Positions 1 through 64,000 of a DNA stretch of 64,000 nt are shown one piece after another. The notes under the pieces were generated by a model. That model saw only the letters and a program-made list of their open reading frames with translations, was not told the origin of the DNA and did not search any database. The stretch comes from Natronorubrum texcoconense (GTDB taxonomy: Archaea; Halobacteriota; Halobacteria; Halobacteriales; Natrialbaceae): contig NZ_FNFE01000006.1 of the NCBI RefSeq assembly GCF_900100335.1, positions 62,001 to 126,000 on the forward strand, written 5' to 3'. Position numbers and translations under genes: made by a program. How positions within the stretch are numbered: the stretch's first letter is position 1; each line of letters begins with the position of its first letter.

Positions 1-137
1 CTCCGCGGTTTCCGTCAGGCGGCAGGGCGATCCATCGGTCCGGCGGCTCGGCCATCTGTCGGTCAGTCGTGTTCGAGACGTTCACAGTCGTTGCCAGCGT
101 CGAAATCCCCTTCCCGGGGGCCTCCCTACCGCAGCGT

Positions 138-1118
138 ATGACGACCGCGACCGTCACCGCAGGCGCGCGACTCCACGTCGGCTTTCAGAACCTCTCGCTC
201 GCGCGGCGACGACTCTACGGCGGCATCGGCGTCGGCCTCGAAGAGCCCCGTGTGACGGTCGCGGCCGAACCCGCCTCCGGCGTCGAGAGCGACGATCCGC
301 TGGTCTCCGAGTACGCCGCTCGAGCCGTCGACGTCCTCGACGTGCCCGGTATCGCGGTCACGCTCGAGGAGCGGCTCCCGCGGCACGTCGGGCTCGGAAG
401 CGGGACCCAACTCGCGCTGTCGGTGCTCGCTGCCACCGCGCGCGCACACGGTCTCGAACCGGAGGTGCGCGAACGGGCCCCCGCGATGGGACGCGGCGGT
501 CGCAGCGGCGTCGGCGTCGGGACGTTCGAGGGCGGCGGCTTCGTCGTCGACGCCGGACACCCGACGAACCGGTTTACGACCGAGCCGCCGGCCGAGGGAG
601 ACTGGACGGTTCCGCCGGTCGTCGCCAGACACGAAATTCCCGACGAGTGGCGATTTCTCGTCGTCGTCCCCGAGGCCGAGCCCGGCCGCAGCGGCAACGA
701 CGAGGACGCGAGCATGCGCTCCGTCGTCGAGCGTGCCGATCCCGCCGTCGCCGACGAGATCGCCGGCGTCGTCACCCGGAAACTGCTTCCCGCCGCCGCC
801 GAGGGCCGTCTCGAGCCCTTCGGCGAAGCCATCGCCGAAATCGGGCGCAAGAACGGCGCGTGGTACGCCGACGCCCAAGGCGGCGTCTTCCGGCCGCCCG
901 CCGGGACGCTCGTCGAAACCCTCGAGGAGTGTCCGGTCTGTACGGGCGTCGGCCAGTCGTCGTGGGGGCCCGTCGTCTACGGCGTGACGGACCGCACACA
1001 CGCCGACGAGGCCGAATCGGCGGCTCGAGACGCGCTGGCGGATAACGGACTCGAGGGACGAGTCGTCGTAACGGAAGCGGCCTCGAGCGGGGCTCGAGTC
1101 CGGATTGACGACGGTTGA
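138..1118 (+). CDS. beta-ribofuranosylaminobenzene 5'-phosphate synthase family protein
   Basis: GHMP-kinase-fold protein of 326 residues, close to the usual length of archaeal beta-RFAP synthases. These condense PRPP with p-aminobenzoate or p-hydroxybenzoate, the first dedicated step toward methanopterin-type C1 carriers. The N-terminus carries the family opening (AGARLHVGFQNLS, residues 8-20). The glycine-rich GHMP motif (PRHVGLGSGTQLALS) lies at 81-95 and a C-terminal GQSSWGP motif fits the third GHMP motif. I chose the ATG at 138 because the reading frame upstream of it (from 69) shows no family similarity. It stands alone before a 200-bp spacer. The family assignment is good; the actual substrate in a haloarchaeon is not shown by the sequence. 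Confidence 0.85.
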   Translation: MTTATVTAGARLHVGFQNLSLARRRLYGGIGVGLEEPRVTVAAEPASGVESDDPLVSEYAARAVDVLDVPGIAVTLEERLPRHVGLGSGTQLALSVLAATARAHGLEPEVRERAPAMGRGGRSGVGVGTFEGGGFVVDAGHPTNRFTTEPPAEGDWTVPPVVARHEIPDEWRFLVVVPEAEPGRSGNDEDASMRSVVERADPAVADEIAGVVTRKLLPAAAEGRLEPFGEAIAEIGRKNGAWYADAQGGVFRPPAGTLVETLEECPVCTGVGQSSWGPVVYGVTDRTHADEAESAARDALADNGLEGRVVVTEAASSGARVRIDDG

Positions 1119-1318
1119 TACTCCCACAGCGGTGGCGTGCGCTGGGCTGTGGTGAGCGAAAGCGAGCCGGAGCCCGTAATTGTGCGAGTGAATCGGCTGG
1201 GGAGGGCGTGAAAATCATTGGCGCCAGTGTGAGCAGCGTGTTCACCGAATCGGTAGCTGCGACTCACGACTACCGTAGCTGCCACAACAGGTAAGCGGAC
1301 TCGAGCAAATCAAATCCT
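1119..1318. other. intergenic spacer with possible dispersed-repeat sequence
   Basis: No credible gene. The first half (about 1124-1185) has a GC-rich stretch containing CTGTGGTGAGCGAAAGCGAG that looks like dispersed intergenic sequence I associate with haloarchaeal genomes, but I cannot confirm this without a search. The second half is more AT-rich and should contain the promoter of the RecA-like gene starting at 1319. Confidence 0.3.
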
Positions 1319-2155
1319 ATGAAACGGCTTCCGTTCGGCGTCTCGCGGCTCGATCGGATGATCGGCGGCGGTGCTCCCGCCGGCAGCGTCGTCTTGCTCG
1401 CGGGCGAAGCCGGAGCCGGCGCACGCGAGTTCTGTTACACGGCGACGGCGATGAACGGCCTCGCCGGAGCCGATCCCGACCAGTTCGAGCGCTACTACGG
1501 CGACCTCGAGGCCGAAGCTGTGTTGCCCGACGCCGTCCACTACGTCTCGTTCACCGACGAACGCGGCGCGATCGTCGACGAGATGCGGTACGTCCTGGAC
1601 GACGACCTCGTCGACGCCGGGATGGCCGACGTCTCGGTCGTCGACCTCGGCGAGGCGTACTTTCAGGTGACGCCCGTCCCGACGGCGTGGTACGCCGATC
1701 GGACGAGCGACATCACCGATCTCGGCGATCGGACCGATCGACGCGACGTCCTCGAGACGTTCGGGGATTATCTGACCGAACACGCGGCGGACAACCTCGT
1801 CGTGATCGACTCCGTCTCCGACCTCGTCGCGGCCGCGGACGAGCAGTTCGGCTGGGCGGACCTGACCGTCCTCCTCAAGGGGCTCAAGCGCGCGGCCCAC
1901 CGCTGGGGCGGCGTCATCTTACTGGTAGTCAACACGGACGTCCTCGAGCCCACCGAGTACGGCCGGCTGAAGGAAGCGACCGACGGCACGCTCTCCTTCG
2001 AGTGGGAGAGCGGCGGGTCCGAACGGGCCCGTACGCTCGTCGTCGAGCAGTTTCGCGGGGTCCTCTCGCGACTCGAGGACGAGGACATCGTCCGCTTCGA
2101 AACCGAGATCCGCGACAACGGGTTCGACATCAGTAACGTCCGAAAGATCCGGTAG
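1319..2155 (+). CDS. RecA/KaiC-superfamily ATPase-like (HTR-like) protein with degenerate Walker A
   Basis: 278 residues with the RadA/KaiC/GvpD-type fold. The opening (residues 4-20, LPFGVSRLDRMIGGGAPAG) matches the KaiC/RadA entry motif, and a Walker B strand (NLVVIDSVSDLV) occurs mid-protein. The Walker A position reads GEAGAGAR at 29-36, so the invariant Lys and the following Thr/Ser are replaced by Ala and Arg. ATP hydrolysis in the normal manner is therefore doubtful. Haloarchaeal relatives are often named HTR-like proteins after the sensory transducers near which they were first noticed. It may be a regulatory or scaffold protein. The start at ATG 1319 lies directly after a short AT-richer region. 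No partner gene is evident. Confidence 0.8.
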   Translation: MKRLPFGVSRLDRMIGGGAPAGSVVLLAGEAGAGAREFCYTATAMNGLAGADPDQFERYYGDLEAEAVLPDAVHYVSFTDERGAIVDEMRYVLDDDLVDAGMADVSVVDLGEAYFQVTPVPTAWYADRTSDITDLGDRTDRRDVLETFGDYLTEHAADNLVVIDSVSDLVAAADEQFGWADLTVLLKGLKRAAHRWGGVILLVVNTDVLEPTEYGRLKEATDGTLSFEWESGGSERARTLVVEQFRGVLSRLEDEDIVRFETEIRDNGFDISNVRKIR

Positions 2156-2296
2156 GCCGACCGCCAGCGACAGGGCGTCGACTCCGTTTCGCGGCGTATC
2201 GATCTCGAGAACCCGTCCGAGACGCCCGCTCCGCCGCGTATCGAGCGGTGAGTCCGAACCAACCCTTATGCCCGTCTCGACCCAGTATCAGATATC

Positions 2297-3163
2297 ATGT
2301 CGAGCGAGAACGACAGCCGCGTCTCATTCGGGGTCCCCGGCGAGGTGAACGACTGGCTCGCTCGAGCGGCCGACCGGCGCGGACAGACGCCCGACGACGT
2401 CTGCCGTCAGCTGGTGGCCGTGTCCCACGCCATCGCATCCGACGACGAGTTCAGTCAAACCGATCTCGAGGACGTCACGGATCTTCACTCCGAACTCGAG
2501 ACCCAACGCGAGGAGTTCCGTGAACTCCTCGAGGACGTCCGTAGTCGCGTCGTCCAGGTCAAACACGAGACCGACGCGAAAGCGCCGGCCGACCACGCCC
2601 ACGCCAACTACGCGACCGACGACGATCTCGCGACCATTCGCTCGGCGCTCGAGGAACTCGAGTCGACCGTCGACGACGGCTTCGCGAACTTCGAAACCGT
2701 CCTCGAGCAGCTGTTCGCGGAGACCGAGACGCTCGAGGAGCACGCGACGCTGCTGGCGACCGCCGTCGTCGACCTCCGGGAGCAACGCGACGCCGCCGCA
2801 CAGCGCGCACGACGGCGAGCGGAAGCCGACCGACTCAAGCGTGCGGCGAACCAGCTGGGAATTCGAACGGCCGTCTGTGACGCCTGCGACGAGCGAGTCG
2901 ACCTCGCGCTCCTGACCGAAGCCGCGTGCCCGCACTGTACACGCGGGATCACGGACGTCGTCGAGAACACCTCGTTTTTCGGCTCGCACGCGCTCGAGAC
3001 GGGCGATCCGCCGGCGCTCGAGGGGCAGATCGAACCGCCGACCACCTCGTCGTCGGCCGTCTTCGAAGCCGTCGAAGCGGACGTTGCGACGGACGATGGC
3101 GAGCGCGACGGCTCGAGTCAGAACGGCGTCGCCGACGCGAAACCGGAGGGGACGATTCGATGA
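2297..3163 (+). CDS. RHH-like / coiled-coil / zinc-ribbon protein, function unknown
   Basis: 288 residues. The N-terminal ~45 residues (RVSFGVPGEVNDWLARAADRR and following) resemble a ribbon-helix-helix or CopG-like DNA-binding segment. Residues ~55-180 are rich in Glu, Leu and Arg heptads and should form a long coiled coil. A zinc ribbon with Cys194, Cys197, Cys211 and Cys214 follows. The C-terminal ~60 residues are acidic and disordered. Its stop codon overlaps the next start (ATGA at 3160), so the two are co-translated, and TFS follows within 50 bp. The layout suggests a chromatin- or transcription-associated protein, but that is inference. Confidence 0.8.
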   Translation: MSSENDSRVSFGVPGEVNDWLARAADRRGQTPDDVCRQLVAVSHAIASDDEFSQTDLEDVTDLHSELETQREEFRELLEDVRSRVVQVKHETDAKAPADHAHANYATDDDLATIRSALEELESTVDDGFANFETVLEQLFAETETLEEHATLLATAVVDLREQRDAAAQRARRRAEADRLKRAANQLGIRTAVCDACDERVDLALLTEAACPHCTRGITDVVENTSFFGSHALETGDPPALEGQIEPPTTSSSAVFEAVEADVATDDGERDGSSQNGVADAKPEGTIR

Positions 3164-3633
3164 GCGACCGCGGCGAATCCGGAGAGCGAACCACCGATAC
3201 CACCGAAACTGACGCCGAATCGGACACGCTCGAGCGAACCGGCCCACTTAGTGACCTTGCGACGGCGGCCGACGAGCGACAATCGGCGGCGCGCGGCCGA
3301 GAGCGAGACGGCGATGCGGAGTCTCCGTCGACGTCCGATCCCGACTTCGACGACCTGTTCGATCGCGAGGACGTCACCGAGATCGACGCCGATCGGCTCT
3401 GGACCGAACTCGAGAGCGATCCCGACGAACCCACCACCCGCTCCGACGACCGGGAGATCCGCGACCTCGATAGCGGAAGTTATTGCCACCAGTGCGAACA
3501 CTTCTCGGCGCCGCCGGCCGTCGCGTGCACTCGCGAAGGGACCGATATCCTCGAGATGACCGCCTTCGAAACGTTCCGGGTCGCCGACTGTCCCGTGGTG
3601 CTCGAGGACGAGCGACTCGAGCGCGGCTATTGA
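3160..3633 (+). CDS. small acidic protein with C-terminal zinc-binding cysteines
   Basis: 157 residues, starting at the ATG that overlaps the previous stop (ATGA). The first ~100 residues are acidic and low-complexity. The C-terminus has a compact four-Cys module at Cys109, Cys112, Cys123 and Cys144 (YCHQCEHFSAPPAVACT). I do not recognise a named family; it looks like a haloarchaeal conserved hypothetical. Co-translation with the coiled-coil protein and nearness to the TFS gene suggest a nucleic-acid-linked role, unproven. Confidence 0.75.
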   Translation: MSDRGESGERTTDTTETDAESDTLERTGPLSDLATAADERQSAARGRERDGDAESPSTSDPDFDDLFDREDVTEIDADRLWTELESDPDEPTTRSDDREIRDLDSGSYCHQCEHFSAPPAVACTREGTDILEMTAFETFRVADCPVVLEDERLERGY

Positions 3634-3680
3634 CGGCAGCGGTCAGTATCCTTTTGCGCCTCGGCCCGTTACGGGCGGCT

Positions 3681-4004
3681 ATGCAGTTCTGCGACGACTG
3701 CGGTTCGATGATGAAAGCCGACGGCGACCACATGGTCTGTACGAACGACGACTGTGGCGCCTCGAGCGAACGCGACCTCGAGAGCGAGTTCGTCTCGACG
3801 GAGTCCCAGACGGACGACGAGGTGATCGAGTCGGACGAGAACGCCAACTTCGAGGGGAAGCCGAAGGCGACGGACGTGATCTGTGACGACTGCGGCAATC
3901 AGGAGGCGTGGTACACCCTCAAGCAGACGGCCTCTGCCGACGAGCCGCCGACGCGATTCTTCAAGTGCACCGAGTGCGGGAAGCGCTGGCGCGGCTACAA
4001 CTGA
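3681..4004 (+). CDS. tfs: transcription factor S (TFS), RNA cleavage factor for archaeal RNAP
   Basis: 107 residues, full length for archaeal TFS. The N-terminal zinc ribbon uses Cys4, Cys7, Cys20 and Cys25 (RPB9-like). The C-terminal ribbon uses Cys68, Cys71, Cys96 and Cys99. Between the C-terminal cysteine pairs lies the diagnostic hairpin QTASADEPPT, with the acidic pair Asp87-Glu88 that reaches into the polymerase active site and stimulates cleavage of backtracked RNA. The ATG at 3681 begins exactly at the conserved MQFCDDCGS opening, so the longer frame upstream is not used. It sits immediately after two other zinc-ribbon genes and could share their transcript. Confidence 0.97.
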   Translation: MQFCDDCGSMMKADGDHMVCTNDDCGASSERDLESEFVSTESQTDDEVIESDENANFEGKPKATDVICDDCGNQEAWYTLKQTASADEPPTRFFKCTECGKRWRGYN

Positions 4005-4130
4005 ATACGGTCGTCCGCGCGGCGTTTCGTCGCCATCGGCAGACGGTGCACGCCGGTCAGTTTGTGGGAACTCGTCATCGGATGACTCTATGCTACAGTT
4101 TCGCATAGCAGAGCGCGGGTGAGCAATTCC

Positions 4131-5003
4131 ATGGACGACGAAACACCACCGGATGCGGACGAGGTAGCGACCATTCACCGAACCGTCTCGGAAGACGGTA
4201 CCGAGATAGCCGGACGCGTGCACGGGCGGGGACCGCCCGTGGTCCTCGTCCCGGGCGCAATGGGCGACGGCGAGTTCGTCTGGGACCCGCTGTTACCGTT
4301 TCTCACCGATCAGTTCACGTGCTACGCCATGAGCGTGCGAAGCAGGGGGTTGAGCGACCACAGCGCCGACGTCTCGACCGAGCGTCGGATACAGGACGTA
4401 ACGGCGTTCGTCGAGAGCATCGGTGAGCCCGTGGGCCTGCTCGGGTGGTCTCAGGGCGGCCGGATGGCGCTCGGTGCAGCGGCGCGCACCGACGCGGTCT
4501 CCGCGCTCGTCACCTACGAGCCGCCCGTGTTGGAGGTGCTGAGCGAAGACGAGTTCGGACGCCTCACGGAGCGGGTTACGCACATGGGCGAGTTGATCGC
4601 CGAGGACCGTCCGGTCGATGCGGCCCGAACGTTCCTCGAGTGGGTCGCGACCGAAGACGAGATGGCCGCCGCAGAGCGGGTGGACTTCATGGAGGGCTGT
4701 GCGCCGAACGTTCCGGTTTTCCTGCAGGAGGTACAGGAGCTGGGGGAGGGCGAAGGGACCACCCCGACCGATCCGTCGACGCTCGCCGAGATTACGGTTC
4801 CGTCCCTACTCCTGTGCGGAACTCGATCGATTCCGGATCCCTGGTTTACCGACGGCGTGAACCACGTCGCCGAGCACGTGGCCGACCCGCAGGTGCACGA
4901 GGTCGACGGCACCGGTCACATGGGTCCCATCCACGACCCCGAAGCCGTCGCCGACGAAGTCGTGCGATTCTTGGCCGCGACGACGGAACCGGCTCGGTCG
5001 TAA
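4131..5003 (+). CDS. alpha/beta hydrolase
   Basis: 290 residues from ATG 4131; a GTG at 4119 would add four residues. The fold is shown by the oxyanion region (VVLVPGAMGDGEFVW), the nucleophile elbow GWSQGG (Ser107 from the ATG) and the C-terminal catalytic His in GTGHMGP. The acid is probably the Asp in the GTRSIPDPW region. Substrate cannot be inferred. It is flanked by unrelated genes and ends convergently with a DUF5518 gene, so it is probably monocistronic. Confidence 0.9.
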   Translation: MDDETPPDADEVATIHRTVSEDGTEIAGRVHGRGPPVVLVPGAMGDGEFVWDPLLPFLTDQFTCYAMSVRSRGLSDHSADVSTERRIQDVTAFVESIGEPVGLLGWSQGGRMALGAAARTDAVSALVTYEPPVLEVLSEDEFGRLTERVTHMGELIAEDRPVDAARTFLEWVATEDEMAAAERVDFMEGCAPNVPVFLQEVQELGEGEGTTPTDPSTLAEITVPSLLLCGTRSIPDPWFTDGVNHVAEHVADPQVHEVDGTGHMGPIHDPEAVADEVVRFLAATTEPARS

Positions 5004-5133
5004 CGGACTCGAGACGCGGAACCAACTCGACACGACGGGGTGGGGCGGCCGAGTGCGGACCTCGCCCCGAGAGTATCGATTCGATTACCCGCTCCGCTTC
5101 GGTCGGTCAGGACGAACTCCGTTACGTCCCCCG

Positions 5134-5550
5134 TCAGAGCTCGTTTTTCACGTAGATGCCGAGCACCGCACCGACGATGCTCAACCCGACGGTGTAGAGC
5201 GCGCCGAACACCAGGACGATGACGAAGAACACGCCCAACCCTGGTGCCGAACCCCCCGCACCGAGAAAGAAAATCGAGGCGAGAAAGCCGAAGAAGACGA
5301 ACGGAACGAGCATGACGAGTCCGGCGAGCGCGCCGACCCGCAGCCCGTCGGCCGGCTGGCCGCCCTCGAGGTAGCCGGCGACGCCGCCGCCGAGCAGCGT
5401 CGAACCCGGGACGAACGAGAGCACGATGCCGGCGGCGCCGCCGATTAGCGCGTTGAGCGGGGTACCGAACCCGGACGCGAGTTCGGTCTCGTCCGAATCG
5501 GTACCGTAGGTGTCGACGGGCGGCGGCGTGTCGGCGGCGTCGGAGTCCAT
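5134..5550 (-). CDS. DUF5518 family membrane protein
   Basis: 138 residues. About 30 polar N-terminal residues are followed by Gly/Ala-rich membrane segments: NALIGGAAGIVLSFVPGST, GALAGLVMLVPFVFFGFLAS and VFFVIVLVFGALYTVGLSIV. The glycine-rich turn GGGVAGYLEGGQPADGLRVG between the first two is characteristic of the haloarchaeal DUF5518 family. Function is unknown. It is oriented head-on to the hydrolase gene. Confidence 0.85.
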   Translation of the reverse strand: MDSDAADTPPPVDTYGTDSDETELASGFGTPLNALIGGAAGIVLSFVPGSTLLGGGVAGYLEGGQPADGLRVGALAGLVMLVPFVFFGFLASIFFLGAGGSAPGLGVFFVIVLVFGALYTVGLSIVGAVLGIYVKNEL

Positions 5551-5826
5551 GGCACGAACTCTCGACCAACCAGTAAAATAGTTGTCTTTATCGAGACGAG
5601 AACGGGTTCGTCACGCGCGCTCTCGGCGAGAGGGATGGACCGGTGCCCGCGAACGTAACGTGTGCTGCTGAAACGACTGCACGCGTGACGGCCACTCCCG
5701 TCGGTACCGAAGTGAGACGGAGCCGGCGGTATGTCTCGCGCTGTTAGTAACCCGCTCCGGTGAAGTTCACGATTTATGGAGTGTGTCTGACATAATTTGT
5801 TATACTTGAGCCTCGGCTGTCAGGGT

Positions 5827-6090
5827 ATGGTGGGCGACCCAGACGACTGTGCGGACGTACGCGAGTTCGATCCCGAAACCACCACCCCGACTCGAGCCGT
5901 CGTGGAAGTTATCGCCGATCTCGAGGACGTCGATACGCTCGAGTTGCCGCCGTTGTACTCGACGATGAACGACCTCCTCGACGGGGTCGCCTCGAATCCA
6001 CCGGCCCCGCAGGCGGACGTTGAGATCACGTTTACGTACCAGGGCTATCGCATCACGGTCTACCAGTCGGGGCTGGTGGAGGTCGAGTAA
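5827..6090 (+). CDS. HalOD1 output domain protein
   Basis: 87 residues comprising a single HalOD1 domain: the TPTRAVVEVIADLEDVDTLELPPLYSTMNDLLDG block followed by the beta-rich VEITFTYQGYRITVYQSGLVEVE end. HalOD1 is a haloarchaeal output domain predicted to act in signalling and is usually a free-standing small protein like this. The ATG at 5827 is preferred over an upstream TTG because it leaves the usual family length. An AT-rich stretch (about 5795-5812) lies at promoter distance, fitting a short-leader transcript. Confidence 0.85.
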   Translation: MVGDPDDCADVREFDPETTTPTRAVVEVIADLEDVDTLELPPLYSTMNDLLDGVASNPPAPQADVEITFTYQGYRITVYQSGLVEVE

Positions 6091-6256
6091 CGGGGGCCGC
6101 TCCGCGTTTCGGATCCGAGGCCTCGAGGCGGGACCGCGGCATCGGCTTGTTCGTGACCGGGACATCCGAATCGTTCGAGTAGCGATCCGCCGCGTCGGTC
6201 GCGCCGCCGTCGGACACAACGTTCACAACGATTCGCGCGAATCGACGGGTAGACGA

Positions 6257-7669
6257 ATGACCGACGGGCCGCGACTACCGGGCATCGAAACGGACGACGA
6301 CGAGGAGGACCGAATCGTCTGTCACGTCGATGCCGACTGCTTCTACGCCTCCTGCGAGCGACTTCGCGAGCCCGAACTGCGGGGCGAACCCGTCGTCGTC
6401 GGCATGGGGTATGAACCCGGTGACACCATCGGCGCCGTCGCCACCGCGAGCTACGAGGCCCGCGAGTTCGGCGTCGAGAGCGCCCAAGCGATCTCGAGCG
6501 CGCTCGAGCGACTCCCTCGACGCGCAGCCCTCGATCCCGACGCCGAGGATTACGACCCCGACCTCGAACCCGAGGAAATCGGCCACTACCGGCCCGTCGA
6601 CATGGACTACTACGAGTCGATCGCCGGGGAAGTACGAGAGATCCTGCACGACTGTTCCGACACCGTCCGAGAGGTGAGCATCGACGAAGCCTACCTCGAC
6701 GTCACCGACCGAACCGCCTGGGAGGTCGCGGACGGTTTCGCCCGCCATATCACGGACCGCATCCGCCGGGAGGTCGGCGTCACCGTCAGCGTCGGCGTGG
6801 CACCCACGATGAGCGCGGCCAAAATCGCCAGCGACTTCGACAAGCCCGACGGCCTGACCGTCGTTCGACCCGGCGAGGTGCGAGAGTTCCTCGCCCCGCT
6901 CGAGGTCGACCTGCTCCACGGCGTCGGCCCCGTGACTGCGCGGGCGCTTCGGGAGATGGGGCTCGAGACCGCGGGCGACGTCGCCGCGACCGACCCGGAG
7001 CCGCTGGTCGAACGCTTCGGCGAGCGCGGTCGAGAATTGTATGATCGCGCACGCGGGGACGACGACCGCCGGGTCGAACCGAAAGGTGAGCCGAAGAGTT
7101 TCTCCCGGGAGTCCGCGTTCGCAGAGCCGGTCGAAACGTCGGAGCCGAAGTACGACCAGATCGAGACGCTCGCCGCGGCCGTCGCCGACCGTGCCCAGCG
7201 AGAGGGCGCGCTCTACCGAACCGTCGGCGTCAAGGCCGTCACCCCGCCGTACGACGTCAACACGCGCGAGCGGTCCCTGCCGGGACCGATCGACGATCCG
7301 GAGCTCGTCGACCGTATCGCCCGCGACCTGTTCACCGAGTTCGAGAGCGAGGCCGTCCGCAAGGTCGGCGTTCGCGTCGCCAACCTCGAGTTCGCCGCGG
7401 CCGACCAGGCCAGCCTCGACGGCTGGGAGGGGCGGGCGAACGGGAAACGGGCTGACGGTGACGCCACGGCAGAGACGGACGCCGCAGACGACGAACTGGC
7501 AGCCGGCAGCGACGCCGGAGTCGACAACGAGACGGGTTCGATCGGCGATGAGACGAATTCGAGCGACGAAGCGAGCGATTCGACGGCCGACGAAACGGCG
7601 TCAGCGACGGAGGACCGTGATACGACGGCCCACGCTGAGGGGCAGGCTTCGCTCGGCGACTTCTCGTGA
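6257..7669 (+). CDS. dinB: DNA polymerase IV (Y-family translesion polymerase)
   Basis: 470 residues starting at the conserved palm entry. Metal-binding Asp25 sits in HVDADCFYASCE and the second acidic pair Asp143-Glu144 in VSIDEAYLD. The thumb HhH region (LLHGVGPVTARALREMG) and little finger follow. The last ~80 residues are an acidic, Ala/Ser/Thr-rich tail ending in QASLGDFS, a good PCNA-interacting (PIP) peptide (QxxLxxF). The enzyme extends primers across damaged template and would be recruited through the sliding clamp. I chose ATG 6257, since the frame upstream (from 6020) encodes Arg-rich nonsense. Confidence 0.96.
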   Translation: MTDGPRLPGIETDDDEEDRIVCHVDADCFYASCERLREPELRGEPVVVGMGYEPGDTIGAVATASYEAREFGVESAQAISSALERLPRRAALDPDAEDYDPDLEPEEIGHYRPVDMDYYESIAGEVREILHDCSDTVREVSIDEAYLDVTDRTAWEVADGFARHITDRIRREVGVTVSVGVAPTMSAAKIASDFDKPDGLTVVRPGEVREFLAPLEVDLLHGVGPVTARALREMGLETAGDVAATDPEPLVERFGERGRELYDRARGDDDRRVEPKGEPKSFSRESAFAEPVETSEPKYDQIETLAAAVADRAQREGALYRTVGVKAVTPPYDVNTRERSLPGPIDDPELVDRIARDLFTEFESEAVRKVGVRVANLEFAAADQASLDGWEGRANGKRADGDATAETDAADDELAAGSDAGVDNETGSIGDETNSSDEASDSTADETASATEDRDTTAHAEGQASLGDFS

Positions 7670-7807
7670 GGTCGTTCGGCCTCCCGTATCGAACCCGTCA
7701 ACGGCCACAATAGTAAACTCACTCGAGCGACGAGTCGAAGCTACTGTACAGAACGGCGTAATTATATCCCTCCACTCACAACTCATAGCAGACACGCTTA
7801 CTTTCAC

Positions 7808-9121
7808 ATGACTGAGGATTTCTACGACCTTCTCGAGATCCCGTCCGACGCCTCCCAGGACGAGATCAAAGACGCCTATCGCGAGCAGGTCCGCGTCTAC
7901 CATCCCGACCACAACGACGACGAGCGAGCCCGTGCCCAGTTTACGGCGGTCAAGAAGGCCTACGACATCCTCGGCGACTCCGTCGAGCGACAGGCCTACG
8001 ACCGCCTCGGCCACGAGGACTACGTCGCGAAGCGAACCAGCGGACTCCCCTCGCCGGACGTCTGGAAGAGCACCGACGACAGCTCGAGCAGTTCGACGGA
8101 CGAGGAGTCGGGGAAGACGTTCACCTACTCCGACGACGCGAGCGCCTCGAGCAACGCCGGGTCCTCGAAATCGACGTCGAAGACGAAGGCGACGGCGTCG
8201 TCCGCCGCCGGCGGAACGGCGTCGGGGTCAGCGGCGGGAACGTCCTCATCGACTTCGTCGACGTCGGCGTCCTCGAGTACAGCGGCGACGGGAACCGCGA
8301 CCGGCGGGGCAACCGGAACGGGGGCCGGTACCAGCAGTTCGGGCGGGACGAACCGGAGTGCCAGTTCGACCGACGGCGGAACGAGTCACGCGACCGCGGG
8401 TGGCCGAACGGGGAGCCGCTCCGGGACCGAATCGGCTCGGTTCGGCGACAACGCCGCCGTCCGTTGGTGGCGTCGCCAAAACTTCTCGCTGCCGCTGATC
8501 TGGACTTCCCTGTTCGTCTACCTCGCGGGCGTCGCCGACTTCGCGCTCGCGAACGACTCCGCGCTCGAGGGACTTTCGGCCGAACTGAGCGCCGTCGGCG
8601 CCGATCCCGGTGCGCTCTGGGACGTCCTCTCGAGCGGTCGTCACGGCGTCGAGTCGTCCGTCGGCTATCTCGCGGCGTTCGAACTCGTCGCGCCGCCGCT
8701 CGAGGGACCGCTCTGGGAGGTTGCGTTAGCCGGCGTCGTTGCCCTGACGCTGGTCGCCCTGCTCGGCGCTCGAGCGGCCCGAGACGCCGAGACGTGGGGA
8801 CCGATTTCGATCGACGAGACGATCGTGCTCGCGCTCGCGGTGGCCGCGTCGACCGTCCTCGTCGGCGGGCCGCTGCTGGCCGGAGCAGTCCTCATGCCGG
8901 TGCTGTTTACCGTCATCGTCCGCCACACCCGTCGCGGGCCGGGCTGGAAGCCGTCGTATCTCTACGTCCTGCCCGTGCTGGCTCCGCTCGCGGGGCTCGC
9001 AATCGGGGCCGCCGGCGAGGCGACGCTCGCGATCGATCTCCTCGCGTTCGTGCTCTTGCCGATCGTCGGCGGGCTCGGACTGCCGCTACGGGCGACGATC
9101 CGGAAACGCTTCGGCTGGTAA
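7808..9121 (+). CDS. membrane-anchored J-domain protein
   Basis: 437 residues. An N-terminal J-domain (residues 2-65) carries the DnaK-activating HPD at 32-34 (VYHPDHNDDERA). Residues ~85-215 are a long Ser/Thr/Gly/Ala linker. From ~228 to the end there are about five hydrophobic helices, such as LIWTSLFVYLAGVADFALA and IVLALAVAASTVLVGGPLL. No DnaJ zinc-finger or C-terminal substrate domains are present, so this is not the canonical DnaJ. It probably recruits Hsp70 to the membrane. It is convergent with the UDG-like gene, separated by one base. Confidence 0.85.
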   Translation: MTEDFYDLLEIPSDASQDEIKDAYREQVRVYHPDHNDDERARAQFTAVKKAYDILGDSVERQAYDRLGHEDYVAKRTSGLPSPDVWKSTDDSSSSSTDEESGKTFTYSDDASASSNAGSSKSTSKTKATASSAAGGTASGSAAGTSSSTSSTSASSSTAATGTATGGATGTGAGTSSSGGTNRSASSTDGGTSHATAGGRTGSRSGTESARFGDNAAVRWWRRQNFSLPLIWTSLFVYLAGVADFALANDSALEGLSAELSAVGADPGALWDVLSSGRHGVESSVGYLAAFELVAPPLEGPLWEVALAGVVALTLVALLGARAARDAETWGPISIDETIVLALAVAASTVLVGGPLLAGAVLMPVLFTVIVRHTRRGPGWKPSYLYVLPVLAPLAGLAIGAAGEATLAIDLLAFVLLPIVGGLGLPLRATIRKRFGW

Positions 9122-9122
9122 A

Positions 9123-9782
9123 TTACCCGACCGTCGTCGCGACGCCTTTCGTCTGCCGGTAATCGCGTCCGAGGATCTCCTCGAGTCGCGCCACGATCGC
9201 TTCCCGGTCAGTATCCTCCCACGCCGTCGGCTCCCTGATCGGCACGACCAGGAAGCCGCGGCCGCGGATCTCGCGGGCGTGGAGTCGGGGCATGTCGAGG
9301 TCGAGACGGTCTCGCTGGGTCGTGTACTCCCGGAGGACGTGGTCGGTCGCGCGCTCGCCTACCGGTAGGAGGATGTGCGCGTTGATCGCCCGGAGTTCGG
9401 CGTCGAAGTAGCGCTCGAGGTCGGCGTAGTCCTCCTCGCTCGGCGTCTCGCCGGCGGGGAGACAGCACATGTGGATGTAGCTGCAAAACAGGTTCTCGAG
9501 GTCGGGACGCTCCTCGGGTCCGCTGGCGAAGCCGACCTCGCGAGCGACGTTCTGAATCGCGTCGCCGGACGCGGTGCCGGTGAACGGCACGCCGGTCGAC
9601 GTTCCGCCGTGGACGCCGGGATGGTCGCCGATCAGGTAGAAGTCGGCGTTAGCGTCGCCGTAGCCGAAGACGGCGGTCCGCTCGTCAGGATCCGTGCGGT
9701 CGAACGGCGGTCGCAGTCCGAACGGGTTGCTCGTCCGCTCTGTAACGTTCTTCACGGGACTGGAAAGGCCGTCGAGGAGCAT
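9123..9782 (-). CDS. uracil-DNA glycosylase superfamily protein
   Basis: 219 residues from ATG 9782; a GTG at 9797 is the alternative. UDG-fold motif A appears as GDHPGVHGG (52-60), followed by GVPFTG (64-69), and the C-terminal motif as VVPIREPTAW. The typical catalytic-motif His of HPS/HPA is replaced by Glu-Pro. The four cysteines that hold the Fe-S cluster in family 4 UDGs are not all present. It is therefore a divergent haloarchaeal member whose activity on uracil is uncertain. It ends one base from the J-domain gene. Confidence 0.75.
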   Translation of the reverse strand: MLLDGLSSPVKNVTERTSNPFGLRPPFDRTDPDERTAVFGYGDANADFYLIGDHPGVHGGTSTGVPFTGTASGDAIQNVAREVGFASGPEERPDLENLFCSYIHMCCLPAGETPSEEDYADLERYFDAELRAINAHILLPVGERATDHVLREYTTQRDRLDLDMPRLHAREIRGRGFLVVPIREPTAWEDTDREAIVARLEEILGRDYRQTKGVATTVG

Positions 9783-9852
9783 AATCACCTCGATCACCGA
9801 ATTGCTCGCCGGAGTCGGAACTGCAGCGGAGCGGGCGACCGAGACGCGCGCG

Positions 9853-10569
9853 CTACTGATCCGGCTCGGGCTCGGTGTCGAACCCGTACTCGAGGCCGGT
9901 CGACGACCCGTCCCCGCCTTCCGACTGCTCTGCGAGGACCGTCGAATCGATCAACGTCGCGAGTCCGCGCCGGAGTCGCTGTGAGACGGCCGAGTCCGAG
10001 ACCTCGAGCTGTTCGCCCAGTTCGACGAGCGTCGTCTGGCGCGGAACGTCGAAGTAACCCGCACGGTAGGCGGCGGCGATCAACTCCCGCTGGGCCGTCG
10101 TCAGCCCGAACTGACGTGTGGAGCCGGGACTGACCGTCTCGTGGAGTTGGACGAGTTCCATCGAGATCCCCTGCTCGACGCAGTTCGTGTAGAACGCGGA
10201 GAGATCCTCGTAGGACGGAAACCGAAGTCGAAACGTCCACTGCGTGTCGGTTCCGACGGCGCTCGTGACGATCGCGTCGCGCTCGCGAATCGACTCGAGA
10301 ACGCCGTTGACGCGCCCGTTCCACGTCACCTTGACGAGGACGTGGTCGTCGGTCTCGTCGACGATCCCGGCGGTCGCAACGGCCGGTTCGTCCTCAATCG
10401 AGTCGACGATTGCGTCCCCGGCGGACGCGGGCGCCCAGAAGTACGGGACGACCGATTCGCTCGTGGGTACCGTCGTCTCCACGGTCAGCGTCACGTCCTC
10501 GTCGATATCTGCGAGTGCGCCGAGTGGGAACTCCGCCGCCGGAACGGCGACTGTCGCGATGATGCTCAT
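9853..10569 (-). CDS. HTH_10 (bacterio-opsin activator-like) transcriptional regulator
   Basis: 238 residues from ATG 10569 (MSIIATVAVPAAEFPLGAL, the typical opening of this family). The N-terminal ~150 residues form the sensor-like domain shared with Bat-type regulators. The C-terminal HTH_10 module begins at LTTAQRELIAAAYRAGYFD and includes LGEQLEVSDSAVSQRLRRG. A short acidic tail follows. Members regulate diverse haloarchaeal operons; the target here is not deducible. Upstream lies a ~315-bp non-coding gap with an AT-rich box. Confidence 0.9.
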   Translation of the reverse strand: MSIIATVAVPAAEFPLGALADIDEDVTLTVETTVPTSESVVPYFWAPASAGDAIVDSIEDEPAVATAGIVDETDDHVLVKVTWNGRVNGVLESIRERDAIVTSAVGTDTQWTFRLRFPSYEDLSAFYTNCVEQGISMELVQLHETVSPGSTRQFGLTTAQRELIAAAYRAGYFDVPRQTTLVELGEQLEVSDSAVSQRLRRGLATLIDSTVLAEQSEGGDGSSTGLEYGFDTEPEPDQ

Positions 10570-10883
10570 TCCACCCGTGCCCTCTCGAGCGATGGGTCGC
10601 GGGGACCGTGGCAATTCAGACGCAAACGTCGGTTCGACTGCGGCGAACGAATCGTTGGTAATTGCCGACTGTCACAGGACATGGAGGAGTCGTTCGGTGA
10701 AACATCCACAGGTGCTTACAAGAATTGGCCGGTTGGATATCGAAGTAGTTTAAATACGGGTCCGTATCTCGGGTCGGGACCTGACGCCGATTCCGTCGGG
10801 CGGGAGCGGATTCGAGAGTTGTCAGGGCCCGTCGTTCGGCGACGAGGTTCCGACTCAGTCCGAGGACGGGAACCGCTCAGACG
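10570..10883. other. intergenic region with AT-rich promoter-like box
   Basis: No credible gene. It contains a TTTAAA-type AT box at about 10747-10756 in otherwise GC-rich DNA, which could serve as a TATA element on either strand. Transcription of the HTH_10 regulator must start here or nearer its ATG. The 3' end of the nikR-like gene borders the right side. Confidence 0.4.
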
Positions 10884-11306
10884 TCATCGACCGTCGGCAT
10901 CCTCGCTCGTAGCCGTCGAATCCGCTCGCAACAGCGTCACCGAGACGCGCCCGACGGCGTCGAAGTCCTTCAGATGGTAGACGAGCGAGCGGATGCGTTC
11001 GGCCGAGCCGTGACAGAAGACGGCCTCGAGACACCACTCGCCGTGGTGGACGTGACAGGTCGTATCGATCTCGGACTGGAAATCGTGTTGAATCTCGTGG
11101 AGGTCCTCGATGATCGCTTCGTGGACGTAGTCGAAGACGACCGTTGCGGCGACCGTTCCGCGGGCCTGTTCTAGCTGGTGGTGGGACTCGACGTACTCCT
11201 GGATCGCCTCACGAAGCGCACGCGAGCGGGAGTCCAGACCTTCCGCCTGCCAGGTCCGGTCGAACTCGGCCAGCATCTCCTCGGGAACGTTGAGGCTGGT
11301 TCGCAT
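10884..11306 (-). CDS. nikR: nickel-responsive regulator NikR
   Basis: 140 residues, the family's length. An N-terminal ribbon-helix-helix (MRTSLNVPEEMLAEFDRTW, 1-19; SRALREAIQEYV, 28-39) is followed by an ACT-like ligand domain. The high-affinity nickel ligands known for NikR are conserved: His74 in QHDF, His85 and His87 in CHVHHGEW, and Cys92 in WCLEAV. It should repress a nickel or metal transport gene when Ni is bound, but no such gene is adjacent. The ATG at 11306 matches the family start. Confidence 0.93.
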   Translation of the reverse strand: MRTSLNVPEEMLAEFDRTWQAEGLDSRSRALREAIQEYVESHHQLEQARGTVAATVVFDYVHEAIIEDLHEIQHDFQSEIDTTCHVHHGEWCLEAVFCHGSAERIRSLVYHLKDFDAVGRVSVTLLRADSTATSEDADGR

Positions 11307-11412
11307 ACCCGGTCGTACGCGCGGCGGCGAAAAAGGTTCAGCGGTCGCCGATGTCCAACTGGACCGGACGATCACGGTGTGTTTATTGGCCAGAAGCGAC
11401 TCCCGTTGAACA

Positions 11413-11904
11413 ATGTATCAGCTCGGCCACTACGGGGCCGCGTTGCTCGTCTACGCACCCCTCGGGACCGTCGTCGGTCTCGCGGGGTACGAGACGGCCG
11501 CGATCGTCGGCGCGCTCGCCTGCGTTGCCCTCTCGACGCTGCCCGACTGCGACCACCGGATTCCGGGGATCGAACACCGCGGTCCGACCCACTCGGTGGG
11601 GTTCGCGCTGTTCGTCGGGGTCGGACTCGCCGCCGTTACCGCAGTGCTCGTCGGCGCCCCCTCGCCGCTCGCCGAGGTCGGCTTCGTCGCCTTCGCGTTC
11701 GTCGTCGGCAGCCTCTCGATCGTCTCACACCTCCTCGCCGACGCGCTCACGCCGATGGGGATCCGCCCGTTCTGGCCCGTCTCGAAGCGACACTACACCC
11801 TCTCCGTGACGAAAGCGGCGAACCCGATCGCGAACTACGTCCTGTTGGGGATCGGTGCCGGCGTGGGTGTCGTCGCGACGATCATCGTCGCCACGCTCGG
11901 CTGA
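11413..11904 (+). CDS. membrane-bound metal-dependent hydrolase (YdjM/LexA-binding-like family)
   Basis: 163 residues with four hydrophobic segments. The putative metal-binding motifs are DCDHRIPGIEHRGPTHS (about 45-62) and SHLLADALTPMG (about 106-117). This pattern of Asp/His near membrane helices defines the YdjM-like family, whose biochemical activity is poorly known. It diverges from nikR with about 100 bp between, so a shared promoter region is possible. A second family-like member is at 25609-26211 (minus strand). Confidence 0.85.
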   Translation: MYQLGHYGAALLVYAPLGTVVGLAGYETAAIVGALACVALSTLPDCDHRIPGIEHRGPTHSVGFALFVGVGLAAVTAVLVGAPSPLAEVGFVAFAFVVGSLSIVSHLLADALTPMGIRPFWPVSKRHYTLSVTKAANPIANYVLLGIGAGVGVVATIIVATLG

Positions 11905-11952
11905 GCGGGAGGCTGGTTTTCCGTACCGGTCCGAACACGAGTCGGCGAGAGA

Positions 11953-12828
11953 CTACTGCGTGTGGCCGTCGCGAGCCTCGGCTGCCGCAGTCCGGCTCAG
12001 ATAGATGCCGAGGACGAACGCGGCGAACAGCACCGCAACGCCGGTGAGATAGAGGGAGTCGAACGCCGGGTTGACGGCCTCGCGGGCGAGGAAGGCGACG
12101 ACGAACGCGAGGACCGTCGTGGCGCCCAGCACCGCGGTCAGTCGTCCGCTCCGCAACCGGCGGCGGCCGACCATGAGGGCGACGATAACGGTCGCCAGCA
12201 GCGCGAGCGTGACGGCGTACTGTGCCATCTGCAGCGACGGGCCGTAGGACGTGATGTCGCCGAGAGCGAACGGGCTGAGGGCGACGTGGAACGGAAGCGA
12301 CAGGGCGCCGAGCGCGAGCGCACTGGTGACGTGGTTCGCCGTCAGTCGCGGCGCCCAGACGAGCACCGTCGCCACGACGAAGAGGACGAAGATGAGAACG
12401 GCGGTCCAGAAGTGCAACTGGAGGATGTCCATCGTGTACTGCGTGACGGTTTCGCGGCCGAGGACGACCTGAATCGGCGTCAAGATTGCGCCCATAACCA
12501 CGAGCACGGCGACGCGGCGGTCGACGTCGGGGAGTCGCCAGGCCGCGGCCGCGGTTCCGATGATCGCAATCCCGGCGAACATGGCGACGAACCGGTGGAA
12601 CCACTCGTAGAAACTCGGCAGGTTCGCCGGGAACGCGTTGTACGGCCCGGCGTCACAGAGCGGCCAGTTTTGCTCACAGGCCAGCCCCGAGCCGGTCGCC
12701 TTCGCGGCGACGCCGAGCAGGATCGTCGCGGCGACCAGCACGAGCGTCGTCGCGAGTAGCTGGGGAAAGCCGAACCGTTCGATCAGCGGGCGAACTACCG
12801 GACGGGACGTGTGGCTATCGGTCGACAC
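11953..12828 (-). CDS. ctaA: heme A synthase (COX15/CtaA family)
   Basis: 291 residues with eight predicted membrane helices. Conserved features include GSGLACEQNWPLCDAG (46-61, with the Cys pair of the extracytoplasmic loop). Probable heme-ligand histidines lie in FYEWFHRFVA, DILQLHFWTA and the C-terminal half. The enzyme oxidises the C8 methyl of heme O to give heme A for aa3-type terminal oxidases. The companion heme O synthase (ctaB) is not in the window. It ends convergently with the YdjM-like gene. Confidence 0.93.
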   Translation of the reverse strand: MSTDSHTSRPVVRPLIERFGFPQLLATTLVLVAATILLGVAAKATGSGLACEQNWPLCDAGPYNAFPANLPSFYEWFHRFVAMFAGIAIIGTAAAAWRLPDVDRRVAVLVVMGAILTPIQVVLGRETVTQYTMDILQLHFWTAVLIFVLFVVATVLVWAPRLTANHVTSALALGALSLPFHVALSPFALGDITSYGPSLQMAQYAVTLALLATVIVALMVGRRRLRSGRLTAVLGATTVLAFVVAFLAREAVNPAFDSLYLTGVAVLFAAFVLGIYLSRTAAAEARDGHTQ

Positions 12829-13009
12829 GGGCGTTCAGACGGGGGTTAGGACCAGCTATACTTAGGTTGCCCGAGTCGTTCTTAGTTCGCTGGAATCGGC
12901 CGTCTAGACCGATCACGTCGGCGATTTCCTCAGCTTCGTTTCGAACACTCGCCGGGACCGACGGCTTCGCGTTCGTCGCATTCAAACGTCGCCCGCACCA
13001 GCACCCGGT

Positions 13010-14110
13010 ATGAACAAGCGAGCGCGACTCGAGCGCTACCTCGACTCGGCGGATCTCGACTCGGTCTGGTTCGCCCGACCGAACGCCTTCGCCTGGCTGA
13101 CGGGCGGGAACAACGTCGTCGACCGCGAGACGGACGCCGGCGTCGCCGCCGTCGGCTACGACGGATCGGACGTCCGAATCGTGACGAACAACATCGAAGC
13201 GGACCGGATTCGGGCGGAGGAGATTCCTGATCTCGAGGCCGAAGACGTCTCCGTCGAGCAGTTCCCCTGGCACGCCTCCTCGCTCGGCGAGGCCATCGCG
13301 GCCCGCACGGACGACGAGCGTGCGGCCGCCGACATCGACGTACCCGGTCTCGAGCGCGTCGATCCGACCGCGCTTCGTCAGCCGCTGACGGAGCGCGATA
13401 TCGAGCGGTACCGAGAGCTGAGCGGGCAGACGGCGTCGGCCGTCGAATCGGTCTGTCGGGAGCTCCGCGCCGACGACAGCGAACACGAGGTCGCGTCGGC
13501 GCTACGGGTCGCCCTCTCGGCGCGCGACATCGAAGCGCCCGTCGTCCTCGTCGGCGGAAGCGAGCGCGTCCAGCAGTACCGCCACTACACGCCCACCGAG
13601 GCCGAGTTGGGCGACTACGCGCTGGTCTCGGTGACGACACAACGCGCCGGCCTCCACGCGAGCTGTACCCGCACCGTCGCCTTCGACCCGCCGTCGTGGC
13701 TCGAGGACCGACACGCCATCGCGACCCGCGTCGAAACGACAGCACTTGCGGCGACTCAGGAAGCAGCAGTCGAGGGCGGAACGGCCGGGGACGTCTTCGA
13801 AGCGATCCAGCACGCGTACGACACGCTCGACTACGACGGCGAGTGGGAGCACCACCACCAGGGCGGTGCGGCGGGATTCGCGGGCCGAGAGTGGATCGCG
13901 ACGCCCGACCACGAGGCGTCGGTCACGGCACCGATGGCCTACGCGTGGAACCCGACCGTACAGGGCGCAAAGAGCGAGGGAACCGTCCTCGTCACCGAGG
14001 ACGAAATCGAGCCGCTGACGTCGACGGAGCGCTGGCCGACGACGACCGCACGGGCCGTCGACGACGAGCTGGAACTCGAACGGCCGGCGGTGCTGGGGCT
14101 CGAGGACTGA
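13010..14110 (+). CDS. M24-fold (creatinase/Xaa-Pro peptidase-like) protein lacking metal ligands
   Basis: 366 residues: a creatinase-like N-terminal domain (1-~130) and a pita-bread M24 domain (~140-366). The usual five metal ligands are Asp, Asp, His, Glu, Glu. Both Asp positions are Ser here (LVSVTTQRAGLHASCTRT, where SDxTRT is expected), and the first Glu appears to be Asn (YAWNPTVQ). A His is kept in HHHQGG, and the last Glu in VLVTEDE. It is probably not an active dinuclear peptidase. The alternatives are a binding protein or a C-N lyase-like activity, as some non-peptidase M24 members have. The start at ATG 13010 is clear. Confidence 0.85.
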   Translation: MNKRARLERYLDSADLDSVWFARPNAFAWLTGGNNVVDRETDAGVAAVGYDGSDVRIVTNNIEADRIRAEEIPDLEAEDVSVEQFPWHASSLGEAIAARTDDERAAADIDVPGLERVDPTALRQPLTERDIERYRELSGQTASAVESVCRELRADDSEHEVASALRVALSARDIEAPVVLVGGSERVQQYRHYTPTEAELGDYALVSVTTQRAGLHASCTRTVAFDPPSWLEDRHAIATRVETTALAATQEAAVEGGTAGDVFEAIQHAYDTLDYDGEWEHHHQGGAAGFAGREWIATPDHEASVTAPMAYAWNPTVQGAKSEGTVLVTEDEIEPLTSTERWPTTTARAVDDELELERPAVLGLED

Positions 14111-14214
14111 GCGGCTGATCGGTGCTCAAAACGGGGGTGGAGGCTGGGAGACGACAGAGAGCACATTGGGGTGACGCGAAGCGACCGCGTCTCGACTGCG
14201 GTGTTGCCGTCCGG

Positions 14215-14889
14215 CTAGTCGTCCGCACTCGACTCGTCGTCGTCCTCGAGGAGTTCGACGTCCGCCTCCTCCGCCGCCGACGGTTCGTCGTCGTCCTCTT
14301 TGTCCCGGGTATCGCCCAGCGAGCCGACTTCGGGCGACTCGGTGTCGTCGACGGTGATCGTTACCGGTTCGGCGTCACGCTCGAGATCCGAGTCCGACGC
14401 CTCGTGCCGATCGAGGACGCGATCGAGGGTGAAGATGGTGTTCAGTTCCTGCTGGACCTGATCGACGACGCCGCCGACGAGTTCGCTCGGCTGGATCGCC
14501 GTGTACTCGTAGGGGTTGTTCCCCGCCCCCTCGCTCGCGCGTTTTTCCCGCGTCACGCGGTCTTCGTCGTGGAGTTCAGCCAGCGCTTCCCGGACCGTGC
14601 TCGGGTAGAGACCGGTCCCCTGTGCGACCTCCTCGGAGGTGCTGCCGGGGGTCGCCAGCAGGTGGACGTAGATTTTCGCTCGCGTCTCCGTGTCGAGGAT
14701 CCACGAAAGCAGGTCGACTATTCGCTGGTCGACCTCCTCGACGGCCGCCGTTCGAACGCCGTCGCCGTCGCTCTCGTCGTTCACGAAGACGTCCACGTCG
14801 GTCAGGTCGTACGCCTCGCCAGTCTCGTCTCGATGCTGTTCGTCGCTCCCGTCGTCTACCCGGTGCTCGTCAGTGTCGTCTGAAGCCAT
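14215..14889 (-). CDS. winged-helix transcriptional regulator with acidic tail
   Basis: 224 residues from ATG 14889 (MASDDTDEHRV). An acidic N-terminus precedes a TrmB/ArsR-like winged helix at about 70-125 (ETRAKIYVHLLATPGSTSEE and GLYPSTVREALAELHDED). It is followed by a dimerisation-like helix (VVDQVQQELNTIFTLDRVLD) and a Glu/Asp-rich C-terminus. The HTH call is good; ligand and targets are unknown. It is separated by ~60 bp from the end of gshA on the same strand, so independent expression is likely. Confidence 0.85.
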   Translation of the reverse strand: MASDDTDEHRVDDGSDEQHRDETGEAYDLTDVDVFVNDESDGDGVRTAAVEEVDQRIVDLLSWILDTETRAKIYVHLLATPGSTSEEVAQGTGLYPSTVREALAELHDEDRVTREKRASEGAGNNPYEYTAIQPSELVGGVVDQVQQELNTIFTLDRVLDRHEASDSDLERDAEPVTITVDDTESPEVGSLGDTRDKEDDDEPSAAEEADVELLEDDDESSADD

Positions 14890-14953
14890 CTGTTGTCTCG
14901 TCGAAGACAACGCTTCGCACGGAAGTAAACCTTTGCGGGGGATCGAACCCGCG

Positions 14954-16042
14954 TTACTCGGTACCGAGTAGAATCGACTCGCAGAGGGCGTCAGCTCCCG
15001 ACTCCTCGCGTATTCGTCGCTGTCGCTGGGCGCCGCTCTCGCGGTCGTACACGCGCCCGATACCGTCGATTCCCAGCCGTTCGCACTCACGGTCGACGAG
15101 TTCGCCGAGGTCGACCGTCCCCTCGAGGTCGCGGCTGATAAGCGAGGCTTCGTGGCCGTGACGGATCGCCCGCCACTTGTTCTCGTCTAACAGTTCGCGA
15201 CGGTGCTCGCGGGCGTAGCCCGACGCGCCGTCCTCGTAGGCGGCCGCGAGATCCTCGACGAGCGCGCGGGCGTACTCGACGAACGCGAGGACGACGTCGG
15301 GATCGGCCTGGCCGTCCGGCGTGCGCAGTTCGACCGTCCCGTGGGCCGTGTGCGGGCGAACGTCGTACCAGAGTTCGCCCCGATCCTCGATCGAGTCGGT
15401 CTCGAGCATCCGGCGTTCGAACCGGTCGAACGCCTCGTAGTCCTCGAAGTAGGTCGGCATCCCGGTGTTCGGCAGTGCCTCGAATATCTTCGCGCGCGCA
15501 GACTGTAGCCCCGTGTCGAAGCCGTTCCAGTACGGCGAGTTCGCGGAGAGCGCGAGCATGATCGGCACGTACCAGCGCAGTTCGTTGGCGATCCAGACCG
15601 CCTTGTCCGCGTCGTCGACGCCGACGTGGACGTGGACGCCCGCGGTCGTGTTCCGGTGTTGTGGGTACTGAATGCGGTCGAGTTGGGAGCGATATCGGGG
15701 CTTCTCGGCGTGCTCGAGCTCGCGCCACTTCGCCAACGGGTGCAACCCCGCAGCGGCGATCTGGTAGCCGTGGTCGGCGGCGTGGTCGACTAGCGCCCGC
15801 CGGATCTCGAGCAGCGACTCGCGGGCGTCGCTCGGCTCCTCGATCAGCGGCGTCTGCGTCTCGATGACGAACTTGAACAGCTCGTGGTCGAGTCGGCCCT
15901 CGAGGATCTCGGGCGGATCGTGTTCGTAGACGAGTTCGTCGGTGCCGCTGGTGGGACGGCCAGTCTCGTCGACGACGAAGCACTCCTCTTCGATCCCCAG
16001 CGTGCCCATGCGCGTAAACGAATCCCGGGACCCGCGTTCCAT
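14954..16042 (-). CDS. gshA: glutamate--cysteine ligase (GCS2 family)
   Basis: 362 residues of the carboxylate-amine ligase/GCS2 fold: [19 protein letters not shown] near the N-terminus, [10 protein letters not shown] mid-protein and [12 protein letters not shown]. Haloarchaea accumulate gamma-glutamylcysteine as their main thiol, and GshA of this family makes it from Glu and Cys with ATP. The ORF begins [20 protein letters not shown]; the internal ATG at residue 12 is an alternative start close to the conserved core. It ends just 64 bp after the regulator gene's ATG. Confidence 0.92.
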
Positions 16043-16234
16043 CGTCTCCCGTTTTCGCCCGCGGTGGTAAATACCGTTTGGACTCGGCAGCGTGGGTTCC
16101 CTGGGAGTGCGGGCCGTGATAACGGAGGGCTGACTCGAGCCGGGGGTCGCCCCGGTCGTCGGTCCCCCTTCGGTCGCCGCTCGATCGCGCCTCGGTCGTC
16201 GGCCGCCCCCGCTCGACCATCGGTCAGTCCCGGC

Positions 16235-17572
16235 TCAGTCGTCGGCCGGTCGCGGCTCGGCCGCCGCCGTCGGGACGGGTTCGCCGAGCATCGCCGCCAG
16301 ATCGGTCTCGGGTTCGTCGATCGGCTGGAGGCCGAACTCGTCGTTCAGCAATTCGACGATCTCGGGCGTGAGGAAGTCGGGGACCGTCGGACCGAGCCGG
16401 ATGTCTTCGACGCCGAGACTGAGCAGCCCCAACAGGACGGCGATCGCCTTCTGTTCGAACCACGAGAGGACGACCGAAAGCGGAAGATCGTTGACCTCGC
16501 AGTCGAAGGCCTCGGCGAGTTCGGCCGCGATCTTCACCGTCGAGATCGAGTTGTTACACTGGCCGAGGTCGATGTATCTCGGGATGTCGGTTCCGGGGAC
16601 CGTCCCCATCTCGAGATCGTTGAATCGGAACTTGCCGCAGGAGGTGGTGAGGACGACGCAGTCCTCCGGAATTTGTCGGACGAGTTCGCGGTAGTAGTCC
16701 CGGCCGGGCGTCGGGCCGTCACAGCCCGCGACGACGAAGAACTGGCGGAGGTGTCCGGACTCGACGGCGTCGACGATCTCGTCTACCTGGTCGAGCACCG
16801 GTTCGTGGTGGTAGCCCGTCGTGACGGTGCCGTCTTGCTCCCAATCCGCCTCGGGGAGCGACTTCGCTTTCTCGATCACCGGGCCGAAGTCGTAGCCGTC
16901 GATCGACTCGACGCCCTCGAGACCCGCCAGCCCGGTCGTGAAAAAGCGATCGCGGTACTCCTCGCGCGGCGGCTGGACGCAGTTCGTGGTTCCGACGATC
17001 GCACCGGGGAAATCCGCAAAGAGGATCCGCTGGTCGTGCCACGCGCCGCCGAGGTTACCTTTCAGGCTGTCGTACGCGGCGAGTTCGGGGTAGCCGTGGG
17101 CGGGGAGCATTTCGGAGTGCGTGTAGACGCTGATCTCCTCGTCGTCGGCCTCGAGTTGCTCGAGCAGTTGTTTCAGGCCGTAGAGGTCGTGTCCGGTGAC
17201 GAGAATCGACTTCCCCTCGACGTCGTTCTGGGCCACCTCCGTCGGTTCCGGAACGCCGAGTTCCTGCGTGTGGGCCTCGTCGAGGAGTTCCATCACGTCG
17301 ACGGCGGCGTCGCCGGCGCGCATCGCGAGGTCGACGTGATCGTCCATATCGAAGTTGACGTTCGTCAGCGTCGAGTACAGCGCCTCGTGGACGAAGCCGT
17401 CGACGCCGTCGTCGCGATAGCCCATGTCTCGAGCGTGGGTCGCGTACGCCGAAATTCCCTTCAGCCCGTAGATGACGAGCTCCTGCAGTCCGTTGAGATC
17501 CGGCTCCTTGCCACAGATGCCGACCGTCGTACAACCGCCCTCCGGGGTCTGCTCGCATTGGTTGCAGTTCAT
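16235..17572 (-). CDS. hcp: hybrid cluster protein (hydroxylamine reductase), short form
   Basis: 445 residues, about 100 fewer than the enterobacterial protein, matching the short class with an internal deletion after the N-terminal cluster. The Fe-S cysteines lie in MNCNQCEQTPEGGCTTVGICGK. Hybrid-cluster ligand regions follow: TGHDLYGL, GTTNCVQPP, VAGCDGP, TTSCGKFRFN, and DLGQCNNS. HCP acts in nitrosative stress as an NO reductase or S-nitrosylase and also reduces hydroxylamine. The last ~40 residues are a Pro/Ala/Asp tail. It diverges from a small membrane protein at 17690. Confidence 0.94.
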   Translation of the reverse strand: MNCNQCEQTPEGGCTTVGICGKEPDLNGLQELVIYGLKGISAYATHARDMGYRDDGVDGFVHEALYSTLTNVNFDMDDHVDLAMRAGDAAVDVMELLDEAHTQELGVPEPTEVAQNDVEGKSILVTGHDLYGLKQLLEQLEADDEEISVYTHSEMLPAHGYPELAAYDSLKGNLGGAWHDQRILFADFPGAIVGTTNCVQPPREEYRDRFFTTGLAGLEGVESIDGYDFGPVIEKAKSLPEADWEQDGTVTTGYHHEPVLDQVDEIVDAVESGHLRQFFVVAGCDGPTPGRDYYRELVRQIPEDCVVLTTSCGKFRFNDLEMGTVPGTDIPRYIDLGQCNNSISTVKIAAELAEAFDCEVNDLPLSVVLSWFEQKAIAVLLGLLSLGVEDIRLGPTVPDFLTPEIVELLNDEFGLQPIDEPETDLAAMLGEPVPTAAAEPRPADD

Positions 17573-17689
17573 ACTACGGTGGCTCGCTCGCGGAACGATT
17601 AAGGGCCACAGCGATTCCCACCGCCTCGCAATACGCGGGAAGACGTTCGGACGGCAGTATTTATACGCGGTGTCGTGCTACCTGCCTGC

Positions 17690-18223
17690 ATGGCTCGAGA
17701 TCGGCGCGAACACCGCAATCCAGTCCGTCAGACGCGGCCGGCCACCAGCGCCACGCGCCGGACCTGGTACGGCCTCGGCAAACTCTCGCGTGCCGAAAAG
17801 AGCGGGTTCGGCCGGTTTCTGCACGACTGCAGCCACATTTTCGGCGACATCTCGATTCTGGCCCTCCCGACGCTGTTCGCGATCGTGGCCGCACCCGGGC
17901 CGGGGATCTACGACGCGACCGCCGCCGGACTGCTCGCGTGGATGGCGATGGTCTTCGTCGGGACGCTGATCCGCGGCGGCTGGATCAGGCCGCCGGCAAC
18001 CGAGACGCTCGGCTGGGTGGCGCTCTCGCCGTTGCTGGTGGTCCTGCGGTTCGTTTACTACAACCTCGCGCTCACCGTCGCCGTCTTCGGCAGCGTGTGG
18101 CTCGCCGGCGCCGTCGGCGTTCCACCGCTCTCACTCGTCGCAGCGCTGGTCGTCGCGATCGTCTCGATGCTGGCGTTTCCGCGCGTCGCGGAGTCGGTCT
18201 ACGCGACGGTCCGAGAGCGGTAA
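17690..18223 (+). CDS. hypothetical membrane protein
   Basis: 177 residues from ATG 17690. The basic N-terminus (~45 residues) precedes four hydrophobic segments: FGDISILALPTLFAIVAA, GLLAWMAMVFVGTLIRGG, VALSPLLVVLRFVYYNLALT and LSLVAALVVAIVSMLAF. No recognisable family motif. An AT-rich box (about 17656-17666, AGTATTTATAC) lies ~25-30 bp upstream, the distance expected for a leaderless haloarchaeal transcript. Its end is 9 bp from a duplicated fragment of the acyl-CoA ligase gene. Confidence 0.75.
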   Translation: MARDRREHRNPVRQTRPATSATRRTWYGLGKLSRAEKSGFGRFLHDCSHIFGDISILALPTLFAIVAAPGPGIYDATAAGLLAWMAMVFVGTLIRGGWIRPPATETLGWVALSPLLVVLRFVYYNLALTVAVFGSVWLAGAVGVPPLSLVAALVVAIVSMLAFPRVAESVYATVRER

Positions 18224-18232
18224 GAAGCCGCT

Positions 18233-18636
18233 GTCGGCGACGGTTAGGACGCGATGGTCTCAGCTTCGGGATCGACGTCGGCCTCGTCCTCCCGAAGCTT
18301 GAACTTCTGGATCTTCCCGCTCGGGTTCTTCGGCAGGTCGTCGACGAAGTAGTACGCCCGCGGTCGCTTAAAGTCCGCGAGGTGGTCGCTCTCGAGGGCG
18401 AAGGCGTCCAACTCCTCGGCCGAAACGTCGTCGGCGACGGTTAGGACGCGATGGTCTCAGCTTCGGGATCGACGTCGGCCTCGTCCTCCCGAAGCTTGAA
18501 CTTCTGGATCTTCCCGCTCGGGTTCTTCGGCAGGTCGTCGACGAAGTAGTACGCCCGCGGTCGCTTAAAGTCCGCGAGGTGGTCGCTCTCGAGGGCGAAG
18601 GCGTCCAACTCCTCGGCCGAAACGTCGTCGGCGACG
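18233..18636. repeat. 197-bp tandem duplication of the 3' end of the acyl-CoA ligase gene
   Basis: Two perfectly matching copies in direct orientation with a period of 197 bp: 18233-18439 and 18430-18636, sharing the 10-bp junction GTCGGCGACG. Each spans the last ~195 bp of the minus-strand ligase gene including its TAA (TTA at 18441 in the functional copy, 18244 in the extra copy). The junction sequence occurs at both ends of the unit, so slippage or recombination between GTCGGCGACG microrepeats explains it. The period is not a multiple of three, but the extra copy lies beyond the stop, so the protein is unaffected. Confidence 0.95.
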
Positions 18637-20024
18637 ACGTACGCGACGACCAGTTGGCCCCACTCGTCGTCGGGTTCGCCGAGGACGGCGGCCTCCTCGA
18701 CCGCCTCGTGGGAGAAGAGGACGTCCTCGACTTCGGCCGGGTAGATGTTCTCGCCGCCGGAGACGATCATGTCGTCCTTCCGGTCGACGACGTAGAGGTA
18801 GCCGTCGTCGTCGAACCGGCCCAGATCGCCGGTGTAGTACCACGTCGTCCCGTCGTGTTCGCGCAACGATCGCTCGGTCGCTTCGGGCCGGTTCCAGTAC
18901 TCGCGCATCGTACACGGGCTGGCGATCAGGATCTCACCGATCTCGCCGTCGGCGACCGTCTGGTCGGGGTCTCCGTCGGGTTCGATCACGCGCAGTTCGT
19001 GGTTGAGCGCGGCGACTCCGGCGGAGCCCTGCTTCGAGAGCTGGTCCTCCGGCGGCTGGAAGACGCCGGCGGGCCCGATCTCGGTCATCCCGTACGCCTG
19101 GAGGTAGTCCTCACAGAGGTGTTCCCGGCAGTTCTCGAGCACCTGCTCGGGCATCGGTGCCGCGCCGTAGAGTCCGAGTCGGAGCGAGGAGACGTCGACG
19201 TCCGATTCGGCCGCGGTCAGCGACAGCGCGTTCCACGCCGTCGGCGCACAGAACAGGAGGCTCACGTCGTGTTCGTCGATCGCCTCGAGGGCCGCCTGCG
19301 GCTCGAACTCGTGGTGGATGACGCTCGTCGCGCCGCGATGGACCCGCGGGAACAGGTTGCAGTGGAGTTCAGCGCAGTGGTACAACGGCATGATCGACAG
19401 TCCGACGTCGTCGCGAGTCATCCGCCCCTCGGCGATACAGATGAGGTTGTGCTCGACCATGCTTCGGTGCTCGTGGACCACGCCTTTCGGACGGCCCGTC
19501 GTCCCCGAGGTGTAGATGAAGGCGTAGACGTCGTCCTCCGCGACGCGAACGGTGGGACGGTCGGCCGAACCCGACTCGAGTAGCTCGTAGAAATCCGTCG
19601 CGTACTCGGGCACGTCGTCGTCGATGTAGACGTACTCCGCGACGGTCTCGAGGGCCGGCCGCGCGCCCTCCACCGACTCCCTGGTCGCCGATTCGAACAG
19701 GAGGAGTTCGGCCGACGCGTCGTTGACGATGTACTCGATCTCGCCCGCCGGAAGTCGGAAGTTCAGCGGGGTGAAGACGGCCCCGATCTTCGCGCAGGCG
19801 TAGACCGTCAGCGCCATCTCCGAGCCGTTGTACAGCACCGTCGCGACGCGGTCACCCTTTTCGATTCCCGCGTCGAGAAGCGCGTTCGCCAGCCGATTCA
19901 CCCGTTCGTCGAACTCGGCGTAGCTCCACTGCTGGTCCTTTCGCGGATAGACGATTGCGTCCCGGTCGGGATAGCGGTCGACCGTCTGTTCGAGCGTGTC
20001 ACCGATCGTGGGATGCTCCGACAT
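18441..20024 (-). CDS. AMP-forming acyl-CoA synthetase / fatty-acid--CoA ligase
   Basis: 527 residues of the ANL superfamily. The Thr/Ser/Gly-rich AMP-binding loop reads FIYTSGTTGRPKGVVHEH. The QAYGMTE motif and YYTGDLGRFDDDGYLYVVDR hinge follow, then KDDMIVSGGENIYPAEVED. The C-terminal catalytic Lys is in NPSGKIQKFKLRE. It activates a carboxylic acid to acyl-AMP and then acyl-CoA; chain length is not deducible. The true stop is the TTA at 18441-18443. Downstream an extra 197-bp copy of the gene end remains. An AT-rich promoter lies at about 20030-20060 upstream of ATG 20024. Confidence 0.93.
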   Translation of the reverse strand: MSEHPTIGDTLEQTVDRYPDRDAIVYPRKDQQWSYAEFDERVNRLANALLDAGIEKGDRVATVLYNGSEMALTVYACAKIGAVFTPLNFRLPAGEIEYIVNDASAELLLFESATRESVEGARPALETVAEYVYIDDDVPEYATDFYELLESGSADRPTVRVAEDDVYAFIYTSGTTGRPKGVVHEHRSMVEHNLICIAEGRMTRDDVGLSIMPLYHCAELHCNLFPRVHRGATSVIHHEFEPQAALEAIDEHDVSLLFCAPTAWNALSLTAAESDVDVSSLRLGLYGAAPMPEQVLENCREHLCEDYLQAYGMTEIGPAGVFQPPEDQLSKQGSAGVAALNHELRVIEPDGDPDQTVADGEIGEILIASPCTMREYWNRPEATERSLREHDGTTWYYTGDLGRFDDDGYLYVVDRKDDMIVSGGENIYPAEVEDVLFSHEAVEEAAVLGEPDDEWGQLVVAYVVADDVSAEELDAFALESDHLADFKRPRAYYFVDDLPKNPSGKIQKFKLREDEADVDPEAETIAS

Positions 20025-20103
20025 GTCGTGCTACTATCCCACAAACGTCCTTATATTTGTTAGCGACGGCTGGGTGACCGACCATCCAGTCGTTTTCGGC
20101 CGT

Positions 20104-20736
20104 CTACTTCGGCCGCGCGACGATTCCGAGGTGATCCGCGTGGTACTCCTCGAGTCGCCGCGACTCGAGCACCTCGTACCCCGACTCGAGTTCGTCTCGA
20201 ACGTCCTCGAAGACGTCGTTGGGGTCGCGGGTGACGTTCTCGCTCCGAGACTTGACCGCCAGCAGGAGTCGGCCGTCGTCGGCGAGAAACGGCGCGTTCT
20301 CGAGGGCGACGCGGGCCTGCCCCCTCGTCGCGACGTCCTGAACGATCACGTCGACGTCCGATTCGACGACGTGGGCGTAGCTCTCGGGCTTCCGGGCGTC
20401 TTTGAGCAGGGGAAACAGCCGCGGTCTCGACTCGGCGGCCTCGAGCAGATCCCTGGCCGGCCGCGCGGCGAACTCGACGGCGTAGGTCGGCCCGGCGAAG
20501 TCCGCGACGTGGCTCACGGTCGTCCCGCTGGCCGCACCGAGGTAGAGCACTGTTTCGCCCCCCACGAGGCCGGTCTCCATCCCCAGTTCGAGCATCGCAC
20601 CGAGCTTCGAGCGGTTCGGGTTCCAGGCGCGCCACGCTCCATCGGTTGGCTCGCCGTAGACGGGTTCGCCGCGGGTCCCGAGCCGTTCGGTGCCGTCGAA
20701 CTGGCGGCGTTCGACGCCGTCGGGGAGCTCACTCAT
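20104..20736 (-). CDS. flpA: fibrillarin-like rRNA/tRNA 2'-O-methyltransferase
   Basis: 210 residues from ATG 20736 (MSELPDGVERRQFDGTERL). The SAM motif is TVLYLGAASGTTVSHVADF, followed by YAVEFAARPARDLLE and the catalytic-core strand DVDVIVQDVATRGQA. FlpA is the methyltransferase of archaeal C/D-box sRNPs and acts with Nop5 and L7Ae on rRNA and tRNA. Its start overlaps the end of nop5 by 8 bp, so the two are co-translated, the usual archaeal arrangement. The ATG at 20766 would add ten residues and overlap nop5 further, so it is less likely. Confidence 0.96.
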   Translation of the reverse strand: MSELPDGVERRQFDGTERLGTRGEPVYGEPTDGAWRAWNPNRSKLGAMLELGMETGLVGGETVLYLGAASGTTVSHVADFAGPTYAVEFAARPARDLLEAAESRPRLFPLLKDARKPESYAHVVESDVDVIVQDVATRGQARVALENAPFLADDGRLLLAVKSRSENVTRDPNDVFEDVRDELESGYEVLESRRLEEYHADHLGIVARPK

Positions 20737-21631
20737 CGGACTCGCCCCCGTCGCTCCCGTCGGCATCGGTACCGCTCCCGTCCTCGCTCCGGGCCTGAAT
20801 CGTCTCGATCCGTTCTGCGAGTTCGGCCTCGAGTTCGGGTTTCACGTCGCCGGAGTAGTGATCGACGCGGGCGGCGATGGCGAGTTTGCCGGCGACCGCA
20901 CGCGCGGCGGAGCCGCGCTCGTCGGGGTGGGTCCCGCGAATCGCGTCGTGGGTGTAGATGATACCGTGTTTGGGCGACGGCGCGTGTCCGCGAAGGTGGG
21001 CGAACAGGGCGTCCTCGGCGCCGAGGATCTGCACCGTGCCGCTGGGTTTCTTCGCGAGGGCCTCGAGCCCGCCGGCCAGCGAGATCAGCCGCGCCCCCAG
21101 GACGGGACCGGCGAGCGCCGAAAGATTCGGCGCGACGGTCGGTGCCTGCTGTTCGACGTACTCTCGCAGGTCGTCGGCCTCGTCGGCGAGCGCCGCGACG
21201 CGCTCGGCGAGCGAGACGAGTGGCTCCTGCCCGGGTTCCGGGTCACGCTCTCGAGTCGCGAGTTCGCGGGCGTAGTCGATTCCCGTTCCGGCGTCCTGAT
21301 CGACGGTGCCGGCCCACTCGGCGAGCCGTTCGGCGAGTTCGTTCGCCGTTCGGGTGCAGTCGTCCATCGCGCGGATGGCGTGGACCAGCTGGCGGTCGTC
21401 GGCCGCCTCCCGTTCGGTTACTTCCGCGCGGGTCGCCGCCGTCGTCGCCGCGTGAAGCTGGTCGTAGTACTCGTCCGCCGTATCGGCGTAGCCGATTTCG
21501 ACGGCGAGTTGTGGCCAGTCGTTGGACTGTTCGGCAGTTCCCTCGAGAATCGCGCTACTGGCACCCTCGATATCCCCCGGGTCCAGATCCGAAAACCAGC
21601 CCGCGGTTGCGGTGTCGGCTTCGTCAGTCAT
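20729..21631 (-). CDS. nop5: Nop5/Nop56-Nop58 family C/D-box RNP core protein
   Basis: 300 residues. An N-terminal domain that binds fibrillarin is followed by a coiled coil (about 100-160, AMDDCTRTANELAERLAEW) and the Nop domain. The Nop domain has the signature LAGPVLGARLISLAGGLEALAKKPSGTVQILGAEDALFAHLRG and KHGIIYTHDAI in its usual order. It bridges L7Ae-bound C/D guide RNA and FlpA. The C-terminal basic tail typical of some species is replaced by an acidic one (DGSGTDADGSDGGESDE), as expected for a halophile. It is first gene of the nop5-flpA operon. Confidence 0.96.
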   Translation of the reverse strand: MTDEADTATAGWFSDLDPGDIEGASSAILEGTAEQSNDWPQLAVEIGYADTADEYYDQLHAATTAATRAEVTEREAADDRQLVHAIRAMDDCTRTANELAERLAEWAGTVDQDAGTGIDYARELATRERDPEPGQEPLVSLAERVAALADEADDLREYVEQQAPTVAPNLSALAGPVLGARLISLAGGLEALAKKPSGTVQILGAEDALFAHLRGHAPSPKHGIIYTHDAIRGTHPDERGSAARAVAGKLAIAARVDHYSGDVKPELEAELAERIETIQARSEDGSGTDADGSDGGESDE

Positions 21632-21774
21632 TATCGCTCGATAGACACCGTGGTTGTAAATGCGTTCCCGAAACGACGAGCGACCGATCGCCGTCTCCGA
21701 GCAGCGGCGTGTCAGTCAGTACGGACCGATGCCCCGGATAGTACCGAGTCTTCGCGAGTGGGTACGACGCCGTC

Positions 21775-22650
21775 CTAATACGTTAGCGACATTCCGCCTT
21801 CGTGCGTCATGTCGCCGCCGTTGAGGTGCGTACTGTGGGTCGAACAGCCGGTCACGAAGAGGTTGGCGACCTCGTACGGCTCCATCAGCTCTTTGACGCG
21901 GGTTCGCTCGAGCATCACGTTCTCGACGACTTCGTCGACGGTCATCCCGCGGCGGTCCGCAGTCGCCGGAAGCTGTCTGGCGACGAGCGCGGTCTTGACG
22001 TAGGCCGTACTGACGGAGAACGCGCGGACACGTCCGTCGCCCTCGGCGGCGATCGACTGCGTCAGCCCCCGGAGGCCGAACTTCGTCGTGTTGTAGGCGA
22101 CTTTGTCGCGGGTGACGATGTGGCCGTGGACCGAACACATGTTCGCGACGACACCGCCGCCGTCCTCGTTGTCCCGGAAGTGTGGCAGACACGCCTTCGA
22201 GAGGACGAACGGCGCTCGCTGCATCACCGCTTGCATCGTGTCGTACTTCTCGAGGGGGAACGACTCGATCGGGGCGATGTGTTGAAGGCCGGCGATGTTC
22301 GCGAGGTACCGAATCGAACCGTGGTCGGCAGCCTCGTCGACGATCCGCTCGAGGTCCTCGTCGACGGTCAGATCGCCAACGATCGGGACGATCTCACCCG
22401 GTAGCGAGAGCTCCTCGGCCGTCGACCGGACGGCCTCCAGATCAGATTCGTTCAGGTCCGTGCCGGCGACGGTGAGCCCGTTCGCGGCGAACGCGAGTGC
22501 CGTCGCCCGACCGATGCCCGATCCGGCACCAGTCACGAGAGCGACGTTTTCGGGCGCGTAGTGGGGGTCGTCGAGCACGAGAAAGTCATCTGCAGTGGGC
22601 TCCGTCGGGCCGTACCGTTCCATCGCCTCGTCCACAGTCATGTCGGCCAT
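21775..22650 (-). CDS. short-chain dehydrogenase/reductase, 3-hydroxybutyrate dehydrogenase-like
   Basis: 291 residues. The Rossmann motif TGAGSGIG is at about 41-48, an NIAG-type structural motif (LANIAG) follows, and the active-site Ser (MCSVHG) and Tyr-x3-Lys (YNTTK) complete the SDR triad. The closing region (VTGCSTHSTHLNGGDMTHEGG) resembles classical 3-hydroxybutyrate dehydrogenases, but the C-terminal extension differs, so the substrate is uncertain. About 40 residues precede the Rossmann motif, longer than usual. It is a single gene, with nop5 downstream on the same strand ~140 bp away. Confidence 0.88.
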   Translation of the reverse strand: MADMTVDEAMERYGPTEPTADDFLVLDDPHYAPENVALVTGAGSGIGRATALAFAANGLTVAGTDLNESDLEAVRSTAEELSLPGEIVPIVGDLTVDEDLERIVDEAADHGSIRYLANIAGLQHIAPIESFPLEKYDTMQAVMQRAPFVLSKACLPHFRDNEDGGGVVANMCSVHGHIVTRDKVAYNTTKFGLRGLTQSIAAEGDGRVRAFSVSTAYVKTALVARQLPATADRRGMTVDEVVENVMLERTRVKELMEPYEVANLFVTGCSTHSTHLNGGDMTHEGGMSLTY

Positions 22651-22761
22651 ACTCCCATGCGAGCGACTGCCAATAAAGGCCTATCGACCATCACGCGGTA
22701 CGGGGGTGATGACGATTACAAAACAGCGCACTGACTTCGAGTGGCGACTAGCACTCGCGGC

Positions 22762-23589
22762 TCATCGGCTTCGACTGACCGGAAAGCCGACCCGATCCGG
22801 ATGTTCGTTCATCCGCTCGAGAATGCGTTCGTAAAGGTCGTTGCGGACGCGCTGGCCTTCCCGGGGGTGAACGAGGTAGCGGAGTCGGAGATCGATCCAG
22901 GACTCCCCTTGGGCGACGTTGACCGACGGTCCGTCGCGGACCTCGAGTTCGACCGGCGTCTTCGCGAGGCGTTCTCGGTAGAGCGTGATCGCCCGTTGCA
23001 TCTCCTCCCCCAGATAGTCGGTCGCCTCCTCGATCATCAGCGCGCGTGCGAACTCGAGATCGGTTTCGTAGGCCACCTGAACCGAAAGCTCGTTCCAGAC
23101 GTGCGGGAACTCCTGGTAGGAGTAGTTGTGGACGTGCGAGGAGAGGACGACGCTGTTGGGGAGGGTGATCACGCGTCCCGAGGGCTGGTGGGAACTGACG
23201 AGTTCCCCGTTGATCTCCCACAGCGTCGTCACGAGGAAGTCGACCTCGACGACGTCGCCTTTCGAGCCCTCGATGGCGACGCGGTCGCCGACGCCGTAGG
23301 GCCGCTTGATCATGATGTAGAGCCAGCCGATCAGCGAGAAGAGCGGCTGTTGGAGGGCGAACGTAACGGCGAATCCGACGATGCCGAGCGAGAAGAAGAC
23401 GCCGACGTACTGTTGGGTAAGCACGCCGAGGACGCCGACGATGCCGAGCACCATGAACGCCAGACGGATGATGTTCTTGAGGTCGTGTCGCCGCCGTTTG
23501 TTTGCCGTCTGCGTGAGCAGAAAGCCGACGACCAGCACGTAGCCGCCGAACGCCGCGAACCCGCCGCCGCGACCACGCGCAAGAAGCAC
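22762..23589 (-). CDS. MscS-family mechanosensitive channel, probably 5'-truncated
   Basis: About 270 residues of an MscS channel: three hydrophobic helices ([26 protein letters not shown] and the pore-type [22 protein letters not shown]). They are followed by the beta domain ([38 protein letters not shown]) and the C-terminal alpha/beta domain. It should release solutes on hypo-osmotic shock. The reading frame opens only at a GTG (23589) inside the TnpB remnant, and no credible start lies in channel sequence. The original 5' end and promoter seem to have been removed by the element, so expression is doubtful. Confidence 0.75.
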
Positions 23590-24141
23590 TGTGTCGTGAC
23601 CTGCTGGAACGTCTGTACAAGGAGGGTGTGGACACGGTGTATATCGGTGGCTTGACTGACGTGCTGGACACGCACTGGTCGGTCGAAACCAACGCCAAGA
23701 CCCACAACTTCTGGGCGTTCAAGAAATTCACAAAACGGCTGGCGTGTACCGCCGAAGAATACGGTATCACGGTCGAGGTGCGGTCGGAAGCGTGGACCAG
23801 CCAAGAGTGCCCGCAGTGCGGCGGCACAGACCGCACCACACGCCATCAGGACACGCTCACCTGCCCGTGCGGGTTCGAGGGACACGCCGGACCTCACCGC
23901 GTCGGAAACGTTCTTGAGACGGCACGCAGAGCAGGCAGTCAGGCCGATGGCACGGCCCGTGTCCTCGGAAACCGAAGATTTCCGGGATGCCGAAAACGCG
24001 CAGCGTTTTCGAGCACGGTTCGAGTGGGACGACCATGATTGGTCGGGGATACCATACCCTCACGAAAGTCCCAAAGAACAGCGCACAGACCCGAGTACCG
24101 TCCACCGTGACGGGAATGTTGCCTCCGGGGAATCGGCATAG
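23583..24141 (+). pseudogene. tnpB: TnpB (RNA-guided nuclease-like) C-terminal fragment, frameshifted
   Basis: The preserved part begins [20 protein letters not shown], followed by the RuvC-type region [20 protein letters not shown]. It then carries the C4 zinc finger (ECPQCGG with [10 protein letters not shown]). A single extra G within GG at 23889-23890 shifts the frame. Reading past it restores [13 protein letters not shown], including the final RuvC Asp, and the family C-terminus (RPMARPV and WDDHDWSG) up to the TAG at 24139. So the gene has lost its N-terminal half and carries one frameshift. It cannot encode a functional TnpB. Confidence 0.85.
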
Positions 24142-24162
24142 CCGAGACTCCCACGGAGGAAA

Positions 24163-24182
24163 CCCCGGCGTTCATGCCGGGG
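24163..24182 (+). repeat. subterminal hairpin of the IS1341-type right end
   Basis: Perfect 7-bp inverted repeat CCCCGGC/GCCGGGG with a 6-base loop (GTTCAT). IS200/IS605-group elements carry such subterminal hairpins that the transposase recognises as single-stranded DNA. Its position, just after the tnpB stop and just before the neighbouring gene, fits. Confidence 0.75.
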
Positions 24183-24188
24183 AGGATG

Positions 24189-24818
24189 TCATTCGGTCCC
24201 CAACAGACTCTCTCGGACGGTTTCGGCGACCCCGGAGAGGTGAACCTGTCCGAAAGTCGCGACGAGGATCGCGCCGAGCGTGTTGAACATCATATCGCGG
24301 ACGGTATCGTCCAGCCCGTGCTGGGACAGCGGCATCGCGATACCGGTCGACTCGGCGGCGAGGTCGAGTCCGAACTCGAACAGCTCCCAGATCACGCCGA
24401 AGGCCATCACGACGATCAAGATGAAGACGAACGCGAATCGGTGGGGAATGTGAATCTCGTCGCTGTGGAGGTCGACGGCGCGGACGGCCGTGTAGCCGAT
24501 CCCGGCGACGAGTGATGCCGACATCGCGTGGGTGAGGTGGTCCCACCAGCCGATTCTGGCGTAGAGCCCGGCGGAACCCATCGTGTGCAAGAAGACGGCG
24601 AGCGTGATCCAGAGGCCCAGCCACGGATCCAGCGGGATATCGTAGTTTTTCTCCAGCAGTGCCGGGGCGAACGTGATGAGTAACGCGATAGCGCCGTTCA
24701 CGATCGCCTTCGGCTGCGAGAAGAGGAAGCCGTAGGCGACGATCCCGACCAGTAACACCTGCATTCCGCGAGTGAGTTGCCGCTGGGTTCGCAGGGAGGG
24801 GCGCGGAAGGAGCGTCAT
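24189..24818 (-). CDS. integral membrane protein, DUF2238/YjdF-like
   Basis: 209 residues with about five membrane helices. The signature is WWDHLTHAMSASLVAGIGY, then FGVIWELFEFG and a HGLDDTVRDMMFNTLGAILV ending, which is the acidic/His pattern of the DUF2238 family. Function is unknown. The stop (TCA on the plus strand at 24189) abuts the IS right end, so the element may lie at or within the original 3' end. Its ATG overlaps the stop of the upstream membrane protein by 4 bp, so the two form an operon. Confidence 0.8.
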   Translation of the reverse strand: MTLLPRPSLRTQRQLTRGMQVLLVGIVAYGFLFSQPKAIVNGAIALLITFAPALLEKNYDIPLDPWLGLWITLAVFLHTMGSAGLYARIGWWDHLTHAMSASLVAGIGYTAVRAVDLHSDEIHIPHRFAFVFILIVVMAFGVIWELFEFGLDLAAESTGIAMPLSQHGLDDTVRDMMFNTLGAILVATFGQVHLSGVAETVRESLLGTE

Positions 24819-25504
24819 CGGCGCACCACCTGCCGAAGTCGGCGGCGAAGATACCGGCCACGGCGTTTGAAGTACGCGTCGAAGAGGATTCCGGCAACCA
24901 CTCCGGCGAGGGTAACCCAGACGAACTCACCCATCAGCGTCGCGTTTGCGGTGTCCTGTGACATCCCCGGTTCGGTCAGGAACGAGGTGCCCAGCTGTCG
25001 ATCCATGTTCCATCGAACGATCGCCCACGCCGCACCTGACGCCATCGTCGTCATGACGACCAGCACGACCGTCGCCCAGTGTGTCAGTCGAAGGTCGCTG
25101 AAAGCGAACATATGGAGTTCGACGATGAGAAGCAATGCCAGCCCTGCGACCGAGAGATAGTACCCGAACGTCCCGAGTTCACCACCGAACAGTCCACGAA
25201 TGAGAATCGGGAGCAGTGCCACCACGAGCAGTTCCCACGGCAACATCATCCGCCAGTCCCAGTAGGCGACGGGCGGGGCGAGAACGATGATCGCCGTCGC
25301 CGCGACGAATAGTATCCACAATCTGTCAAGATCGAGCACGCTTTCGAGGAAGACCAGACAGAGGATGCCGACGAGCACCCACGAAATGAGTGCGTTCGTC
25401 CGTCCGCTTCGGAACAGCCGCGCGAGAACGTCCTCCGGCTCGTCCGTCACGGGAGTTGCATTTTCAGTACCCTCACGTTGCATAGCGTGGTCAGTGTTAC
25501 TCAC
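24815..25504 (-). CDS. hypothetical integral membrane protein
   Basis: 229 residues. A ~35-residue polar N-terminus is followed by about six hydrophobic helices, for example ALISWVLVGILCLVFLESVL, LWILFVAATAIIVLAPPVAY and FVWVTLAGVVAGILFDAYF. It ends in a very basic tail (KRRGRYLRRRLRQVVRR), which should be cytoplasmic. I see no named family. It is first gene of a two-gene operon with the DUF2238-like protein, and the pair is probably a membrane complex or related in function, by inference only. Confidence 0.8.
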   Translation of the reverse strand: MSNTDHAMQREGTENATPVTDEPEDVLARLFRSGRTNALISWVLVGILCLVFLESVLDLDRLWILFVAATAIIVLAPPVAYWDWRMMLPWELLVVALLPILIRGLFGGELGTFGYYLSVAGLALLLIVELHMFAFSDLRLTHWATVVLVVMTTMASGAAWAIVRWNMDRQLGTSFLTEPGMSQDTANATLMGEFVWVTLAGVVAGILFDAYFKRRGRYLRRRLRQVVRR

Positions 25505-25608
25505 GCCTCATAAACCCCACAGACGTCTTTGCGATCGTCTCGGCGAGCTGAACCGTTCACGTATCAGCGAACGGCCAAGTCCCATTCGCTGTCGTTCACG
25601 ACGCAGTT

Positions 25609-26211
25609 CTACGTCCGGTATCGTTCCGGGACGTACCCCTCCAGCCGTTCAGGAACGTACCCGAACACGACCGGTGCGAGGGTCGCTAACCGCCGGCGAA
25701 GGCCGGCGTAGACGGCACCGACCACCAGCGCGACGGCGACAACAGCGCGAAACGGTCCCTCGAGGACGACGAGTAGTGGAACGGCGAGGGTCACCAGCAA
25801 CGACAGATCCTCCGGCGCACCGTCGTATCGAACCCACCGCTTCGGTCGCCGCCAGCGTCCGCGAACGTGATCGTAGACCGCGCGTTCGGAGGTTCCCTCC
25901 CACGGGCGGAGCTCGAGGCCGCCGCCGAACCGGTCTGCGTGGCAGTGAACGGCTGCTCCGACGACGATGAATGCCACGCCGACACTCCCGGTCGTTGGAG
26001 CGACCACTGCGACGAGCGCCAGCGGAAGTGCGAGGAGTGTGTAGATCGTCGGATAGTGGAGCGTCCGGCGATGGCCGGCGTACAGATCCAAGTCCGGAAC
26101 GAGACTCCCGACGAGGGCCCCCGTGAGCGCGGCTGGCGCAATATCGGGCGACAGGACCAGGAGTGGCGCCGCTATCGCCAGTCCGATCACCGCGTGGGTT
26201 GGTAACATCAT
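25609..26211 (-). CDS. membrane-bound metal-dependent hydrolase-like protein
   Basis: 200 residues from ATG 26211 (MMLPTHAVIGLAIAAPLLVL). His/Asp motifs sit next to membrane helices: LPTHAVIG, SLVPDLDLYAGHRRTLHYP and VHCHADRFGGGLELRPW. This resembles YdjM-like membrane hydrolases and haloarchaeal relatives. The C-terminus repeats a short element (YVPERLEGYVPERYRT). The long frame upstream of the ATG lacks membrane or family character, so I reject the earlier starts. Confidence 0.8.
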   Translation of the reverse strand: MMLPTHAVIGLAIAAPLLVLSPDIAPAALTGALVGSLVPDLDLYAGHRRTLHYPTIYTLLALPLALVAVVAPTTGSVGVAFIVVGAAVHCHADRFGGGLELRPWEGTSERAVYDHVRGRWRRPKRWVRYDGAPEDLSLLVTLAVPLLVVLEGPFRAVVAVALVVGAVYAGLRRRLATLAPVVFGYVPERLEGYVPERYRT

Positions 26212-26680
26212 CGGTTCGGTGAGCCTCTCTGGGCGGAACGACGTAACGGCTGCAGATGAGTTCTTCGACACCCGATAATCTGCGGATCTGTCCGTACAGT
26301 GAGGTGCAGGGGTCCAAAACGGCCCAGTTCGACGTGCGTATCGCATCGATTCGTTGCTCGCCCGCTCCGTTTTCGCTCCCGTGGCGAACCAACCTCGACC
26401 GCGATCCCGAGTGTATCGATCGACTGGTCCGCGACGGCGAGCGAGAGGCCAGGTCGTTCCTCGAGACGATCTGGCGCGTGGCGGTCGCCACCAACGTCCG
26501 TTCGAGGAGCTACGCACCGGGACGCCGACTTCACCGGCCCAACTCGAGGGCGTTCGCAGACGTCCACGTGGGCTCTCGGGTCCCGATCGAAGAGCAGTGT
26601 TACGAGCGGTCCGTCGTAACGCCTTTCGTCTCACCGCCAAAACATGCAGAGAAGATGTCCCTGCGGAGGAGGGTCTACCA
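26212..26680. other. 469-bp intergenic region between divergent genes; weak ORF
   Basis: The region separates the minus-strand hydrolase-like gene from trkA. One plus-strand frame (26256-26693, 145 codons) has GC-rich third positions in its middle (about 26390-26520), as real haloarchaeal genes do. It has no family resemblance I can name and overlaps the trkA start. It may be a decayed or lineage-specific gene. Otherwise the region should contain both promoters; AT-rich sequence occurs near 26260-26290. Confidence 0.25.
26663..26672 (+). promoter_or_regulatory. Shine-Dalgarno sequence of trkA
   Basis: The purine run GCGGAGGAGG lies 9-18 bases before the trkA ATG at 26681 and is complementary to the archaeal 16S rRNA 3' end. 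It fixes the start there rather than at the upstream in-frame codons and shows this gene is on a leadered transcript, which is a minority situation in haloarchaea. Confidence 0.6.
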
Positions 26681-28015
26681 ATGTATGTACTAATCGTCGG
26701 CGCAGGTCAGGTCGGGAAGATGATCGCCTCGAACCTCCAAGACTCACACGACGTCGCCGTCGTCGAACGTGACTCGGAGATCGCCGAGGAGATCAGCTAC
26801 TCCTACGACGTGCTCTCGGTGCAGGGCGACGGGACCGAACTCGAGACCCTTCGGGAAGCCGGTCTCGAGCGAGCGGATCTGATCGTCGCGTGTACCGACA
26901 GCGACGAGACGAACATCGTCGTCTGCGGCACGGCCAAGAGCGTGAGCGAGACGTTCACGATCGCTCGCGTTCGCCGTCGCACGCTGTTGAACACCTGGGA
27001 GGGATCGGCGGGCGCGTTCGGTGTCGACTTCATGGTCTGTACCGACCTGCTGGTCGCCCAGACGATCTTCCGGATCTCCGGCTTCCCGCAGGCCCAGGAC
27101 GTCGAGATGTTCGCCGGCGGGCTCGTCAGGATGGCCGAGTTCGATATCGGCTCGGACAGCCCGCTCGTCGGCCAACGCGTCGAGGAGGCGGATCAGTACG
27201 ATTCGATGACGTTCGCCGGCGTCTTCCGGGACGACGAGATGATCGTCGCCCGCGGTGAGACCGTCTTCAGTGCGGGCGACCGGATCGTCGTTATCGGCAG
27301 CCCCAATTCGGTCAAGGAGTTCGCGATGGCGACCGTCACCGACACGACCTCGAGTACGGACGACGTGGTCATCGTCGGCGGCAGCGAGATCGGCTTTCAG
27401 ACCGCCCGCGAGTTCGAGGCCCACGGGTTCGAGCCGCGACTGGTCGAACGGGATCACGATCGCGCTCGCGAAATCGCCGAAGCCCTCCCCAAGACGTTCG
27501 TTATGGAGAGCGACGCAACCGATACGGAGTTTCTCGCCCGCGAGCACATCGACGAGGCCGATATCGTGATCGCCGCCCTCGACAGCGACGAGAAGAACCT
27601 GCTCGTCTCCCTCCTCGCTCGCCGGGTCGGCGTCGATCGAACCGTCGCTGTCATCGAGAACACCGAGTACGGCGACCTCTTCGAGACCGTCGGGATCGAC
27701 GTCGCGATCAATCCCCGCGAGGAGACGGCCGAGGAGATCGTCCGCTTCACTCGCACCGATCAGACCGAGAAGATCGCCATGCTCGAGCACGACCGCGCCG
27801 AGGTCATCGAGGTCGAACTCGGATCGGGGAGCGCGTTGATCGGTCGTCAGATCGCGGATTCGATGGCCGAACTTCCCGAGTGCGTCGTTATCGGGGCGAT
27901 CTCACGCGGCGGCGAACTCATTACCCCGCGCGGGACGACGGTTCCGGAGGCGGGCGACCACGTCGTGCTGTTCGTCGACGCGACGGTACTCGACGAGGTT
28001 TCGGCGGTGTTGTGA
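26681..28015 (+). CDS. trkA: Trk potassium uptake system regulatory protein TrkA
   Basis: 444 residues with the full duplicated layout RCK_N - RCK_C - RCK_N - RCK_C. The first Rossmann motif is VGAGQVGKMIA (6-16) and the second is VGGSEIGFQTA (about 229-239). Acidic residues end the beta2 strands (VVERD and LVERD). TrkA binds NAD(H)/ATP and gates the TrkH potassium channel in the membrane; TrkH is not in this window. Potassium uptake is central to salt-in osmoadaptation. An RCK_C-containing Lrp regulator follows 112 bp downstream on the same strand. Confidence 0.95.
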   Translation: MYVLIVGAGQVGKMIASNLQDSHDVAVVERDSEIAEEISYSYDVLSVQGDGTELETLREAGLERADLIVACTDSDETNIVVCGTAKSVSETFTIARVRRRTLLNTWEGSAGAFGVDFMVCTDLLVAQTIFRISGFPQAQDVEMFAGGLVRMAEFDIGSDSPLVGQRVEEADQYDSMTFAGVFRDDEMIVARGETVFSAGDRIVVIGSPNSVKEFAMATVTDTTSSTDDVVIVGGSEIGFQTAREFEAHGFEPRLVERDHDRAREIAEALPKTFVMESDATDTEFLAREHIDEADIVIAALDSDEKNLLVSLLARRVGVDRTVAVIENTEYGDLFETVGIDVAINPREETAEEIVRFTRTDQTEKIAMLEHDRAEVIEVELGSGSALIGRQIADSMAELPECVVIGAISRGGELITPRGTTVPEAGDHVVLFVDATVLDEVSAVL

Positions 28016-28127
28016 TGGCGTCGATCGCCGAAACCCGTCGCCACCGACGAGGATCGTCTCGATTCGATGGCCAGCGAGACGCGATCAAAAGGGAGCATCC
28101 TTCAATCCCGCTGCCGTACGGGTCGCT

Positions 28128-28877
28128 ATGAGTATTCGTCTCGACGAAGTGAACAGACGGATCATCCACGCGTTGATGGGGGACGCGCGAAACACGTCCG
28201 CGCCGACGATCGCCGACGAAGTCGGCGTCTCCCCGGCGACGATCCGGAACCGGATCGCCCAACTCGAGGACGCCGGGATCATCCGCGGCTATCACGCGAA
28301 CGTCGATTTCGACGCCGCCGCCGAAATGTTGCGCACGCTCTACGTGGGGACGGCCCCCATCGAGGAGCGGGCGCGAATCGCCCAGCAGGCCCGAACGATC
28401 ACGGGCGTCGTCAACGTCCGGGAGTTCGTCGCCGGACAGGAGAACCTGCACGTGCTCGCCGTCGGGGACGACGTCGAGGCGATGAACGACGTCGCTCGAG
28501 AACTCACTTCCCTCGGGATCGCCATCGAGGACGAAAAGGTCGTGCGGACGGAGCAGTTTCAGGCCTATCACCCCTTCGGGCCGGCCGAAACACACCAGCA
28601 GTTCTCCGACTACATCAGTCTCGCGGGAGGGAACAAAGTCGTCGAACTCACCGTCGACGACGACGCACCGATCGCCGGCATGACCTTAGAGCGCGCCGCG
28701 CGCGAGGGGGTTCTCGAGGACGGCGTGCTCGTCGTCTCCATCGAACGCGACGACGCCGTCCTGACGCCGCGGGGTGACAGCAAGATTCGAGCCGGCGACA
28801 TCCTGACGGTCCTCTCTCGAGGCGGCTTTACCGAGCGTATGTTCGAAATTTTCGAAGCCGGATCGAACGAGCGGTAG
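28128..28877 (+). CDS. Lrp/AsnC-type regulator fused to a TrkA C-terminal (RCK_C) domain
   Basis: 249 residues. The AsnC winged helix occupies 1-~60 (LDEVNRRIIHALMGDARNT, VSPATIRNRIAQLEDAG), a RAM/ACT-like domain ~65-140, and an RCK_C domain ~165-240 (VVELTVDDDAPIAGMTLERA, ending DSKIRAGDILTVLSR). Such regulators probably sense a small ligand through RCK_C and act on potassium or amino-acid transport genes. Its position between trkA and two amino-acid permeases supports that. The ligand itself is inference. Confidence 0.9.
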   Translation: MSIRLDEVNRRIIHALMGDARNTSAPTIADEVGVSPATIRNRIAQLEDAGIIRGYHANVDFDAAAEMLRTLYVGTAPIEERARIAQQARTITGVVNVREFVAGQENLHVLAVGDDVEAMNDVARELTSLGIAIEDEKVVRTEQFQAYHPFGPAETHQQFSDYISLAGGNKVVELTVDDDAPIAGMTLERAAREGVLEDGVLVVSIERDDAVLTPRGDSKIRAGDILTVLSRGGFTERMFEIFEAGSNER

Positions 28878-28975
28878 CTCGCAGAGAGCGACCGACTCGA
28901 GCGTCGTCAGGTTAAAATTACACGGCTGAGCCGCCAGCCGTTCGAACGCGCGCCGAGTGGGAGTGCGGGTGGATC

Positions 28976-31333
28976 TCAGTTGTCCCGTCGACCGAACAGT
29001 CGGTCCCACAGCGACCGTTTCGTCGGACGCTCGGCCAGCAGGACCGAACACTCGACCTCGTTGACGACGCTGTACGCCAGCGAACCGCCGATGAGCCGCG
29101 AGAGCAGTCCGCGCTCGGTCGCGCCGATGATGACCATCGTGTGATCGCGAGCCGCCGTGGCGATCGCGTCCTCGACGTCGCCGCTGGTATCGATACGGAT
29201 CGTCGCGTCCTCGAGGCCGCGGTCTGCCGCCCACTCGGTCAGGAACGCTTCCCCGTCGTCCTTCTCGCCCTCGTCGACGACGTTCAACAGCGTGATCTCG
29301 GAGCCGAGCTGATCGCGCATGTAGCGGGCCATCTCGGCGCTGAGATCGGAGTCCGGACCGCCGGCGGTCGGCACGAGCACGCGGTCGGTCTCGAGCCCTC
29401 GGTCGTTCAGGACGAGGAAGTCACACGGCAGATTGTGCGTGAGTTCGTCGAGCGGCCGTTCCGCGCGGCCGGCGGTCCACGGACGACCGGGACCCCAGCC
29501 CATGACGACGGTATCGGCGTTCTCGCGGCGAGCCACGTTGAACACCTCTTCGAATGAGCGGTGGGAGACGACCGTCCGGATGTCGACGGGAACGTCGAGC
29601 GTTTCCGTACTCTCGCGAACCTGGGTCATCAGCCGCTCGGATTCTTCGTCGATACGACGAATGTGTTCGGAGCCTTCCCGTAGCGGCGTCTGGTCGGGCA
29701 CTTCGACGATGTGAACCGCCTTTACCCGTCCGTCGTTGGCCTTTGCAACCACGCTCGCCAGCGAGAGCAGTTGGGACTCAGTACGGGGGTTCGAGACCGG
29801 GACGACGACGGTGTAGTCGTCGTTCTTCGCCGGCTTGGCGGCTTCCACAGCGGTGACGGCGGCGTCCGGCATCTCGTCGGACCGCGAGAGAACGTAGTCG
29901 CTCAGGATCCCTTCCCGGTCGGTCTTCGTTCGGGCGTACGTGAAGTACCACGCGATCGCAAAGACGACGAAGACCACGCTGATCGCGGTTGCGAGCGGAT
30001 CCATGAAGTAGATCAACGCGAGCGAGAGGACGAAGCCGGCGATCGGCGTCAACGGGTAGAACGGGACCTCGAAGTCGGGATCGTACTCCGGCGGATTCGT
30101 CTCGCGGAAGACGATCAGCGAGGCGTTGATCAGCGCGTAGACGACCAGATGGAGGACGCTCGCCGCACTCGAGAGGATCGCGACGGTCTCCCCGAGAGCG
30201 ACGATAAAGACGATGATCATCCCGCCGGTGACGGCGATCGACCGATACGGCGTCGCGTATTTGGGGTGGATCTCGTTGAGCTTCGGGGTGACGATCTTGT
30301 CCCGGCCCATCGCGAAGTTGATTCGGGCCGAGGCGAGGATCGAGGCGTTCGCACTCGAGGCAGTCGCGAGCAGCGCCGCGAGCGTGATCGACGTCACGCC
30401 GGCGCCGAGAATCGGAATGTCGAAGCCGACGACCGCGAACTGGTAGTCGAAGACGATCTCGGCGGCGTAGGTCATCGGCGCGTTCTCGACGGTCTCGAGG
30501 AAGAACTCCTCGTGTGGAATCAGTCCCATCAGAAGGCCGACGAGGATCGTGTAGATGACCATCACGATCCCGACGCTGCCGATGATCGCGATCGGGAGGT
30601 TTCGCCCCGGGTTCTTCAGTTCCTCGCCGATCGTCGCGATCTTCGCGTAGCCCAGATAGGAAACGAACACGAGCGCCGCACCGGGGAGGATCGCTCCCGC
30701 TCCCTCGGGCGTGTAGCTCCCGTCGGCGGTGACGGTCCCCCAGTCGAACGAGAAGAAACCGACGATAGCGAAGATCGTCAGCAGGCCGAGCAGGAGCGTG
30801 ACGATGGCGGTCTGGATGCCGCCGGTCTCCTTTGCGCCCATGTAGTTGACCCCGACGAACACGATTCCGGCGAGTACCGCGCCGATCTGAATGTCGCTGA
30901 GGACGAGCGGTCCGAGCACAATTGTCGGGAGGAGAGCGAGTTCCCCGACACCGGGGATCGGGACGACGACCCCATCGAGCAGATCGGCGAGATAGCCGCC
31001 GAAGCCGATACAGTAGAACGCGCTCGCGAAGGCGAGACCGATCCAGTCACCCATCCCCGAGATCGAGCCGAACAGCGGTCCGAGCGCCCGATTGATGTAG
31101 TAGTACGCGCCGCCGGCTTTCGGCATCGCGGTCCCGAGTTCGCTCACCGAGAACGCGTTTATCATGGCGATCATCCCACCGATAATAAACGAGATGACGA
31201 CCGCCGGGCCGGCTTCCTGTGCGGCGATACCGGGCAGGACGAAGATTCCCGCACCGACCATCGTTCCGATTCCGATCGCGAGCGCAGAGATCAGGCCGAG
31301 GTCCTTCGCGAGTTCCTCGTCGCCACCGCTCAT
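28976..31333 (-). CDS. APC-family amino-acid permease fused to two UspA domains
   Basis: 785 residues. The N-terminal ~460 residues form a 12-helix APC transporter: GIGTMVGAGIFVLPGIAAQEAGP contains the substrate-binding GAGIF, and ASSANASILASARINFAMGRD follows. The C-terminal ~290 residues contain two universal-stress-protein folds. The first starts DYTVVVPVSN and ends near VVMGWGPGR. The second starts DRVLVPTAGGPDSD and ends with the nucleotide-binding-like GATERGLLSRLIGGSL. It imports amino acids or amines, and the cytoplasmic UspA pair probably senses nucleotides. It is the downstream copy of a tandem paralogous pair. Confidence 0.92.
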   Translation of the reverse strand: MSGGDEELAKDLGLISALAIGIGTMVGAGIFVLPGIAAQEAGPAVVISFIIGGMIAMINAFSVSELGTAMPKAGGAYYYINRALGPLFGSISGMGDWIGLAFASAFYCIGFGGYLADLLDGVVVPIPGVGELALLPTIVLGPLVLSDIQIGAVLAGIVFVGVNYMGAKETGGIQTAIVTLLLGLLTIFAIVGFFSFDWGTVTADGSYTPEGAGAILPGAALVFVSYLGYAKIATIGEELKNPGRNLPIAIIGSVGIVMVIYTILVGLLMGLIPHEEFFLETVENAPMTYAAEIVFDYQFAVVGFDIPILGAGVTSITLAALLATASSANASILASARINFAMGRDKIVTPKLNEIHPKYATPYRSIAVTGGMIIVFIVALGETVAILSSAASVLHLVVYALINASLIVFRETNPPEYDPDFEVPFYPLTPIAGFVLSLALIYFMDPLATAISVVFVVFAIAWYFTYARTKTDREGILSDYVLSRSDEMPDAAVTAVEAAKPAKNDDYTVVVPVSNPRTESQLLSLASVVAKANDGRVKAVHIVEVPDQTPLREGSEHIRRIDEESERLMTQVRESTETLDVPVDIRTVVSHRSFEEVFNVARRENADTVVMGWGPGRPWTAGRAERPLDELTHNLPCDFLVLNDRGLETDRVLVPTAGGPDSDLSAEMARYMRDQLGSEITLLNVVDEGEKDDGEAFLTEWAADRGLEDATIRIDTSGDVEDAIATAARDHTMVIIGATERGLLSRLIGGSLAYSVVNEVECSVLLAERPTKRSLWDRLFGRRDN

Positions 31334-31527
31334 CGTCGGTGCCTCCGTCTCGAGCGACTGTCGAATACCAGTACAAGTGACATAGGTAGGTTCGGAGCGT
31401 GATCGCTACTCCTGGTATACTGACCGATGAATCGTCGGCCCTTAGTATTTCGCTTTCCGGATTCCAGAGGTGAAATAGTGGCGAAACCCGAATATAGATC
31501 GTTACTATTATCGGATCCGGATCCCAC

Positions 31528-33828
31528 TCACTCGGTTCTGTCGGTGGGATCCGGCGTCGCCGGCTCCGGCGTGACACCGGTTTCGTCCGTCGTCTCGTCG
31601 CGCCGGGTGCCGAAAATTCGCTCTCGAGTCGTCCGTTTGTGACGTTTCTCGGCGAGCAACACCGAGCAGTCGACGTCCTCGAGGACGTCGAGGATGAGCG
31701 AGCCACGGGCGAGTCGCGAGAGGACGCCCTTCTCCGTCGCACCGATAATCAGTAGGGATGCGTCCGATGCAGCCTCGGCGATCCGCGTCTGGACATCCCC
31801 AGTCTCGACCGTACACCTCGCGTCTTCGAGCCCGCGCTCAGCGGCCCATTCTTCGAGGAACTGACGGCCTCGTTCGCGGTCGTCGGCGACGTGCAACAGC
31901 GTGACGCTCGCGTCGAACTGGTCTTGCAGTGCACGCGCGATGGCGGCTGCGAGATCCGAGTCGGGACCGCCGGCGGTCGGAAGCAGGATCCGGGACGGAT
32001 CGAAACCGCGGTCGCGGAAGACGAGGAAGTCACACGGCAGCGACCGCGCGAGTTCGTCGAATCTGGTTTCGACGCGACCCGGCGAACCGTGTGAATCCGG
32101 CCCCCAGCCCATCACGCAGCTGTCGACACCGTACCGTTTCGCGGCGTCGAACACCTCCTCGATGCCCCGGTGGGAGAGCACTACGTGTGTTTCCACGTCG
32201 ACGCCGTACGTCTCGGCGTTGGCTCGCGCCTGCTCGAGCAGGTGCGAGGCCGCTTCGTGGTCCTTCTGTTTGCGGGCGGCACGTAGCGACGTCTGGTCGG
32301 GCACCTGCTCGATGTTGACAGCGACGACCGTCCCGTCGTTCTGGGCGGCGATGGCCGAACCGAGCGTGATGAGATGCTTTTCGTGAGCGGGGTTCGCGAG
32401 CGGGACCATCACTCGGTAGTCACCACCCTCGGGCTTTACGGTCGTGGTTGCGGATATCGCCGCGTTCGGAAGCTCTTCCGAGCGCTCGAGGACGTAGTCG
32501 GCCAGAACGCCCGGCGATTCGATCTCCGAACGGGCGTAGCCGAGATACCAGACGACGCCGAAGATGACGAATCCGAGCGAGAGCAGGATGACGATCGGCT
32601 CGATGAACGCGATCAGGGCGAACGAGAATACCGCACCGAGGATCGGGGTGATGGGATAAAGTGGAACGGTAAAATCGGGATCATACCCCTCCGGTTCGGC
32701 CTCGCGGAAAACGATCAACGCGAGGTTCAACAGTCCGTAAACGATGAGGTGGAGAACGCTTCCCGCGCTCGCGAGCAGCTCGAGGTTTCCGAACGCGATA
32801 AAGATGAGGATGAACGCGCCGGTAATCCCGATCGCCCGGTACGGTGTCGCATAACGCGGATGGATCTCGTTGATCTTCGGCGAGATCAGTTTGTCCCGTC
32901 CCATCGCGAAGTTGATCCGAGAGGATGCGAGGATCGACGCATTCGCCGACGAGGCGGTCGCGAGCAGTCCGCCGAGCAACAGCGCTATTGCACCGACGGG
33001 ACCGATCAACATCTCGGCGACGTCGACGACGGCGGTTTCGTTGTTGGCGACCACGTCGGTTTCGACGGCCGCGAGCACCGCCAGGAGAATTAGCGCGTAC
33101 ATCACGGTGACAATCACGACGCTGCCGATCACGGCCCGGGGAAGGTTCTTTCCCGGCTCCTGAATCTCTTCGGCGACGGACGTAATCTGAACGAAGCCGA
33201 GGTAGGAGACGAACACCAGCCCCGTCACCGGAAGCAGGGGCGCCCAGCCGAAGGGATCGATCGGTCGAAGCGTCTCCAGATTTGCGTTGAGCAGCCCGAA
33301 CAGGGTGAACACTGCCAGAATCCCCATGAGAGTGATGACAATGACGTTCTGTAGCTTCCCCGTCTCCTTCGCGCCGACGTAGTTGACCCCGATGAAGAAC
33401 GCCCCACCGACCAGTCCGATCAACTGGGCGGGCTCGAGACCGACGGGGCCGAGCGACACTGACGAGATGCTCACGAACTGATGGACGTACTCACCGAAAC
33501 CGTACATGTAGAACGCCGAAGCGAACGCGAGCCCCATCCAGTTGCCCCAGCCGGCGATCGAGCCGAACAGTGGCCCGAGCCCCTGATTCACGTAGTAGTA
33601 CGCACCGCCGGAAACGGGCATCGCCGTTCCGAGTTCGGACGCCGAGAGTGCCGTCAACAACGCGATTCCGCCGCCGATGACGAACGCCAGCGCCGCCAGC
33701 GGCCCGAGTTCTGCGACCGCCGGTCCGGGAAGGACGAAAATACCCGCACCGATCATGGTCCCGACGCCGATCGTTAGCGCTGCGAGCGGACCGAGGTCTT
33801 TGGCGAGTTCTTCGTCGCCTCCGCTCAT
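31528..33828 (-). CDS. APC-family amino-acid permease fused to two UspA domains (paralogue)
   Basis: 766 residues with the same layout as the gene at 28976: MSGGDEELAKDLG start, GVGTMIGAGIFVLPGPAVAELGP, 12 helices, ASSANASILASSRINFAMGRD, then two UspA folds (DYRMVMPLANP... and SRILLPTAGGPDSD...GATEKGVLSRLARGSL). The C-terminus carries a 25-residue acidic/Thr tail. Both genes open with the same nine residues, so this is a tandem duplication that has since diverged. A 194-bp gap between the genes contains an AT-rich stretch (about 31440-31520), so separate promoters are likely. Confidence 0.92.
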   Translation of the reverse strand: MSGGDEELAKDLGPLAALTIGVGTMIGAGIFVLPGPAVAELGPLAALAFVIGGGIALLTALSASELGTAMPVSGGAYYYVNQGLGPLFGSIAGWGNWMGLAFASAFYMYGFGEYVHQFVSISSVSLGPVGLEPAQLIGLVGGAFFIGVNYVGAKETGKLQNVIVITLMGILAVFTLFGLLNANLETLRPIDPFGWAPLLPVTGLVFVSYLGFVQITSVAEEIQEPGKNLPRAVIGSVVIVTVMYALILLAVLAAVETDVVANNETAVVDVAEMLIGPVGAIALLLGGLLATASSANASILASSRINFAMGRDKLISPKINEIHPRYATPYRAIGITGAFILIFIAFGNLELLASAGSVLHLIVYGLLNLALIVFREAEPEGYDPDFTVPLYPITPILGAVFSFALIAFIEPIVILLSLGFVIFGVVWYLGYARSEIESPGVLADYVLERSEELPNAAISATTTVKPEGGDYRVMVPLANPAHEKHLITLGSAIAAQNDGTVVAVNIEQVPDQTSLRAARKQKDHEAASHLLEQARANAETYGVDVETHVVLSHRGIEEVFDAAKRYGVDSCVMGWGPDSHGSPGRVETRFDELARSLPCDFLVFRDRGFDPSRILLPTAGGPDSDLAAAIARALQDQFDASVTLLHVADDRERGRQFLEEWAAERGLEDARCTVETGDVQTRIAEAASDASLLIIGATEKGVLSRLARGSLILDVLEDVDCSVLLAEKRHKRTTRERIFGTRRDETTDETGVTPEPATPDPTDRTE

Positions 33829-34107
33829 CGTTTCCTCCTCGTCGCCAGTCCGTCGGAAATCGACAGTGTGTGGTGTATCATGCTGTGGTTACGACCGCCG
33901 GAATCGGTACGCCGAATAGCCACCCCGAGACGATATTCGAGTTCGGTGGGGACGCTCTCGAATCGAGAGCCCCGTCTGAATGGAGAGCATCCCGGATATA
34001 GTGACCGAAGAAGGACTTTGCCCTTAATAGGTTCGTTTGCCGGCCGAAATCGGCTGTCGTCGATTTTCCGTCCCTCTCGAGCGCACAGGAGAACTCAACG
34101 GCGTCGA
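33829..34107. other. intergenic region upstream of the permease pair
   Basis: Nothing coding is seen. It holds the promoter of the minus-strand permease at 33828. The long plus-strand frame that crosses it (33868-35301) is an Arg/Asp/Gln-rich antisense shadow of the DUF63 gene. Confidence 0.5.
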
Positions 34108-35229
34108 TCAGACCCCGAACGTCGCCCGGAGCATGTCACGGGTGCCGGGTCCGAGGCCGACGGCGACGACGGTGATCATCATCAGGATGGCAAACCGCGG
34201 GCTCTCCTCGAAGATTTCCTCGTTGAAGATCCAGATGATGAAGACCGGCGCGGCGAGTTTCAGGAGTGCGAACGGCCAGGCCTCACCGATGACTTCGGTG
34301 ATGCCCGCGGGGACGACCGATCCGGTGTAGGTAACGATCGCGTCGTTGACCGGATGTTTCGGGCTGTAGCCGAGCCCCCAGACGTGCGACCAGTCGAGCA
34401 TCAACTGGTTGGCGAAGCCGTCGACCGCGTGGGCCCAGATGATCACGATTCCCATCGTTCCGGTCCCCGCATTCAATCCGGGTGCGAAGCGCTGAATTCC
34501 CCACCAGACGAGCGCAGTCGAGACGGTCGCCGCCGTGAGCACGATCGCCGCGATCGACGGGTAGAACGTCGAGTACGGCTGCGTTGCGGCGAGATAGCCG
34601 AGCCAACCGAGTGTCACGGCGAGCACAACCGCTCCGACGCCGAACAGCGGGTACTCGTAGCCCGAGACGTAGTCGTTTCGCTCGAGCCAGACGGAGGCGA
34701 CCACGGCGATGAACGCGATGAGGGCCACCGTGAAGTAGATCAGCGGGCTGATCAGGAAGCCCGACCACGGAAGTTGGATCGCGAGTTCGCCCGTATCGCG
34801 GTAGGCGGCGACGTTCGCGTCCTCGACGGTTCGCAGCGCGCCGCCGAACAGCATGAACGGGAACAGCGCGAAAAAGCCCGCCCGGTAACGGTCGATATCG
34901 AGACGCCGAATCGCGAACAGGATTCCGATCGCCATCAGGATCAGCGTCGGAATGTAGCCGGCGTAGGAGACGGCGGTGTAGCCGGGCGAGGCGAACGGCC
35001 CGTCGTCGGGACCGGCGTCGTTCGCGTTGATCTGTTCGCCGCCGGCCCAGGCGACCTCGCCCCAGCCGTAGGCGTCGGCCACCACTGGTCCCCAGTAGTA
35101 CTGCCAGATGAAATCGACGTACACCCGCTGGGGAAAGAGGAGGGCAGCGATGGCGATACCGCCGAAGAGGAGGACGACGGTCGCGGCCCAGACTTTCTCG
35201 GCCCCGTACCGTTCGATGTACTCGTCCAT
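34108..35229 (-). CDS. DUF63 family membrane protein
   Basis: 373 residues with about ten membrane segments. DUF63 features include the [14 protein letters not shown] opening, [16 protein letters not shown], and the His-containing helix [16 protein letters not shown]. The loop [19 protein letters not shown] and the end region [15 protein letters not shown] fit too. The family is conserved in archaea with unknown function. It lies 75 bp downstream of the IMPase gene on the same strand; the pairing may be an operon. Confidence 0.9.
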
Positions 35230-35304
35230 AATCGATACCCGTGGGGGCGAGCGCTTACCGCTTCCGATTTCCTGCAGGTTCTGACAGTCGATCCTCGGTG
35301 ACCG

Positions 35305-36117
35305 TCACGTCGTCTCACCGTCGATCTCGAGCGCCGAAGCGCGGAGTTCGTCGTGAATCTCCCCGTTCGAAGCCACCAGCCCGTGGCTGTCGTGTCGCCA
35401 GCGATTGCCTTCGAGGTCGGTGACGGTTCCCCCGGCCTCGCGAACCAGGTGAACCCCGGCGACGGTATCCCACGAGTTGGCTCGCAGGTTGGTCACGGTC
35501 CCATCGAGCGACCCCGAGGCGACCATCGCGAGCTCGAGCTGGGCGCAGCCGAACCGGCGCATGTCCCCGAATCGCTCGACGATCGCGCGTGTCGCTGCAG
35601 CGTACTGGTCGCGTTGGTCGTAGTCCCACCAGAAGGTCGGACAAGCGGTCGCCGCCTCGGGATCGCTCACGTCGCTGACCGAGAGCGGCTCGTCGTTGCG
35701 AACCGCCTCGTCGGGACCGGACCGGTACGTATCGGACAGCGCGGGACAGACGACTGCGGCACCGACCGGTTCGCCGTCGCGGACGGCGGCGACGGCCGTC
35801 GCGAACGCCCGGTTCTCGTTGACGTAGTTGTTCGTCCCGTCGATGGGGTCGACGATCCAGGCCGGGCCGTCTTCGGGGACCGCTTTCAGCGCGTCTTCCT
35901 CCTCGCCGACGACTGGATCGGTCGGAAACTCCTCTTCGAGAACCTCGATCACCCGCTGCTGGGCGTCTCGGTCGACCTGCGTGACGACGTCGGTCTTCCC
36001 GTCCTTGCGTTCGATCTCGAGATCGGTCCGAAACGACGCCGCGGCGACGTCTGCGCCGGCGGCAGCCGCGCGGTGTGCGACGCTCGCTCGACGAGCGTCC
36101 TGTTCGCGTTCGCTCAT
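35305..36117 (-). CDS. inositol monophosphatase family phosphatase
   Basis: 270 residues with the complete metal site: Glu pair in VVGEEED, WIVDPIDGTNNYVN (Asp-x-x-Asp-Gly-Thr) and the C-terminal AspW in NSWDTVAGVHLVREAGG. Archaeal members hydrolyse inositol phosphate and often fructose-1,6-bisphosphate. The substrate cannot be read from sequence. The ATG at 36117 gives the standard family length. It diverges from the MFS gene with ~175 bp between. Confidence 0.92.
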   Translation of the reverse strand: MSEREQDARRASVAHRAAAAGADVAAASFRTDLEIERKDGKTDVVTQVDRDAQQRVIEVLEEEFPTDPVVGEEEDALKAVPEDGPAWIVDPIDGTNNYVNENRAFATAVAAVRDGEPVGAAVVCPALSDTYRSGPDEAVRNDEPLSVSDVSDPEAATACPTFWWDYDQRDQYAAATRAIVERFGDMRRFGCAQLELAMVASGSLDGTVTNLRANSWDTVAGVHLVREAGGTVTDLEGNRWRHDSHGLVASNGEIHDELRASALEIDGETT

Positions 36118-36293
36118 TGTAACCTATCTCTCGAGCGGAGTAAAAAGAGGTCGCAATGTGACACGCCGAGTACCGACGAGCAGTGTCAGCAGACATCAGG
36201 CGTCTGTCGCCGCGGAATGGGGTGATAACTGAGTGGGAGGCTCCGTCACTTTCGTTTCGAAACAGTCTTTTCACGGCTTCCGAAACGTCCGCC

Positions 36294-37649
36294 GTGAACG
36301 AGGATCGCGTACAGTTCTGGTCGCTCTACCTCACCCGATTCTCGGAAGGGTTCGGCTTCATTACGCTGATCACGCTGCTGCCGTACTATATCAACGCGCT
36401 CGATCCGTCCGGCACGACGGTCCTCGGGCTAACGATCAGCGCGGGGCTCATCGTCGGACTGTACACGACCGGCTTCACCTTCGCCCAGACGGTCGCCATC
36501 GTCCCCCTCGCCTGGGCCGGCGACCGGTTCGACAAACGCCTCGTCCTGCTGGTCGTTCTCGGGATCGGTATCTTCGTCTACGGCCTGTTTCCGATCGTCG
36601 ACTCGAGCGCGTCGTTCATCGCGATTCGGGCGCTACAGGGAGTCGCCGTCACCGGCGCCGGGCTGATGACGCTCTCGCTCGTCGGCCAACTCGCGGACGG
36701 CGGCACCCGGGCGAACTACATCGGGAAGGCCAACGCCGCGAGTTTCGCCGCGTCGATCGTCGGCAGCCTCAGCGCGGGGGCGCTCTACGAGGCGTTCGGG
36801 TTCGGACCCATCTTCGCGATTATCGTCTGTATCATGTTCGTCGCGTGGCTCGGCACGTTTCGGTACCTCGAGACGGACGAGACCCGCGTTCACGGCTTTC
36901 CGTTCACCGACCTCGCGCTCAACCGGAAGCTCATCACGCTCTCGACGTTCCGGGTCCAGTACGCGTTTTCGGTCACCCTCGTTCGAACGTGGATTCCGAT
37001 CTACGCCGGCGTCGCGGCCGCACAGGGCGGGCTGGCCTACGGCGGGCTCGCCGTCTCGCTCACCGTCGTCGCCGAGAAGTTCACCAACATGTGCTGTCAG
37101 CCCTTTACCGGACGGCTCTCGGACGGCTACGGCCGAGCGATGTTCGTCTTCGCCGGCGGCGCGGCGTACGGGCTGGTCGCGCTGCTCGTCCCCTTCTCGC
37201 CGGCGATCGGTTCGGCGCTCGGATTATCCTCCGAGATAGCCGTCGGCGTTCCGGCGATCCTCGCCGGCGCGACGCTTCCCGCATTCCTGCCGCTCGAGAC
37301 GATCCCCGCTCAGCTCACGCTGTTCAGCGACGTTTCCGCGGCGTTTCTGCCGCTGGTCGCCATCGCCGGTCTGTTGGGCATCGCCGACAGCTTCCGCGAA
37401 CCCGCGAGCATGGCGTTGTTCGCGGACGAGGGCACCGACGAGGGCGGCGTCGCCTCGAGTTTCGGCATCCGAGAACTCGTCTGGCGGCCGGGCAGCGTCA
37501 TCGCGCCCCTCCTTGGCGGCTGGCTCATGTACGAGGTGAGCATGGCGTCCGTGTTCTACGTCGGCGGCGCGTTCGCGCTGACCGGCGTCGCGACGTTCCT
37601 CGTGATTCTCGTCTGGGCCCACGGCCGGCGGGCGCTGCTCGAGTGGTGA
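36294..37649 (+). CDS. MFS transporter
   Basis: 451 residues from GTG 36294 (VNEDRVQFWSLYLTRFSEGFG). Twelve hydrophobic helices are apparent, with the MFS loop motif as LAWAGDRFDKRLVLLV between helices 2 and 3 and its second-half counterpart FTGRLSDGYGRAMFVFAG. Residues upstream of GTG 36294 in the same frame look non-coding, and TTTCACGG-type sequence sits just before it, so I prefer this start to GTG 36183. Substrate is unknown. It ends 16 bp from the convergent UspA gene. Confidence 0.88.
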   Translation: MNEDRVQFWSLYLTRFSEGFGFITLITLLPYYINALDPSGTTVLGLTISAGLIVGLYTTGFTFAQTVAIVPLAWAGDRFDKRLVLLVVLGIGIFVYGLFPIVDSSASFIAIRALQGVAVTGAGLMTLSLVGQLADGGTRANYIGKANAASFAASIVGSLSAGALYEAFGFGPIFAIIVCIMFVAWLGTFRYLETDETRVHGFPFTDLALNRKLITLSTFRVQYAFSVTLVRTWIPIYAGVAAAQGGLAYGGLAVSLTVVAEKFTNMCCQPFTGRLSDGYGRAMFVFAGGAAYGLVALLVPFSPAIGSALGLSSEIAVGVPAILAGATLPAFLPLETIPAQLTLFSDVSAAFLPLVAIAGLLGIADSFREPASMALFADEGTDEGGVASSFGIRELVWRPGSVIAPLLGGWLMYEVSMASVFYVGGAFALTGVATFLVILVWAHGRRALLEW

Positions 37650-37665
37650 GACCGCGGAGAAGGCA

Positions 37666-38694
37666 CTACTCCGTCCGGAGGAACCGATCGTCGTGATCGG
37701 GTTCGTCCTCCCTGAGGAAAAAGAGCGCGAGCGATCGGGCCGGCGCGTCGGCGAACCGATCCGGAACCGTTCGAAGTTCGTCGTCCCAGCCGATCTCGCC
37801 CTCTCGAACCGCGAGCGTCACGATCAGCTCTTCGGGTTCGGTCTCGGTTTCGAGCGACGACTGGAGGTCTCGCCACGACGCGACCGAGGCGAACTCGGCG
37901 GGGATATCGATCTTGACGAGGTCGAAGAGCGTCCGGTACTGCTGAACGTTCTGCTCGAAGACGGAGACGGAGATTCCCGCATCGAGAACGTCCGCCAGCT
38001 GTTTCACGTTGTAGATTGCCTCGTAGAACCCTTCGTGATGGTCCGTCTGGCGCGGGACCACGACGTGCAATCGGTCTATCGCGGACAGTGGATCGCCGAT
38101 CCGTGCCAGGTAAACCGGGAGGGGCGTCCGGGAGAGAACTCGATCGATCGTCCGTCCATCCGACGCGTCGAGGACGGGACGGGTCCCGTCCCAGCCCATT
38201 ACGAGCAGATCGGCGTCGGTTTCGCGGGCCATCCGAACGATCGATTCGGCGACGTCGTCGTCTCGACTCGTCCCGGTCTGCACGGCGGTCGTTCTGTCGC
38301 GACCCACTTCGGCGAGTTCGTCGTGAAACGCGGCGATCTCGTCGGCAGCAGTGTCACCGTTCGGATCGTCGCGCGTATCGGAGCGAACGGTAAAGAGGTG
38401 GATCGGCTCGTCGCCGTACCGATGTTTGATCGAACACGCGAGGTCGAACAGTCGATCCGGGTTCGCCTGATCGGCGATGACCGGAAGGAGAATTCGGGGA
38501 TCGATCGCTCTGGCGTCATCGACGTCCTCGGTATCGAAGAGCGGTAACTGGGGAGACGGCGGGCTGAATCCCCCCTCTCGAGTCTCGTCCGTCGACGTCG
38601 TCGACCGACGTCGCTTGATTCCGACTCCAGCCAGCACCAGGAGTAGTCCGGCCACGAGCACGCTCGAGACGACGGTCAGGGCGAAGGTCGTCAT
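37666..38694 (-). CDS. single-helix membrane-anchored UspA-like protein
   Basis: 342 residues from ATG 38694 (MTTFALTVVSSVLVAGLLLV, an N-terminal membrane anchor followed by RRR). The cytoplasmic part has two UspA-like folds: DPRILLPVIADQANPDRLFDLA...ADLLVMGWDGTR and LHVVVPRQTDHHEGFYEAI...SVSVF. It resembles the C-terminal halves of the APC-UspA permeases and of haloarchaeal antiporters but has no transporter domain. It may be a regulator that pairs with a separate transporter such as the adjacent MFS carrier; that is inference. Confidence 0.8.
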   Translation of the reverse strand: MTTFALTVVSSVLVAGLLLVLAGVGIKRRRSTTSTDETREGGFSPPSPQLPLFDTEDVDDARAIDPRILLPVIADQANPDRLFDLACSIKHRYGDEPIHLFTVRSDTRDDPNGDTAADEIAAFHDELAEVGRDRTTAVQTGTSRDDDVAESIVRMARETDADLLVMGWDGTRPVLDASDGRTIDRVLSRTPLPVYLARIGDPLSAIDRLHVVVPRQTDHHEGFYEAIYNVKQLADVLDAGISVSVFEQNVQQYRTLFDLVKIDIPAEFASVASWRDLQSSLETETEPEELIVTLAVREGEIGWDDELRTVPDRFADAPARSLALFFLREDEPDHDDRFLRTE

Positions 38695-39044
38695 CTCACC
38701 ACACCCGACGCTGGTGACGGCGGGTCGCAGTATCGGGTCGCTGTACGCCACCGTGGACCGACGCGTCCGAGACTCGTGAGCCTCTCACTGATCGATAACA
38801 CCTGTTCGACACTGTCTGCTAGAAGACTATAACTATATTCACACACAACTCTCGACTCTCGAAAAGAACGCTCTGGGAATCGATCTCCAATAGTCTCCAT
38901 ACTCAAATTCTTATTTAGAATAATCGAATACATACGGTCATTTGAATTGATTGCGACTGATTAGCGACGGTGCTCCTCGAGACCCACACCGTTCACAGAA
39001 GTTTGCGAGGGCAAGACGCTCCGTCTTGCCGCACTATTTTGTAG
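38695..39044. other. AT-rich intergenic region upstream of the UspA gene and beside tRNA-Leu
   Basis: No gene. Positions ~38815-38960 are distinctly AT-rich compared with the flanks (for example CTATAACTATATTC and TTCTTATTTAGAATAATCG). The promoter of the minus-strand UspA gene should be within it. The right end holds two hairpins that follow the tRNA. Confidence 0.6.
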
Positions 39045-39047
39045 TGC
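39010..39047 (-). terminator. paired hairpins just downstream of tRNA-Leu
   Basis: On the tRNA strand the gene is followed first by a 6-bp hairpin (GCACTA/TAGTGC, 39031-39047, loop of 5; its last three bases overlap the tRNA 3' end) and then by an 8-bp hairpin (GGCAAGAC 39010-39017 with GTCTTGCC 39022-39029). There is no clear U-tract, so a processing or termination role is plausible but not proven. Confidence 0.4.
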
Positions 39048-39127
39048 GAGGGGAGGGAATCGAACCCACGAACCCCTACGGGAGCGGATCTTGAGTCCGC
39101 CGCCGTTGGCCGCTTGGCTACCCTCGC
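39045..39127 (-). tRNA. tRNA-Leu (anticodon CAA)
   Basis: Acceptor stem GCGAGGG/CCCTCGC with discriminator A. The anticodon stem GCGGA/TCCGC encloses loop CTCAAGA, giving anticodon CAA, which reads UUG. A long variable arm (class II) follows, then the T-loop TTCGATT. One T-stem pair appears mismatched (T-T). CCA is not encoded and no intron is seen. The 83-nt length suits tRNA-Leu. Confidence 0.93.
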
Positions 39128-39257
39128 ACGCAGTATCAGGTTTCGCCCTCACGCGGTTAAATCGTCCGATTCGTGCTCGGGTCGCTGCTCGCTCGAGTCG
39201 ACGAACCGGCCGAGCCGACCTGTAAACGCTTAGGGGGCCGCACCCGAACGCTCGAGT

Positions 39258-39485
39258 GTGAGCGAAAATCGCGTCGTTCAGGGACGGATGGTCACGGGCA
39301 AGAAACTCGCGGAACTGATCGAGGACGGGTCGGTGATGGAGGCCGAACCGATCGAGGACGCCGATCGAGAGTGTCCCGACTGCGGCGGGGACGTCCTGAA
39401 AGTCGGCTACATGCCCTCGGTCACGGAGTTTATCACCGGCTGGAAGTGCCAGGACTGCGACTGGAGCGAGACGGATCGGGACTGA
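39258..39485 (+). CDS. DUF5795 family zinc-ribbon protein
   Basis: 75 residues from GTG 39258. The haloarchaeal DUF5795 pattern is clear: VVQGRMVTGKKLAELIEDG, ECPDCGGDVLKVGYMPSVTE and KCQDCDWSET, with a Cys4 zinc ribbon at CPDC...CQDC. Function is unknown. The GTG is the natural start because it gives the usual family N-terminus (MSENRVVQG). Confidence 0.88.
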   Translation: MSENRVVQGRMVTGKKLAELIEDGSVMEAEPIEDADRECPDCGGDVLKVGYMPSVTEFITGWKCQDCDWSETDRD

Positions 39486-39533
39486 TTCTCGCGCCCGAAA
39501 GTTGTTATATCGTTGACTGGGTTGTATCGATAT

Positions 39534-39878
39534 ATGGCCGACGTCGTGCTGCTCAAACAGCGTGTCGAACCGGCGAAAACAGATCAACTCCGCGAATGGA
39601 TGGCGGAGATTCGATCGCGTCGAGACGAAGCCGTCGAAACCCTCCAGAACGAGGGGATGTACACAGAGGCGACCTTTATCGAGTCCAGGGCGGACGGAAC
39701 GTATCTTCTGACGTTTCTAGAGGTTGAAGATATCGACCACGCGTTCGAGGCGTATGAATCGTCCACCCACGAACTCGATCGAGAGCATCGGGAGGTGCTG
39801 GACGAAGTGCTTGCGGACGACCAGCCGGAGCAGAATATCGAACTGCTGTACCAGATGACAAATCCCGAGCGGCCGTAG
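39534..39878 (+). CDS. DUF6176 family protein
   Basis: 114 residues. The sequence opens MADVVLLKQRVEPAKTDQL and has the ferredoxin-like alternation of strands and helices (ATFIESRADGTYLLTFLEVED, helix AFEAYESSTHELDREHREVL). This is the pattern of DUF6176, a small dimeric alpha/beta barrel-like family without known function. An AT-rich box at about 39503-39510 (GTTATATC) lies ~25 bp upstream, so the mRNA is probably leaderless. Confidence 0.82.
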   Translation: MADVVLLKQRVEPAKTDQLREWMAEIRSRRDEAVETLQNEGMYTEATFIESRADGTYLLTFLEVEDIDHAFEAYESSTHELDREHREVLDEVLADDQPEQNIELLYQMTNPERP

Positions 39879-40045
39879 TCTCTCGACACCGACACGGGGC
39901 CGTCTTTCTTTTCCAGGATTGGAGGTCAGGCGTAGGCCCTCCAGTTCTCGCACTCGTGGTAGCCGTCGGCTATGTCATCATCACCTCGGTTGGGCTGATC
40001 GTACTGGTGAGATGGGGCCGAACGGCGTAGCGATACTCACCTGGC

Positions 40046-40921
40046 TCAGAGCACGCCAAGCCACTCGACGAGCACGACGACCATCGCCAGAAACACGTGC
40101 TCGCCGTCGACGACGAAGCCGTAGTACAGCGGGCCGCGCTCGGTCGTGGCGAACGGGATGTAGCCCGCGACGTAGCCGTTCATCGCGAGCAGTGTGAGAA
40201 ACTCGAGCGAGAGATCCGTCCCGAAGACGAGGGCGACGACGACTGCGGCCACGACGACGTTTGCGGCCTGGGAGTAGCGCCGCGTCGCCGCCGTTCCGAG
40301 CGTGTTCGGAACGGTCGCGATCCCTTCCTCCCGGTCGCCCGGGATGTCCTTGACGTCGAAGATCACCGCCGCGATGGTGATCATCGCGATCACGTAGCCC
40401 GCGACGACGAGGATCTCGAGCGTCCAGAGCTGTTCGTAGTAGTAGCCGACGCCGAGCGGGATCAGCCCCCAGGCGAATCCGACGAAGACGTTCTTCACGA
40501 GGAAAACTCGCTTGATCCCGCCGACCGAGTAAAGGAGGGCGACGACGAGGGGAAGCAGCAGGTAGATCGCCCCCGGAAGCCCCTCCAGCACGGCGATTGC
40601 GATGGCGACGACGTAACAGCCGACGCCGAGCGCGAGCAGGAGCGTTCCGTAGCGTTTCGTAAACGAGGCGCGGTCCGGAACGTTCGCTTCGTCCTCCTCG
40701 AGGTCCGTGAATCGGTTGACGGTGTAGACGAACAGCGTGGCAGCGAAGACGATAAAGAGGGGCAACGCCTCGAGCGGGAGGTCGGCGAGGAGCACCGTGG
40801 TGACGACGACGCTCATCGTGGCCAACGAGATGAAGAGGTTGCTGTGGACCAACAGCCGGAGTGTCCGCTGGAGCGACGCGACCCACCGCCGTCCGCCGCG
40901 GGACGCAATCGGGGTGGTCAC
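40046..40921 (-). CDS. UbiA-family prenyltransferase
   Basis: 291 residues from GTG 40921 (VTTPIASRGG). About nine membrane helices surround two Asp-rich motifs that bind the Mg-diphosphate: NRFTDLEEDEAN and FDVKDIPGDREEG. Substrates in haloarchaea include geranylgeranyl diphosphate with glycerol-phosphate (ether lipids), quinone precursors or heme. This gene's substrate is not clear, although the DVKDIPGD form resembles digeranylgeranylglyceryl-phosphate-synthase-like and menaquinone-related enzymes. The frame upstream (to 41212) is not membrane-like and is rejected as coding. Confidence 0.88.
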   Translation of the reverse strand: MTTPIASRGGRRWVASLQRTLRLLVHSNLFISLATMSVVVTTVLLADLPLEALPLFIVFAATLFVYTVNRFTDLEEDEANVPDRASFTKRYGTLLLALGVGCYVVAIAIAVLEGLPGAIYLLLPLVVALLYSVGGIKRVFLVKNVFVGFAWGLIPLGVGYYYEQLWTLEILVVAGYVIAMITIAAVIFDVKDIPGDREEGIATVPNTLGTAATRRYSQAANVVVAAVVVALVFGTDLSLEFLTLLAMNGYVAGYIPFATTERGPLYYGFVVDGEHVFLAMVVVLVEWLGVL

Positions 40922-41339
40922 GTCAGTTCGGCCTCCAGCGTGCGGTGACGGTGACGAACATAGGTTCGAGTGAACGCCTCCCGGTCGCGACCAGTTCGCG
41001 TCTGCGGCTGGTCGTCCCGACCGGTCCGTGTAGGGTTCAGTTGTGGTCGGCCGGAGACAAACGCTTCGGTCGCCTCGAGTGCGGTCGTCGCGACCGAGTC
41101 CCGAGACGAGGGATGGCGGGGAAGGTTGACAATCCCACACTGATAGCGTCGAAAACGGCTCGAGTTCGAACGTGCGAACGTATTTCACCCCACCATAGTT
41201 GAAAAAACACATAACGTTCGGAGATGAGAGAACGATGCAAGCGCAGTGTCACGATGAAGTTGATGGGCGTCGATAGATTCCGGTCGCGAGTGGAAACTAA
41301 CAGGATTTAAGCAAGGTCGGAACGGCCGTTCGAATGGCT

Positions 41340-42494
41340 ATGAAACTACACGAGTATCAGGCGAAGCAGGTCTTCGCCGACGCTGGGATTCCGACGCCAG
41401 CGTCTCAACTCGCCTCCGACGTCGACGGCGCTGTTGCCGCGGCCGAGGAGATCGGGTATCCAGTCGCGATCAAAGCACAGGTACAGGTCGGTGGCCGCGG
41501 GAAGGCCGGCGGGATCAAACTCGTCGACGACGAGGAGGAAGCCCGCGAGGCAGCGGACGAGATTCTGGGGATGGATCTCAAGGGCTACCACGTCGGCAGC
41601 GTCCTCGTCGAGGAGGCGGTCGACTTCACCAACGAACTCTACGTGGGGATCACGATGGACCGCGGCGAGGGCAAACCCGTCGCGATGGTCTCGACGAAGG
41701 GCGGCGTCGATATCGAGCAGGTCGCCGAGGACGACCCCGACGCCATCGCGCGCGAACACATCGACCCCGCCTTCGGGATGCACCCCTACCAGGCCCGCAA
41801 GGCAGTGTACGACGCCGGCGTCGATCAGGCGATCGCCCGCGACGTCTCGAGCGTCCTCACCACGCTCTACCAGCTCTGGGACGATCGCGACGGCGCCGAC
41901 GCCGAGATCAACCCGCTGATGGTCACCGCGGACGACGAAGTCATCGCGGCCGACGCCGTGATGAACATCGACGAAGACGCGCTCTTCCGCCAGCCCGAGT
42001 TGGCGGAGATGGAAGCGGAGGCCGCAAGCACCGGCGACGAACTCGAGCAGAAGGCCGACGAGTACGGCTTCGACTACGTCCGTCTCGATGGCAACGTCGG
42101 GATCATCGGTAACGGTGCCGGGCTCGTCATGACCACGCTCGACCTCGTCGACCACTACGGCGGCGAGCCGGCGAACTTCCTGGACGTCGGTGGCGGCGCG
42201 AAAGCCGAGCGAATCGCGAACGCGCTCGACATGGTGTTCTCCGACGACAACGTCGACAGCGTCGTCTTCAACATCTTCGGCGGGATCACCCGCGGCGACG
42301 AGGTCGCCAAGGGGATCAACGAAGCGCTCGAGCAGTTCGACGAGATTCCCAAGCCGGTCGTCGTCCGCCTCGCGGGGACGAACTGGGAGGAAGGCATGGA
42401 GATTCTGAACGAGGACCTCGTGACGGTCGAACAGACCCTCGAGTCCGCGGTCCAACGTGCTGTCGAGTACGCTGGGGAGGTGAACGACCAATGA
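41340..42494 (+). CDS. sucC: succinyl-CoA synthetase (ADP-forming) beta subunit
   Basis: 384 residues from ATG 41340 ([20 protein letters not shown], the universal SucC start); an ATG two codons earlier (41334) is possible. The ATP-grasp domain includes [20 protein letters not shown] and EINPLMV. The C-terminal CoA-ligase domain includes [12 protein letters not shown] and NFLDVGGGA...[13 protein letters not shown]. With SucD it performs the substrate-level phosphorylation step of the TCA cycle. Its stop overlaps the sucD start by 4 bp (ATGA at 42491), so the subunits are made in equal amounts. Confidence 0.97.
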
Positions 42495-43363
42495 GTGTAC
42501 TAGTCGACGAGGACACGCGCGTCGTGGTACAGGGCATCACCGGCGGGGAGGGCAAGTTCCACGCCGAACAGATGATGGAGTACGGCACGAACGTCGTCGC
42601 CGGCGCAGTCCCCGGCAAAGGCGGTCAGGAGGCCGCCGGCGTCCCCGTCTACGACACGGTCCACGAGGCCGTCGAAGAGGAGAACGCCGACACCTCGGTC
42701 ATTTTCGTTCCGCCGGCGTTCGCCGGCGACGCCGTCTTCGAATCGCTCGACTCGGATCTCGACCTCGCGGTCGCGATTACCGAAGGTATCCCGACCCAGG
42801 ACATGGCTCGAGTCAACAAGCGGCTCTCCGAGACGGACACTCGTCTCATCGGGCCGAACTGTCCCGGTCTCATCACGCCCGGCGAGGCCAAACTCGGCAT
42901 TCTCCCCGGAAACATCTTCTCGGAGGGGAACGTCGGTCTCGTCTCCCGCTCGGGAACGCTGACCTACCAGGTCGTCGACAGCCTGACCAACCGCGGCATC
43001 GGTCAGACGACCGCCATCGGTATCGGTGGCGACCCGATCATCGGCACGGACTTCGTCGACGCCCTCGAACTGTTCGAGGACGATCCCGAGACCGAGGCCA
43101 TCGTCATGTGCGGTGAAATCGGTGGCGAGGACGAGGAGGAGGCCGCCGCGTTCATCGACGACTACGTCGATACGCCGGTCGCCGGCTTCATCGCCGGCCG
43201 TACCGCGCCGCCGGGCAAGCGAATGGGCCACGCCGGTGCGATCGTCTCCGGTTCCGGCACCGGTACCGCAGAGAGCAAGATCAACGCGCTCAACGACGCC
43301 GGCGTCCCCGTTGGCGACACCCCCGAAGAGGTCGCCGACCACATCGAAGGCTTCCTCGGATAG
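42491..43363 (+). CDS. sucD: succinyl-CoA synthetase (ADP-forming) alpha subunit
   Basis: 290 residues. The CoA-binding Rossmann region is [21 protein letters not shown], followed by [12 protein letters not shown] and SRSGTLTYQ. The phosphorylated active-site histidine is in [12 protein letters not shown]. Length and motifs are standard. It is translationally coupled to sucC. A small membrane protein gene begins 139 bp downstream, with its own AT-rich upstream sequence. Confidence 0.97.
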
Positions 43364-43502
43364 CCTCGAGTCGGGACATCCGCAGCTCTCCATTTTTGGC
43401 GGTCGAGTCGGTTTCGGTGCGAAGATTCAGGTGTAAAACGGGATCTATCGGTTCGTGACGATCGTGCGAACGTTTGTTATGCGGTAGGGATACTAGTCGA
43501 GT

Positions 43503-43979
43503 ATGTCCGAAACCGACGACGACGATGCTTCGACAGCCGAAGCCTCCGACGGCGTCGATTCGAACGACGGGCTCGTCCCGGCGACCGTCGAGGACGCCAG
43601 CGGGTACGGACTGTCGCTTACGCTGGTCGGCGGCGTGTTGCTCGCGCTGGCGTACTACGGCTACATCGCGGTGACCGGCCCGCAGACGCTCGGACAGGCC
43701 GTTCCCGAGCCGTTCTATCTGCTCGTCTTCGCGCTCTTATTCGTCCTCGAGTTGTTTCAGAGCCGCGAGCGTGGGGCGATGGCGGTGGTTCGAGCGATCG
43801 CCCTGGCACTGTTCTACGGCGGGCTCACCGCGTTCGCGATCGAAGGCGGTCTCTACCTCTGGAACACTCCCGAAGCGGCGCTCGAGGGCTTCGCCGGGGT
43901 CACCGTGCTGGCGGTGTCGTTGATCGTCGCCGCGCTGGCGTACTTCTGTTATCTCACCGTCCTCGAATCGGGTCGCTGA
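43503..43979 (+). CDS. hypothetical membrane protein with acidic N-terminus
   Basis: 158 residues. About 40 acidic residues precede four hydrophobic helices: LSLTLVGGVLLALAYYGYIA, FYLLVFALLFVLELFQ, AIALALFYGGLTAFAIEGG and VLAVSLIVAALAYFCYLTVL. No named family is recognised; the size and layout resemble small haloarchaeal conserved membrane proteins. Confidence 0.75.
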   Translation: MSETDDDDASTAEASDGVDSNDGLVPATVEDASGYGLSLTLVGGVLLALAYYGYIAVTGPQTLGQAVPEPFYLLVFALLFVLELFQSRERGAMAVVRAIALALFYGGLTAFAIEGGLYLWNTPEAALEGFAGVTVLAVSLIVAALAYFCYLTVLESGR

Positions 43980-44051
43980 CGTCGTCTATAGGCTCATCGG
44001 CCAGCCATTGCCCGCACCGTGGTGATAATCGCTCGAGCCGTCGGGTTCGAC

Positions 44052-44201
44052 ATGGTCCACATCGAGTGTGCGTCCTGCGGGTTCGAGCACACGATTCCGG
44101 AACGCGAAGACGATCCGGGCGGCGGCACGCGATGTCCGAACTGCGGCCAAAAACCGTTCTCGGTTCGTCGGGACGGACTCGAGTGGCATCCCGAGCCGTG
44201 A
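44052..44201 (+). CDS. 49-residue zinc-ribbon protein
   Basis: The ATG at 44052 gives MVHIECASCGFEHTIPERED followed by RCPNCGQKPF, a compact four-cysteine zinc ribbon. Haloarchaea encode many such micro-zinc-finger proteins. An in-frame GTG at 44019 would add eleven residues with no motif, so I prefer the ATG. Partners are unknown. Confidence 0.65.
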   Translation: MVHIECASCGFEHTIPEREDDPGGGTRCPNCGQKPFSVRRDGLEWHPEP

Positions 44202-44270
44202 GTGCTCGGGAGACGTACTGAACTAATCAAAACGGGACTGCAAAGCGAGCGTCCAACCGCCGTCCCAGGG

Positions 44271-45026
44271 TTAGAACAGGCCGCCGAGTTTCGACCGCAG
44301 CCAGCCGAGGACGCCGCCGGATCCGCCGTCGTCTTCCACCGTTGCCGGCACGTCGCCCTCGTCTTTGGCGACGAGCGCCGTTTCTTCCGACTCGGGCGCG
44401 TCGACGGTTTCGTCGGACGTGTCGGCGTCCTCGAGGTCGAGATCGCCGACTCCCGGATCCGAGGAATCGAAATCACCCTCTTCGTCGGTTGCTGGTTCCG
44501 TCTCCGCGGCGGAGTCGGCCGTGTCGTCCTCGAAGATAGTGTCGGTCTCTTCTTCGGGTTCGGCAACAGCGTTGGACTCGTTTTCAGTCGACTCGCCCTC
44601 GCCATCAGCGTCGGTCTCGGAAGACGCTCCGGACTCCACCCAGAGGAACTCCTTCTCTTTCGTCCGCCCGGTGAGCAACAGCTCCGCGAGTTCGTCGTCG
44701 TCGACGCGGAGGTCGTCGTCGATCTCGGGCTCCGGGTCAGGTTCGTCCGCGCTCGCGATGATGTCTTCCGGACTCTCGTCGGCGAGCACTTCGTCGGCGT
44801 CGTTCTCGGCGTTGGCTCGAAGTTGACCGAAGACGTCTGCAGCCGTCTGATCTTCGACGCCGTCGGCGCCGGTGTCGTTCCCGCCCCCCGTCGTTGATTC
44901 CGCTGTCGACTCGTCGCCCGCCCCCTCGAGCGACTCGTCCGCGAACTCCCCGAACAGTTCGTCGGCGCTCGCCCCCACGTCGAACGCGTCGTCACCCGAG
45001 TTCGTGTTTGTCGTACTATCTACCAT
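44271..45026 (-). CDS. acidic low-complexity protein with C-terminal amphipathic helix
   Basis: 251 residues from ATG 45026 (MVDSTTNTNSGDDAFDVGAS). More than a third of residues are Asp or Glu. A short ordered segment, DDELAELLLTGRTKEKEFLWVE, lies near the middle, and the protein ends GVLGWLRSKLGGLF, a strongly amphipathic helix. N-terminal DVGASADELFGEF may be another short interaction motif. I cannot name a family. An AT-rich box (about 45045-45055) lies upstream, with a GGAAGAGG-like SD just before the ATG. Confidence 0.7.
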   Translation of the reverse strand: MVDSTTNTNSGDDAFDVGASADELFGEFADESLEGAGDESTAESTTGGGNDTGADGVEDQTAADVFGQLRANAENDADEVLADESPEDIIASADEPDPEPEIDDDLRVDDDELAELLLTGRTKEKEFLWVESGASSETDADGEGESTENESNAVAEPEEETDTIFEDDTADSAAETEPATDEEGDFDSSDPGVGDLDLEDADTSDETVDAPESEETALVAKDEGDVPATVEDDGGSGGVLGWLRSKLGGLF

Positions 45027-45713
45027 GAACCTCTTCCGAGAACATACATAATAGCACGACTTTAACTTTTGGAATTTTTTCACCACCAGCGGCCAGAACT
45101 GATAGTGTATTAGTGTGTCGGCCGTTTTCGATCGGTCTCGCGATCGATAGTTGACAATGTCGTAGTTTTCTCGGCGTCGAGGAATGTTTGTGTAATTTGT
45201 CGTCGCTATCGAGGTGAAGCAGTCGCCCGCACGCCGTTCACCGATGATTACCTGCGATCACCGATTCCGTTACCGAGATGCGGTGATCGCCGTATTGCGA
45301 CGGGAGACGTGGCCGCAGTCTCACACAGTGAGTGATCACGACGCCATTACCGCGCCCGTCCCCCGACGGTATCGGTGTTCGGCCCTCGAACACGGAATCG
45401 TCGACCGACTGGACGACGAGCCGGAACCGCGGGCTGGTTCGTTAGACGAACGACTGATTACCGGTCGTCGACGGTGCAGTACGCGGACGGTCGTCGTCTC
45501 GGACGAGTACCGACTCGTCAGGTATCGAACGTCTCAGTCGGCGTTCCGTTACCGAGTTAGCTGAAAATCCAATTCGAGGTTGGGTTCGTCCGTTCGGTGG
45601 AAATACGCGCAGCGGTCAAGAACGATCCACCTCGTTTATGCGGGAATCCGCCCATTAGTTGGTGCAGTCCGACAGTCGCATTGGAGACGATTTTCGGAGG
45701 CAGTGAGGAGACC
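45027..45713. other. 687-bp intergenic region between divergent genes
   Basis: No convincing gene. A plus-strand frame at 45214-45564 is Arg-rich without haloarchaeal codon character and is treated as non-coding. The left part (45040-45080) is AT-rich and should hold the promoter of the acidic-protein gene. The right end contains the purine-rich GTGAGGAGA just before ATG 45714, a plausible SD for the repeat-protein gene. A non-coding RNA cannot be excluded. Confidence 0.4.
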
Positions 45714-47231
45714 ATGAGAGACAACAATCAGCGAACGCACGAGGACCAAGCGTACGACATCGGTCTGTCGCGTCGCACGCTTCTAGCGGGGACGGGCGCA
45801 GTCCTCGCTACCGGCGCAGTGCTACCGGCGACGGCGTTCGCACAGGAGGACGGAGCCGCCGAAGCGGGTATCGACGAGGGGATCGAACGCCTCGAGGACG
45901 AGGGCATCGAAGTCACGGACGAACAGCGAGCGGCGGCGGTCGATGCGGCGAATGACGCCGCTGATGAGCATCCGGACGCGGACGACGACCAAATCTTCGG
46001 AGCCGCGAGCGGCGCGGTGTTCGGAGCACTCGAGGAGGAACCGGAGGAAGAGCCGGAGACGGAGCCAGAGGAGTTCGAGGTACCAGACGAGGACGACGAC
46101 GAACTCGAGTTGCTGGCGCTCCAGCAGTCACAGACCCAGCAGATCGACGCCTCACAGGTCCAGGCGCTCGTGGGAGGCGGGATGAGTGGTGCGCTCGCAC
46201 AGTACCAGCGCGTCACCGCAACCCAGATCCAGCACGCGGCGAGGGGAGCGTGCCGCGGCGCGGCGTATCAGGCGCAGGTCGTGACCGTCGAGCAGCTCCA
46301 GATCGCCGCGTTCGGCGGCGCGACGGGGTCGCTCGTGCAGGCGCAGTCAGTGTCGGTGACACAGATTCAGGCGGCCGCCTGGGGCGGGGCCTCGGGCGCG
46401 CTCAGCGGAGTAACCCAGCACCAGAGCGTCTCGATTACCCAGTTACAAGCCGCTGCACAGGGTGCCGCAGAAGGCGCTGCTCGCGGGGCAGCCCAGCGAC
46501 AGGATGTTGCTGCCGACCAGATGATGGCGGCTGCCTACGGTTGTGCCCAAGGGGCGGCGATACAGACGCAGGTCACGAGCGTGACGCAGATCCAGGCGCT
46601 CGCCATCGGCGCGGCGCGCGGTATCGTCGTCACGTTCGTGCAGGTGACGATCATACAGATTCTCCTCGTGGCGAGGCAGGCGGTCGCCGCGATCAGCGTC
46701 GTGATCGTCCAAATCACTCTCGTCAGTATCACGCAGATTCAACAGTACGCGGAGGAGTCCGCGGCCAACACGATGGAACGAGTCGAGTCGGAGGGACTCG
46801 AGAGCGAAGACGAAATCGAGGAGGCTGCGTCCGACGAGGCGACGACGACCGCCGAAGAGGAAGGCTACGACGAGAACGGCGACGAAGCTGGCGACGGCGA
46901 AGACGGTGACGACGAGAACGGCGACGAAGATGGTGACGATGAAACTGGCAACGGTGAGAACGGCGACGAAGCTGATGGAAACGGCGACGGAGACGACGTG
47001 AACGGCGATGAAGACGGTGCAAACGGCAACGGTGAAGCAGGTGACGGCGCGAACGGCGAGGGAGATGGCGAAAGCGGTGAAAACGGTACCGACGTTGGCG
47101 ACGGCGGGAACGGCAACGGCGACACGGGCAACGGTGCCGCAAACGGCAACGGTGGAGGTAACGGCGACGCTGGCAACGATGCGACCAACAACGGTGCCAA
47201 CGGCGGCGATACACCGATAACGAGATTCTGA
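45714..47231 (+). CDS. Tat-exported repeat protein with Gln/Ala/Gly repeats and Asp-Gly-Asn tail
   Basis: 505 residues from ATG 45714, preceded by an SD-like GAGGAGA. A twin-arginine signal lies at 19-43 (SRRTLLAG, ending AFAQ). A charged region (45-135) follows. Residues ~140-345 are about eight or nine tandem repeats of ~23 residues with consensus xVTxTQIQxAAxGAAxGAxxQxQ. The seventh and eighth repeats are more Val/Ile-rich. Residues ~384-500 are an Asp/Gly/Asn/Glu low-complexity tail. The regular spacing suggests a solenoid or fibre-forming surface protein; I recognise no family. It is followed by the biotin operon, with a 240-bp gap. Confidence 0.85.
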   Translation: MRDNNQRTHEDQAYDIGLSRRTLLAGTGAVLATGAVLPATAFAQEDGAAEAGIDEGIERLEDEGIEVTDEQRAAAVDAANDAADEHPDADDDQIFGAASGAVFGALEEEPEEEPETEPEEFEVPDEDDDELELLALQQSQTQQIDASQVQALVGGGMSGALAQYQRVTATQIQHAARGACRGAAYQAQVVTVEQLQIAAFGGATGSLVQAQSVSVTQIQAAAWGGASGALSGVTQHQSVSITQLQAAAQGAAEGAARGAAQRQDVAADQMMAAAYGCAQGAAIQTQVTSVTQIQALAIGAARGIVVTFVQVTIIQILLVARQAVAAISVVIVQITLVSITQIQQYAEESAANTMERVESEGLESEDEIEEAASDEATTTAEEEGYDENGDEAGDGEDGDDENGDEDGDDETGNGENGDEADGNGDGDDVNGDEDGANGNGEAGDGANGEGDGESGENGTDVGDGGNGNGDTGNGAANGNGGGNGDAGNDATNNGANGGDTPITRF

Positions 47232-47471
47232 AGCGCCACCCGGAACGGAGCCGGAACCGCTCCGGCTCGCAGGCGTTTCGTGACGCAACGCCCAACGGAA
47301 CCGACCCGAACCGCTCGAATTCGCCGTCGAGCGCCCCTGTTTTCGGGTCGTTTCGATCCGGTACGGCGGCCGGGAGGGGCGATTCGGCTCTCGAGTCGAT
47401 CCGGTATCCCGTTCGTCGCAATAACAGGACGTTTCCCAAACACTTTATTCTCGTTAACCTATGATCGATTC

Positions 47472-48578
47472 GTGGTTTACGAGACGGACAACCAGACGGT
47501 CGACGACGCACTCGAGCGCGTGCTGGCCGGCGAGCGACTCGATCGAACCGACGGGCTCGCGCTGCTGGCCCAGCCGGTCGAGGCGCTCGCCGAAGCCGGC
47601 GCTGCCGTGCGCGATCAGTACGGCGACGGCACGGTCGACGCGTGCTCGATCGTCAACGCGAAGGCGGGCAACTGCGCGGAGGACTGTGGCTTCTGTGCGC
47701 AGTCGGTCCACTTCGACACCGGCATCGACACCTACGGCTTCCTCGGACCCGAGAAGATCCTCGAGGCGGCCAAACGCGCCGAACGCGACGGGGCCCAGCG
47801 CTTCGGCATCGTCGTCGCGGAGAAAGGCGTCTCCAAGGAAAACCGGCCCGAAGAGTGGAAAGAGGTCCTCGAGTCCATCCGACTCGTTCGAGACGAGTGT
47901 GATCTCGAGGTCGACGCCTCTCTCGGCATTCTCACCGAAGAGGAGGCCGCGATCCTCGCCGACGAGGGGATCAACCACTACAATCACAACATCGAAACCT
48001 CGCCGCGGTACTTCCCCGAAATCGTCGGCACGCACAGCTTCGAGGATCGGGTGAAAACGCTCGAAGTCGCCAAGGAGGCCGGTATGGACCTCTGTGCGGG
48101 CGTCATCCTCGGAATGGGCGAGACGCCGACCGACCGCGTCGACGCCGCCATCGCCTTACAGGAGATCGGCATCTCCTCGCTCCCGGTGAACGTCCTTAAT
48201 CCCGTCGCGGGGACACCACTGGCCGAGCAGGGCGTCGAGATCACCACCGAAGAGATCGTCAAAACGGTCGCGGTGTACAAACTGCTCCACCCCGAGTCCC
48301 GCGTTCGGCTGACGGGCGGTCGTGAGGTCAACCTCTCGCCCGACGAGCAACATCTGCCGCTCGAGGCGGGTGCCGACGGCCTGCTCACGGGCGACTATCT
48401 CACGACCGAGGGCCAGTCCCCCGGCGAGGATCTCGAAATCATCGAACGAGCCGGTCTCGAGCCAAACATGGAGGCCAACGAGTTCGATCCGGAAGCGGTC
48501 AAGGCTCGCGGCGCAGAGGCCGCGGAGTCGTCGACCGAGACGACGGCGAGTACGGGCGCGGAACCGAGCGACGACTGA
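47472..48578 (+). CDS. bioB: biotin synthase
   Basis: 368 residues from GTG 47472 (VVYETDNQTV), just after an AT-rich stretch (CTTTATTCTCGTTAACC). The radical-SAM cluster CxxxCxxC is Cys68, Cys72 and Cys75 (NCAEDCGFCAQS). Downstream motifs include YNHNIETSPRYF, GVILGMGET and NVLNPVAGTPL of BioB, and the [2Fe-2S] ligand Arg region near RLTGGREVN. It inserts sulfur into dethiobiotin. The last ~35 residues are an acidic/Thr tail. First gene of the bioB-bioU-like-bioF-bioD cluster; the next gene begins 27 bp downstream. Confidence 0.95.
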   Translation: MVYETDNQTVDDALERVLAGERLDRTDGLALLAQPVEALAEAGAAVRDQYGDGTVDACSIVNAKAGNCAEDCGFCAQSVHFDTGIDTYGFLGPEKILEAAKRAERDGAQRFGIVVAEKGVSKENRPEEWKEVLESIRLVRDECDLEVDASLGILTEEEAAILADEGINHYNHNIETSPRYFPEIVGTHSFEDRVKTLEVAKEAGMDLCAGVILGMGETPTDRVDAAIALQEIGISSLPVNVLNPVAGTPLAEQGVEITTEEIVKTVAVYKLLHPESRVRLTGGREVNLSPDEQHLPLEAGADGLLTGDYLTTEGQSPGEDLEIIERAGLEPNMEANEFDPEAVKARGAEAAESSTETTASTGAEPSDD

Positions 48579-48605
48579 CGACTAACGGACACTCGAAACA
48601 CGACA

Positions 48606-49670
48606 ATGGACGACATCACGTTTGCAGTACTCGGAACGGGAGGAATCGGCCGACGAGCACTCGAAGTGAGCCAACATAAGGAACACCTGACGCCCGCCGT
48701 AGCCTGTGACCGCCACGGCACCGCGATCGATTTCGATGGGCTGGACGTGGACGAGCTGTTGGCCGCAACCGAGGGCAACATCGATAATGAAGTCGCGACA
48801 GACGGCGGAACGGGCGCCACACCAGCCGACGGTGAGGGCGGCGTCAAACAACACGGCGAGGACAGGGGCGTCGTCGCCTCGAGTCAGGCCCGTCCCAGCG
48901 AGGATCCGATTCAGGACGTGATCGATCACGGCGACGAGATCGACGCTGTCCTGCTGGCGCTGCCGAACTACGAACACGACTTCATCCCGCGGGTCGCCGA
49001 CCGGTTCCTCGAGGGCGGCTACTCAGGCGTCATGATCGACGTGCTCAAGCGCTCGCGCGTAATCGACATGCTCGACGAGCGCGGCGACGAGTTCGAAGAC
49101 GCGGGTATCACGTTCATCTGTGGCGCCGGCGCGACACCGGGTCTCCTGACGGGCGCTGCGGCGCTCGCTGCCCAATCGTTCGTCGAGGTCACCGACGTCG
49201 AGATCTGGTGGGGTGTCGGTCTCAAGTCCGGCTACCAAGATAACCGCGGCACCGTCCGCGAGGACATCGCCCATCTTCCCGAGTACAATATCGAGACGGC
49301 TCGAGACCTCTCGGACGCGGAAATCGAGGACATTATCGACGACCACGACGGCGTCATCGAGTTCGAGGACATGGAACACGCCGACGACGTGCTCCTCGAG
49401 CGCGCAGGCGTCTGCGACTCCGAGGACGTGGCCGTCGGCGGCGTTTTGGACGTCCGCAGCGACGAGAAACCGACGACGACCACCGTCAGCGTGACGGGAA
49501 CGACCTTCGACGGCGAGACGGCGACGAACACCTTCCAGCTCGGCGACGAGACGAGTATGGAGGCCAACGTCAACGGACCGGCACTCGGTTACCTGAAGAC
49601 AGGCGTGCGGCGAAATCGCGCTGGCGAGTACGGCGTCTTCGGTCCCGCCGAACTGATGCCGAGCTTCTGA
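48606..49670 (+). CDS. bioU: BioU-like dehydrogenase-fold protein, candidate DAPA-forming enzyme
   Basis: 354 residues. An N-terminal Rossmann fold (FAVLGTGGIGRRALEVSQHK) is followed by LLALPNYEHDFIPRVADRFL and a saccharopine-dehydrogenase-like C-terminal domain. It sits between bioB and bioF, and the cluster has no bioA aminotransferase. BioU, known from cyanobacteria with haloarchaeal homologues, makes 7,8-diaminopelargonate by sacrificing its own lysine side-chain amine. Lys148 in SGVMIDVLKRS is at about the expected place for that lysine. The assignment rests on gene context, fold and this residue, not on an alignment. Confidence 0.8.
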   Translation: MDDITFAVLGTGGIGRRALEVSQHKEHLTPAVACDRHGTAIDFDGLDVDELLAATEGNIDNEVATDGGTGATPADGEGGVKQHGEDRGVVASSQARPSEDPIQDVIDHGDEIDAVLLALPNYEHDFIPRVADRFLEGGYSGVMIDVLKRSRVIDMLDERGDEFEDAGITFICGAGATPGLLTGAAALAAQSFVEVTDVEIWWGVGLKSGYQDNRGTVREDIAHLPEYNIETARDLSDAEIEDIIDDHDGVIEFEDMEHADDVLLERAGVCDSEDVAVGGVLDVRSDEKPTTTTVSVTGTTFDGETATNTFQLGDETSMEANVNGPALGYLKTGVRRNRAGEYGVFGPAELMPSF

Positions 49671-49847
49671 GACGGGAGCGACTGTACCGTCTCTCCGGCG
49701 TACCGATTCGCGGTACCAGGGGCCGTATCAATCCTCGGTTCCAGGCGCCGTATCGGTCGAACCTACTGCCCAGCGGCCGTCACAGTAACGAGTACGATCG
49801 TGATAACCCTCGTAATGCGTGCAACACAGAACCGTGAAAGTGAAAGC

Positions 49848-51080
49848 ATGGCACTGACACCGTACACCCGAATGGAAGACCGCGGGTTCGACCTCGAGAC
49901 TCGACTCGACGTCCTCGAGGAAGCCGATCTGAAACGAACGCTCTCCCCCGTCGATCGAGTCGCGGAGCGAGGCTACTTCGCACCGCCCTGTGGCGGCGAG
50001 CTACCGGTTCTCGACTCGGCCGAAGCGCTGGTGTTCGCCTCGAACAATTATCTGGGGCTGACCGACGACCAGCGGGTTCAGGACGCAGCCCGGCAGGCCG
50101 CCGCGACCGTCGGCACGGGTGCCGGTGCCAGCCGACTCGTCACCGGCGACACGCTGGTTCATCAGGACTTAGAGCGCGTGCTCGCCGAGACGAAAGGAAC
50201 CGAGCGGGCGCTCGCCTTCCCGTCTGGGTACGCGGCGAACGTCGGAACGATCACGGCCCTCGAGCCGGATGTGATCTTCTCCGACGAGTACAACCACGCG
50301 AGCATCATCGACGGCTGTCGGCTCACGGACGCTGACTCGGTCGTCTACAGCCACTGCGATCCGACGAGTTTGCGGACGAAACTGGAGGAGCAAGCCAGAA
50401 CCGCCGGCGACGCGGACGAGTCGTGGCTGATCGTCACCGACTCCGTGTTCAGCATGGATGGAACCGTCGCACCGATCGCAGAGCTCTGCGACCTCGCCGA
50501 GGAGTTCGGCGCGTGGGTGATGGTCGACGAGGCCCACGCGACGGGGCTCTACGCGAACGGCGGCGGCGTCGTCCAGTCGGAGGGACTCGAGGATCGCGTC
50601 CACGTCCAGATGGGGACGCTCTCGAAGGCGCTGGCGAGCCAGGGCGGCTACGTTGCGGGGAGCAACGAGTTGATCGAGTGTCTCTGCAACGACGCTCGCT
50701 CGTTCGTCTTCTCCACCGGGCTCGCGCCGCCGGCCGCGGCGGCCGCGAGCGAGGCGCTCCACGTCGCCCGCCACAGCGACGTCCGAGAACGGCTCTGGGA
50801 GAACGTCGCCCACCTTCGAGACGGTCTCGAGTCGATGGGCTTCGAAGTGATCGGCGACTCGCAGATCCTCCCCGTCCTCGTCGGCGACCGACGGGATGCG
50901 CTCGCGCTGGCCGACGGACTCCGCTCGCGAGAGATCGTCGCACCCGCGATCCGTCCGCCGACGGTGCCCGAGGGAACGAGTCGAATTCGCGTCGCTCCGA
51001 TGGCGACCCACGAACAGCGCGACATCGTTGCCTGCCTCGAAGCGTTCCGAGCAGCGGGCGAAGACGTCGGGATTCTCTGA
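49848..51080 (+). CDS. bioF: 8-amino-7-oxononanoate synthase
   Basis: 410 residues from ATG 49848 (MALTPYTRMEDRG); ATG 49872 is an alternative. Alpha-oxoamine synthase hallmarks: FASNNYLGLTDDQRV, TGAGASRLVTGDTLVHQDLE, VDEAHATGLYA and the PLP Lys260 in GTLSKALASQGGY. It joins a pimeloyl thioester to L-alanine to give KAPA. The source of pimeloyl-CoA or -ACP (bioW or bioC/bioH) is not visible here. bioD follows ten bases downstream. Confidence 0.95.
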   Translation: MALTPYTRMEDRGFDLETRLDVLEEADLKRTLSPVDRVAERGYFAPPCGGELPVLDSAEALVFASNNYLGLTDDQRVQDAARQAAATVGTGAGASRLVTGDTLVHQDLERVLAETKGTERALAFPSGYAANVGTITALEPDVIFSDEYNHASIIDGCRLTDADSVVYSHCDPTSLRTKLEEQARTAGDADESWLIVTDSVFSMDGTVAPIAELCDLAEEFGAWVMVDEAHATGLYANGGGVVQSEGLEDRVHVQMGTLSKALASQGGYVAGSNELIECLCNDARSFVFSTGLAPPAAAAASEALHVARHSDVRERLWENVAHLRDGLESMGFEVIGDSQILPVLVGDRRDALALADGLRSREIVAPAIRPPTVPEGTSRIRVAPMATHEQRDIVACLEAFRAAGEDVGIL

Positions 51081-51089
51081 GGACCACCG

Positions 51090-51782
51090 ATGAGTGACAC
51101 CAGCACCACGGTCGCGATCGTTGGGACCGGTACCGGTATCGGAAAAACCGTCGTGACCGCGGGTATCACTCGCTGGCTCCGTGAGAACGGCGCGGATGCG
51201 CGAGCGATCAAACCCGCCCAGACCGGCTATCCGCCGGACGACGATGCGGGCTTCGTCGCCGAGGCGTGCGAGGCGGACGAGGCCGCGACCTGTCCCCGCT
51301 ATCTCGAACCCGCACTCGCACCGCGCGTGGCCGCGGCCGAAGCCGGCGAGACCCTCACGTACGACTCGATTCTGTCGGCGTGCAACGCTGCGATCGCGGA
51401 CACGTCACACCCGATCGTCGAGGGAATCGGCGGACTGCGGGTGCCCCTCGCCGACGACCGCGAGGTGATCGACCTCGTCGCGGATCTGGATGCTACTGCG
51501 GTGGTCGTCACCCGTTCGGGACTCGGCACGCTCAACCACACCGCGCTCTCGGTCGAAGCGCTCGAGCGCCGCGGGATCGATATCGCCGGCATCGTCTGCA
51601 ACGAGTACGCGGGCGCGACGGTCGCCGAGCGGACCAACCCCGCCGAACTCGAGCGCATGACAGGCTACGCAGTCGAAACGGTGCCACCGCTCGAAGGGGA
51701 GACACCGCGGGCGATGGCTATCGGTGTCGAAACCGCACTCTCGTCGAGGTTTCTGGAACGGTTTCTAACCGTAGACGGCTGA
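51090..51782 (+). CDS. bioD: dethiobiotin synthetase
   Basis: 230 residues. The P-loop is GTGTGIGKTVVTAG (10-23), followed by KPAQTGYPPDD, EPALAPRVAA and VEGIGGLRVPLADD, all BioD landmarks. It carboxylates and closes the ring of DAPA using ATP and CO2, the step between BioU (or BioA) and BioB. Last gene of the cluster. Its end is convergent with a small C2H2 protein gene. Confidence 0.95.
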   Translation: MSDTSTTVAIVGTGTGIGKTVVTAGITRWLRENGADARAIKPAQTGYPPDDDAGFVAEACEADEAATCPRYLEPALAPRVAAAEAGETLTYDSILSACNAAIADTSHPIVEGIGGLRVPLADDREVIDLVADLDATAVVVTRSGLGTLNHTALSVEALERRGIDIAGIVCNEYAGATVAERTNPAELERMTGYAVETVPPLEGETPRAMAIGVETALSSRFLERFLTVDG

Positions 51783-51798
51783 TGGCTTCGAATAGCGC

Positions 51799-51987
51799 TC
51801 AATCAGCCGACGGGGCCGGCCGGTTTTCGTCGACAACCGTCCCTTTGTCCTCGAGAGCGGTATCGGACAGTTCGATGACCGTCGCGACGAGTTCCGACTT
51901 CCGATGCTCGACCTCGAGGTGGACGCGGAGGTCCGTTCGGTCGTCGTGCGCTTCTGCACAGAGGGGACAGCGTAGGTTGTTAATCAT
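51799..51987 (-). CDS. small C2H2 zinc-finger protein
   Basis: 62 residues from ATG 51987 (MINNLRCPLCAEAHDDRTDL). A CPLC pair and HLEVEH give a C2H2-type finger at 7-30, followed by a short helix and an acidic tail. Upstream GTG codons at 51999 and 52050 would add residues without motif. An AT-rich patch (about 52025-52033) fits a TATA box for a near-leaderless start. Haloarchaea encode many single-finger proteins; partners are unknown. Confidence 0.65.
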   Translation of the reverse strand: MINNLRCPLCAEAHDDRTDLRVHLEVEHRKSELVATVIELSDTALEDKGTVVDENRPAPSAD

Positions 51988-52091
51988 TCGCCCGATCACT
52001 GGTGTCTCCTGTCGACGGTCTCCAAAGTAATAGTGTCGGTCGTTCCACACGCTGGAATTTCAACATCGACGGATAGTCCGCCGCCGCGCAG

Positions 52092-53621
52092 TCACATGAA
52101 GTCGCTCAGTCCGGACTGGTCGTCGTCCGGTTCGGAATCGTCGGCTGGCGAGTCGGATTCGGGCTCGGCATCGTCGCCCCCCGAATCGGCGACGGCAGTC
52201 AGCGTCCCCTGGCTGTTTGCGTCGGACTTACCCGACGCAGCGTCGCTCTCGTCGGCCCCCGCAGCGCCCTCCGAGTCGATTTCGGGTGCATCATCGTCGC
52301 TCGAGCCACCGGTGTCGAAGAACGCGCTGCCGGAGTGTTCGACGGTCTCTTTCTCGAGCAGTTCTTCGGCGTCCTCGACGACCGACTGGACCTTGTTGGT
52401 GTCTTTCCCGCTGCCGGTGATGAACGACACCTCCTTCTCGTCGAGGTCGTAGGTCGCGGCCATCCGAACGGCGAGGTTGCGGTTCGTGCAGTGGTGGGTC
52501 ATCGCCGAGAGGAACGGGAGGATCTCCCGTCGCGCGGTGGCGACGCTCGTCCCCTCCCGTTCGGCGATGCGTTCCGCGATGGCGTCGCGGGTGTTCCGTG
52601 TTCCCTTCGTCCGACCGAGTTTCGACCAGTAACTCGGCGGACCGTAGCGGGTCCAGCCGCCTTTCGGTTCGCGGCGGGAGGCGGCGACGCCGGCGGTCAT
52701 GTTGTCCGTCGCGTAGCGCCAGTAGGAGTAGTTCTGGGTGGCGCGAACGCGGCCGAGCCAGCGGTCGGCGTTCGCCAGGTAGCCGTAGGCGTCGGCCAGC
52801 TCCGCCCCCTCGTAATCCTTCGGCATGTTGTCCTCGATCCAGTTCAGCATCTCGTCGGGGTTCTCGTCGACGTCGTAGGACGCCCGCAGCGCCTCCTCGG
52901 CCGTCGCCTCCTTGATGACCGTATCGAGGAAGTCGAAGATGCCTTCGGTCCGGTCGCGCTGGCTCGTGACGACGTCGTCGACGGTCAGCCGATCGGCTTC
53001 CTCGGCGACCGCCTGGAGGTCGTTGACGGCCGAGCGCAGGTCGCCGCTCGTCGACTCGGCGATCTTCTCCAGAGCTTTCTCCTCGAACTCGACGCCCTCG
53101 CGTCGGCAGATGTCTCGCAGGACGGGCACGATGGAGCGCTTCGAGACGTCCCGAAACTCGATCGTCTCGCAGGCGTTGCGCAGTGACTGGCTCATGTCGT
53201 AGAACTCGTTGGCCACGAGGACGACCGGCTGGTTGGCCTCCTTGACGACGCGAGTGACCTCTCGAGAGCCGCCGTAGTCGGCGTTTCCGTGGAAGTTGTC
53301 CGCCTCGTCCATGATCACGAGTCGTCGACCGGCGCCGCCCGCCGTGAGCGTCCCGCTCTTGGATGCCTCGCCCGCAACCCGTTCGATGACGTCGGCCCCG
53401 CGGCTATCACTGGCGTTGAGTTCCATCACGGGCCAGCCCATATCGTTGGCCAGCGCGTGAGCCGCCGAGGTCTTCCCGATGCCCGGACTGCCGTGGACGA
53501 TCACCGACTTCCGGTGGTCGTCCCACGTCTCCGCCCACTCCTCGAGGCTGTCGCGGGCCTTGTTGTTTCCGCGTACCTCCGACAGCGTGGTCGGGCGGTA
53601 CTTCTCGGTCCAGTCGCTCAT
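52092..53621 (-). CDS. rfcL: replication factor C large subunit
   Basis: 509 residues from ATG 53621 (MSDWTEKYRPTTLSEVRGNN). Walker A is GSPGIGKTSAAHALAND, Walker B LVIMDEADNF, and Arg-finger region and collar domain follow. The C-terminus is a ~100-residue acidic tail ending QSGLSDFM, a PCNA-binding PIP motif. RfcL with RfcS loads the PCNA clamp at primer ends. No intein is present at the P-loop, a site where some haloarchaeal clamp-loader genes carry one. Upstream frames that extend to 53834 are not family-like. Confidence 0.97.
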   Translation of the reverse strand: MSDWTEKYRPTTLSEVRGNNKARDSLEEWAETWDDHRKSVIVHGSPGIGKTSAAHALANDMGWPVMELNASDSRGADVIERVAGEASKSGTLTAGGAGRRLVIMDEADNFHGNADYGGSREVTRVVKEANQPVVLVANEFYDMSQSLRNACETIEFRDVSKRSIVPVLRDICRREGVEFEEKALEKIAESTSGDLRSAVNDLQAVAEEADRLTVDDVVTSQRDRTEGIFDFLDTVIKEATAEEALRASYDVDENPDEMLNWIEDNMPKDYEGAELADAYGYLANADRWLGRVRATQNYSYWRYATDNMTAGVAASRREPKGGWTRYGPPSYWSKLGRTKGTRNTRDAIAERIAEREGTSVATARREILPFLSAMTHHCTNRNLAVRMAATYDLDEKEVSFITGSGKDTNKVQSVVEDAEELLEKETVEHSGSAFFDTGGSSDDDAPEIDSEGAAGADESDAASGKSDANSQGTLTAVADSGGDDAEPESDSPADDSEPDDDQSGLSDFM

Positions 53622-53664
53622 TGTGCTGTGGTTGGGGTGAGCCGCGTTTAGTGGTTGCGGAGCG

Positions 53665-53889
53665 TCACTGCTCGTCGACCGTCTCCAGGTCGAGACGAGA
53701 CGTAACGCCGTCGTACGTGTCGTCAGTCGAGACGATCGTGTCGCCGTCGAATTCGACGAGGTGGAGCGCGTCGAACGGCGTGAATCCGTGATCTTCGACG
53801 TACGTTGCCGCGGCGACGACGGTATCGACGTCACCGCGTACCTCGACGAGGGTGGCGGCGTTCGTGACGACGCGGTCGGTATCTCGTTC
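53665..53889 (-). pseudogene. VapC-like PIN-domain toxin, C-terminal fragment
   Basis: The preserved stretch (~74 residues, from ERDTDRVVTNAATLVEVRGD to LDLETVDEQ) matches the second half of haloarchaeal PIN toxins, with the acidic residues in FTPFDALHLVE and TIVSTDDTYD. The N-terminal half that supplies the first PIN Asp is missing; the upstream sequence reads SPDYRWSPTVT with no family character. No VapB-type antitoxin is adjacent. A gene remnant is the best reading. Confidence 0.6.
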
Positions 53890-54045
53890 CGTTACGGTAG
53901 GCGACCATCGATAGTCAGGGGACCCGAAAGGATCGCCGTCGAAGAATACGCTGCTGGCTTCGGTCCGACTGACAGTCGGGCGGACGGTCTCCGCGAGCGG
54001 AGATAGTTGAGCACTCTTAAGACCCGCGGCCGACAGCATGTCCGT

Positions 54046-55212
54046 ATGCAACCGCGCGACCTGTCCGATCACGTCGCTTACGAGGCGGGTCGAGGCATCG
54101 AGGAAGTCGCCCGAGAGCTCGGGCGCGACCCCTCGGAGTTCGTCAAACTCGCCTCGAACGAGAACCCCCACGGCCCCTCTCCCGCGGCCGTCGTGGCGCT
54201 TCGCGAGGCCGCCTCGAGCGTGAGCTCCTACCCGAAAGCCGCTCACGCCGACCTCACCGCTGCCATCGCCGACCGCTGGTCGGTCACCGACGAGCAAATC
54301 TGGCTGGCCAACGGCGGCGACGGCGCGCTCGATTACCTCCACCGGGCGACGATCGAGCCCGACGACACGGTTCTCGTCCCGAACCCCGGCTTCGCCTACT
54401 ACGGGATGAGCGCCCGATTTCACCACGGTGACGTCCGGGAGTACGCCCTCGAGCGCGAGGACGACTTCGAGCAGACGGCCGAGACCGTCCTCGACGCCTA
54501 CGACGACGAGCGGATCGTCTTCCTCACGAGCCCGCACAACCCGTCGGGATCGACGATCCCCCTCGCGGACGTCGAGCGAATCGCCGACGAAACGGACGAG
54601 GAGACGCTCGCCGTCGTCGACGAGGCCTACGGCGAGTTCGCCGACCGCGACAGCGCAGTCGCCCTCCTCGAGGGCGACGACGGGTTCGACGCCCGGGACG
54701 ACGTCGCCGTCGTACGGACGTTCTCGAAGGCCTACGGACTGGCCGGCGTGCGACTGGGCTACGCCGTCGTCCCCGACGAGTGGGGCGACGCCTACACTCG
54801 AGTGAACACGCCGTTCGCCGCCAGCGAACTGGCCTGCCGGGCCGGGTTAGCCGCTATCGACGACGACGAGCACGTCAACCGGACCGTCCAAACGACCGAG
54901 AACTCGCGAGCGTACATGCGCGAACACATCGACGCTCACGTCTGGGAGAGCGAGGGCAACTTCGCCCTCGTCGACGTCGGCGATGCCTCGAGCGTCGCCG
55001 AGACGATGCAGGGACGTGGCGTCATCGTCCGAGACTGTACGAGTTTCGGCCTGCCGGGCTGTATTCGTATCACCTGCGGGACCGACGACGAGACCGAACG
55101 CGCCGTCGAGACGCTCAACGAGGTGCTCGCGGATCTCGGTCTCGCCGCCGGCGATGCGGACGGCGACGGCGCGACCGACACCGACATCGACGCGGAGGTG
55201 ACCGACACGTGA
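54046..55212 (+). CDS. hisC: histidinol-phosphate aminotransferase
   Basis: 388 residues from ATG 54046 (MQPRDLSDHVAYEAGRGIEE). The PLP Lys lies in RTFSKAYGLAGVRLGY. LASNENPHGPSPA opens the domain and FLTSPHNPSGSTIP and VVDEAYGEF are the cofactor-contact motifs. It transaminates imidazole-acetol phosphate in histidine biosynthesis. The C-terminus has a ~25-residue acidic tail, and its TGA overlaps the GTG of the next gene. The frame upstream of the ATG (from 54007) lacks similarity. Confidence 0.94.
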   Translation: MQPRDLSDHVAYEAGRGIEEVARELGRDPSEFVKLASNENPHGPSPAAVVALREAASSVSSYPKAAHADLTAAIADRWSVTDEQIWLANGGDGALDYLHRATIEPDDTVLVPNPGFAYYGMSARFHHGDVREYALEREDDFEQTAETVLDAYDDERIVFLTSPHNPSGSTIPLADVERIADETDEETLAVVDEAYGEFADRDSAVALLEGDDGFDARDDVAVVRTFSKAYGLAGVRLGYAVVPDEWGDAYTRVNTPFAASELACRAGLAAIDDDEHVNRTVQTTENSRAYMREHIDAHVWESEGNFALVDVGDASSVAETMQGRGVIVRDCTSFGLPGCIRITCGTDDETERAVETLNEVLADLGLAAGDADGDGATDTDIDAEVTDT

Positions 55213-55751
55213 GAGTCGCCGTCACCGGGACCCCGGGTACCGGGAAGACAACCGCGACGGAGCTGCTCGAGGAGCGCCTGTCGAGCGCGGACGACGACTC
55301 GCTTCCCGAACTCGAGACGATCCACCTCAATCGAGTCCTCGACGACGAGGAACTCTACACCGACGTCGACGCCGACCGCGAGAGCAAGATCGCCGATCTC
55401 GACGCGATACGCGAGTGGCTCGAGGGACGGGACGACGTCGTGATCGACTCCCACCTCGCTCACCACTTCGAGGCGGATCGAGTCGCCGTCCTTCGGTGTC
55501 GGCCCGACCGACTCGAGACCCGCTTGCGCGAACGTGGCGAGTCCGAGGCGAAGGCCACGGAAAATGCCGAAAGCGAGGCGCTGGACGTCATCCTCTCGGA
55601 GGCCGTCGACGAACACGGGCTCGAGTCGGTCTACGAGATCGAGACGACCGACCGGAGTCCCGAGGACGTCGCGGATGCGCTCGAGACGGTCGTGACCGGG
55701 AGTCGCGAACCGAGTGCCGGCGACGTGAACTTCGTGGGGTATCTCGCATGA
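55209..55751 (+). CDS. AK6/Fap7-like nucleotide kinase
   Basis: 180 residues from GTG 55209 (overlap GTGA with hisC). P-loop GTPGTGKTTATELL at 6-19, VIDSHLAHHFEADRVAVLRC as the central strand, and the RLRERGESEAKATENAESE lid-like helix are typical of the AK6 (Fap7) family. These adenylate kinases are coupled to late small-subunit rRNA maturation. The gene is translationally coupled to hisC and, by an ATGA overlap, to the CDP-alcohol transferase downstream. Confidence 0.92.
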   Translation: MRVAVTGTPGTGKTTATELLEERLSSADDDSLPELETIHLNRVLDDEELYTDVDADRESKIADLDAIREWLEGRDDVVIDSHLAHHFEADRVAVLRCRPDRLETRLRERGESEAKATENAESEALDVILSEAVDEHGLESVYEIETTDRSPEDVADALETVVTGSREPSAGDVNFVGYLA

Positions 55752-56359
55752 CGCTCGACAAGTTCCGTCCGTACATCTCGCGGTTCCTCGACCCGTTCGT
55801 CAAGGGATTCGATCGCGTCGGAATGACCCCAGACGGCGTGAGTATCATCGCCTTCGGGATGGCGATCCTCGCGGCGGTCGCCTTCCTGCTCGGCGGCCGC
55901 GCGGATCCGATCTGGTACGTCGCGGCCGCGACGCTGGTCTTTCTCAACGGCTGGCTCGACATCATCGACGGCGCGCTCGCCCGCGAGCAGAACGTCGCCT
56001 CGGCGGGCGGGGACCTCCTCGATCACGTCCTCGACCGCTACGCCGACATCGTCGTCATCGCCGGGCTGGCTGCCGGGGTCGGGGACTATTTCCTCGGCTT
56101 TTTGGCCGTAACGGGTGTCGTGATGACCTCTTATCTCGGGACGCAGGCCCAGGCCGTCGGACTGGACCGCGTCTACGGCGGGCTGGTCGGCCGCGCCGAT
56201 CGACTGGCGATCATCGGCATCGTCGGCTTTCTGGCCTTTCCGCTGTCGGGCGAGTACGGCGGGCTCACGCTGATCGGGTGGCTCCTCGTCTTCCTCGCCG
56301 TCGTCGGCCACCTGACCGCAGTCCAGCGGTTCTACTACTCCTGGTCGGCCCTGGAGTGA
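55748..56359 (+). CDS. CDP-alcohol phosphatidyltransferase family protein (archaetidylinositol-phosphate-synthase-like)
   Basis: 203 residues with about six helices. The CDP-alcohol signature reads DIIDGALAREQNVASAGGDL LDHVLD, with DG-x2-AR-x8-G-x3-D-x3-D intact. It transfers a CDP-activated archaeol to an alcohol such as inositol-1-phosphate or glycerol-phosphate to make a polar lipid. The ATG at 55748 overlaps the previous stop. The acceptor cannot be decided from sequence. Confidence 0.9.
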   Translation: MTLDKFRPYISRFLDPFVKGFDRVGMTPDGVSIIAFGMAILAAVAFLLGGRADPIWYVAAATLVFLNGWLDIIDGALAREQNVASAGGDLLDHVLDRYADIVVIAGLAAGVGDYFLGFLAVTGVVMTSYLGTQAQAVGLDRVYGGLVGRADRLAIIGIVGFLAFPLSGEYGGLTLIGWLLVFLAVVGHLTAVQRFYYSWSALE

Positions 56360-56424
56360 GCCTCCGTCCCCCGGTTCGGGATCGCGCCGCATGGTTTATG
56401 ACTCGCCGCGATATACGTTCCCTC

Positions 56425-56973
56425 ATGGTTCAGTGCGAGATGTGTGGCGCCGAGACGTCGTCTCCGAAGACAATCAAGGTCGAGGGTGCGAAACTCGACG
56501 TGTGTTCGAACTGTACCGACTTCGGCACCGAAGTCAAGCAGCCCTCGAGCACGAGTTCCTCGAGCAAGTACTCGACGAGTTCGAGTTCGTCCTCGAGTTC
56601 GAGCGGTGGCTCGAGCGGATCGGGCTCCGGGTCGACCGCGAGCGGCGGGAGTTCGAGTTCCCAGCGTCGCAACGATATGTTCGACGACATGGACGAGCTC
56701 GCTACGGATTACGACGATCTCGTCCGGAACGCACGCGAGGGGAAGGGGCTCAGTCAGTCGGATCTCGCCAACGAACTCAACGAGAAGGCGAGCCTGATTC
56801 GAAAGATCGAACGCGGCGACACGCTGCCGAGCGATCAGGTCCAGTCGAAACTCGAGGACTTCCTCGAGATCAACCTGAACGCGCAGGGTGGCTCCAGCGA
56901 CGATACGGAGTGGTCGGGCGGCTCCTCCTCGGGGAGCTACACGCTCGGCGACGTCGTCAAGCGCAAGGACTGA
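56425..56973 (+). CDS. mbf1: multiprotein bridging factor 1 homologue
   Basis: 182 residues from ATG 56425. An N-terminal zinc ribbon (CEMCG at 4-8, CSNC at about 27-30) is followed by a ~50-residue Ser/Gly linker and a Cro/C1-type HTH (LVRNAREGKGLSQSDLANELNEKASLIRKIERGD). The C-terminal LGDVVKRKD completes the archaeal aMBF1 layout. The protein associates with ribosomes and transcription factors. An AT box at about 56393-56399 (GGTTTATGA) lies ~30 bp upstream, consistent with a leaderless or short-leader mRNA. Confidence 0.95.
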   Translation: MVQCEMCGAETSSPKTIKVEGAKLDVCSNCTDFGTEVKQPSSTSSSSKYSTSSSSSSSSSGGSSGSGSGSTASGGSSSSQRRNDMFDDMDELATDYDDLVRNAREGKGLSQSDLANELNEKASLIRKIERGDTLPSDQVQSKLEDFLEINLNAQGGSSDDTEWSGGSSSGSYTLGDVVKRKD

Positions 56974-57170
56974 TCGCGGTTCGGTGCCGTACGAGTCGCG
57001 GTTCGATGCCGTTCTACCGGTGTCCGTCGCGCCGCCGCCGGTTCTCGAGACGAGGGTACGTCGCATCGATAGTCCCAACCGAATCGAGGTAGCGATCCAC
57101 GAACGTCTGGTCGCCGTTCCCCGGTCGCCGACTCGCAAGCTATTTCTTTCGGGCGAAAGGCTGTGCTGGT

Positions 57171-57815
57171 ATGTTCGTCCTCGTCAACCTGAAGACGTAT
57201 CCGTGTGATCCGATCGAAGTCGCGGAGGCCGTCCGCGACGTCAACGAGTCCACCGACGCTCGCGTCGCAGTCGCCCCGCAAGCGGCCACCATCGCGCAGG
57301 TCGCCGAGACGGGCGCGGAGACGTGGGCCCAGCACGTGGATCCGATCGACTACGGCAGCAACACCGGCCACACGCTGGCCGAGTCCGTCGCCGACGCCGG
57401 CGCGGTTGGGACGCTGATCAACCACTCCGAACAACGGCTCAAACTGGCCGATATCGACGGGTCCGTCCAGGCCGCTCAGCGGGCGGACCTCGAGACCGTC
57501 GTCTGTGCCAACAACCCCGCACAGATCGGCGCCGCCGCGGCGCTCGGCCCCGACGCGGTCGCCGTCGAACCGCCGGAACTGATCGGCACCGGCACGCCGG
57601 TCAGTCAGGCCGATCCCGACGTCGTCGAGGACGCCGTCGAGGCGGCCCAAAACGTCGACTCGGACGTCTCCGTGCTCTGCGGTGCCGGCATCAGCACGGG
57701 CGACGACGTCGTCGCGGCCGGCGACCTCGGGGCCGAGGGCGTCCTCCTCGCCAGCGGCGTCGCGAAGGCCGACGATCCGACGGCGGCGCTCGAGGACCTC
57801 GTCGAACCGCTCTGA
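57171..57815 (+). CDS. tpiA: triosephosphate isomerase
   Basis: 214 residues, the compact archaeal form. Asn6-Lys8 in [10 protein letters not shown], the catalytic His in LINHSEQRL and the catalytic Glu in [11 protein letters not shown] are all present. The phosphate-gripper loop is VLCGAGIST followed by [14 protein letters not shown]. It interconverts DHAP and glyceraldehyde-3-phosphate. It is independent of its neighbours, with its own AT-rich upstream box (CAAGCTATTTCTTTCG). Confidence 0.97.
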
Positions 57816-57892
57816 ATCGACCCGAACGACTGGTGACGGCAGGGTCGGTGTTCGCCCGACGACTTTTCTCGCTGCCCGTGCTATCTACCATC

Positions 57893-58312
57893 ATGACCGA
57901 TCATCGGCCCGTCGGCGTCGCGCTCGAGAACCGACTCATGAGCCACGGAATCTACGTTCTCGACGTACAGCGGCTCTCGGATTCGGGCGCCCGCGAGGAC
58001 GGAGCGGACGACCTGCCCGACGGAACGGGCTTTACCCTCGAGTACGAGACCGTCTCCGATTCGCCGGGGATCGACAGCGACGAAGTGGGTGCCGTCGTGC
58101 GGACGCTGCTCGATATCGCGAACGAACGCGAGTGGACGCCGGGTCGGCTCGAGGTGACGTCGCTGACGACAGACGGCGACGTTCGCGGACACTGGCACGT
58201 CGAACGCGAGTGGTTCGACGCGCTGGGCCTCGAGTACGACGATCTCGAGTTCTCACAGCGAGTACTCGAAACGAGACGCACGGATGTCGCCACGGAGTCT
58301 CGGAGTCGCTGA
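57893..58312 (+). CDS. uncharacterised haloarchaeal protein
   Basis: 139 residues from ATG 57893 (MTDHRPVGVALENRLMSHGI). It looks like a soluble alpha/beta protein with strands GIYVLDVQRLSD, FTLEYETVSDS and RLEVTSLTTDGDVRGHWHV, and helix VVRTLLDIANERE. The repeated Trp/His-rich WHVEREWF may be a fold-defining or binding motif. I do not recognise a family. It is about 80 bp after tpiA on the same strand with no overlap. Confidence 0.72.
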   Translation: MTDHRPVGVALENRLMSHGIYVLDVQRLSDSGAREDGADDLPDGTGFTLEYETVSDSPGIDSDEVGAVVRTLLDIANEREWTPGRLEVTSLTTDGDVRGHWHVEREWFDALGLEYDDLEFSQRVLETRRTDVATESRSR

Positions 58313-58472
58313 CCGTCGAACAGATCCGAAGCCACTGCCAGTCGGCTTACGACCGATTCCGCGAACCTACATCCGACCGTGCGACGGCCGAAGGTCGCTG
58401 TCTCTCTCGTTTCAGTCGAAACGATAGGTAGATTAATAGTGTCTCACACGCCTACTCGTTGTAGACCCGCAG

Positions 58473-59084
58473 ATGACCGGAGAGCAGATCTACGTCTCAC
58501 ACGCGCCGGCGGATCTCGAACTCGTCCAGGAGCTGTTCTCGACGGTCAAGAACTTCCCCTTTGGCGTCCACATCGCCTTAGAAGAGGTTGGATCCGGTCG
58601 ATCTCGCAAGCGACTCGAGGGACGGCTCGCGAACAGCGACGTCGTGGTCGCCGTATTGACGGGGGGATCGGCCGACAGCCGGTGGATCAACCAGGAGATC
58701 GGCTACGCGCTGGCGAAGGGAATTCCCGTGATTCCGCTCTCCGACGACGAGCGCCGGCAGGGTGGGTTCGTCGGCGACGTCGACGGGGTAACGATCGACC
58801 GGCGAAACCCCTCGTACACGATCTTCAATCTCCTCAGTCGGCTGCGGAGCGAACTCGCCCCGCTCGGTGCGCTGTCGGTTCCGAACTGGTACATCCGATT
58901 CCCCTGCACCGTTCCCGACTGCGGCCACCCGGTCACGCTCGAGATCGAGCGCGATCAGACGAAGCTCTGGAAACGATACGAGCACGGCAAACTGTTGTCG
59001 ACGTCGTGTGGCGTCTGTGAGTCGACGTACTACTTCGACGCGGCCACGATCGGCTACGTTCGCCGCGAGGGCGGACTCGAGTGA
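58473..59084 (+). CDS. stand-alone TIR-domain protein with C-terminal zinc-binding module
   Basis: 203 residues. A TIR domain spans ~4-130: strand QIYVSHAPAD (5-14), an EEVGSGRSRKRLEGRLANSD helix and DVVVAVLTGGSADSRW. Glu75 in WINQEIGYAL sits where TIR NADases keep their catalytic Glu (W-x3-E). The C-terminal ~65 residues carry Cys145, Cys150, Cys179 and Cys182, a probable zinc site (PCTVPDCGHP and SCGVCES). TIR proteins in prokaryotes often cleave NAD in anti-phage defence, but no second defence gene is adjacent. It converges on the J-domain gene with one base between. Confidence 0.85.
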   Translation: MTGEQIYVSHAPADLELVQELFSTVKNFPFGVHIALEEVGSGRSRKRLEGRLANSDVVVAVLTGGSADSRWINQEIGYALAKGIPVIPLSDDERRQGGFVGDVDGVTIDRRNPSYTIFNLLSRLRSELAPLGALSVPNWYIRFPCTVPDCGHPVTLEIERDQTKLWKRYEHGKLLSTSCGVCESTYYFDAATIGYVRREGGLE

Positions 59085-59085
59085 G

Positions 59086-59808
59086 TTAGTCGGTTTCTGT
59101 GAGACGTTCGTAGGCGTCCGTAACGAGCTGGAACGCCGACGCGCTCCCGCTCTTTCGGTCGGGATGGGCGCGTTTGACCTCCCGGTGGAACGCCGAGCGA
59201 ATCTCGTCGGCGGTCGCCCCACGCTCGACGCGCAGGACCTCCCTCGCCTCCGCGCGCCGCATGCCGACGTCCGTGACGATACCGTCTCGCTCCGCGGCTT
59301 CCTTGCAGGCGGGACAGAGCCGTTCGCTTCGGCCGTCGATGGTCGTTACCGGAAACCGCTCCGCCGCGGTCCACTCGTTACACTGGGTGCAGAGTGATTC
59401 GTCGCCCGCCGCGTCGTCCGTCCCGGTCGTCCGTTCGACACCCGCCTCGTTCACGGTGTCGTTCGATGCGGAGACGCGCCGGTCGGTGCTGGCGCCACGT
59501 CCCGGCGCTTCGGCCGCACAGGAGGGACAGCAGGCGACGACGGTGCCGTCGTCGAGCACCAGATCCTCGAGTTGTGATTCCAGGTAGGTGTCGGTACAGC
59601 CGTCACAGCTGTCGCGACGCTGGTCGAGCGAGGAACACTTCCGGGCGGCCTCGCGAGCGTGGGGCTCACAGCGAGGGCAGCAGGCGACTCGCTCGCCGTC
59701 CGGCATCGTGACTGCCGTCAGCTCCTCGAGCGGAACCGTTCGGCCACATCCATCACAGCCACCGTGACGGTCATCGGCCACAGCCATTGACTTCGTGTTT
59801 GTCTTCAT
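59086..59808 (-). CDS. zinc-ribbon protein with a C-terminal J-domain
   Basis: 240 residues from ATG 59808; the ATG at 59787 is an alternative. Three zinc-binding blocks come first: CDGCGR...CCPRC, CDGC...CCPSC and CTQC...CPAC. They are followed by a J-domain at the C-terminus (ATADEIRSAFHREVKRAHPDRKSGSAS, with HPD). The order is reversed relative to classical DnaJ, whose J-domain is N-terminal. A chaperone-adaptor role is likely but unproven. It ends one base from the TIR gene. Confidence 0.82.
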   Translation of the reverse strand: MKTNTKSMAVADDRHGGCDGCGRTVPLEELTAVTMPDGERVACCPRCEPHAREAARKCSSLDQRRDSCDGCTDTYLESQLEDLVLDDGTVVACCPSCAAEAPGRGASTDRRVSASNDTVNEAGVERTTGTDDAAGDESLCTQCNEWTAAERFPVTTIDGRSERLCPACKEAAERDGIVTDVGMRRAEAREVLRVERGATADEIRSAFHREVKRAHPDRKSGSASAFQLVTDAYERLTETD

Positions 59809-59994
59809 CCCTTATCAGTTCTTCCTCTGACATACCCAACGCGGGTGTCTCAGAGCCGGCTACGACGACACTAAAACCGATGGAGATCGCCTGATACACC
59901 GCCGTCGAACGCCGCTGCTCCCGTCTGAATCGCCCGGTCGATGACTGTCGACTGAACCGGGAACTCAATAGGGGCTCGGCCTCGAGTCGTACGT

Positions 59995-60417
59995 ATGGAC
60001 ACCGCAGTTCGAACGGCGTCCCGCTCGGAGTCGGTCGACCGAAAGACGCTCCTGGTCGCCGCCGGCGACATCGGCCTGCTCGCCGGCCTGGTGCTCGTCG
60101 GCCAGTTGAGTCACAACGTGAACCCGATCGACCAGCCCGTCGCCTCGCTCGAGGCGATCGCACCGTTCGTGATCGGCTGGCTGGCCGTCGCCGCCTTCGC
60201 GGGGCTTTACACGCGGTCGGTCGCATCGTCGGTGACGCAGTCCGTTCGACTGACGACCGTAACCTGGATCGCAGCGGCCAACGTCGGCTTGCTGCTCCGT
60301 CAGACCGTCTTCGGCGACACCGCCGCGTGGCCGTTTCCCCTCGTGATCACGGGCTTCGGCCTCCTCTTGCTCGTTGGCTGGCGTCTCGCGGTCGCGCTGA
60401 TCGTCGACCGGTTGTGA
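59995..60417 (+). CDS. DUF3054 family membrane protein
   Basis: 140 residues with four helices: AAGDIGLLAGLVLVGQLSH, LEAIAPFVIGWLAVAAFAGLY, VRLTTVTWIAAANVGLLLRQ and FPLVITGFGLLLLVGWRLAVAL. The GDxxxL start and TVTWIAAANVGLLLR segment are DUF3054 traits. Function is unknown. Confidence 0.87.
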   Translation: MDTAVRTASRSESVDRKTLLVAAGDIGLLAGLVLVGQLSHNVNPIDQPVASLEAIAPFVIGWLAVAAFAGLYTRSVASSVTQSVRLTTVTWIAAANVGLLLRQTVFGDTAAWPFPLVITGFGLLLLVGWRLAVALIVDRL

Positions 60418-60831
60418 CGATCCGCGTCGCCTCGAATCGTCGCATCTCACGATTCCTGTCTGATTCTTGCTAGCATCGCCGTTCCATCACGAGATCGCCT
60501 CGTGTATCGACCTATCACGATCCGTATACACGACAGCTACAGCCGAATAAAAAGTGTATACAATCATTATAGATCCGGACGAATCAGTGCTTCGCCGGAC
60601 GAAGAGTACCGTACCGCCGTCTTGTGGTTAACAATTCGAAGGGAGAAGTTATTATACAAAATATTACTGGAAATGTCGCTCGCCGACGTTATTTTTCATC
60701 ACCAAAGACGGGCAATAACGTCTCCATAAGTTATGAGAATCCAGCACCACCAATACGAATTAGAAACTAGTCCACTATGAAGCGATTATGGGAAACGCTT
60801 ATATGGCTATTTCTCATACTATCGAATAGTT
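60418..60831. other. AT-rich intergenic region, 414 bp
   Basis: No supported gene. Positions ~60520-60830 are AT-rich (for example TTATTATACAAAATATTAC), unlike the GC-rich surroundings. A 75-codon frame at 60502 has no haloarchaeal codon bias and is rejected. A TATA-like CTTATATGG at 60795-60803 lies ~30 bp before ATG 60832 and probably drives the small membrane protein. Confidence 0.5.
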
Positions 60832-61047
60832 ATGACTGGATATTACGACATTGTTCTCGGCCTCATCCCAGTCGCACTGCTCGGAATCACTGCAGCCCTG
60901 ACCTTCGTGGGTATCTCGTTGACAGCCGCGGTCCCGATCGGCTCGGTCGTCGCGATGGCGATCATCGGTCACGCGATGTTCGTCAACACCCCCTCCGACG
61001 TTCCCGACGAACCCCAGTCCGCGCGGCCGCCGATGAACGCAGACTGA
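60832..61047 (+). CDS. small membrane protein
   Basis: 71 residues. Two hydrophobic helices (IVLGLIPVALLGITAALTFV and TAAVPIGSVVAMAIIGHAM) precede a polar tail (NTPSDVPDEPQSARPPMNAD). Small proteins like this are common in haloarchaea; none has a known function. The upstream TATA-like box at 60795 supports a leaderless transcript starting at or near the ATG. Confidence 0.7.
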   Translation: MTGYYDIVLGLIPVALLGITAALTFVGISLTAAVPIGSVVAMAIIGHAMFVNTPSDVPDEPQSARPPMNAD

Positions 61048-61184
61048 TCGGTTCTCTCTCTACTGCCGTCTCCCTGTTCCGTCTCTCCGTTCGCGTTCCG
61101 CTTTTTCCGCTGATCGAAGCGCTATTTTGCTCGAGCGACGACGTCGACGCCGTCGTCCCCAATACCGGCGCGAGGGACGGCTAC

Positions 61185-61358
61185 ATGTACAGCGGCGGTT
61201 TCGGCGCCGGCGACGCGTGGTTCATGACGTCGCTGTTCGACACCGACAGCAGCCGGGCGGGAATCGAAACCGTCGTTGCGGCGTACATGCTCTACGAGCG
61301 CGTCATCGAGAGGGTCGTGGAACGACGATCGAGTTCGCCCCGGCGAACGAGGCGTTGA
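61185..61358 (+). CDS. possible 57-residue protein
   Basis: ATG 61185 gives MYSGGFGAGDAWFMTSLF followed by a short helix (GIETVVAAYMLYERVIERVV) and a basic Arg/Ser tail. Codon third positions are mostly G/C, which supports coding, but there is no clear promoter and no family recognition. It may instead be part of a degenerate larger frame that extends upstream to 60777. Confidence 0.35.
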   Translation: MYSGGFGAGDAWFMTSLFDTDSSRAGIETVVAAYMLYERVIERVVERRSSSPRRTRR

Positions 61359-61494
61359 CGGGCGATTGAACATCTGTCCTGGATCTCGTCTACTGCCCGG
61401 GATAAACGAACGAACTCGGTTTGTCGATTCTCGTGATGCGGTCGAGTAGTGTCTCGTCGGCTCGTCCGTACTGACGACGAGGGTTCATACGGTT

Positions 61495-61560
61495 TGCTGT
61501 AACGATTTACCGGTGGGACCGCAGGACGGATCTCGGTCCCACCGGAAATGACTTACAGCA
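61495..61560. repeat. 66-bp near-perfect palindrome
   Basis: Outer arms TGCTGTAA (61495-61502) and TTACAGCA (61553-61560) match perfectly. Inner arms CCGGTGGGACCG (61510-61521) and CGGTCCCACCGG (61534-61545) are a perfect 12-bp stem around a 12-bp centre. The seven bases between are only partly complementary. It lies between convergent genes (plus strand ends 61358, minus strand ends 61603). It could be a transcription barrier, a protein-binding site or a MITE-like element. There is no T-run beside it. Confidence 0.85.
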
Positions 61561-61602
61561 GACAGTATCAGACGAGAAAAACGCGTTCGAGCCGCCAGCC
61601 GA

Positions 61603-63027
61603 CTACTCTGCGGGCCGAATCTTGAACCCGTACCGGGTCACACTTTCCTGCGTGTAGATCCGTCGGATCGTCGTCTCGATTCGATCGCCGACGGCGAAGT
61701 CGTCGGGTGCCGCGTCGGTTCCCATCGCCGCGATGCTGGCGGACTCGCTGCCGTCATCCGTTTCGAGCGCCACGATCGCCGCCGCGTAGTCACCCGACCG
61801 CGCCTGCTGTTCGGCGAACTCCGGCGGCGCGCCGCCCTGCGAGATGGTCGTGACGGCCTCGATACTCCCCTCGCCGGAAAGCTGGACGGGTTCGTACGCC
61901 TCGAGTGCGCCACAGCTGGAACACGCGCCCTCCGGCGGGAACGAGAGCGCGCCGCACTCGGGACAGCGCCCGGCCTCGAGGTTGTATCGCTGTGGAATCG
62001 AGCGACGCCAGGAGGGGACGCTGACGTACGCGCCGCCGCCGGACGGCGGGCCGCTCGTGACGACGCCACGCTGGCGCAGGTACTCGGCGTAGGAGAGCGA
62101 GTCGTCGCTCTCGAGGCTCATTTCGGCGGGCACATCGCCGTCCGTCTCGACGACGAGCGCGTCCGCACCCGCGCCGCTGCCGTGGGAGACTGCGAGGACG
62201 GAGCCGAAGCCGTCGGCGAGTGCGCTGGCCAGCGAGACCGGAACGCTCGCCGCGCCGAGATCGCCCAGACTGTGGACCGTCGCCGCGGCCTGAATTTCGT
62301 CGGTGCCGACGCCCGCCGCTCCTGCGGCACGGTAGGGAAGTTTGCCGTCGGGAGCCTGAATCGCGGCCGCCTCGACGTCGGGGTCGGTCTCGAGCCCGGA
62401 GACCGCCCCGCCGATCGTCTCGGTGAACGCTGCGCGGTCGTACTGGGTGACACCCAGCCCCTGCGTCTCGTCCTCGCCGGTCGTTCGGAACCGGGTGCCG
62501 GGATAGGGAGTCGCGTACTCCGCGCGATCGACGATTTCGGCAGAACCCTCACTCTCGAGGACGAACGCGGCCGCTCCGGCGCCGGCAGCGTGATCGACGC
62601 CGTCGTCCGGATCGCCCTGCGGCGCGTCGGCCGCGACGACGAGACCGGTCGTGGAATCCGATTCGAGGGCGTCCGTTCCGGCCCAGAGCGCGCGGGTACC
62701 GGCTCGAGTGCTGCCCGCGAAGACGTGTCGCGTCGCCGTTTCGTCGATCTCGAGCATCGCGCCGAGTCGGGCCGTCAGATCCTCCTCGGCCAACGGCGGA
62801 CGCGAGCAGGCGAACGCGAGCCAGTCGACGCTCGCGGCGTCGACGTCGGCGGCCTCGAGCGCTCGACCCGCGGCCTCGTAGGCCATCGTCAGGGCGTCCT
62901 CGTCGGCCGCGGCGACGGCCTTCTCGGTGACGCCGGCGGCCTGGAACTGTCCCCAGGCGTCCTGGAACGCCTCTGCGCTGATGCGGAACCGCGGCGCGTA
63001 CGCGCCGACGCCGGTGATCGCGGTCAT
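61603..63027 (-). CDS. HMG-CoA-synthase-like protein fused to a DUF35 (zinc ribbon/OB-fold) domain
   Basis: 474 residues. The N-terminal ~310 residues form a thiolase-type fold of the HMG-CoA-synthase class (AITGVGAYAPRFRI at 3-16, VHSLGDLGAASVPVSLASAL mid-protein). The position of the catalytic Cys in HMGS (expected ACxxGT) reads FAGSTRAGTRAL, so it is probably Ser. The C-terminal ~140 residues are a DUF35 domain with zinc ribbon CPECG...CSSCG and an OB-fold (IEAVTTISQGGAPPEF to FKIRPAE). DUF35 proteins channel acyl-CoA substrates between thiolase and partner enzymes. Its ATG overlaps the thiolase stop by one base. Confidence 0.88.
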   Translation of the reverse strand: MTAITGVGAYAPRFRISAEAFQDAWGQFQAAGVTEKAVAAADEDALTMAYEAAGRALEAADVDAASVDWLAFACSRPPLAEEDLTARLGAMLEIDETATRHVFAGSTRAGTRALWAGTDALESDSTTGLVVAADAPQGDPDDGVDHAAGAGAAAFVLESEGSAEIVDRAEYATPYPGTRFRTTGEDETQGLGVTQYDRAAFTETIGGAVSGLETDPDVEAAAIQAPDGKLPYRAAGAAGVGTDEIQAAATVHSLGDLGAASVPVSLASALADGFGSVLAVSHGSGAGADALVVETDGDVPAEMSLESDDSLSYAEYLRQRGVVTSGPPSGGGAYVSVPSWRRSIPQRYNLEAGRCPECGALSFPPEGACSSCGALEAYEPVQLSGEGSIEAVTTISQGGAPPEFAEQQARSGDYAAAIVALETDDGSESASIAAMGTDAAPDDFAVGDRIETTIRRIYTQESVTRYGFKIRPAE

Positions 63028-64000
63028 TAGGCGCTCACCTCCGTTTCCTTCTCAAAGATATGAATTACCGATGCCCCACCGCTGCCGCCGACGTTGTGGG
63101 TCAGTCCGCGGGTCGGGTCCTCGACCTGTCGCTCGCCGGCGTTCCCGGAGAGCTGTTTGAACGCCTCGACGACCTGTCCGGCACCCGTCGCGCCGATGGG
63201 GTGGCCCTTGGACTTGAGACCGCCGGAGGTGTTGACGGGGAGGTCGCCCCCGATCTCGGTCTCGCCGGACTCGATCAGCTGGCCGGCCTCGCCTTTCTCA
63301 CAGAATCCGAGGTCCTCGTAGGCCAGCAGTTCGGCGATGGCGAAGCAGTCGTGGACTTCCGCGAAGTCCAGATCGTCGGGTTCGACGCCGGCCATCTCGT
63401 AGGCCGTCTCGGCGGCGCGCTGGCTCGCCGGTACGCCGGTGTAACTGTCGCGCTGGAAGAGACCGACGTTGTCGCTGCCCGCGCCGACGCCGGCGACTCT
63501 GATCGGGTCGTCCGTGTACTCGTCCACGACGTCCTCGCTGACGATGAGCGCGCAGGCCGCGCCGTCGGAGGTCGGACAGCAGTGATAGAGGTTGAGGGGG
63601 TCCGCGACGACCGGGGCGGACTGGGCGTCCTCGAGCGAGCACTCGAATCCTAACTGGGCGTGGGGGTTCTTCGCGCCGTTCGAGTGGTTCTTGACGGCCA
63701 CTCTCGAGAGCTGTTCGCGCGTGGTGCCGTACGTTTCCATGTGAACCGAGGCCATCTGGGCGTAGACGCCGGAGAAGGTGGTGCCCGAAAGCCGTTCCCA
63801 CTCCGTCTCGCCGGAGACGCCGAGCCAGTACTTCGTCGCGTCCGAACTCATGTCCGACATGATCTCGAAGCCGCCCGCGAGGACGACGTCGGCCATCCCC
63901 GACTTGACGGCCTGGACGGCCTGCCTGGTCGCGTAGCCGCTGGCCGCACAGGCGTTCTCGACGCGCGTACAGGGGACGCCGCCGAGTCCGACGTGTTCGG
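63027..64000 (-). CDS. thiolase family protein, 5' end outside the window
   Basis: Partial gene; about 323 residues are visible. The nucleophile Cys is in ENACAASGY (read just inside the right edge). The region KSKGHPIGATGAGQVVE contains the active-site His, and C-terminal ISEL-like catalysis is in VEDPTRGLTHNVGGSGGASV. NACAASG resembles SCP-2-type or acetyl-CoA acetyltransferase-like thiolases that pair with DUF35 proteins. The minus-strand order thiolase then HMGS-like/DUF35 fusion, with a one-base overlap, suggests a substrate-channelling complex in CoA-thioester metabolism. Confidence 0.92.
   Translation of the reverse strand, partial: EHVGLGGVPCTRVENACAASGYATRQAVQAVKSGMADVVLAGGFEIMSDMSSDATKYWLGVSGETEWERLSGTTFSGVYAQMASVHMETYGTTREQLSRVAVKNHSNGAKNPHAQLGFECSLEDAQSAPVVADPLNLYHCCPTSDGAACALIVSEDVVDEYTDDPIRVAGVGAGSDNVGLFQRDSYTGVPASQRAAETAYEMAGVEPDDLDFAEVHDCFAIAELLAYEDLGFCEKGEAGQLIESGETEIGGDLPVNTSGGLKSKGHPIGATGAGQVVEAFKQLSGNAGERQVEDPTRGLTHNVGGSGGASVIHIFEKETEVSA

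Follow-up and report, generated by a model that had tools for sequence, protein, structure and literature searches.

The repeats of curli subunits are characterised by the motif N-x-hydrophobic-x-hydrophobic-x-Q (PMC12822426), the sheath protein SH of Methanospirillum hungatei has an amyloid-like beta part (PMC10593813), and the biofilms of Haloferax volcanii show putative amyloid by dye staining, with a candidate gene proposed only tentatively (PMC4180959). The protein described here, encoded in a 64,000-nucleotide stretch of the Natronorubrum texcoconense genome (the window), resembles the curli subunits CsgA and CsgB in being, by prediction, a secreted protein with several imperfect repeats of similar length and conserved Gln residues in an alternating hydrophobic pattern. 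In contrast to CsgA and CsgB, its repeats have Ala/Gly tetrads in place of the second N-x-h-x-h-x-Q motif, and no curli operon genes were recognised among the neighbours of its gene. SH, an archaeal extracellular protein, offers an analogy only. The window protein also differs from the CARDB/TSP3 surface proteins of archaea and bacteria, consisting only of a repeat domain and an acidic tail, with CARDB and TSP3 domains instead found to follow the repeat domain in its long relatives. The closest structural analogues of its AlphaFold model are the designed helical repeat proteins DHR5, DHR18, and FD15 (PDB 8ugc), which also consist of regular short-helix repeats, however these proteins are designed and their RMSD to the model is 7–10 Å, an analogy of arrangement only.

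The open reading frame spans positions 45714–47231 of the window on the forward strand and encodes 505 residues from an ATG start, with GGAGG/GAGGAG lying immediately 5' of the start codon. A twin-arginine (Tat) signal peptide (MRDNN...SRRTLLAGTGAVLATGAVLPATAFA, 45714–45842, +) is predicted from a twin-arginine motif, a hydrophobic stretch, and an AxA-type site (LSRRTLLAGTGAVLATGAVLPATAFA), marking the protein by motif as a putative Tat export substrate; the RR motif is also present in the short forms from Natronococcus. Three degenerate N-terminal units follow (AGIDEGIERLEDEG.IEVTDEQRAAAVDAANDAADEHPDA.DDDQIFGAASGAVFGAL, 45855–46034, +), as placed by our alignment of the family (A1) and by the AlphaFold model, and A1 shows these units to be kept throughout the family, with the family signature G[IV]xEG[IV]E...G[IV]EV[TS]xEQ present in the window protein ahead of the repeats. 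An acidic linker (EEEPEEEPETEPEEFEVPDEDDDE..., 46035–46136, +), corresponding to columns 70–104 of A1 and lacking from the long paralogues in that alignment, leads to nine repeats of 23–26 residues each (46137–46787, +), delimited by the repeat cores and the family profile. The remainder of the protein is an acidic Asp/Gly/Glu/Asn-rich tail of ~150 residues (46788–47228, +), composed of 27% Gly, 18% Asp, 16% Glu, and 13% Asn, which is probably disordered and has no hydrophobic C-terminal stretch to act as an anchor. Neither the repeat region nor the tail contains a single lysine. An earlier note on this DNA had described a Tat signal, eight or nine repeats of ~23 residues, and a long Asp/Gly/Asn-rich tail, and all three features are recovered here by motif, by the location of nine repeat cores, and by composition, respectively.

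A short orthologue is present in just one other sampled genome, that of a sister species, from which it follows that the gene is dispensable. Between the two proteins the repeats are 95% identical, with a dN/dS of 0.11, indicating that the gene is real and under purifying selection, whilst conservation is lowest in the tail (84% identity, dN/dS 0.19).

The nine repeat cores begin at residues 142, 165, 188, 211, 237, 263, 286, 309, and 335, and share the consensus Q-x-V-T-V-x-Q-I-Q-x-A-A-x-G-A-A-x-G-A-L-x-Q-x-Q, with the last two repeats degenerate and hydrophobic. The 23-residue periodicity is far above chance, with a self-identity of 0.28 at a lag of 23 residues in the repeat region compared with a maximum of 0.23 at any lag over 2000 shuffles. 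A DNA repeat search found long DNA repeat families in the tail only, with none spanning the repeat region, and the repeats are therefore a protein-level feature and not the product of recent DNA duplications. Across the family, cores are spaced by 23 residues in 631 cases, by 26 in 126, and by 25 in 88, and the unit reads Q-x-Q-x-V-x-V-x-Q-[IVL]-Q-x-A-A-x-G-A-A-x-G-A-L-x; all nine cores of the window protein follow the pattern Q-x-Q-x-V-x-V-x-Q-[IVL]-Q-x-A-A-x-G-A-A-x-G at a spacing of 23–26 residues. In a set of 530 distinct units of 23 residues, four positions are Gln in 96–100% of units and two are Gly in 97–100%. The pattern used to pick units required Gln at one of these positions and allowed Gln, Glu, Lys, or Arg at another, so that both were partly selected for, whereas it placed no demand on the remaining two Gln positions or on either Gly position. 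The remaining positions of the Ala/Gly half are mostly Ala or small residues. From the near-invariance of the Gln and Gly residues we infer specific side-chain contacts.

Searches of Pfam and NCBIfam gave no family that matches the window protein or covers its repeats, no PDB sequence matches the repeat profile at E-values up to 10, and our literature search found no paper naming DUF7282 or combining the features of the repeat, in keeping with the earlier note, which gave no named family for it. Nor are homologues restricted to a few strains with no conservation of the repeat, an outcome that note had allowed for; the repeat is instead conserved across many haloarchaeal genera, with relatives found in 103 of 125 Natrialbaceae genomes and, across five families of the class, in 112 of 391. 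When one genome from each of ~85,000 prokaryote species was scanned with two peptide patterns alone, the 55 loci recovered were without exception haloarchaeal by title, and members beyond the haloarchaea may have escaped this search.

The repeat domain stands at the N-terminus of exported proteins of 500–2200 residues, with DUF7282, CARDB, TSP3, and CAP domains located C-terminal to the repeats in the long relatives, and ~ten relatives outside the Natrialbaceae carrying a membrane segment with basic residues after it at the C-terminal end. The window genome itself encodes a paralogue of ~1385 residues with more repeats. Neither a Pfam domain nor a hydrophobic segment at the C-terminus is present in the window protein, and as judged from its sequence it belongs to the family by its repeat domain and not by the long architecture; without an anchor, CARDB, or TSP3, its role may therefore differ from that of the long forms. 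In the family tree the window protein and its orthologue form a pair set apart by a branch of 2.2 changes per column, a long one, without a resolved sister. The members fit best as a new family of exported haloarchaeal proteins defined by the repeat domain, and within it the window gene is a rare outlier that encodes a short, Tat-exported protein.

Other short members were observed in Natronococcus and a related MAG (loci L061, L064, and L065), where Tat-exported repeat proteins with CARDB-like tails are encoded beside substrate-binding proteins that resemble NMT1/THI5 by eye. At two further loci (L125, 7977–13073, and L048) the repeat domain is fused to TSP3 repeats and a C-terminal membrane segment, with the L125 protein also carrying a CAP domain and its gene lying near cobalamin-looking genes.

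The domain partners and anchors of the long relatives are most economically read as pointing to an extracellular structural or adhesive module, and the repeat domain is most likely a repeat module of the cell surface or matrix. For the window protein we favour, at slightly better than even odds, a secreted structural repeat protein, a short Tat-exported outlier of a haloarchaea-wide surface-protein family, that would act as a spacer at the surface or in the matrix, or else mediate self-association. The chain would fold in the cytoplasm and then be exported by Tat as a folded protein, with the three helical N-terminal units capping the repeat domain, the repeats forming a rod-like solenoid, and the invariant Gln and Gly residues making contacts between neighbouring units of that solenoid. 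The lysine-free acidic tail may keep the protein soluble in salt or bind cations. In the larger relatives the same N-terminal rod would be followed by adhesion-type domains, and sometimes by a membrane anchor, a position that makes the same spacer or self-association role the most likely one for the rod.

Modelling of the window protein with AlphaFold from a 25-row alignment yields an all-helical domain, with the three N-terminal units forming three helices at a pLDDT of ~95, the first repeats at 73–93, and most later repeats below 60. The confident helical N-terminus and the regular units of this model count towards a structural repeat protein. In the model of the most regular relative, from Natronococcus (L129, which has 11 repeat cores; 18-row alignment), the N-terminal units are again helical and the repeats form a regular two-strand solenoid at an unreliable pLDDT of ~40; this disagreement between the two models on the fold counts against the proposed solenoid rod. 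Conservation alternates in a strand-like manner in the Gln/Val half, Q-x-Q-x-V-x-V-x-Q-x-Q (p = 0.0003), and peaks at 98 degrees, weakly helix-like, in the Ala/Gly half (p = 0.04), with both p-values obtained by permuting positions in one profile over several chosen stretches and thus indicative only. Foldseek returned no match to the window model below an E-value of 0.02, the best being a designed helical repeat, and comparison with designed helical repeats by VIA gave Z scores of 6–10 (best 9.9, with an RMSD of 8.3 Å), scores that are commonly high for helical models. Matches of the L129 beta model in Foldseek were insignificant (best E = 3.6), and a match to a curli subunit at E = 5 was discarded as not constituting evidence. 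On this evidence a helical fold, a beta-solenoid, and a mixed strand-helix solenoid are all possible for the repeats, and we lean towards a helix-containing solenoid.

The best surviving alternative, albeit an improbable one, is a functional amyloid or curli-like beta-solenoid, in which every repeat would adopt a strand-turn-strand arch, the Gln residues would stack into ladders, and the protein, once secreted, would polymerise into matrix fibres. The Q-x-V-x-V-x-Q stretch of the repeat resembles the curli motif (PMC12822426), and the putative amyloid in Haloferax volcanii biofilms (PMC4180959) also speaks for this reading. The beta-solenoid with Gln ladders suggested in the earlier note draws support from the strand-like alternation of the Gln/Val half and from the two-strand model of L129, however the low pLDDT and insignificant Foldseek matches of that model, together with the all-helical model of the window protein, speak against it. 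Unlike CsgA and CsgB, the window protein lacks the QX10Q spacing, with the Gln residues of the unit located at positions -2, 4, 6, 19, and 21 of 23 residues and no spacing of 11 between them, and it gives no match to the Pfam curlin profile at E-values up to 10, a search in which the HMMER filters drop weak matches. Further unlike these subunits, it is predicted to be exported by Tat, which translocates folded proteins, whereas subunits on a curli-like route cross the membrane unfolded; passage through Tat fits an unfolded fibre subunit poorly, and this argues mildly against a curli-like route for the window protein. A stronger proposal is more doubtful still, namely that the repeats form a functional amyloid or Gln-ladder solenoid peculiar to haloarchaea, arisen by convergence with curli, which would fold at high salt and build the extracellular matrix whose staining by amyloid dyes in haloarchaeal biofilms has so far been tied to genes only tentatively.

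Lower again in our estimation stands a cation-binding or water-structuring secreted protein that gives salt or surface protection, with the acidic tail as its active part and the repeats as a mere scaffold. Such a role is suggested by a Gly- and Asn-rich tail of which one-third is Asp and Glu, by the lack of lysine in both repeats and tail, and by the presence in relatives of TSP3 repeats, which are usually calcium-binding. However, acidic tails are common among haloarchaeal secreted proteins, and it is the tail that has diverged most from the orthologue while the repeats are kept.

The genomic surroundings of the gene bear on a further alternative. The earlier note had placed a 1.9-kb stretch free of other genes upstream, however two conserved genes lie there, a zinc-ribbon gene (44052–44201, +) and a gene for an acidic protein of 251 residues (44271–45026, −), and the true gap is 687 bp (45027–45713). 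The acidic gene is present in all ten genomes of the genus and lies near bioB in the sampled congeners, with the zinc-ribbon gene conserved beside it. Downstream of the repeat gene are bioB (47472–48578, +), a gene for an unnamed NAD-binding protein (48606–49670), bioF (49800–51080), and bioD (51090–51782), all assigned from sequence knowledge and conservation. The NAD-binding, dehydrogenase-like protein is also conserved between bioB and bioF at locus L190, and is possibly an enzyme of the biotin pathway. A BirA-type palindrome, GTTAACC-N14-GGTTTAC (47453–47480), extends over the start of bioB, with the site also found in 12 of 12 loci from 12 other genomes, and it marks the promoter of bioB as distinct from the repeat gene. 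In the form GTWAACC-N14-GGTTTAC the palindrome recurs throughout the Natrialbaceae where bioB and bioY begin, at bioY within the intergenic region that separates it from the long repeat gene (L005 and equivalent loci), which suggests a biotin operator in haloarchaea.

The bioY and bioB surroundings first led us to favour a surface protein for biotin acquisition or vitamin scavenging, whose repeat domain would capture biotin or serve the BioY transporter, a reading set aside after the operator scan and the slot comparison described below and now the least probable of those weighed here. Of 100 Natrialbaceae genomes, 92 have the long paralogue and bioY on one contig and no more than 6 kb apart, and the paralogue is divergent from bioY-ecfA-ecfT in all bioY-adjacent loci read; the window gene precedes bioB, and a TSP3-rich member from a different haloarchaeal family (L190, 6638–10966, −) lies just 3' of bioB-X-bioF-bioD. 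However, the BirA-type box belongs to bioY (~42 nt upstream) and to bioB, with the operator scan finding none near the start of the window gene or of other repeat genes away from bioY. Between the acidic gene and bioB, congeners have either an empty interval (~330–400 bp) or one that holds RuBisCO-like and haloalkane-dehalogenase-like genes, or in others Tat-lipoprotein-like genes, with the repeat gene filling it in two of the genomes compared (window 45027–47452, and L200–L211); the interval is a variable slot, and the closeness of the window gene to bioB therefore needs no functional reason. The genes on the far side of the long gene are kept as well, and with synteny conserved on both sides its proximity to bioY within the Natrialbaceae may be simple inheritance. 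A biotin link for the repeat family is thus unlikely. A wider vitamin-locus reading, drawn from a few other members that lie near btuFCD-, thi4/thiD-, cobalamin-, or THI5-like genes by eye, was likewise rejected, with most placements unrelated, the majority of neighbours beyond the Natrialbaceae having no vitamin connection, and the grouping made post hoc.

As a probable module of the cell surface or matrix, the repeat domain is widespread and unnamed, yet no surprise in kind. With four near-invariant Gln residues per 23 and no name in the domain libraries searched, it heads large exported proteins and is carried by about one in four sampled species of haloarchaea and about four in five of the Natrialbaceae. 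It is an obvious subject for structure determination and offers a way into the question of what holds haloarchaeal cells and biofilms together. Should its Gln residues indeed stack, the domain would rank among the candidates for the unassigned amyloid-like material seen in such biofilms.

Follow-up and report, generated by a model that had tools for sequence, protein, structure and literature searches.

A haloarchaeal biotin ring-assembly operon with a probable BioU in place of BioA

In the best-known form of biotin ring assembly, DAPA is made by BioA, a SAM-dependent (or lysine-dependent) aminotransferase of the PLP fold. A second solution to the same step is BioU, known from Synechocystis sp. 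PCC 6803 (Slr0355; PDB entries 6ir4, 6itd, 6k36, 6k37 and 6k38), a Rossmann-fold dehydrogenase that stands in for a missing BioA and gives up the amine of its own Lys124; the chemistry used below follows the passages on BioU in PMC12915131 and PMC7133116. The window analysed here, a stretch of 64,000 nucleotides from Natronorubrum texcoconense (GCF_900100335.1, NZ_FNFE01000006.1:62,001-126,000, forward strand; all coordinates below are window positions), carries four biotin genes at 47472-51782 on the plus strand in the order bioB, bioU, bioF and bioD. The product of the second gene has both domains and the fold in common with Slr0355, bears Lys148 and His258 where Slr0355 has Lys124 and His233, and is likewise predicted to substitute for a missing BioA. 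It differs from Slr0355 in that it is about 45% identical to cyanobacterial BioU (45-46% for three sequences compared, 42-47% in a further alignment), carries in its Rossmann domain a variable insertion of some 30 residues, falls under the NCBIfam cut-off, is encoded in a bioB-bioU-bioF-bioD operon, and has an activity that is so far a prediction. Compared with BioA, the same step would be carried out by an unrelated fold, a Rossmann dehydrogenase in place of a PLP aminotransferase, while the diaminopimelate, D-amino-acid and lysine dehydrogenases share the fold class of the window protein at a TM of only about 0.5 and E of about 1e-10 or worse. The locus is read, at a probability of about 0.88, as a haloarchaeal biotin ring-assembly operon in which the second gene encodes an archaeal BioU that takes the place of BioA, DAPA formation and single turnover being predicted from homology and from a structure model.

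The gene order, which the first-pass annotation had given as bioB, a dehydrogenase-fold gene, bioF and bioD, was borne out on the plus strand. The biotin synthase gene bioB (47472..48578, +) scores 338 bits on TIGR00433 against a cut-off of 225; its longest open frame begins at 47280, and the conserved start, as across 86 loci, is the GTG codon at 47472, which opens the protein MVYETDN. It is followed by bioU (48606..49670, +), which encodes 354 aa and is assigned as a predicted KAPA-to-DAPA single-turnover dehydrogenase from NF047886, Slr0355 and the AF2 model. The gene for 8-amino-7-oxononanoate (KAPA) synthase, bioF (49851..51080, +), has TIGR00858 as its best match (1.5e-121) with 405.6 bits, slightly under the cut-off of 426.5, and the dethiobiotin synthase gene bioD (51090..51782, +) reaches 110 bits on TIGR00347 against a cut-off of 83.3. 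Just upstream of bioB, at 45597-47231, lies a gene for a large acidic protein, repetitive and rich in Gln and Ala, whose signal is Tat-like (SRRTLL).

The sole NCBIfam match of the second gene product is the BioU model NF047886 (339 bits, 2.1e-101), whose cut-off of 600 bits is reached neither by the window protein nor in any of 194 Halobacteria genomes; as thresholded, the model consequently does not take in the window BioU. This threshold is a naming rule and not a property of the enzyme. In a phmmer search of the PDB, the Slr0355 chains were matched at 4.1e-85 to 1e-83 with no other credible match, and the homology spans both domains, at residues 6-54 and 87-354, so that the kinship with BioU suspected at first pass holds for the whole protein with the exception of the insertion between the two stretches. 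A similar result was obtained with an AF2 model based on an alignment of 38 homologues (mean pLDDT 84.6, pTM 0.83), for which the five BioU entries rank first among known structures (TMt 0.94-0.95, E about 1e-40, rmsd 1.5-2.4; TM 0.95 to 6itd), followed by the D-amino-acid and diaminopimelate dehydrogenases as the next fold at 1.5e-10 or worse. The insertion in the Rossmann domain (approximately residues 55-86; 48768..48863, +) is the gap between the two phmmer stretches and is modelled with low confidence, pLDDT being below 50 at residues 59-83; its length varies, and both the cyanobacterial proteins and that of the deep-branching genome G021 have a short form of it.

Lys148 (codon 49047..49049, +) is the predicted sacrificial amine donor on the grounds of alignment and conservation. 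It falls in the column of Lys124, in which the chain of 6itd, a K124A mutant, has Ala at exactly this place, so both the numbering and the pairing of the two lysines proposed at first pass were correct. All 73 haloarchaeal proteins have this lysine, as do all 79 cyanobacterial ones, the latter set being 80 retrieved sequences less one that was dropped. Similarly, with the numbering anchored on K124, the conserved His of the EDMEHADD motif corresponds to His233 of Slr0355, mutated as H233A in 6k38, and to His258 of the window protein (codon 49377..49379, +); it is invariant among the 38 aligned sequences. From the conserved lysine we infer that the window BioU acts in a single turnover.

In the proposed pathway, BioF would combine a pimeloyl thioester with alanine to give KAPA, and BioU, as a Rossmann-fold dehydrogenase, would use NAD(P)H to couple KAPA to its own Lys148 through the side-chain amine. 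BioU would then assist the carboxylation of the KAPA-Lys148 product and oxidise the other side of the bond with NAD(P)+, whereby the DAPA-carbamate would be freed, Lys148 left as allysine and the BioU protein spent; ring closure to the ureido form by BioD and sulphur insertion by BioB would complete the route. The haloarchaeal protein would in this way make DAPA (or its carbamate) once per protein molecule. Alternatively, the BioU homologue may carry out the BioA step as a true catalyst, with the amine of the lysine restored or an outside amine used, and the age of the haloarchaeal branch, with an insertion of its own, gives this reading some room; it is nevertheless improbable, as few if any of the proteins compared lack the sacrificial lysine or His258, and the operon shows no partner gene able to restore the lysine. 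If the single-use BioU is indeed at work, the missing BioA step would be filled for an entire archaeal class, and a wasteful single-use enzyme would have been retained in two distant lineages, the cyanobacteria and the haloarchaea.

No bioA gene lies near the operon, and the product of bioU itself has no class-III aminotransferase match in NCBIfam or Pfam. The genome of N. texcoconense contains 13 class-III aminotransferase matches, of which 12 were scored on NCBIfam and none reaches a bioA cut-off, the thirteenth being a contig-edge fragment; across the 194 Halobacteria genomes the best score is 311 bits, and none lies above the cut-off of 405. The absence of bioA remarked on at first pass thus extends from the locus to the scored aminotransferases of the genome and to the 194 genomes of the class, and a bioA elsewhere in the genome is rejected as a candidate. 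Any of the at least 12 class-III aminotransferases of this genome could have a side activity on KAPA, and one of them reaches 303-308 bits with the bioA model, which lends something to the idea that DAPA is made by such an enzyme while the BioU homologue serves in redox or some accessory function. This reading is more doubtful still than that of a true catalyst, since the best-scoring aminotransferase fits the general model PRK07483 better (434 bits), 0 of the 12 scored pass the bioA cut-off, and bioA is above its cut-off in 0 of 194 genomes, whereas BioU tracks bioB in 73 of 73.

The distribution of BioU follows that of the biotin synthase. At E <1e-40, BioU is present in 73 of 194 Halobacteria genomes (that of the window included) and bioB in 88, of which 86 lie above the bioB cut-off, and all 73 BioU genomes fall within the 88 with bioB. 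Of the 73 stretches examined, 69 hold bioB, bioU, bioF and bioD together; the exceptions are two stretches without bioF and bioD within about 6 kb (L109, L111), one in which the contig ends inside bioF (L088), and one whose genome has its bioB elsewhere (L112). Fifteen genomes have bioB and no intact BioU; BioU remnants are found in two of them (G101, G181), bioB with bioF and no BioU in one (G033), and bioB alone in the retrieved stretch in 12. The window's own genus includes one genome (G149, stretch L114, about 5641-6530) with a BioU that a frameshift breaks, through either a sequencing error or a real loss. Among 294 genomes of the phylum, taken without a breakdown by class, all 14 BioU matches belong to the window's own taxonomic order and none lies outside it, and no BioU was found in viral contigs.

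In a plasmid collection, a BioU homologue was found in seven records, all from haloarchaea (Natrinema, Haloferax, Haladaptatus and Natronococcus), and in the four that were inspected the genes again stand in the order bioB, bioU homologue, bioF and bioD. The public label at the best place is 'transcriptional regulator' for six of these records and 'hypothetical protein' for the seventh. That the homologue regulates transcription of the biotin operon, as the six labels would suggest, is very hard to credit and is rejected, since Pfam shows no DNA-binding domain in it, the whole-length BioU fold and the active-site residues are present, and a BirA with a helix-turn-helix (HTH) is the better candidate for a regulator. 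The assignment as BioU would, if true, correct this wrong label. The placement of bioU on large plasmids or replicons in these haloarchaeal records may aid its spread or loss.

A quick tree with SH-aLRT, built from 27 of the 79 cyanobacterial and 72 of the 73 haloarchaeal sequences (the frameshifted L114 being excluded), separates haloarchaeal and cyanobacterial BioU into two clades on long branches. Because the two are separate and long-branched, a recent cyanobacterial source for the haloarchaeal gene is rejected; an old transfer of BioU, in either direction, is likely. A literature search, judged from listings and passages, returned no paper on an archaeal BioU. According to a passage of PMC3403918, Natronomonas pharaonis is prototrophic for biotin and carries three or more putative biotin genes, which agrees with a pathway that lacks bioA. 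In Haloferax mediterranei, PMC10779274 names bioB as HFX_5079, bioF as HFX_5077 and bioD as HFX_5076, all three of which were reduced in an lsm mutant under nitrogen starvation; the numbering suggests that HFX_5078, between bioB and bioF, is the candidate BioU of that species.

The start of bioB carries a second conserved feature. A TATA-like element (TTTATT, 47444..47449, +) precedes the start codon of bioB by about 25 bases, and among 87 bioB upstream regions T is found at -29 and -28 in 90% and 99%, respectively (consensus TTAT), a position consistent with a leaderless bioB transcript. It is closely followed by a palindrome of BirA type, the putative operator TCGTTAACC-N14-GGTTTACGA (47451..47482, no strand), which overlaps the bioB start and has its right half-site in codons 1-4 of the gene. 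Of 86 loci, 83 have the pattern GTNNAC-N16-GTNNAC at position -19. Its left half, which is non-coding, reads GTNAAC in 84 of 87 upstream regions (a set with one locus more than that of the full pattern), and in shuffled upstream sequences GTNNAC is found there in 0.4%. Within the gene, all 86 bioB sequences have GTT as codon 2, and GTT makes up 6% of their remaining Val codons, a bias which indicates that the right half-site is held at the DNA level too. The pattern is specific to bioB among the biotin genes compared, being absent at the starts of 73 bioU, 28 bioF and 13 bioD genes with clean starts; the genome of N. texcoconense has a single site with the strict pattern (on both strands, as it is palindromic), and the reversed control gives 0.

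For bacteria and methanogens, Rodionov and colleagues are reported to have described in 2002 a BirA operator with the consensus TTGTAAACC-N14/15-GGTTTACAA. Set against this consensus, the window palindrome has the same core half-sites and spacing, and an HTH-bearing BirA is at hand as its partner; it differs from the bacterial and methanogen operator in that it spans a leaderless start codon and places one half-site inside bioB. The sole biotin ligase of the genome is a BirA with an N-terminal HTH (HTH_11, BPL_LplA_LipB and BPL_C), and a gene for the biotin transporter bioY is also present; in the 13 kb that contain bioY and birA, no such palindrome was seen. With the palindrome and the HTH-bearing BirA both present, the biotin operon is predicted to be regulated by BirA through binding at this site. 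What is new here is the BirA-type palindrome over the bioB start, together with the fixation of bioB codon 2 as GTT, and the operator offers a handle for finding more haloarchaeal biotin genes through further sites.

The operons cover the route from KAPA to biotin, and this coverage makes visible a gap before it, at the source of the pimeloyl group. The first-pass annotation had pointed out that the enzyme making it is missing, and this was upheld for BioW and BioC in the genome of N. texcoconense, in which BioW is absent and no BioC reaches its cut-off; with neither of these two pimeloyl enzymes found, the pathway is incomplete on paper. Haloarchaea are not known to have bacterial fatty acid synthesis. 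Among those recurrent neighbours of the operon in several genera that were identified, which include succinate-CoA ligase subunits, a type III RuBisCO and a haloalkane-dehalogenase-like hydrolase, there is no known pimeloyl enzyme. Upstream of the operon, at about 42009-43363, lie sucC (read in part) and sucD, a pair found again close to the biotin operon of several genera, and a dicarboxylate-CoA ligase formed by such a pair could, speculatively, activate pimelate. As a tentative picture of the class as a whole, haloarchaea may make biotin with a single-use enzyme, obtain the pimeloyl thioester by a route without BioW or BioC, and place a BirA operator within the start codon of bioB.

BioW itself is found in two of the 194 genomes, G021 and G096. 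In the deep-branching G021, bioB, bioW, bioU, bioF and bioD stand in a row, which reads as a full path from pimelate with a predicted BioU in the place of BioA. In G096, bioB (stretch L061, contig 34, about 7650-7900) is interrupted by a stretch with the translations SYTHL and DVYKRQ, which resembles a known type of assembly artefact, so that the break may be unreal in the organism. Elsewhere in the same genome (stretch L221, about 1858-2964, minus strand), bioW comes after a decayed bioB start that still bears the palindrome, an arrangement that is probably what is left of a bioB-bioW operon of the kind seen in G021.
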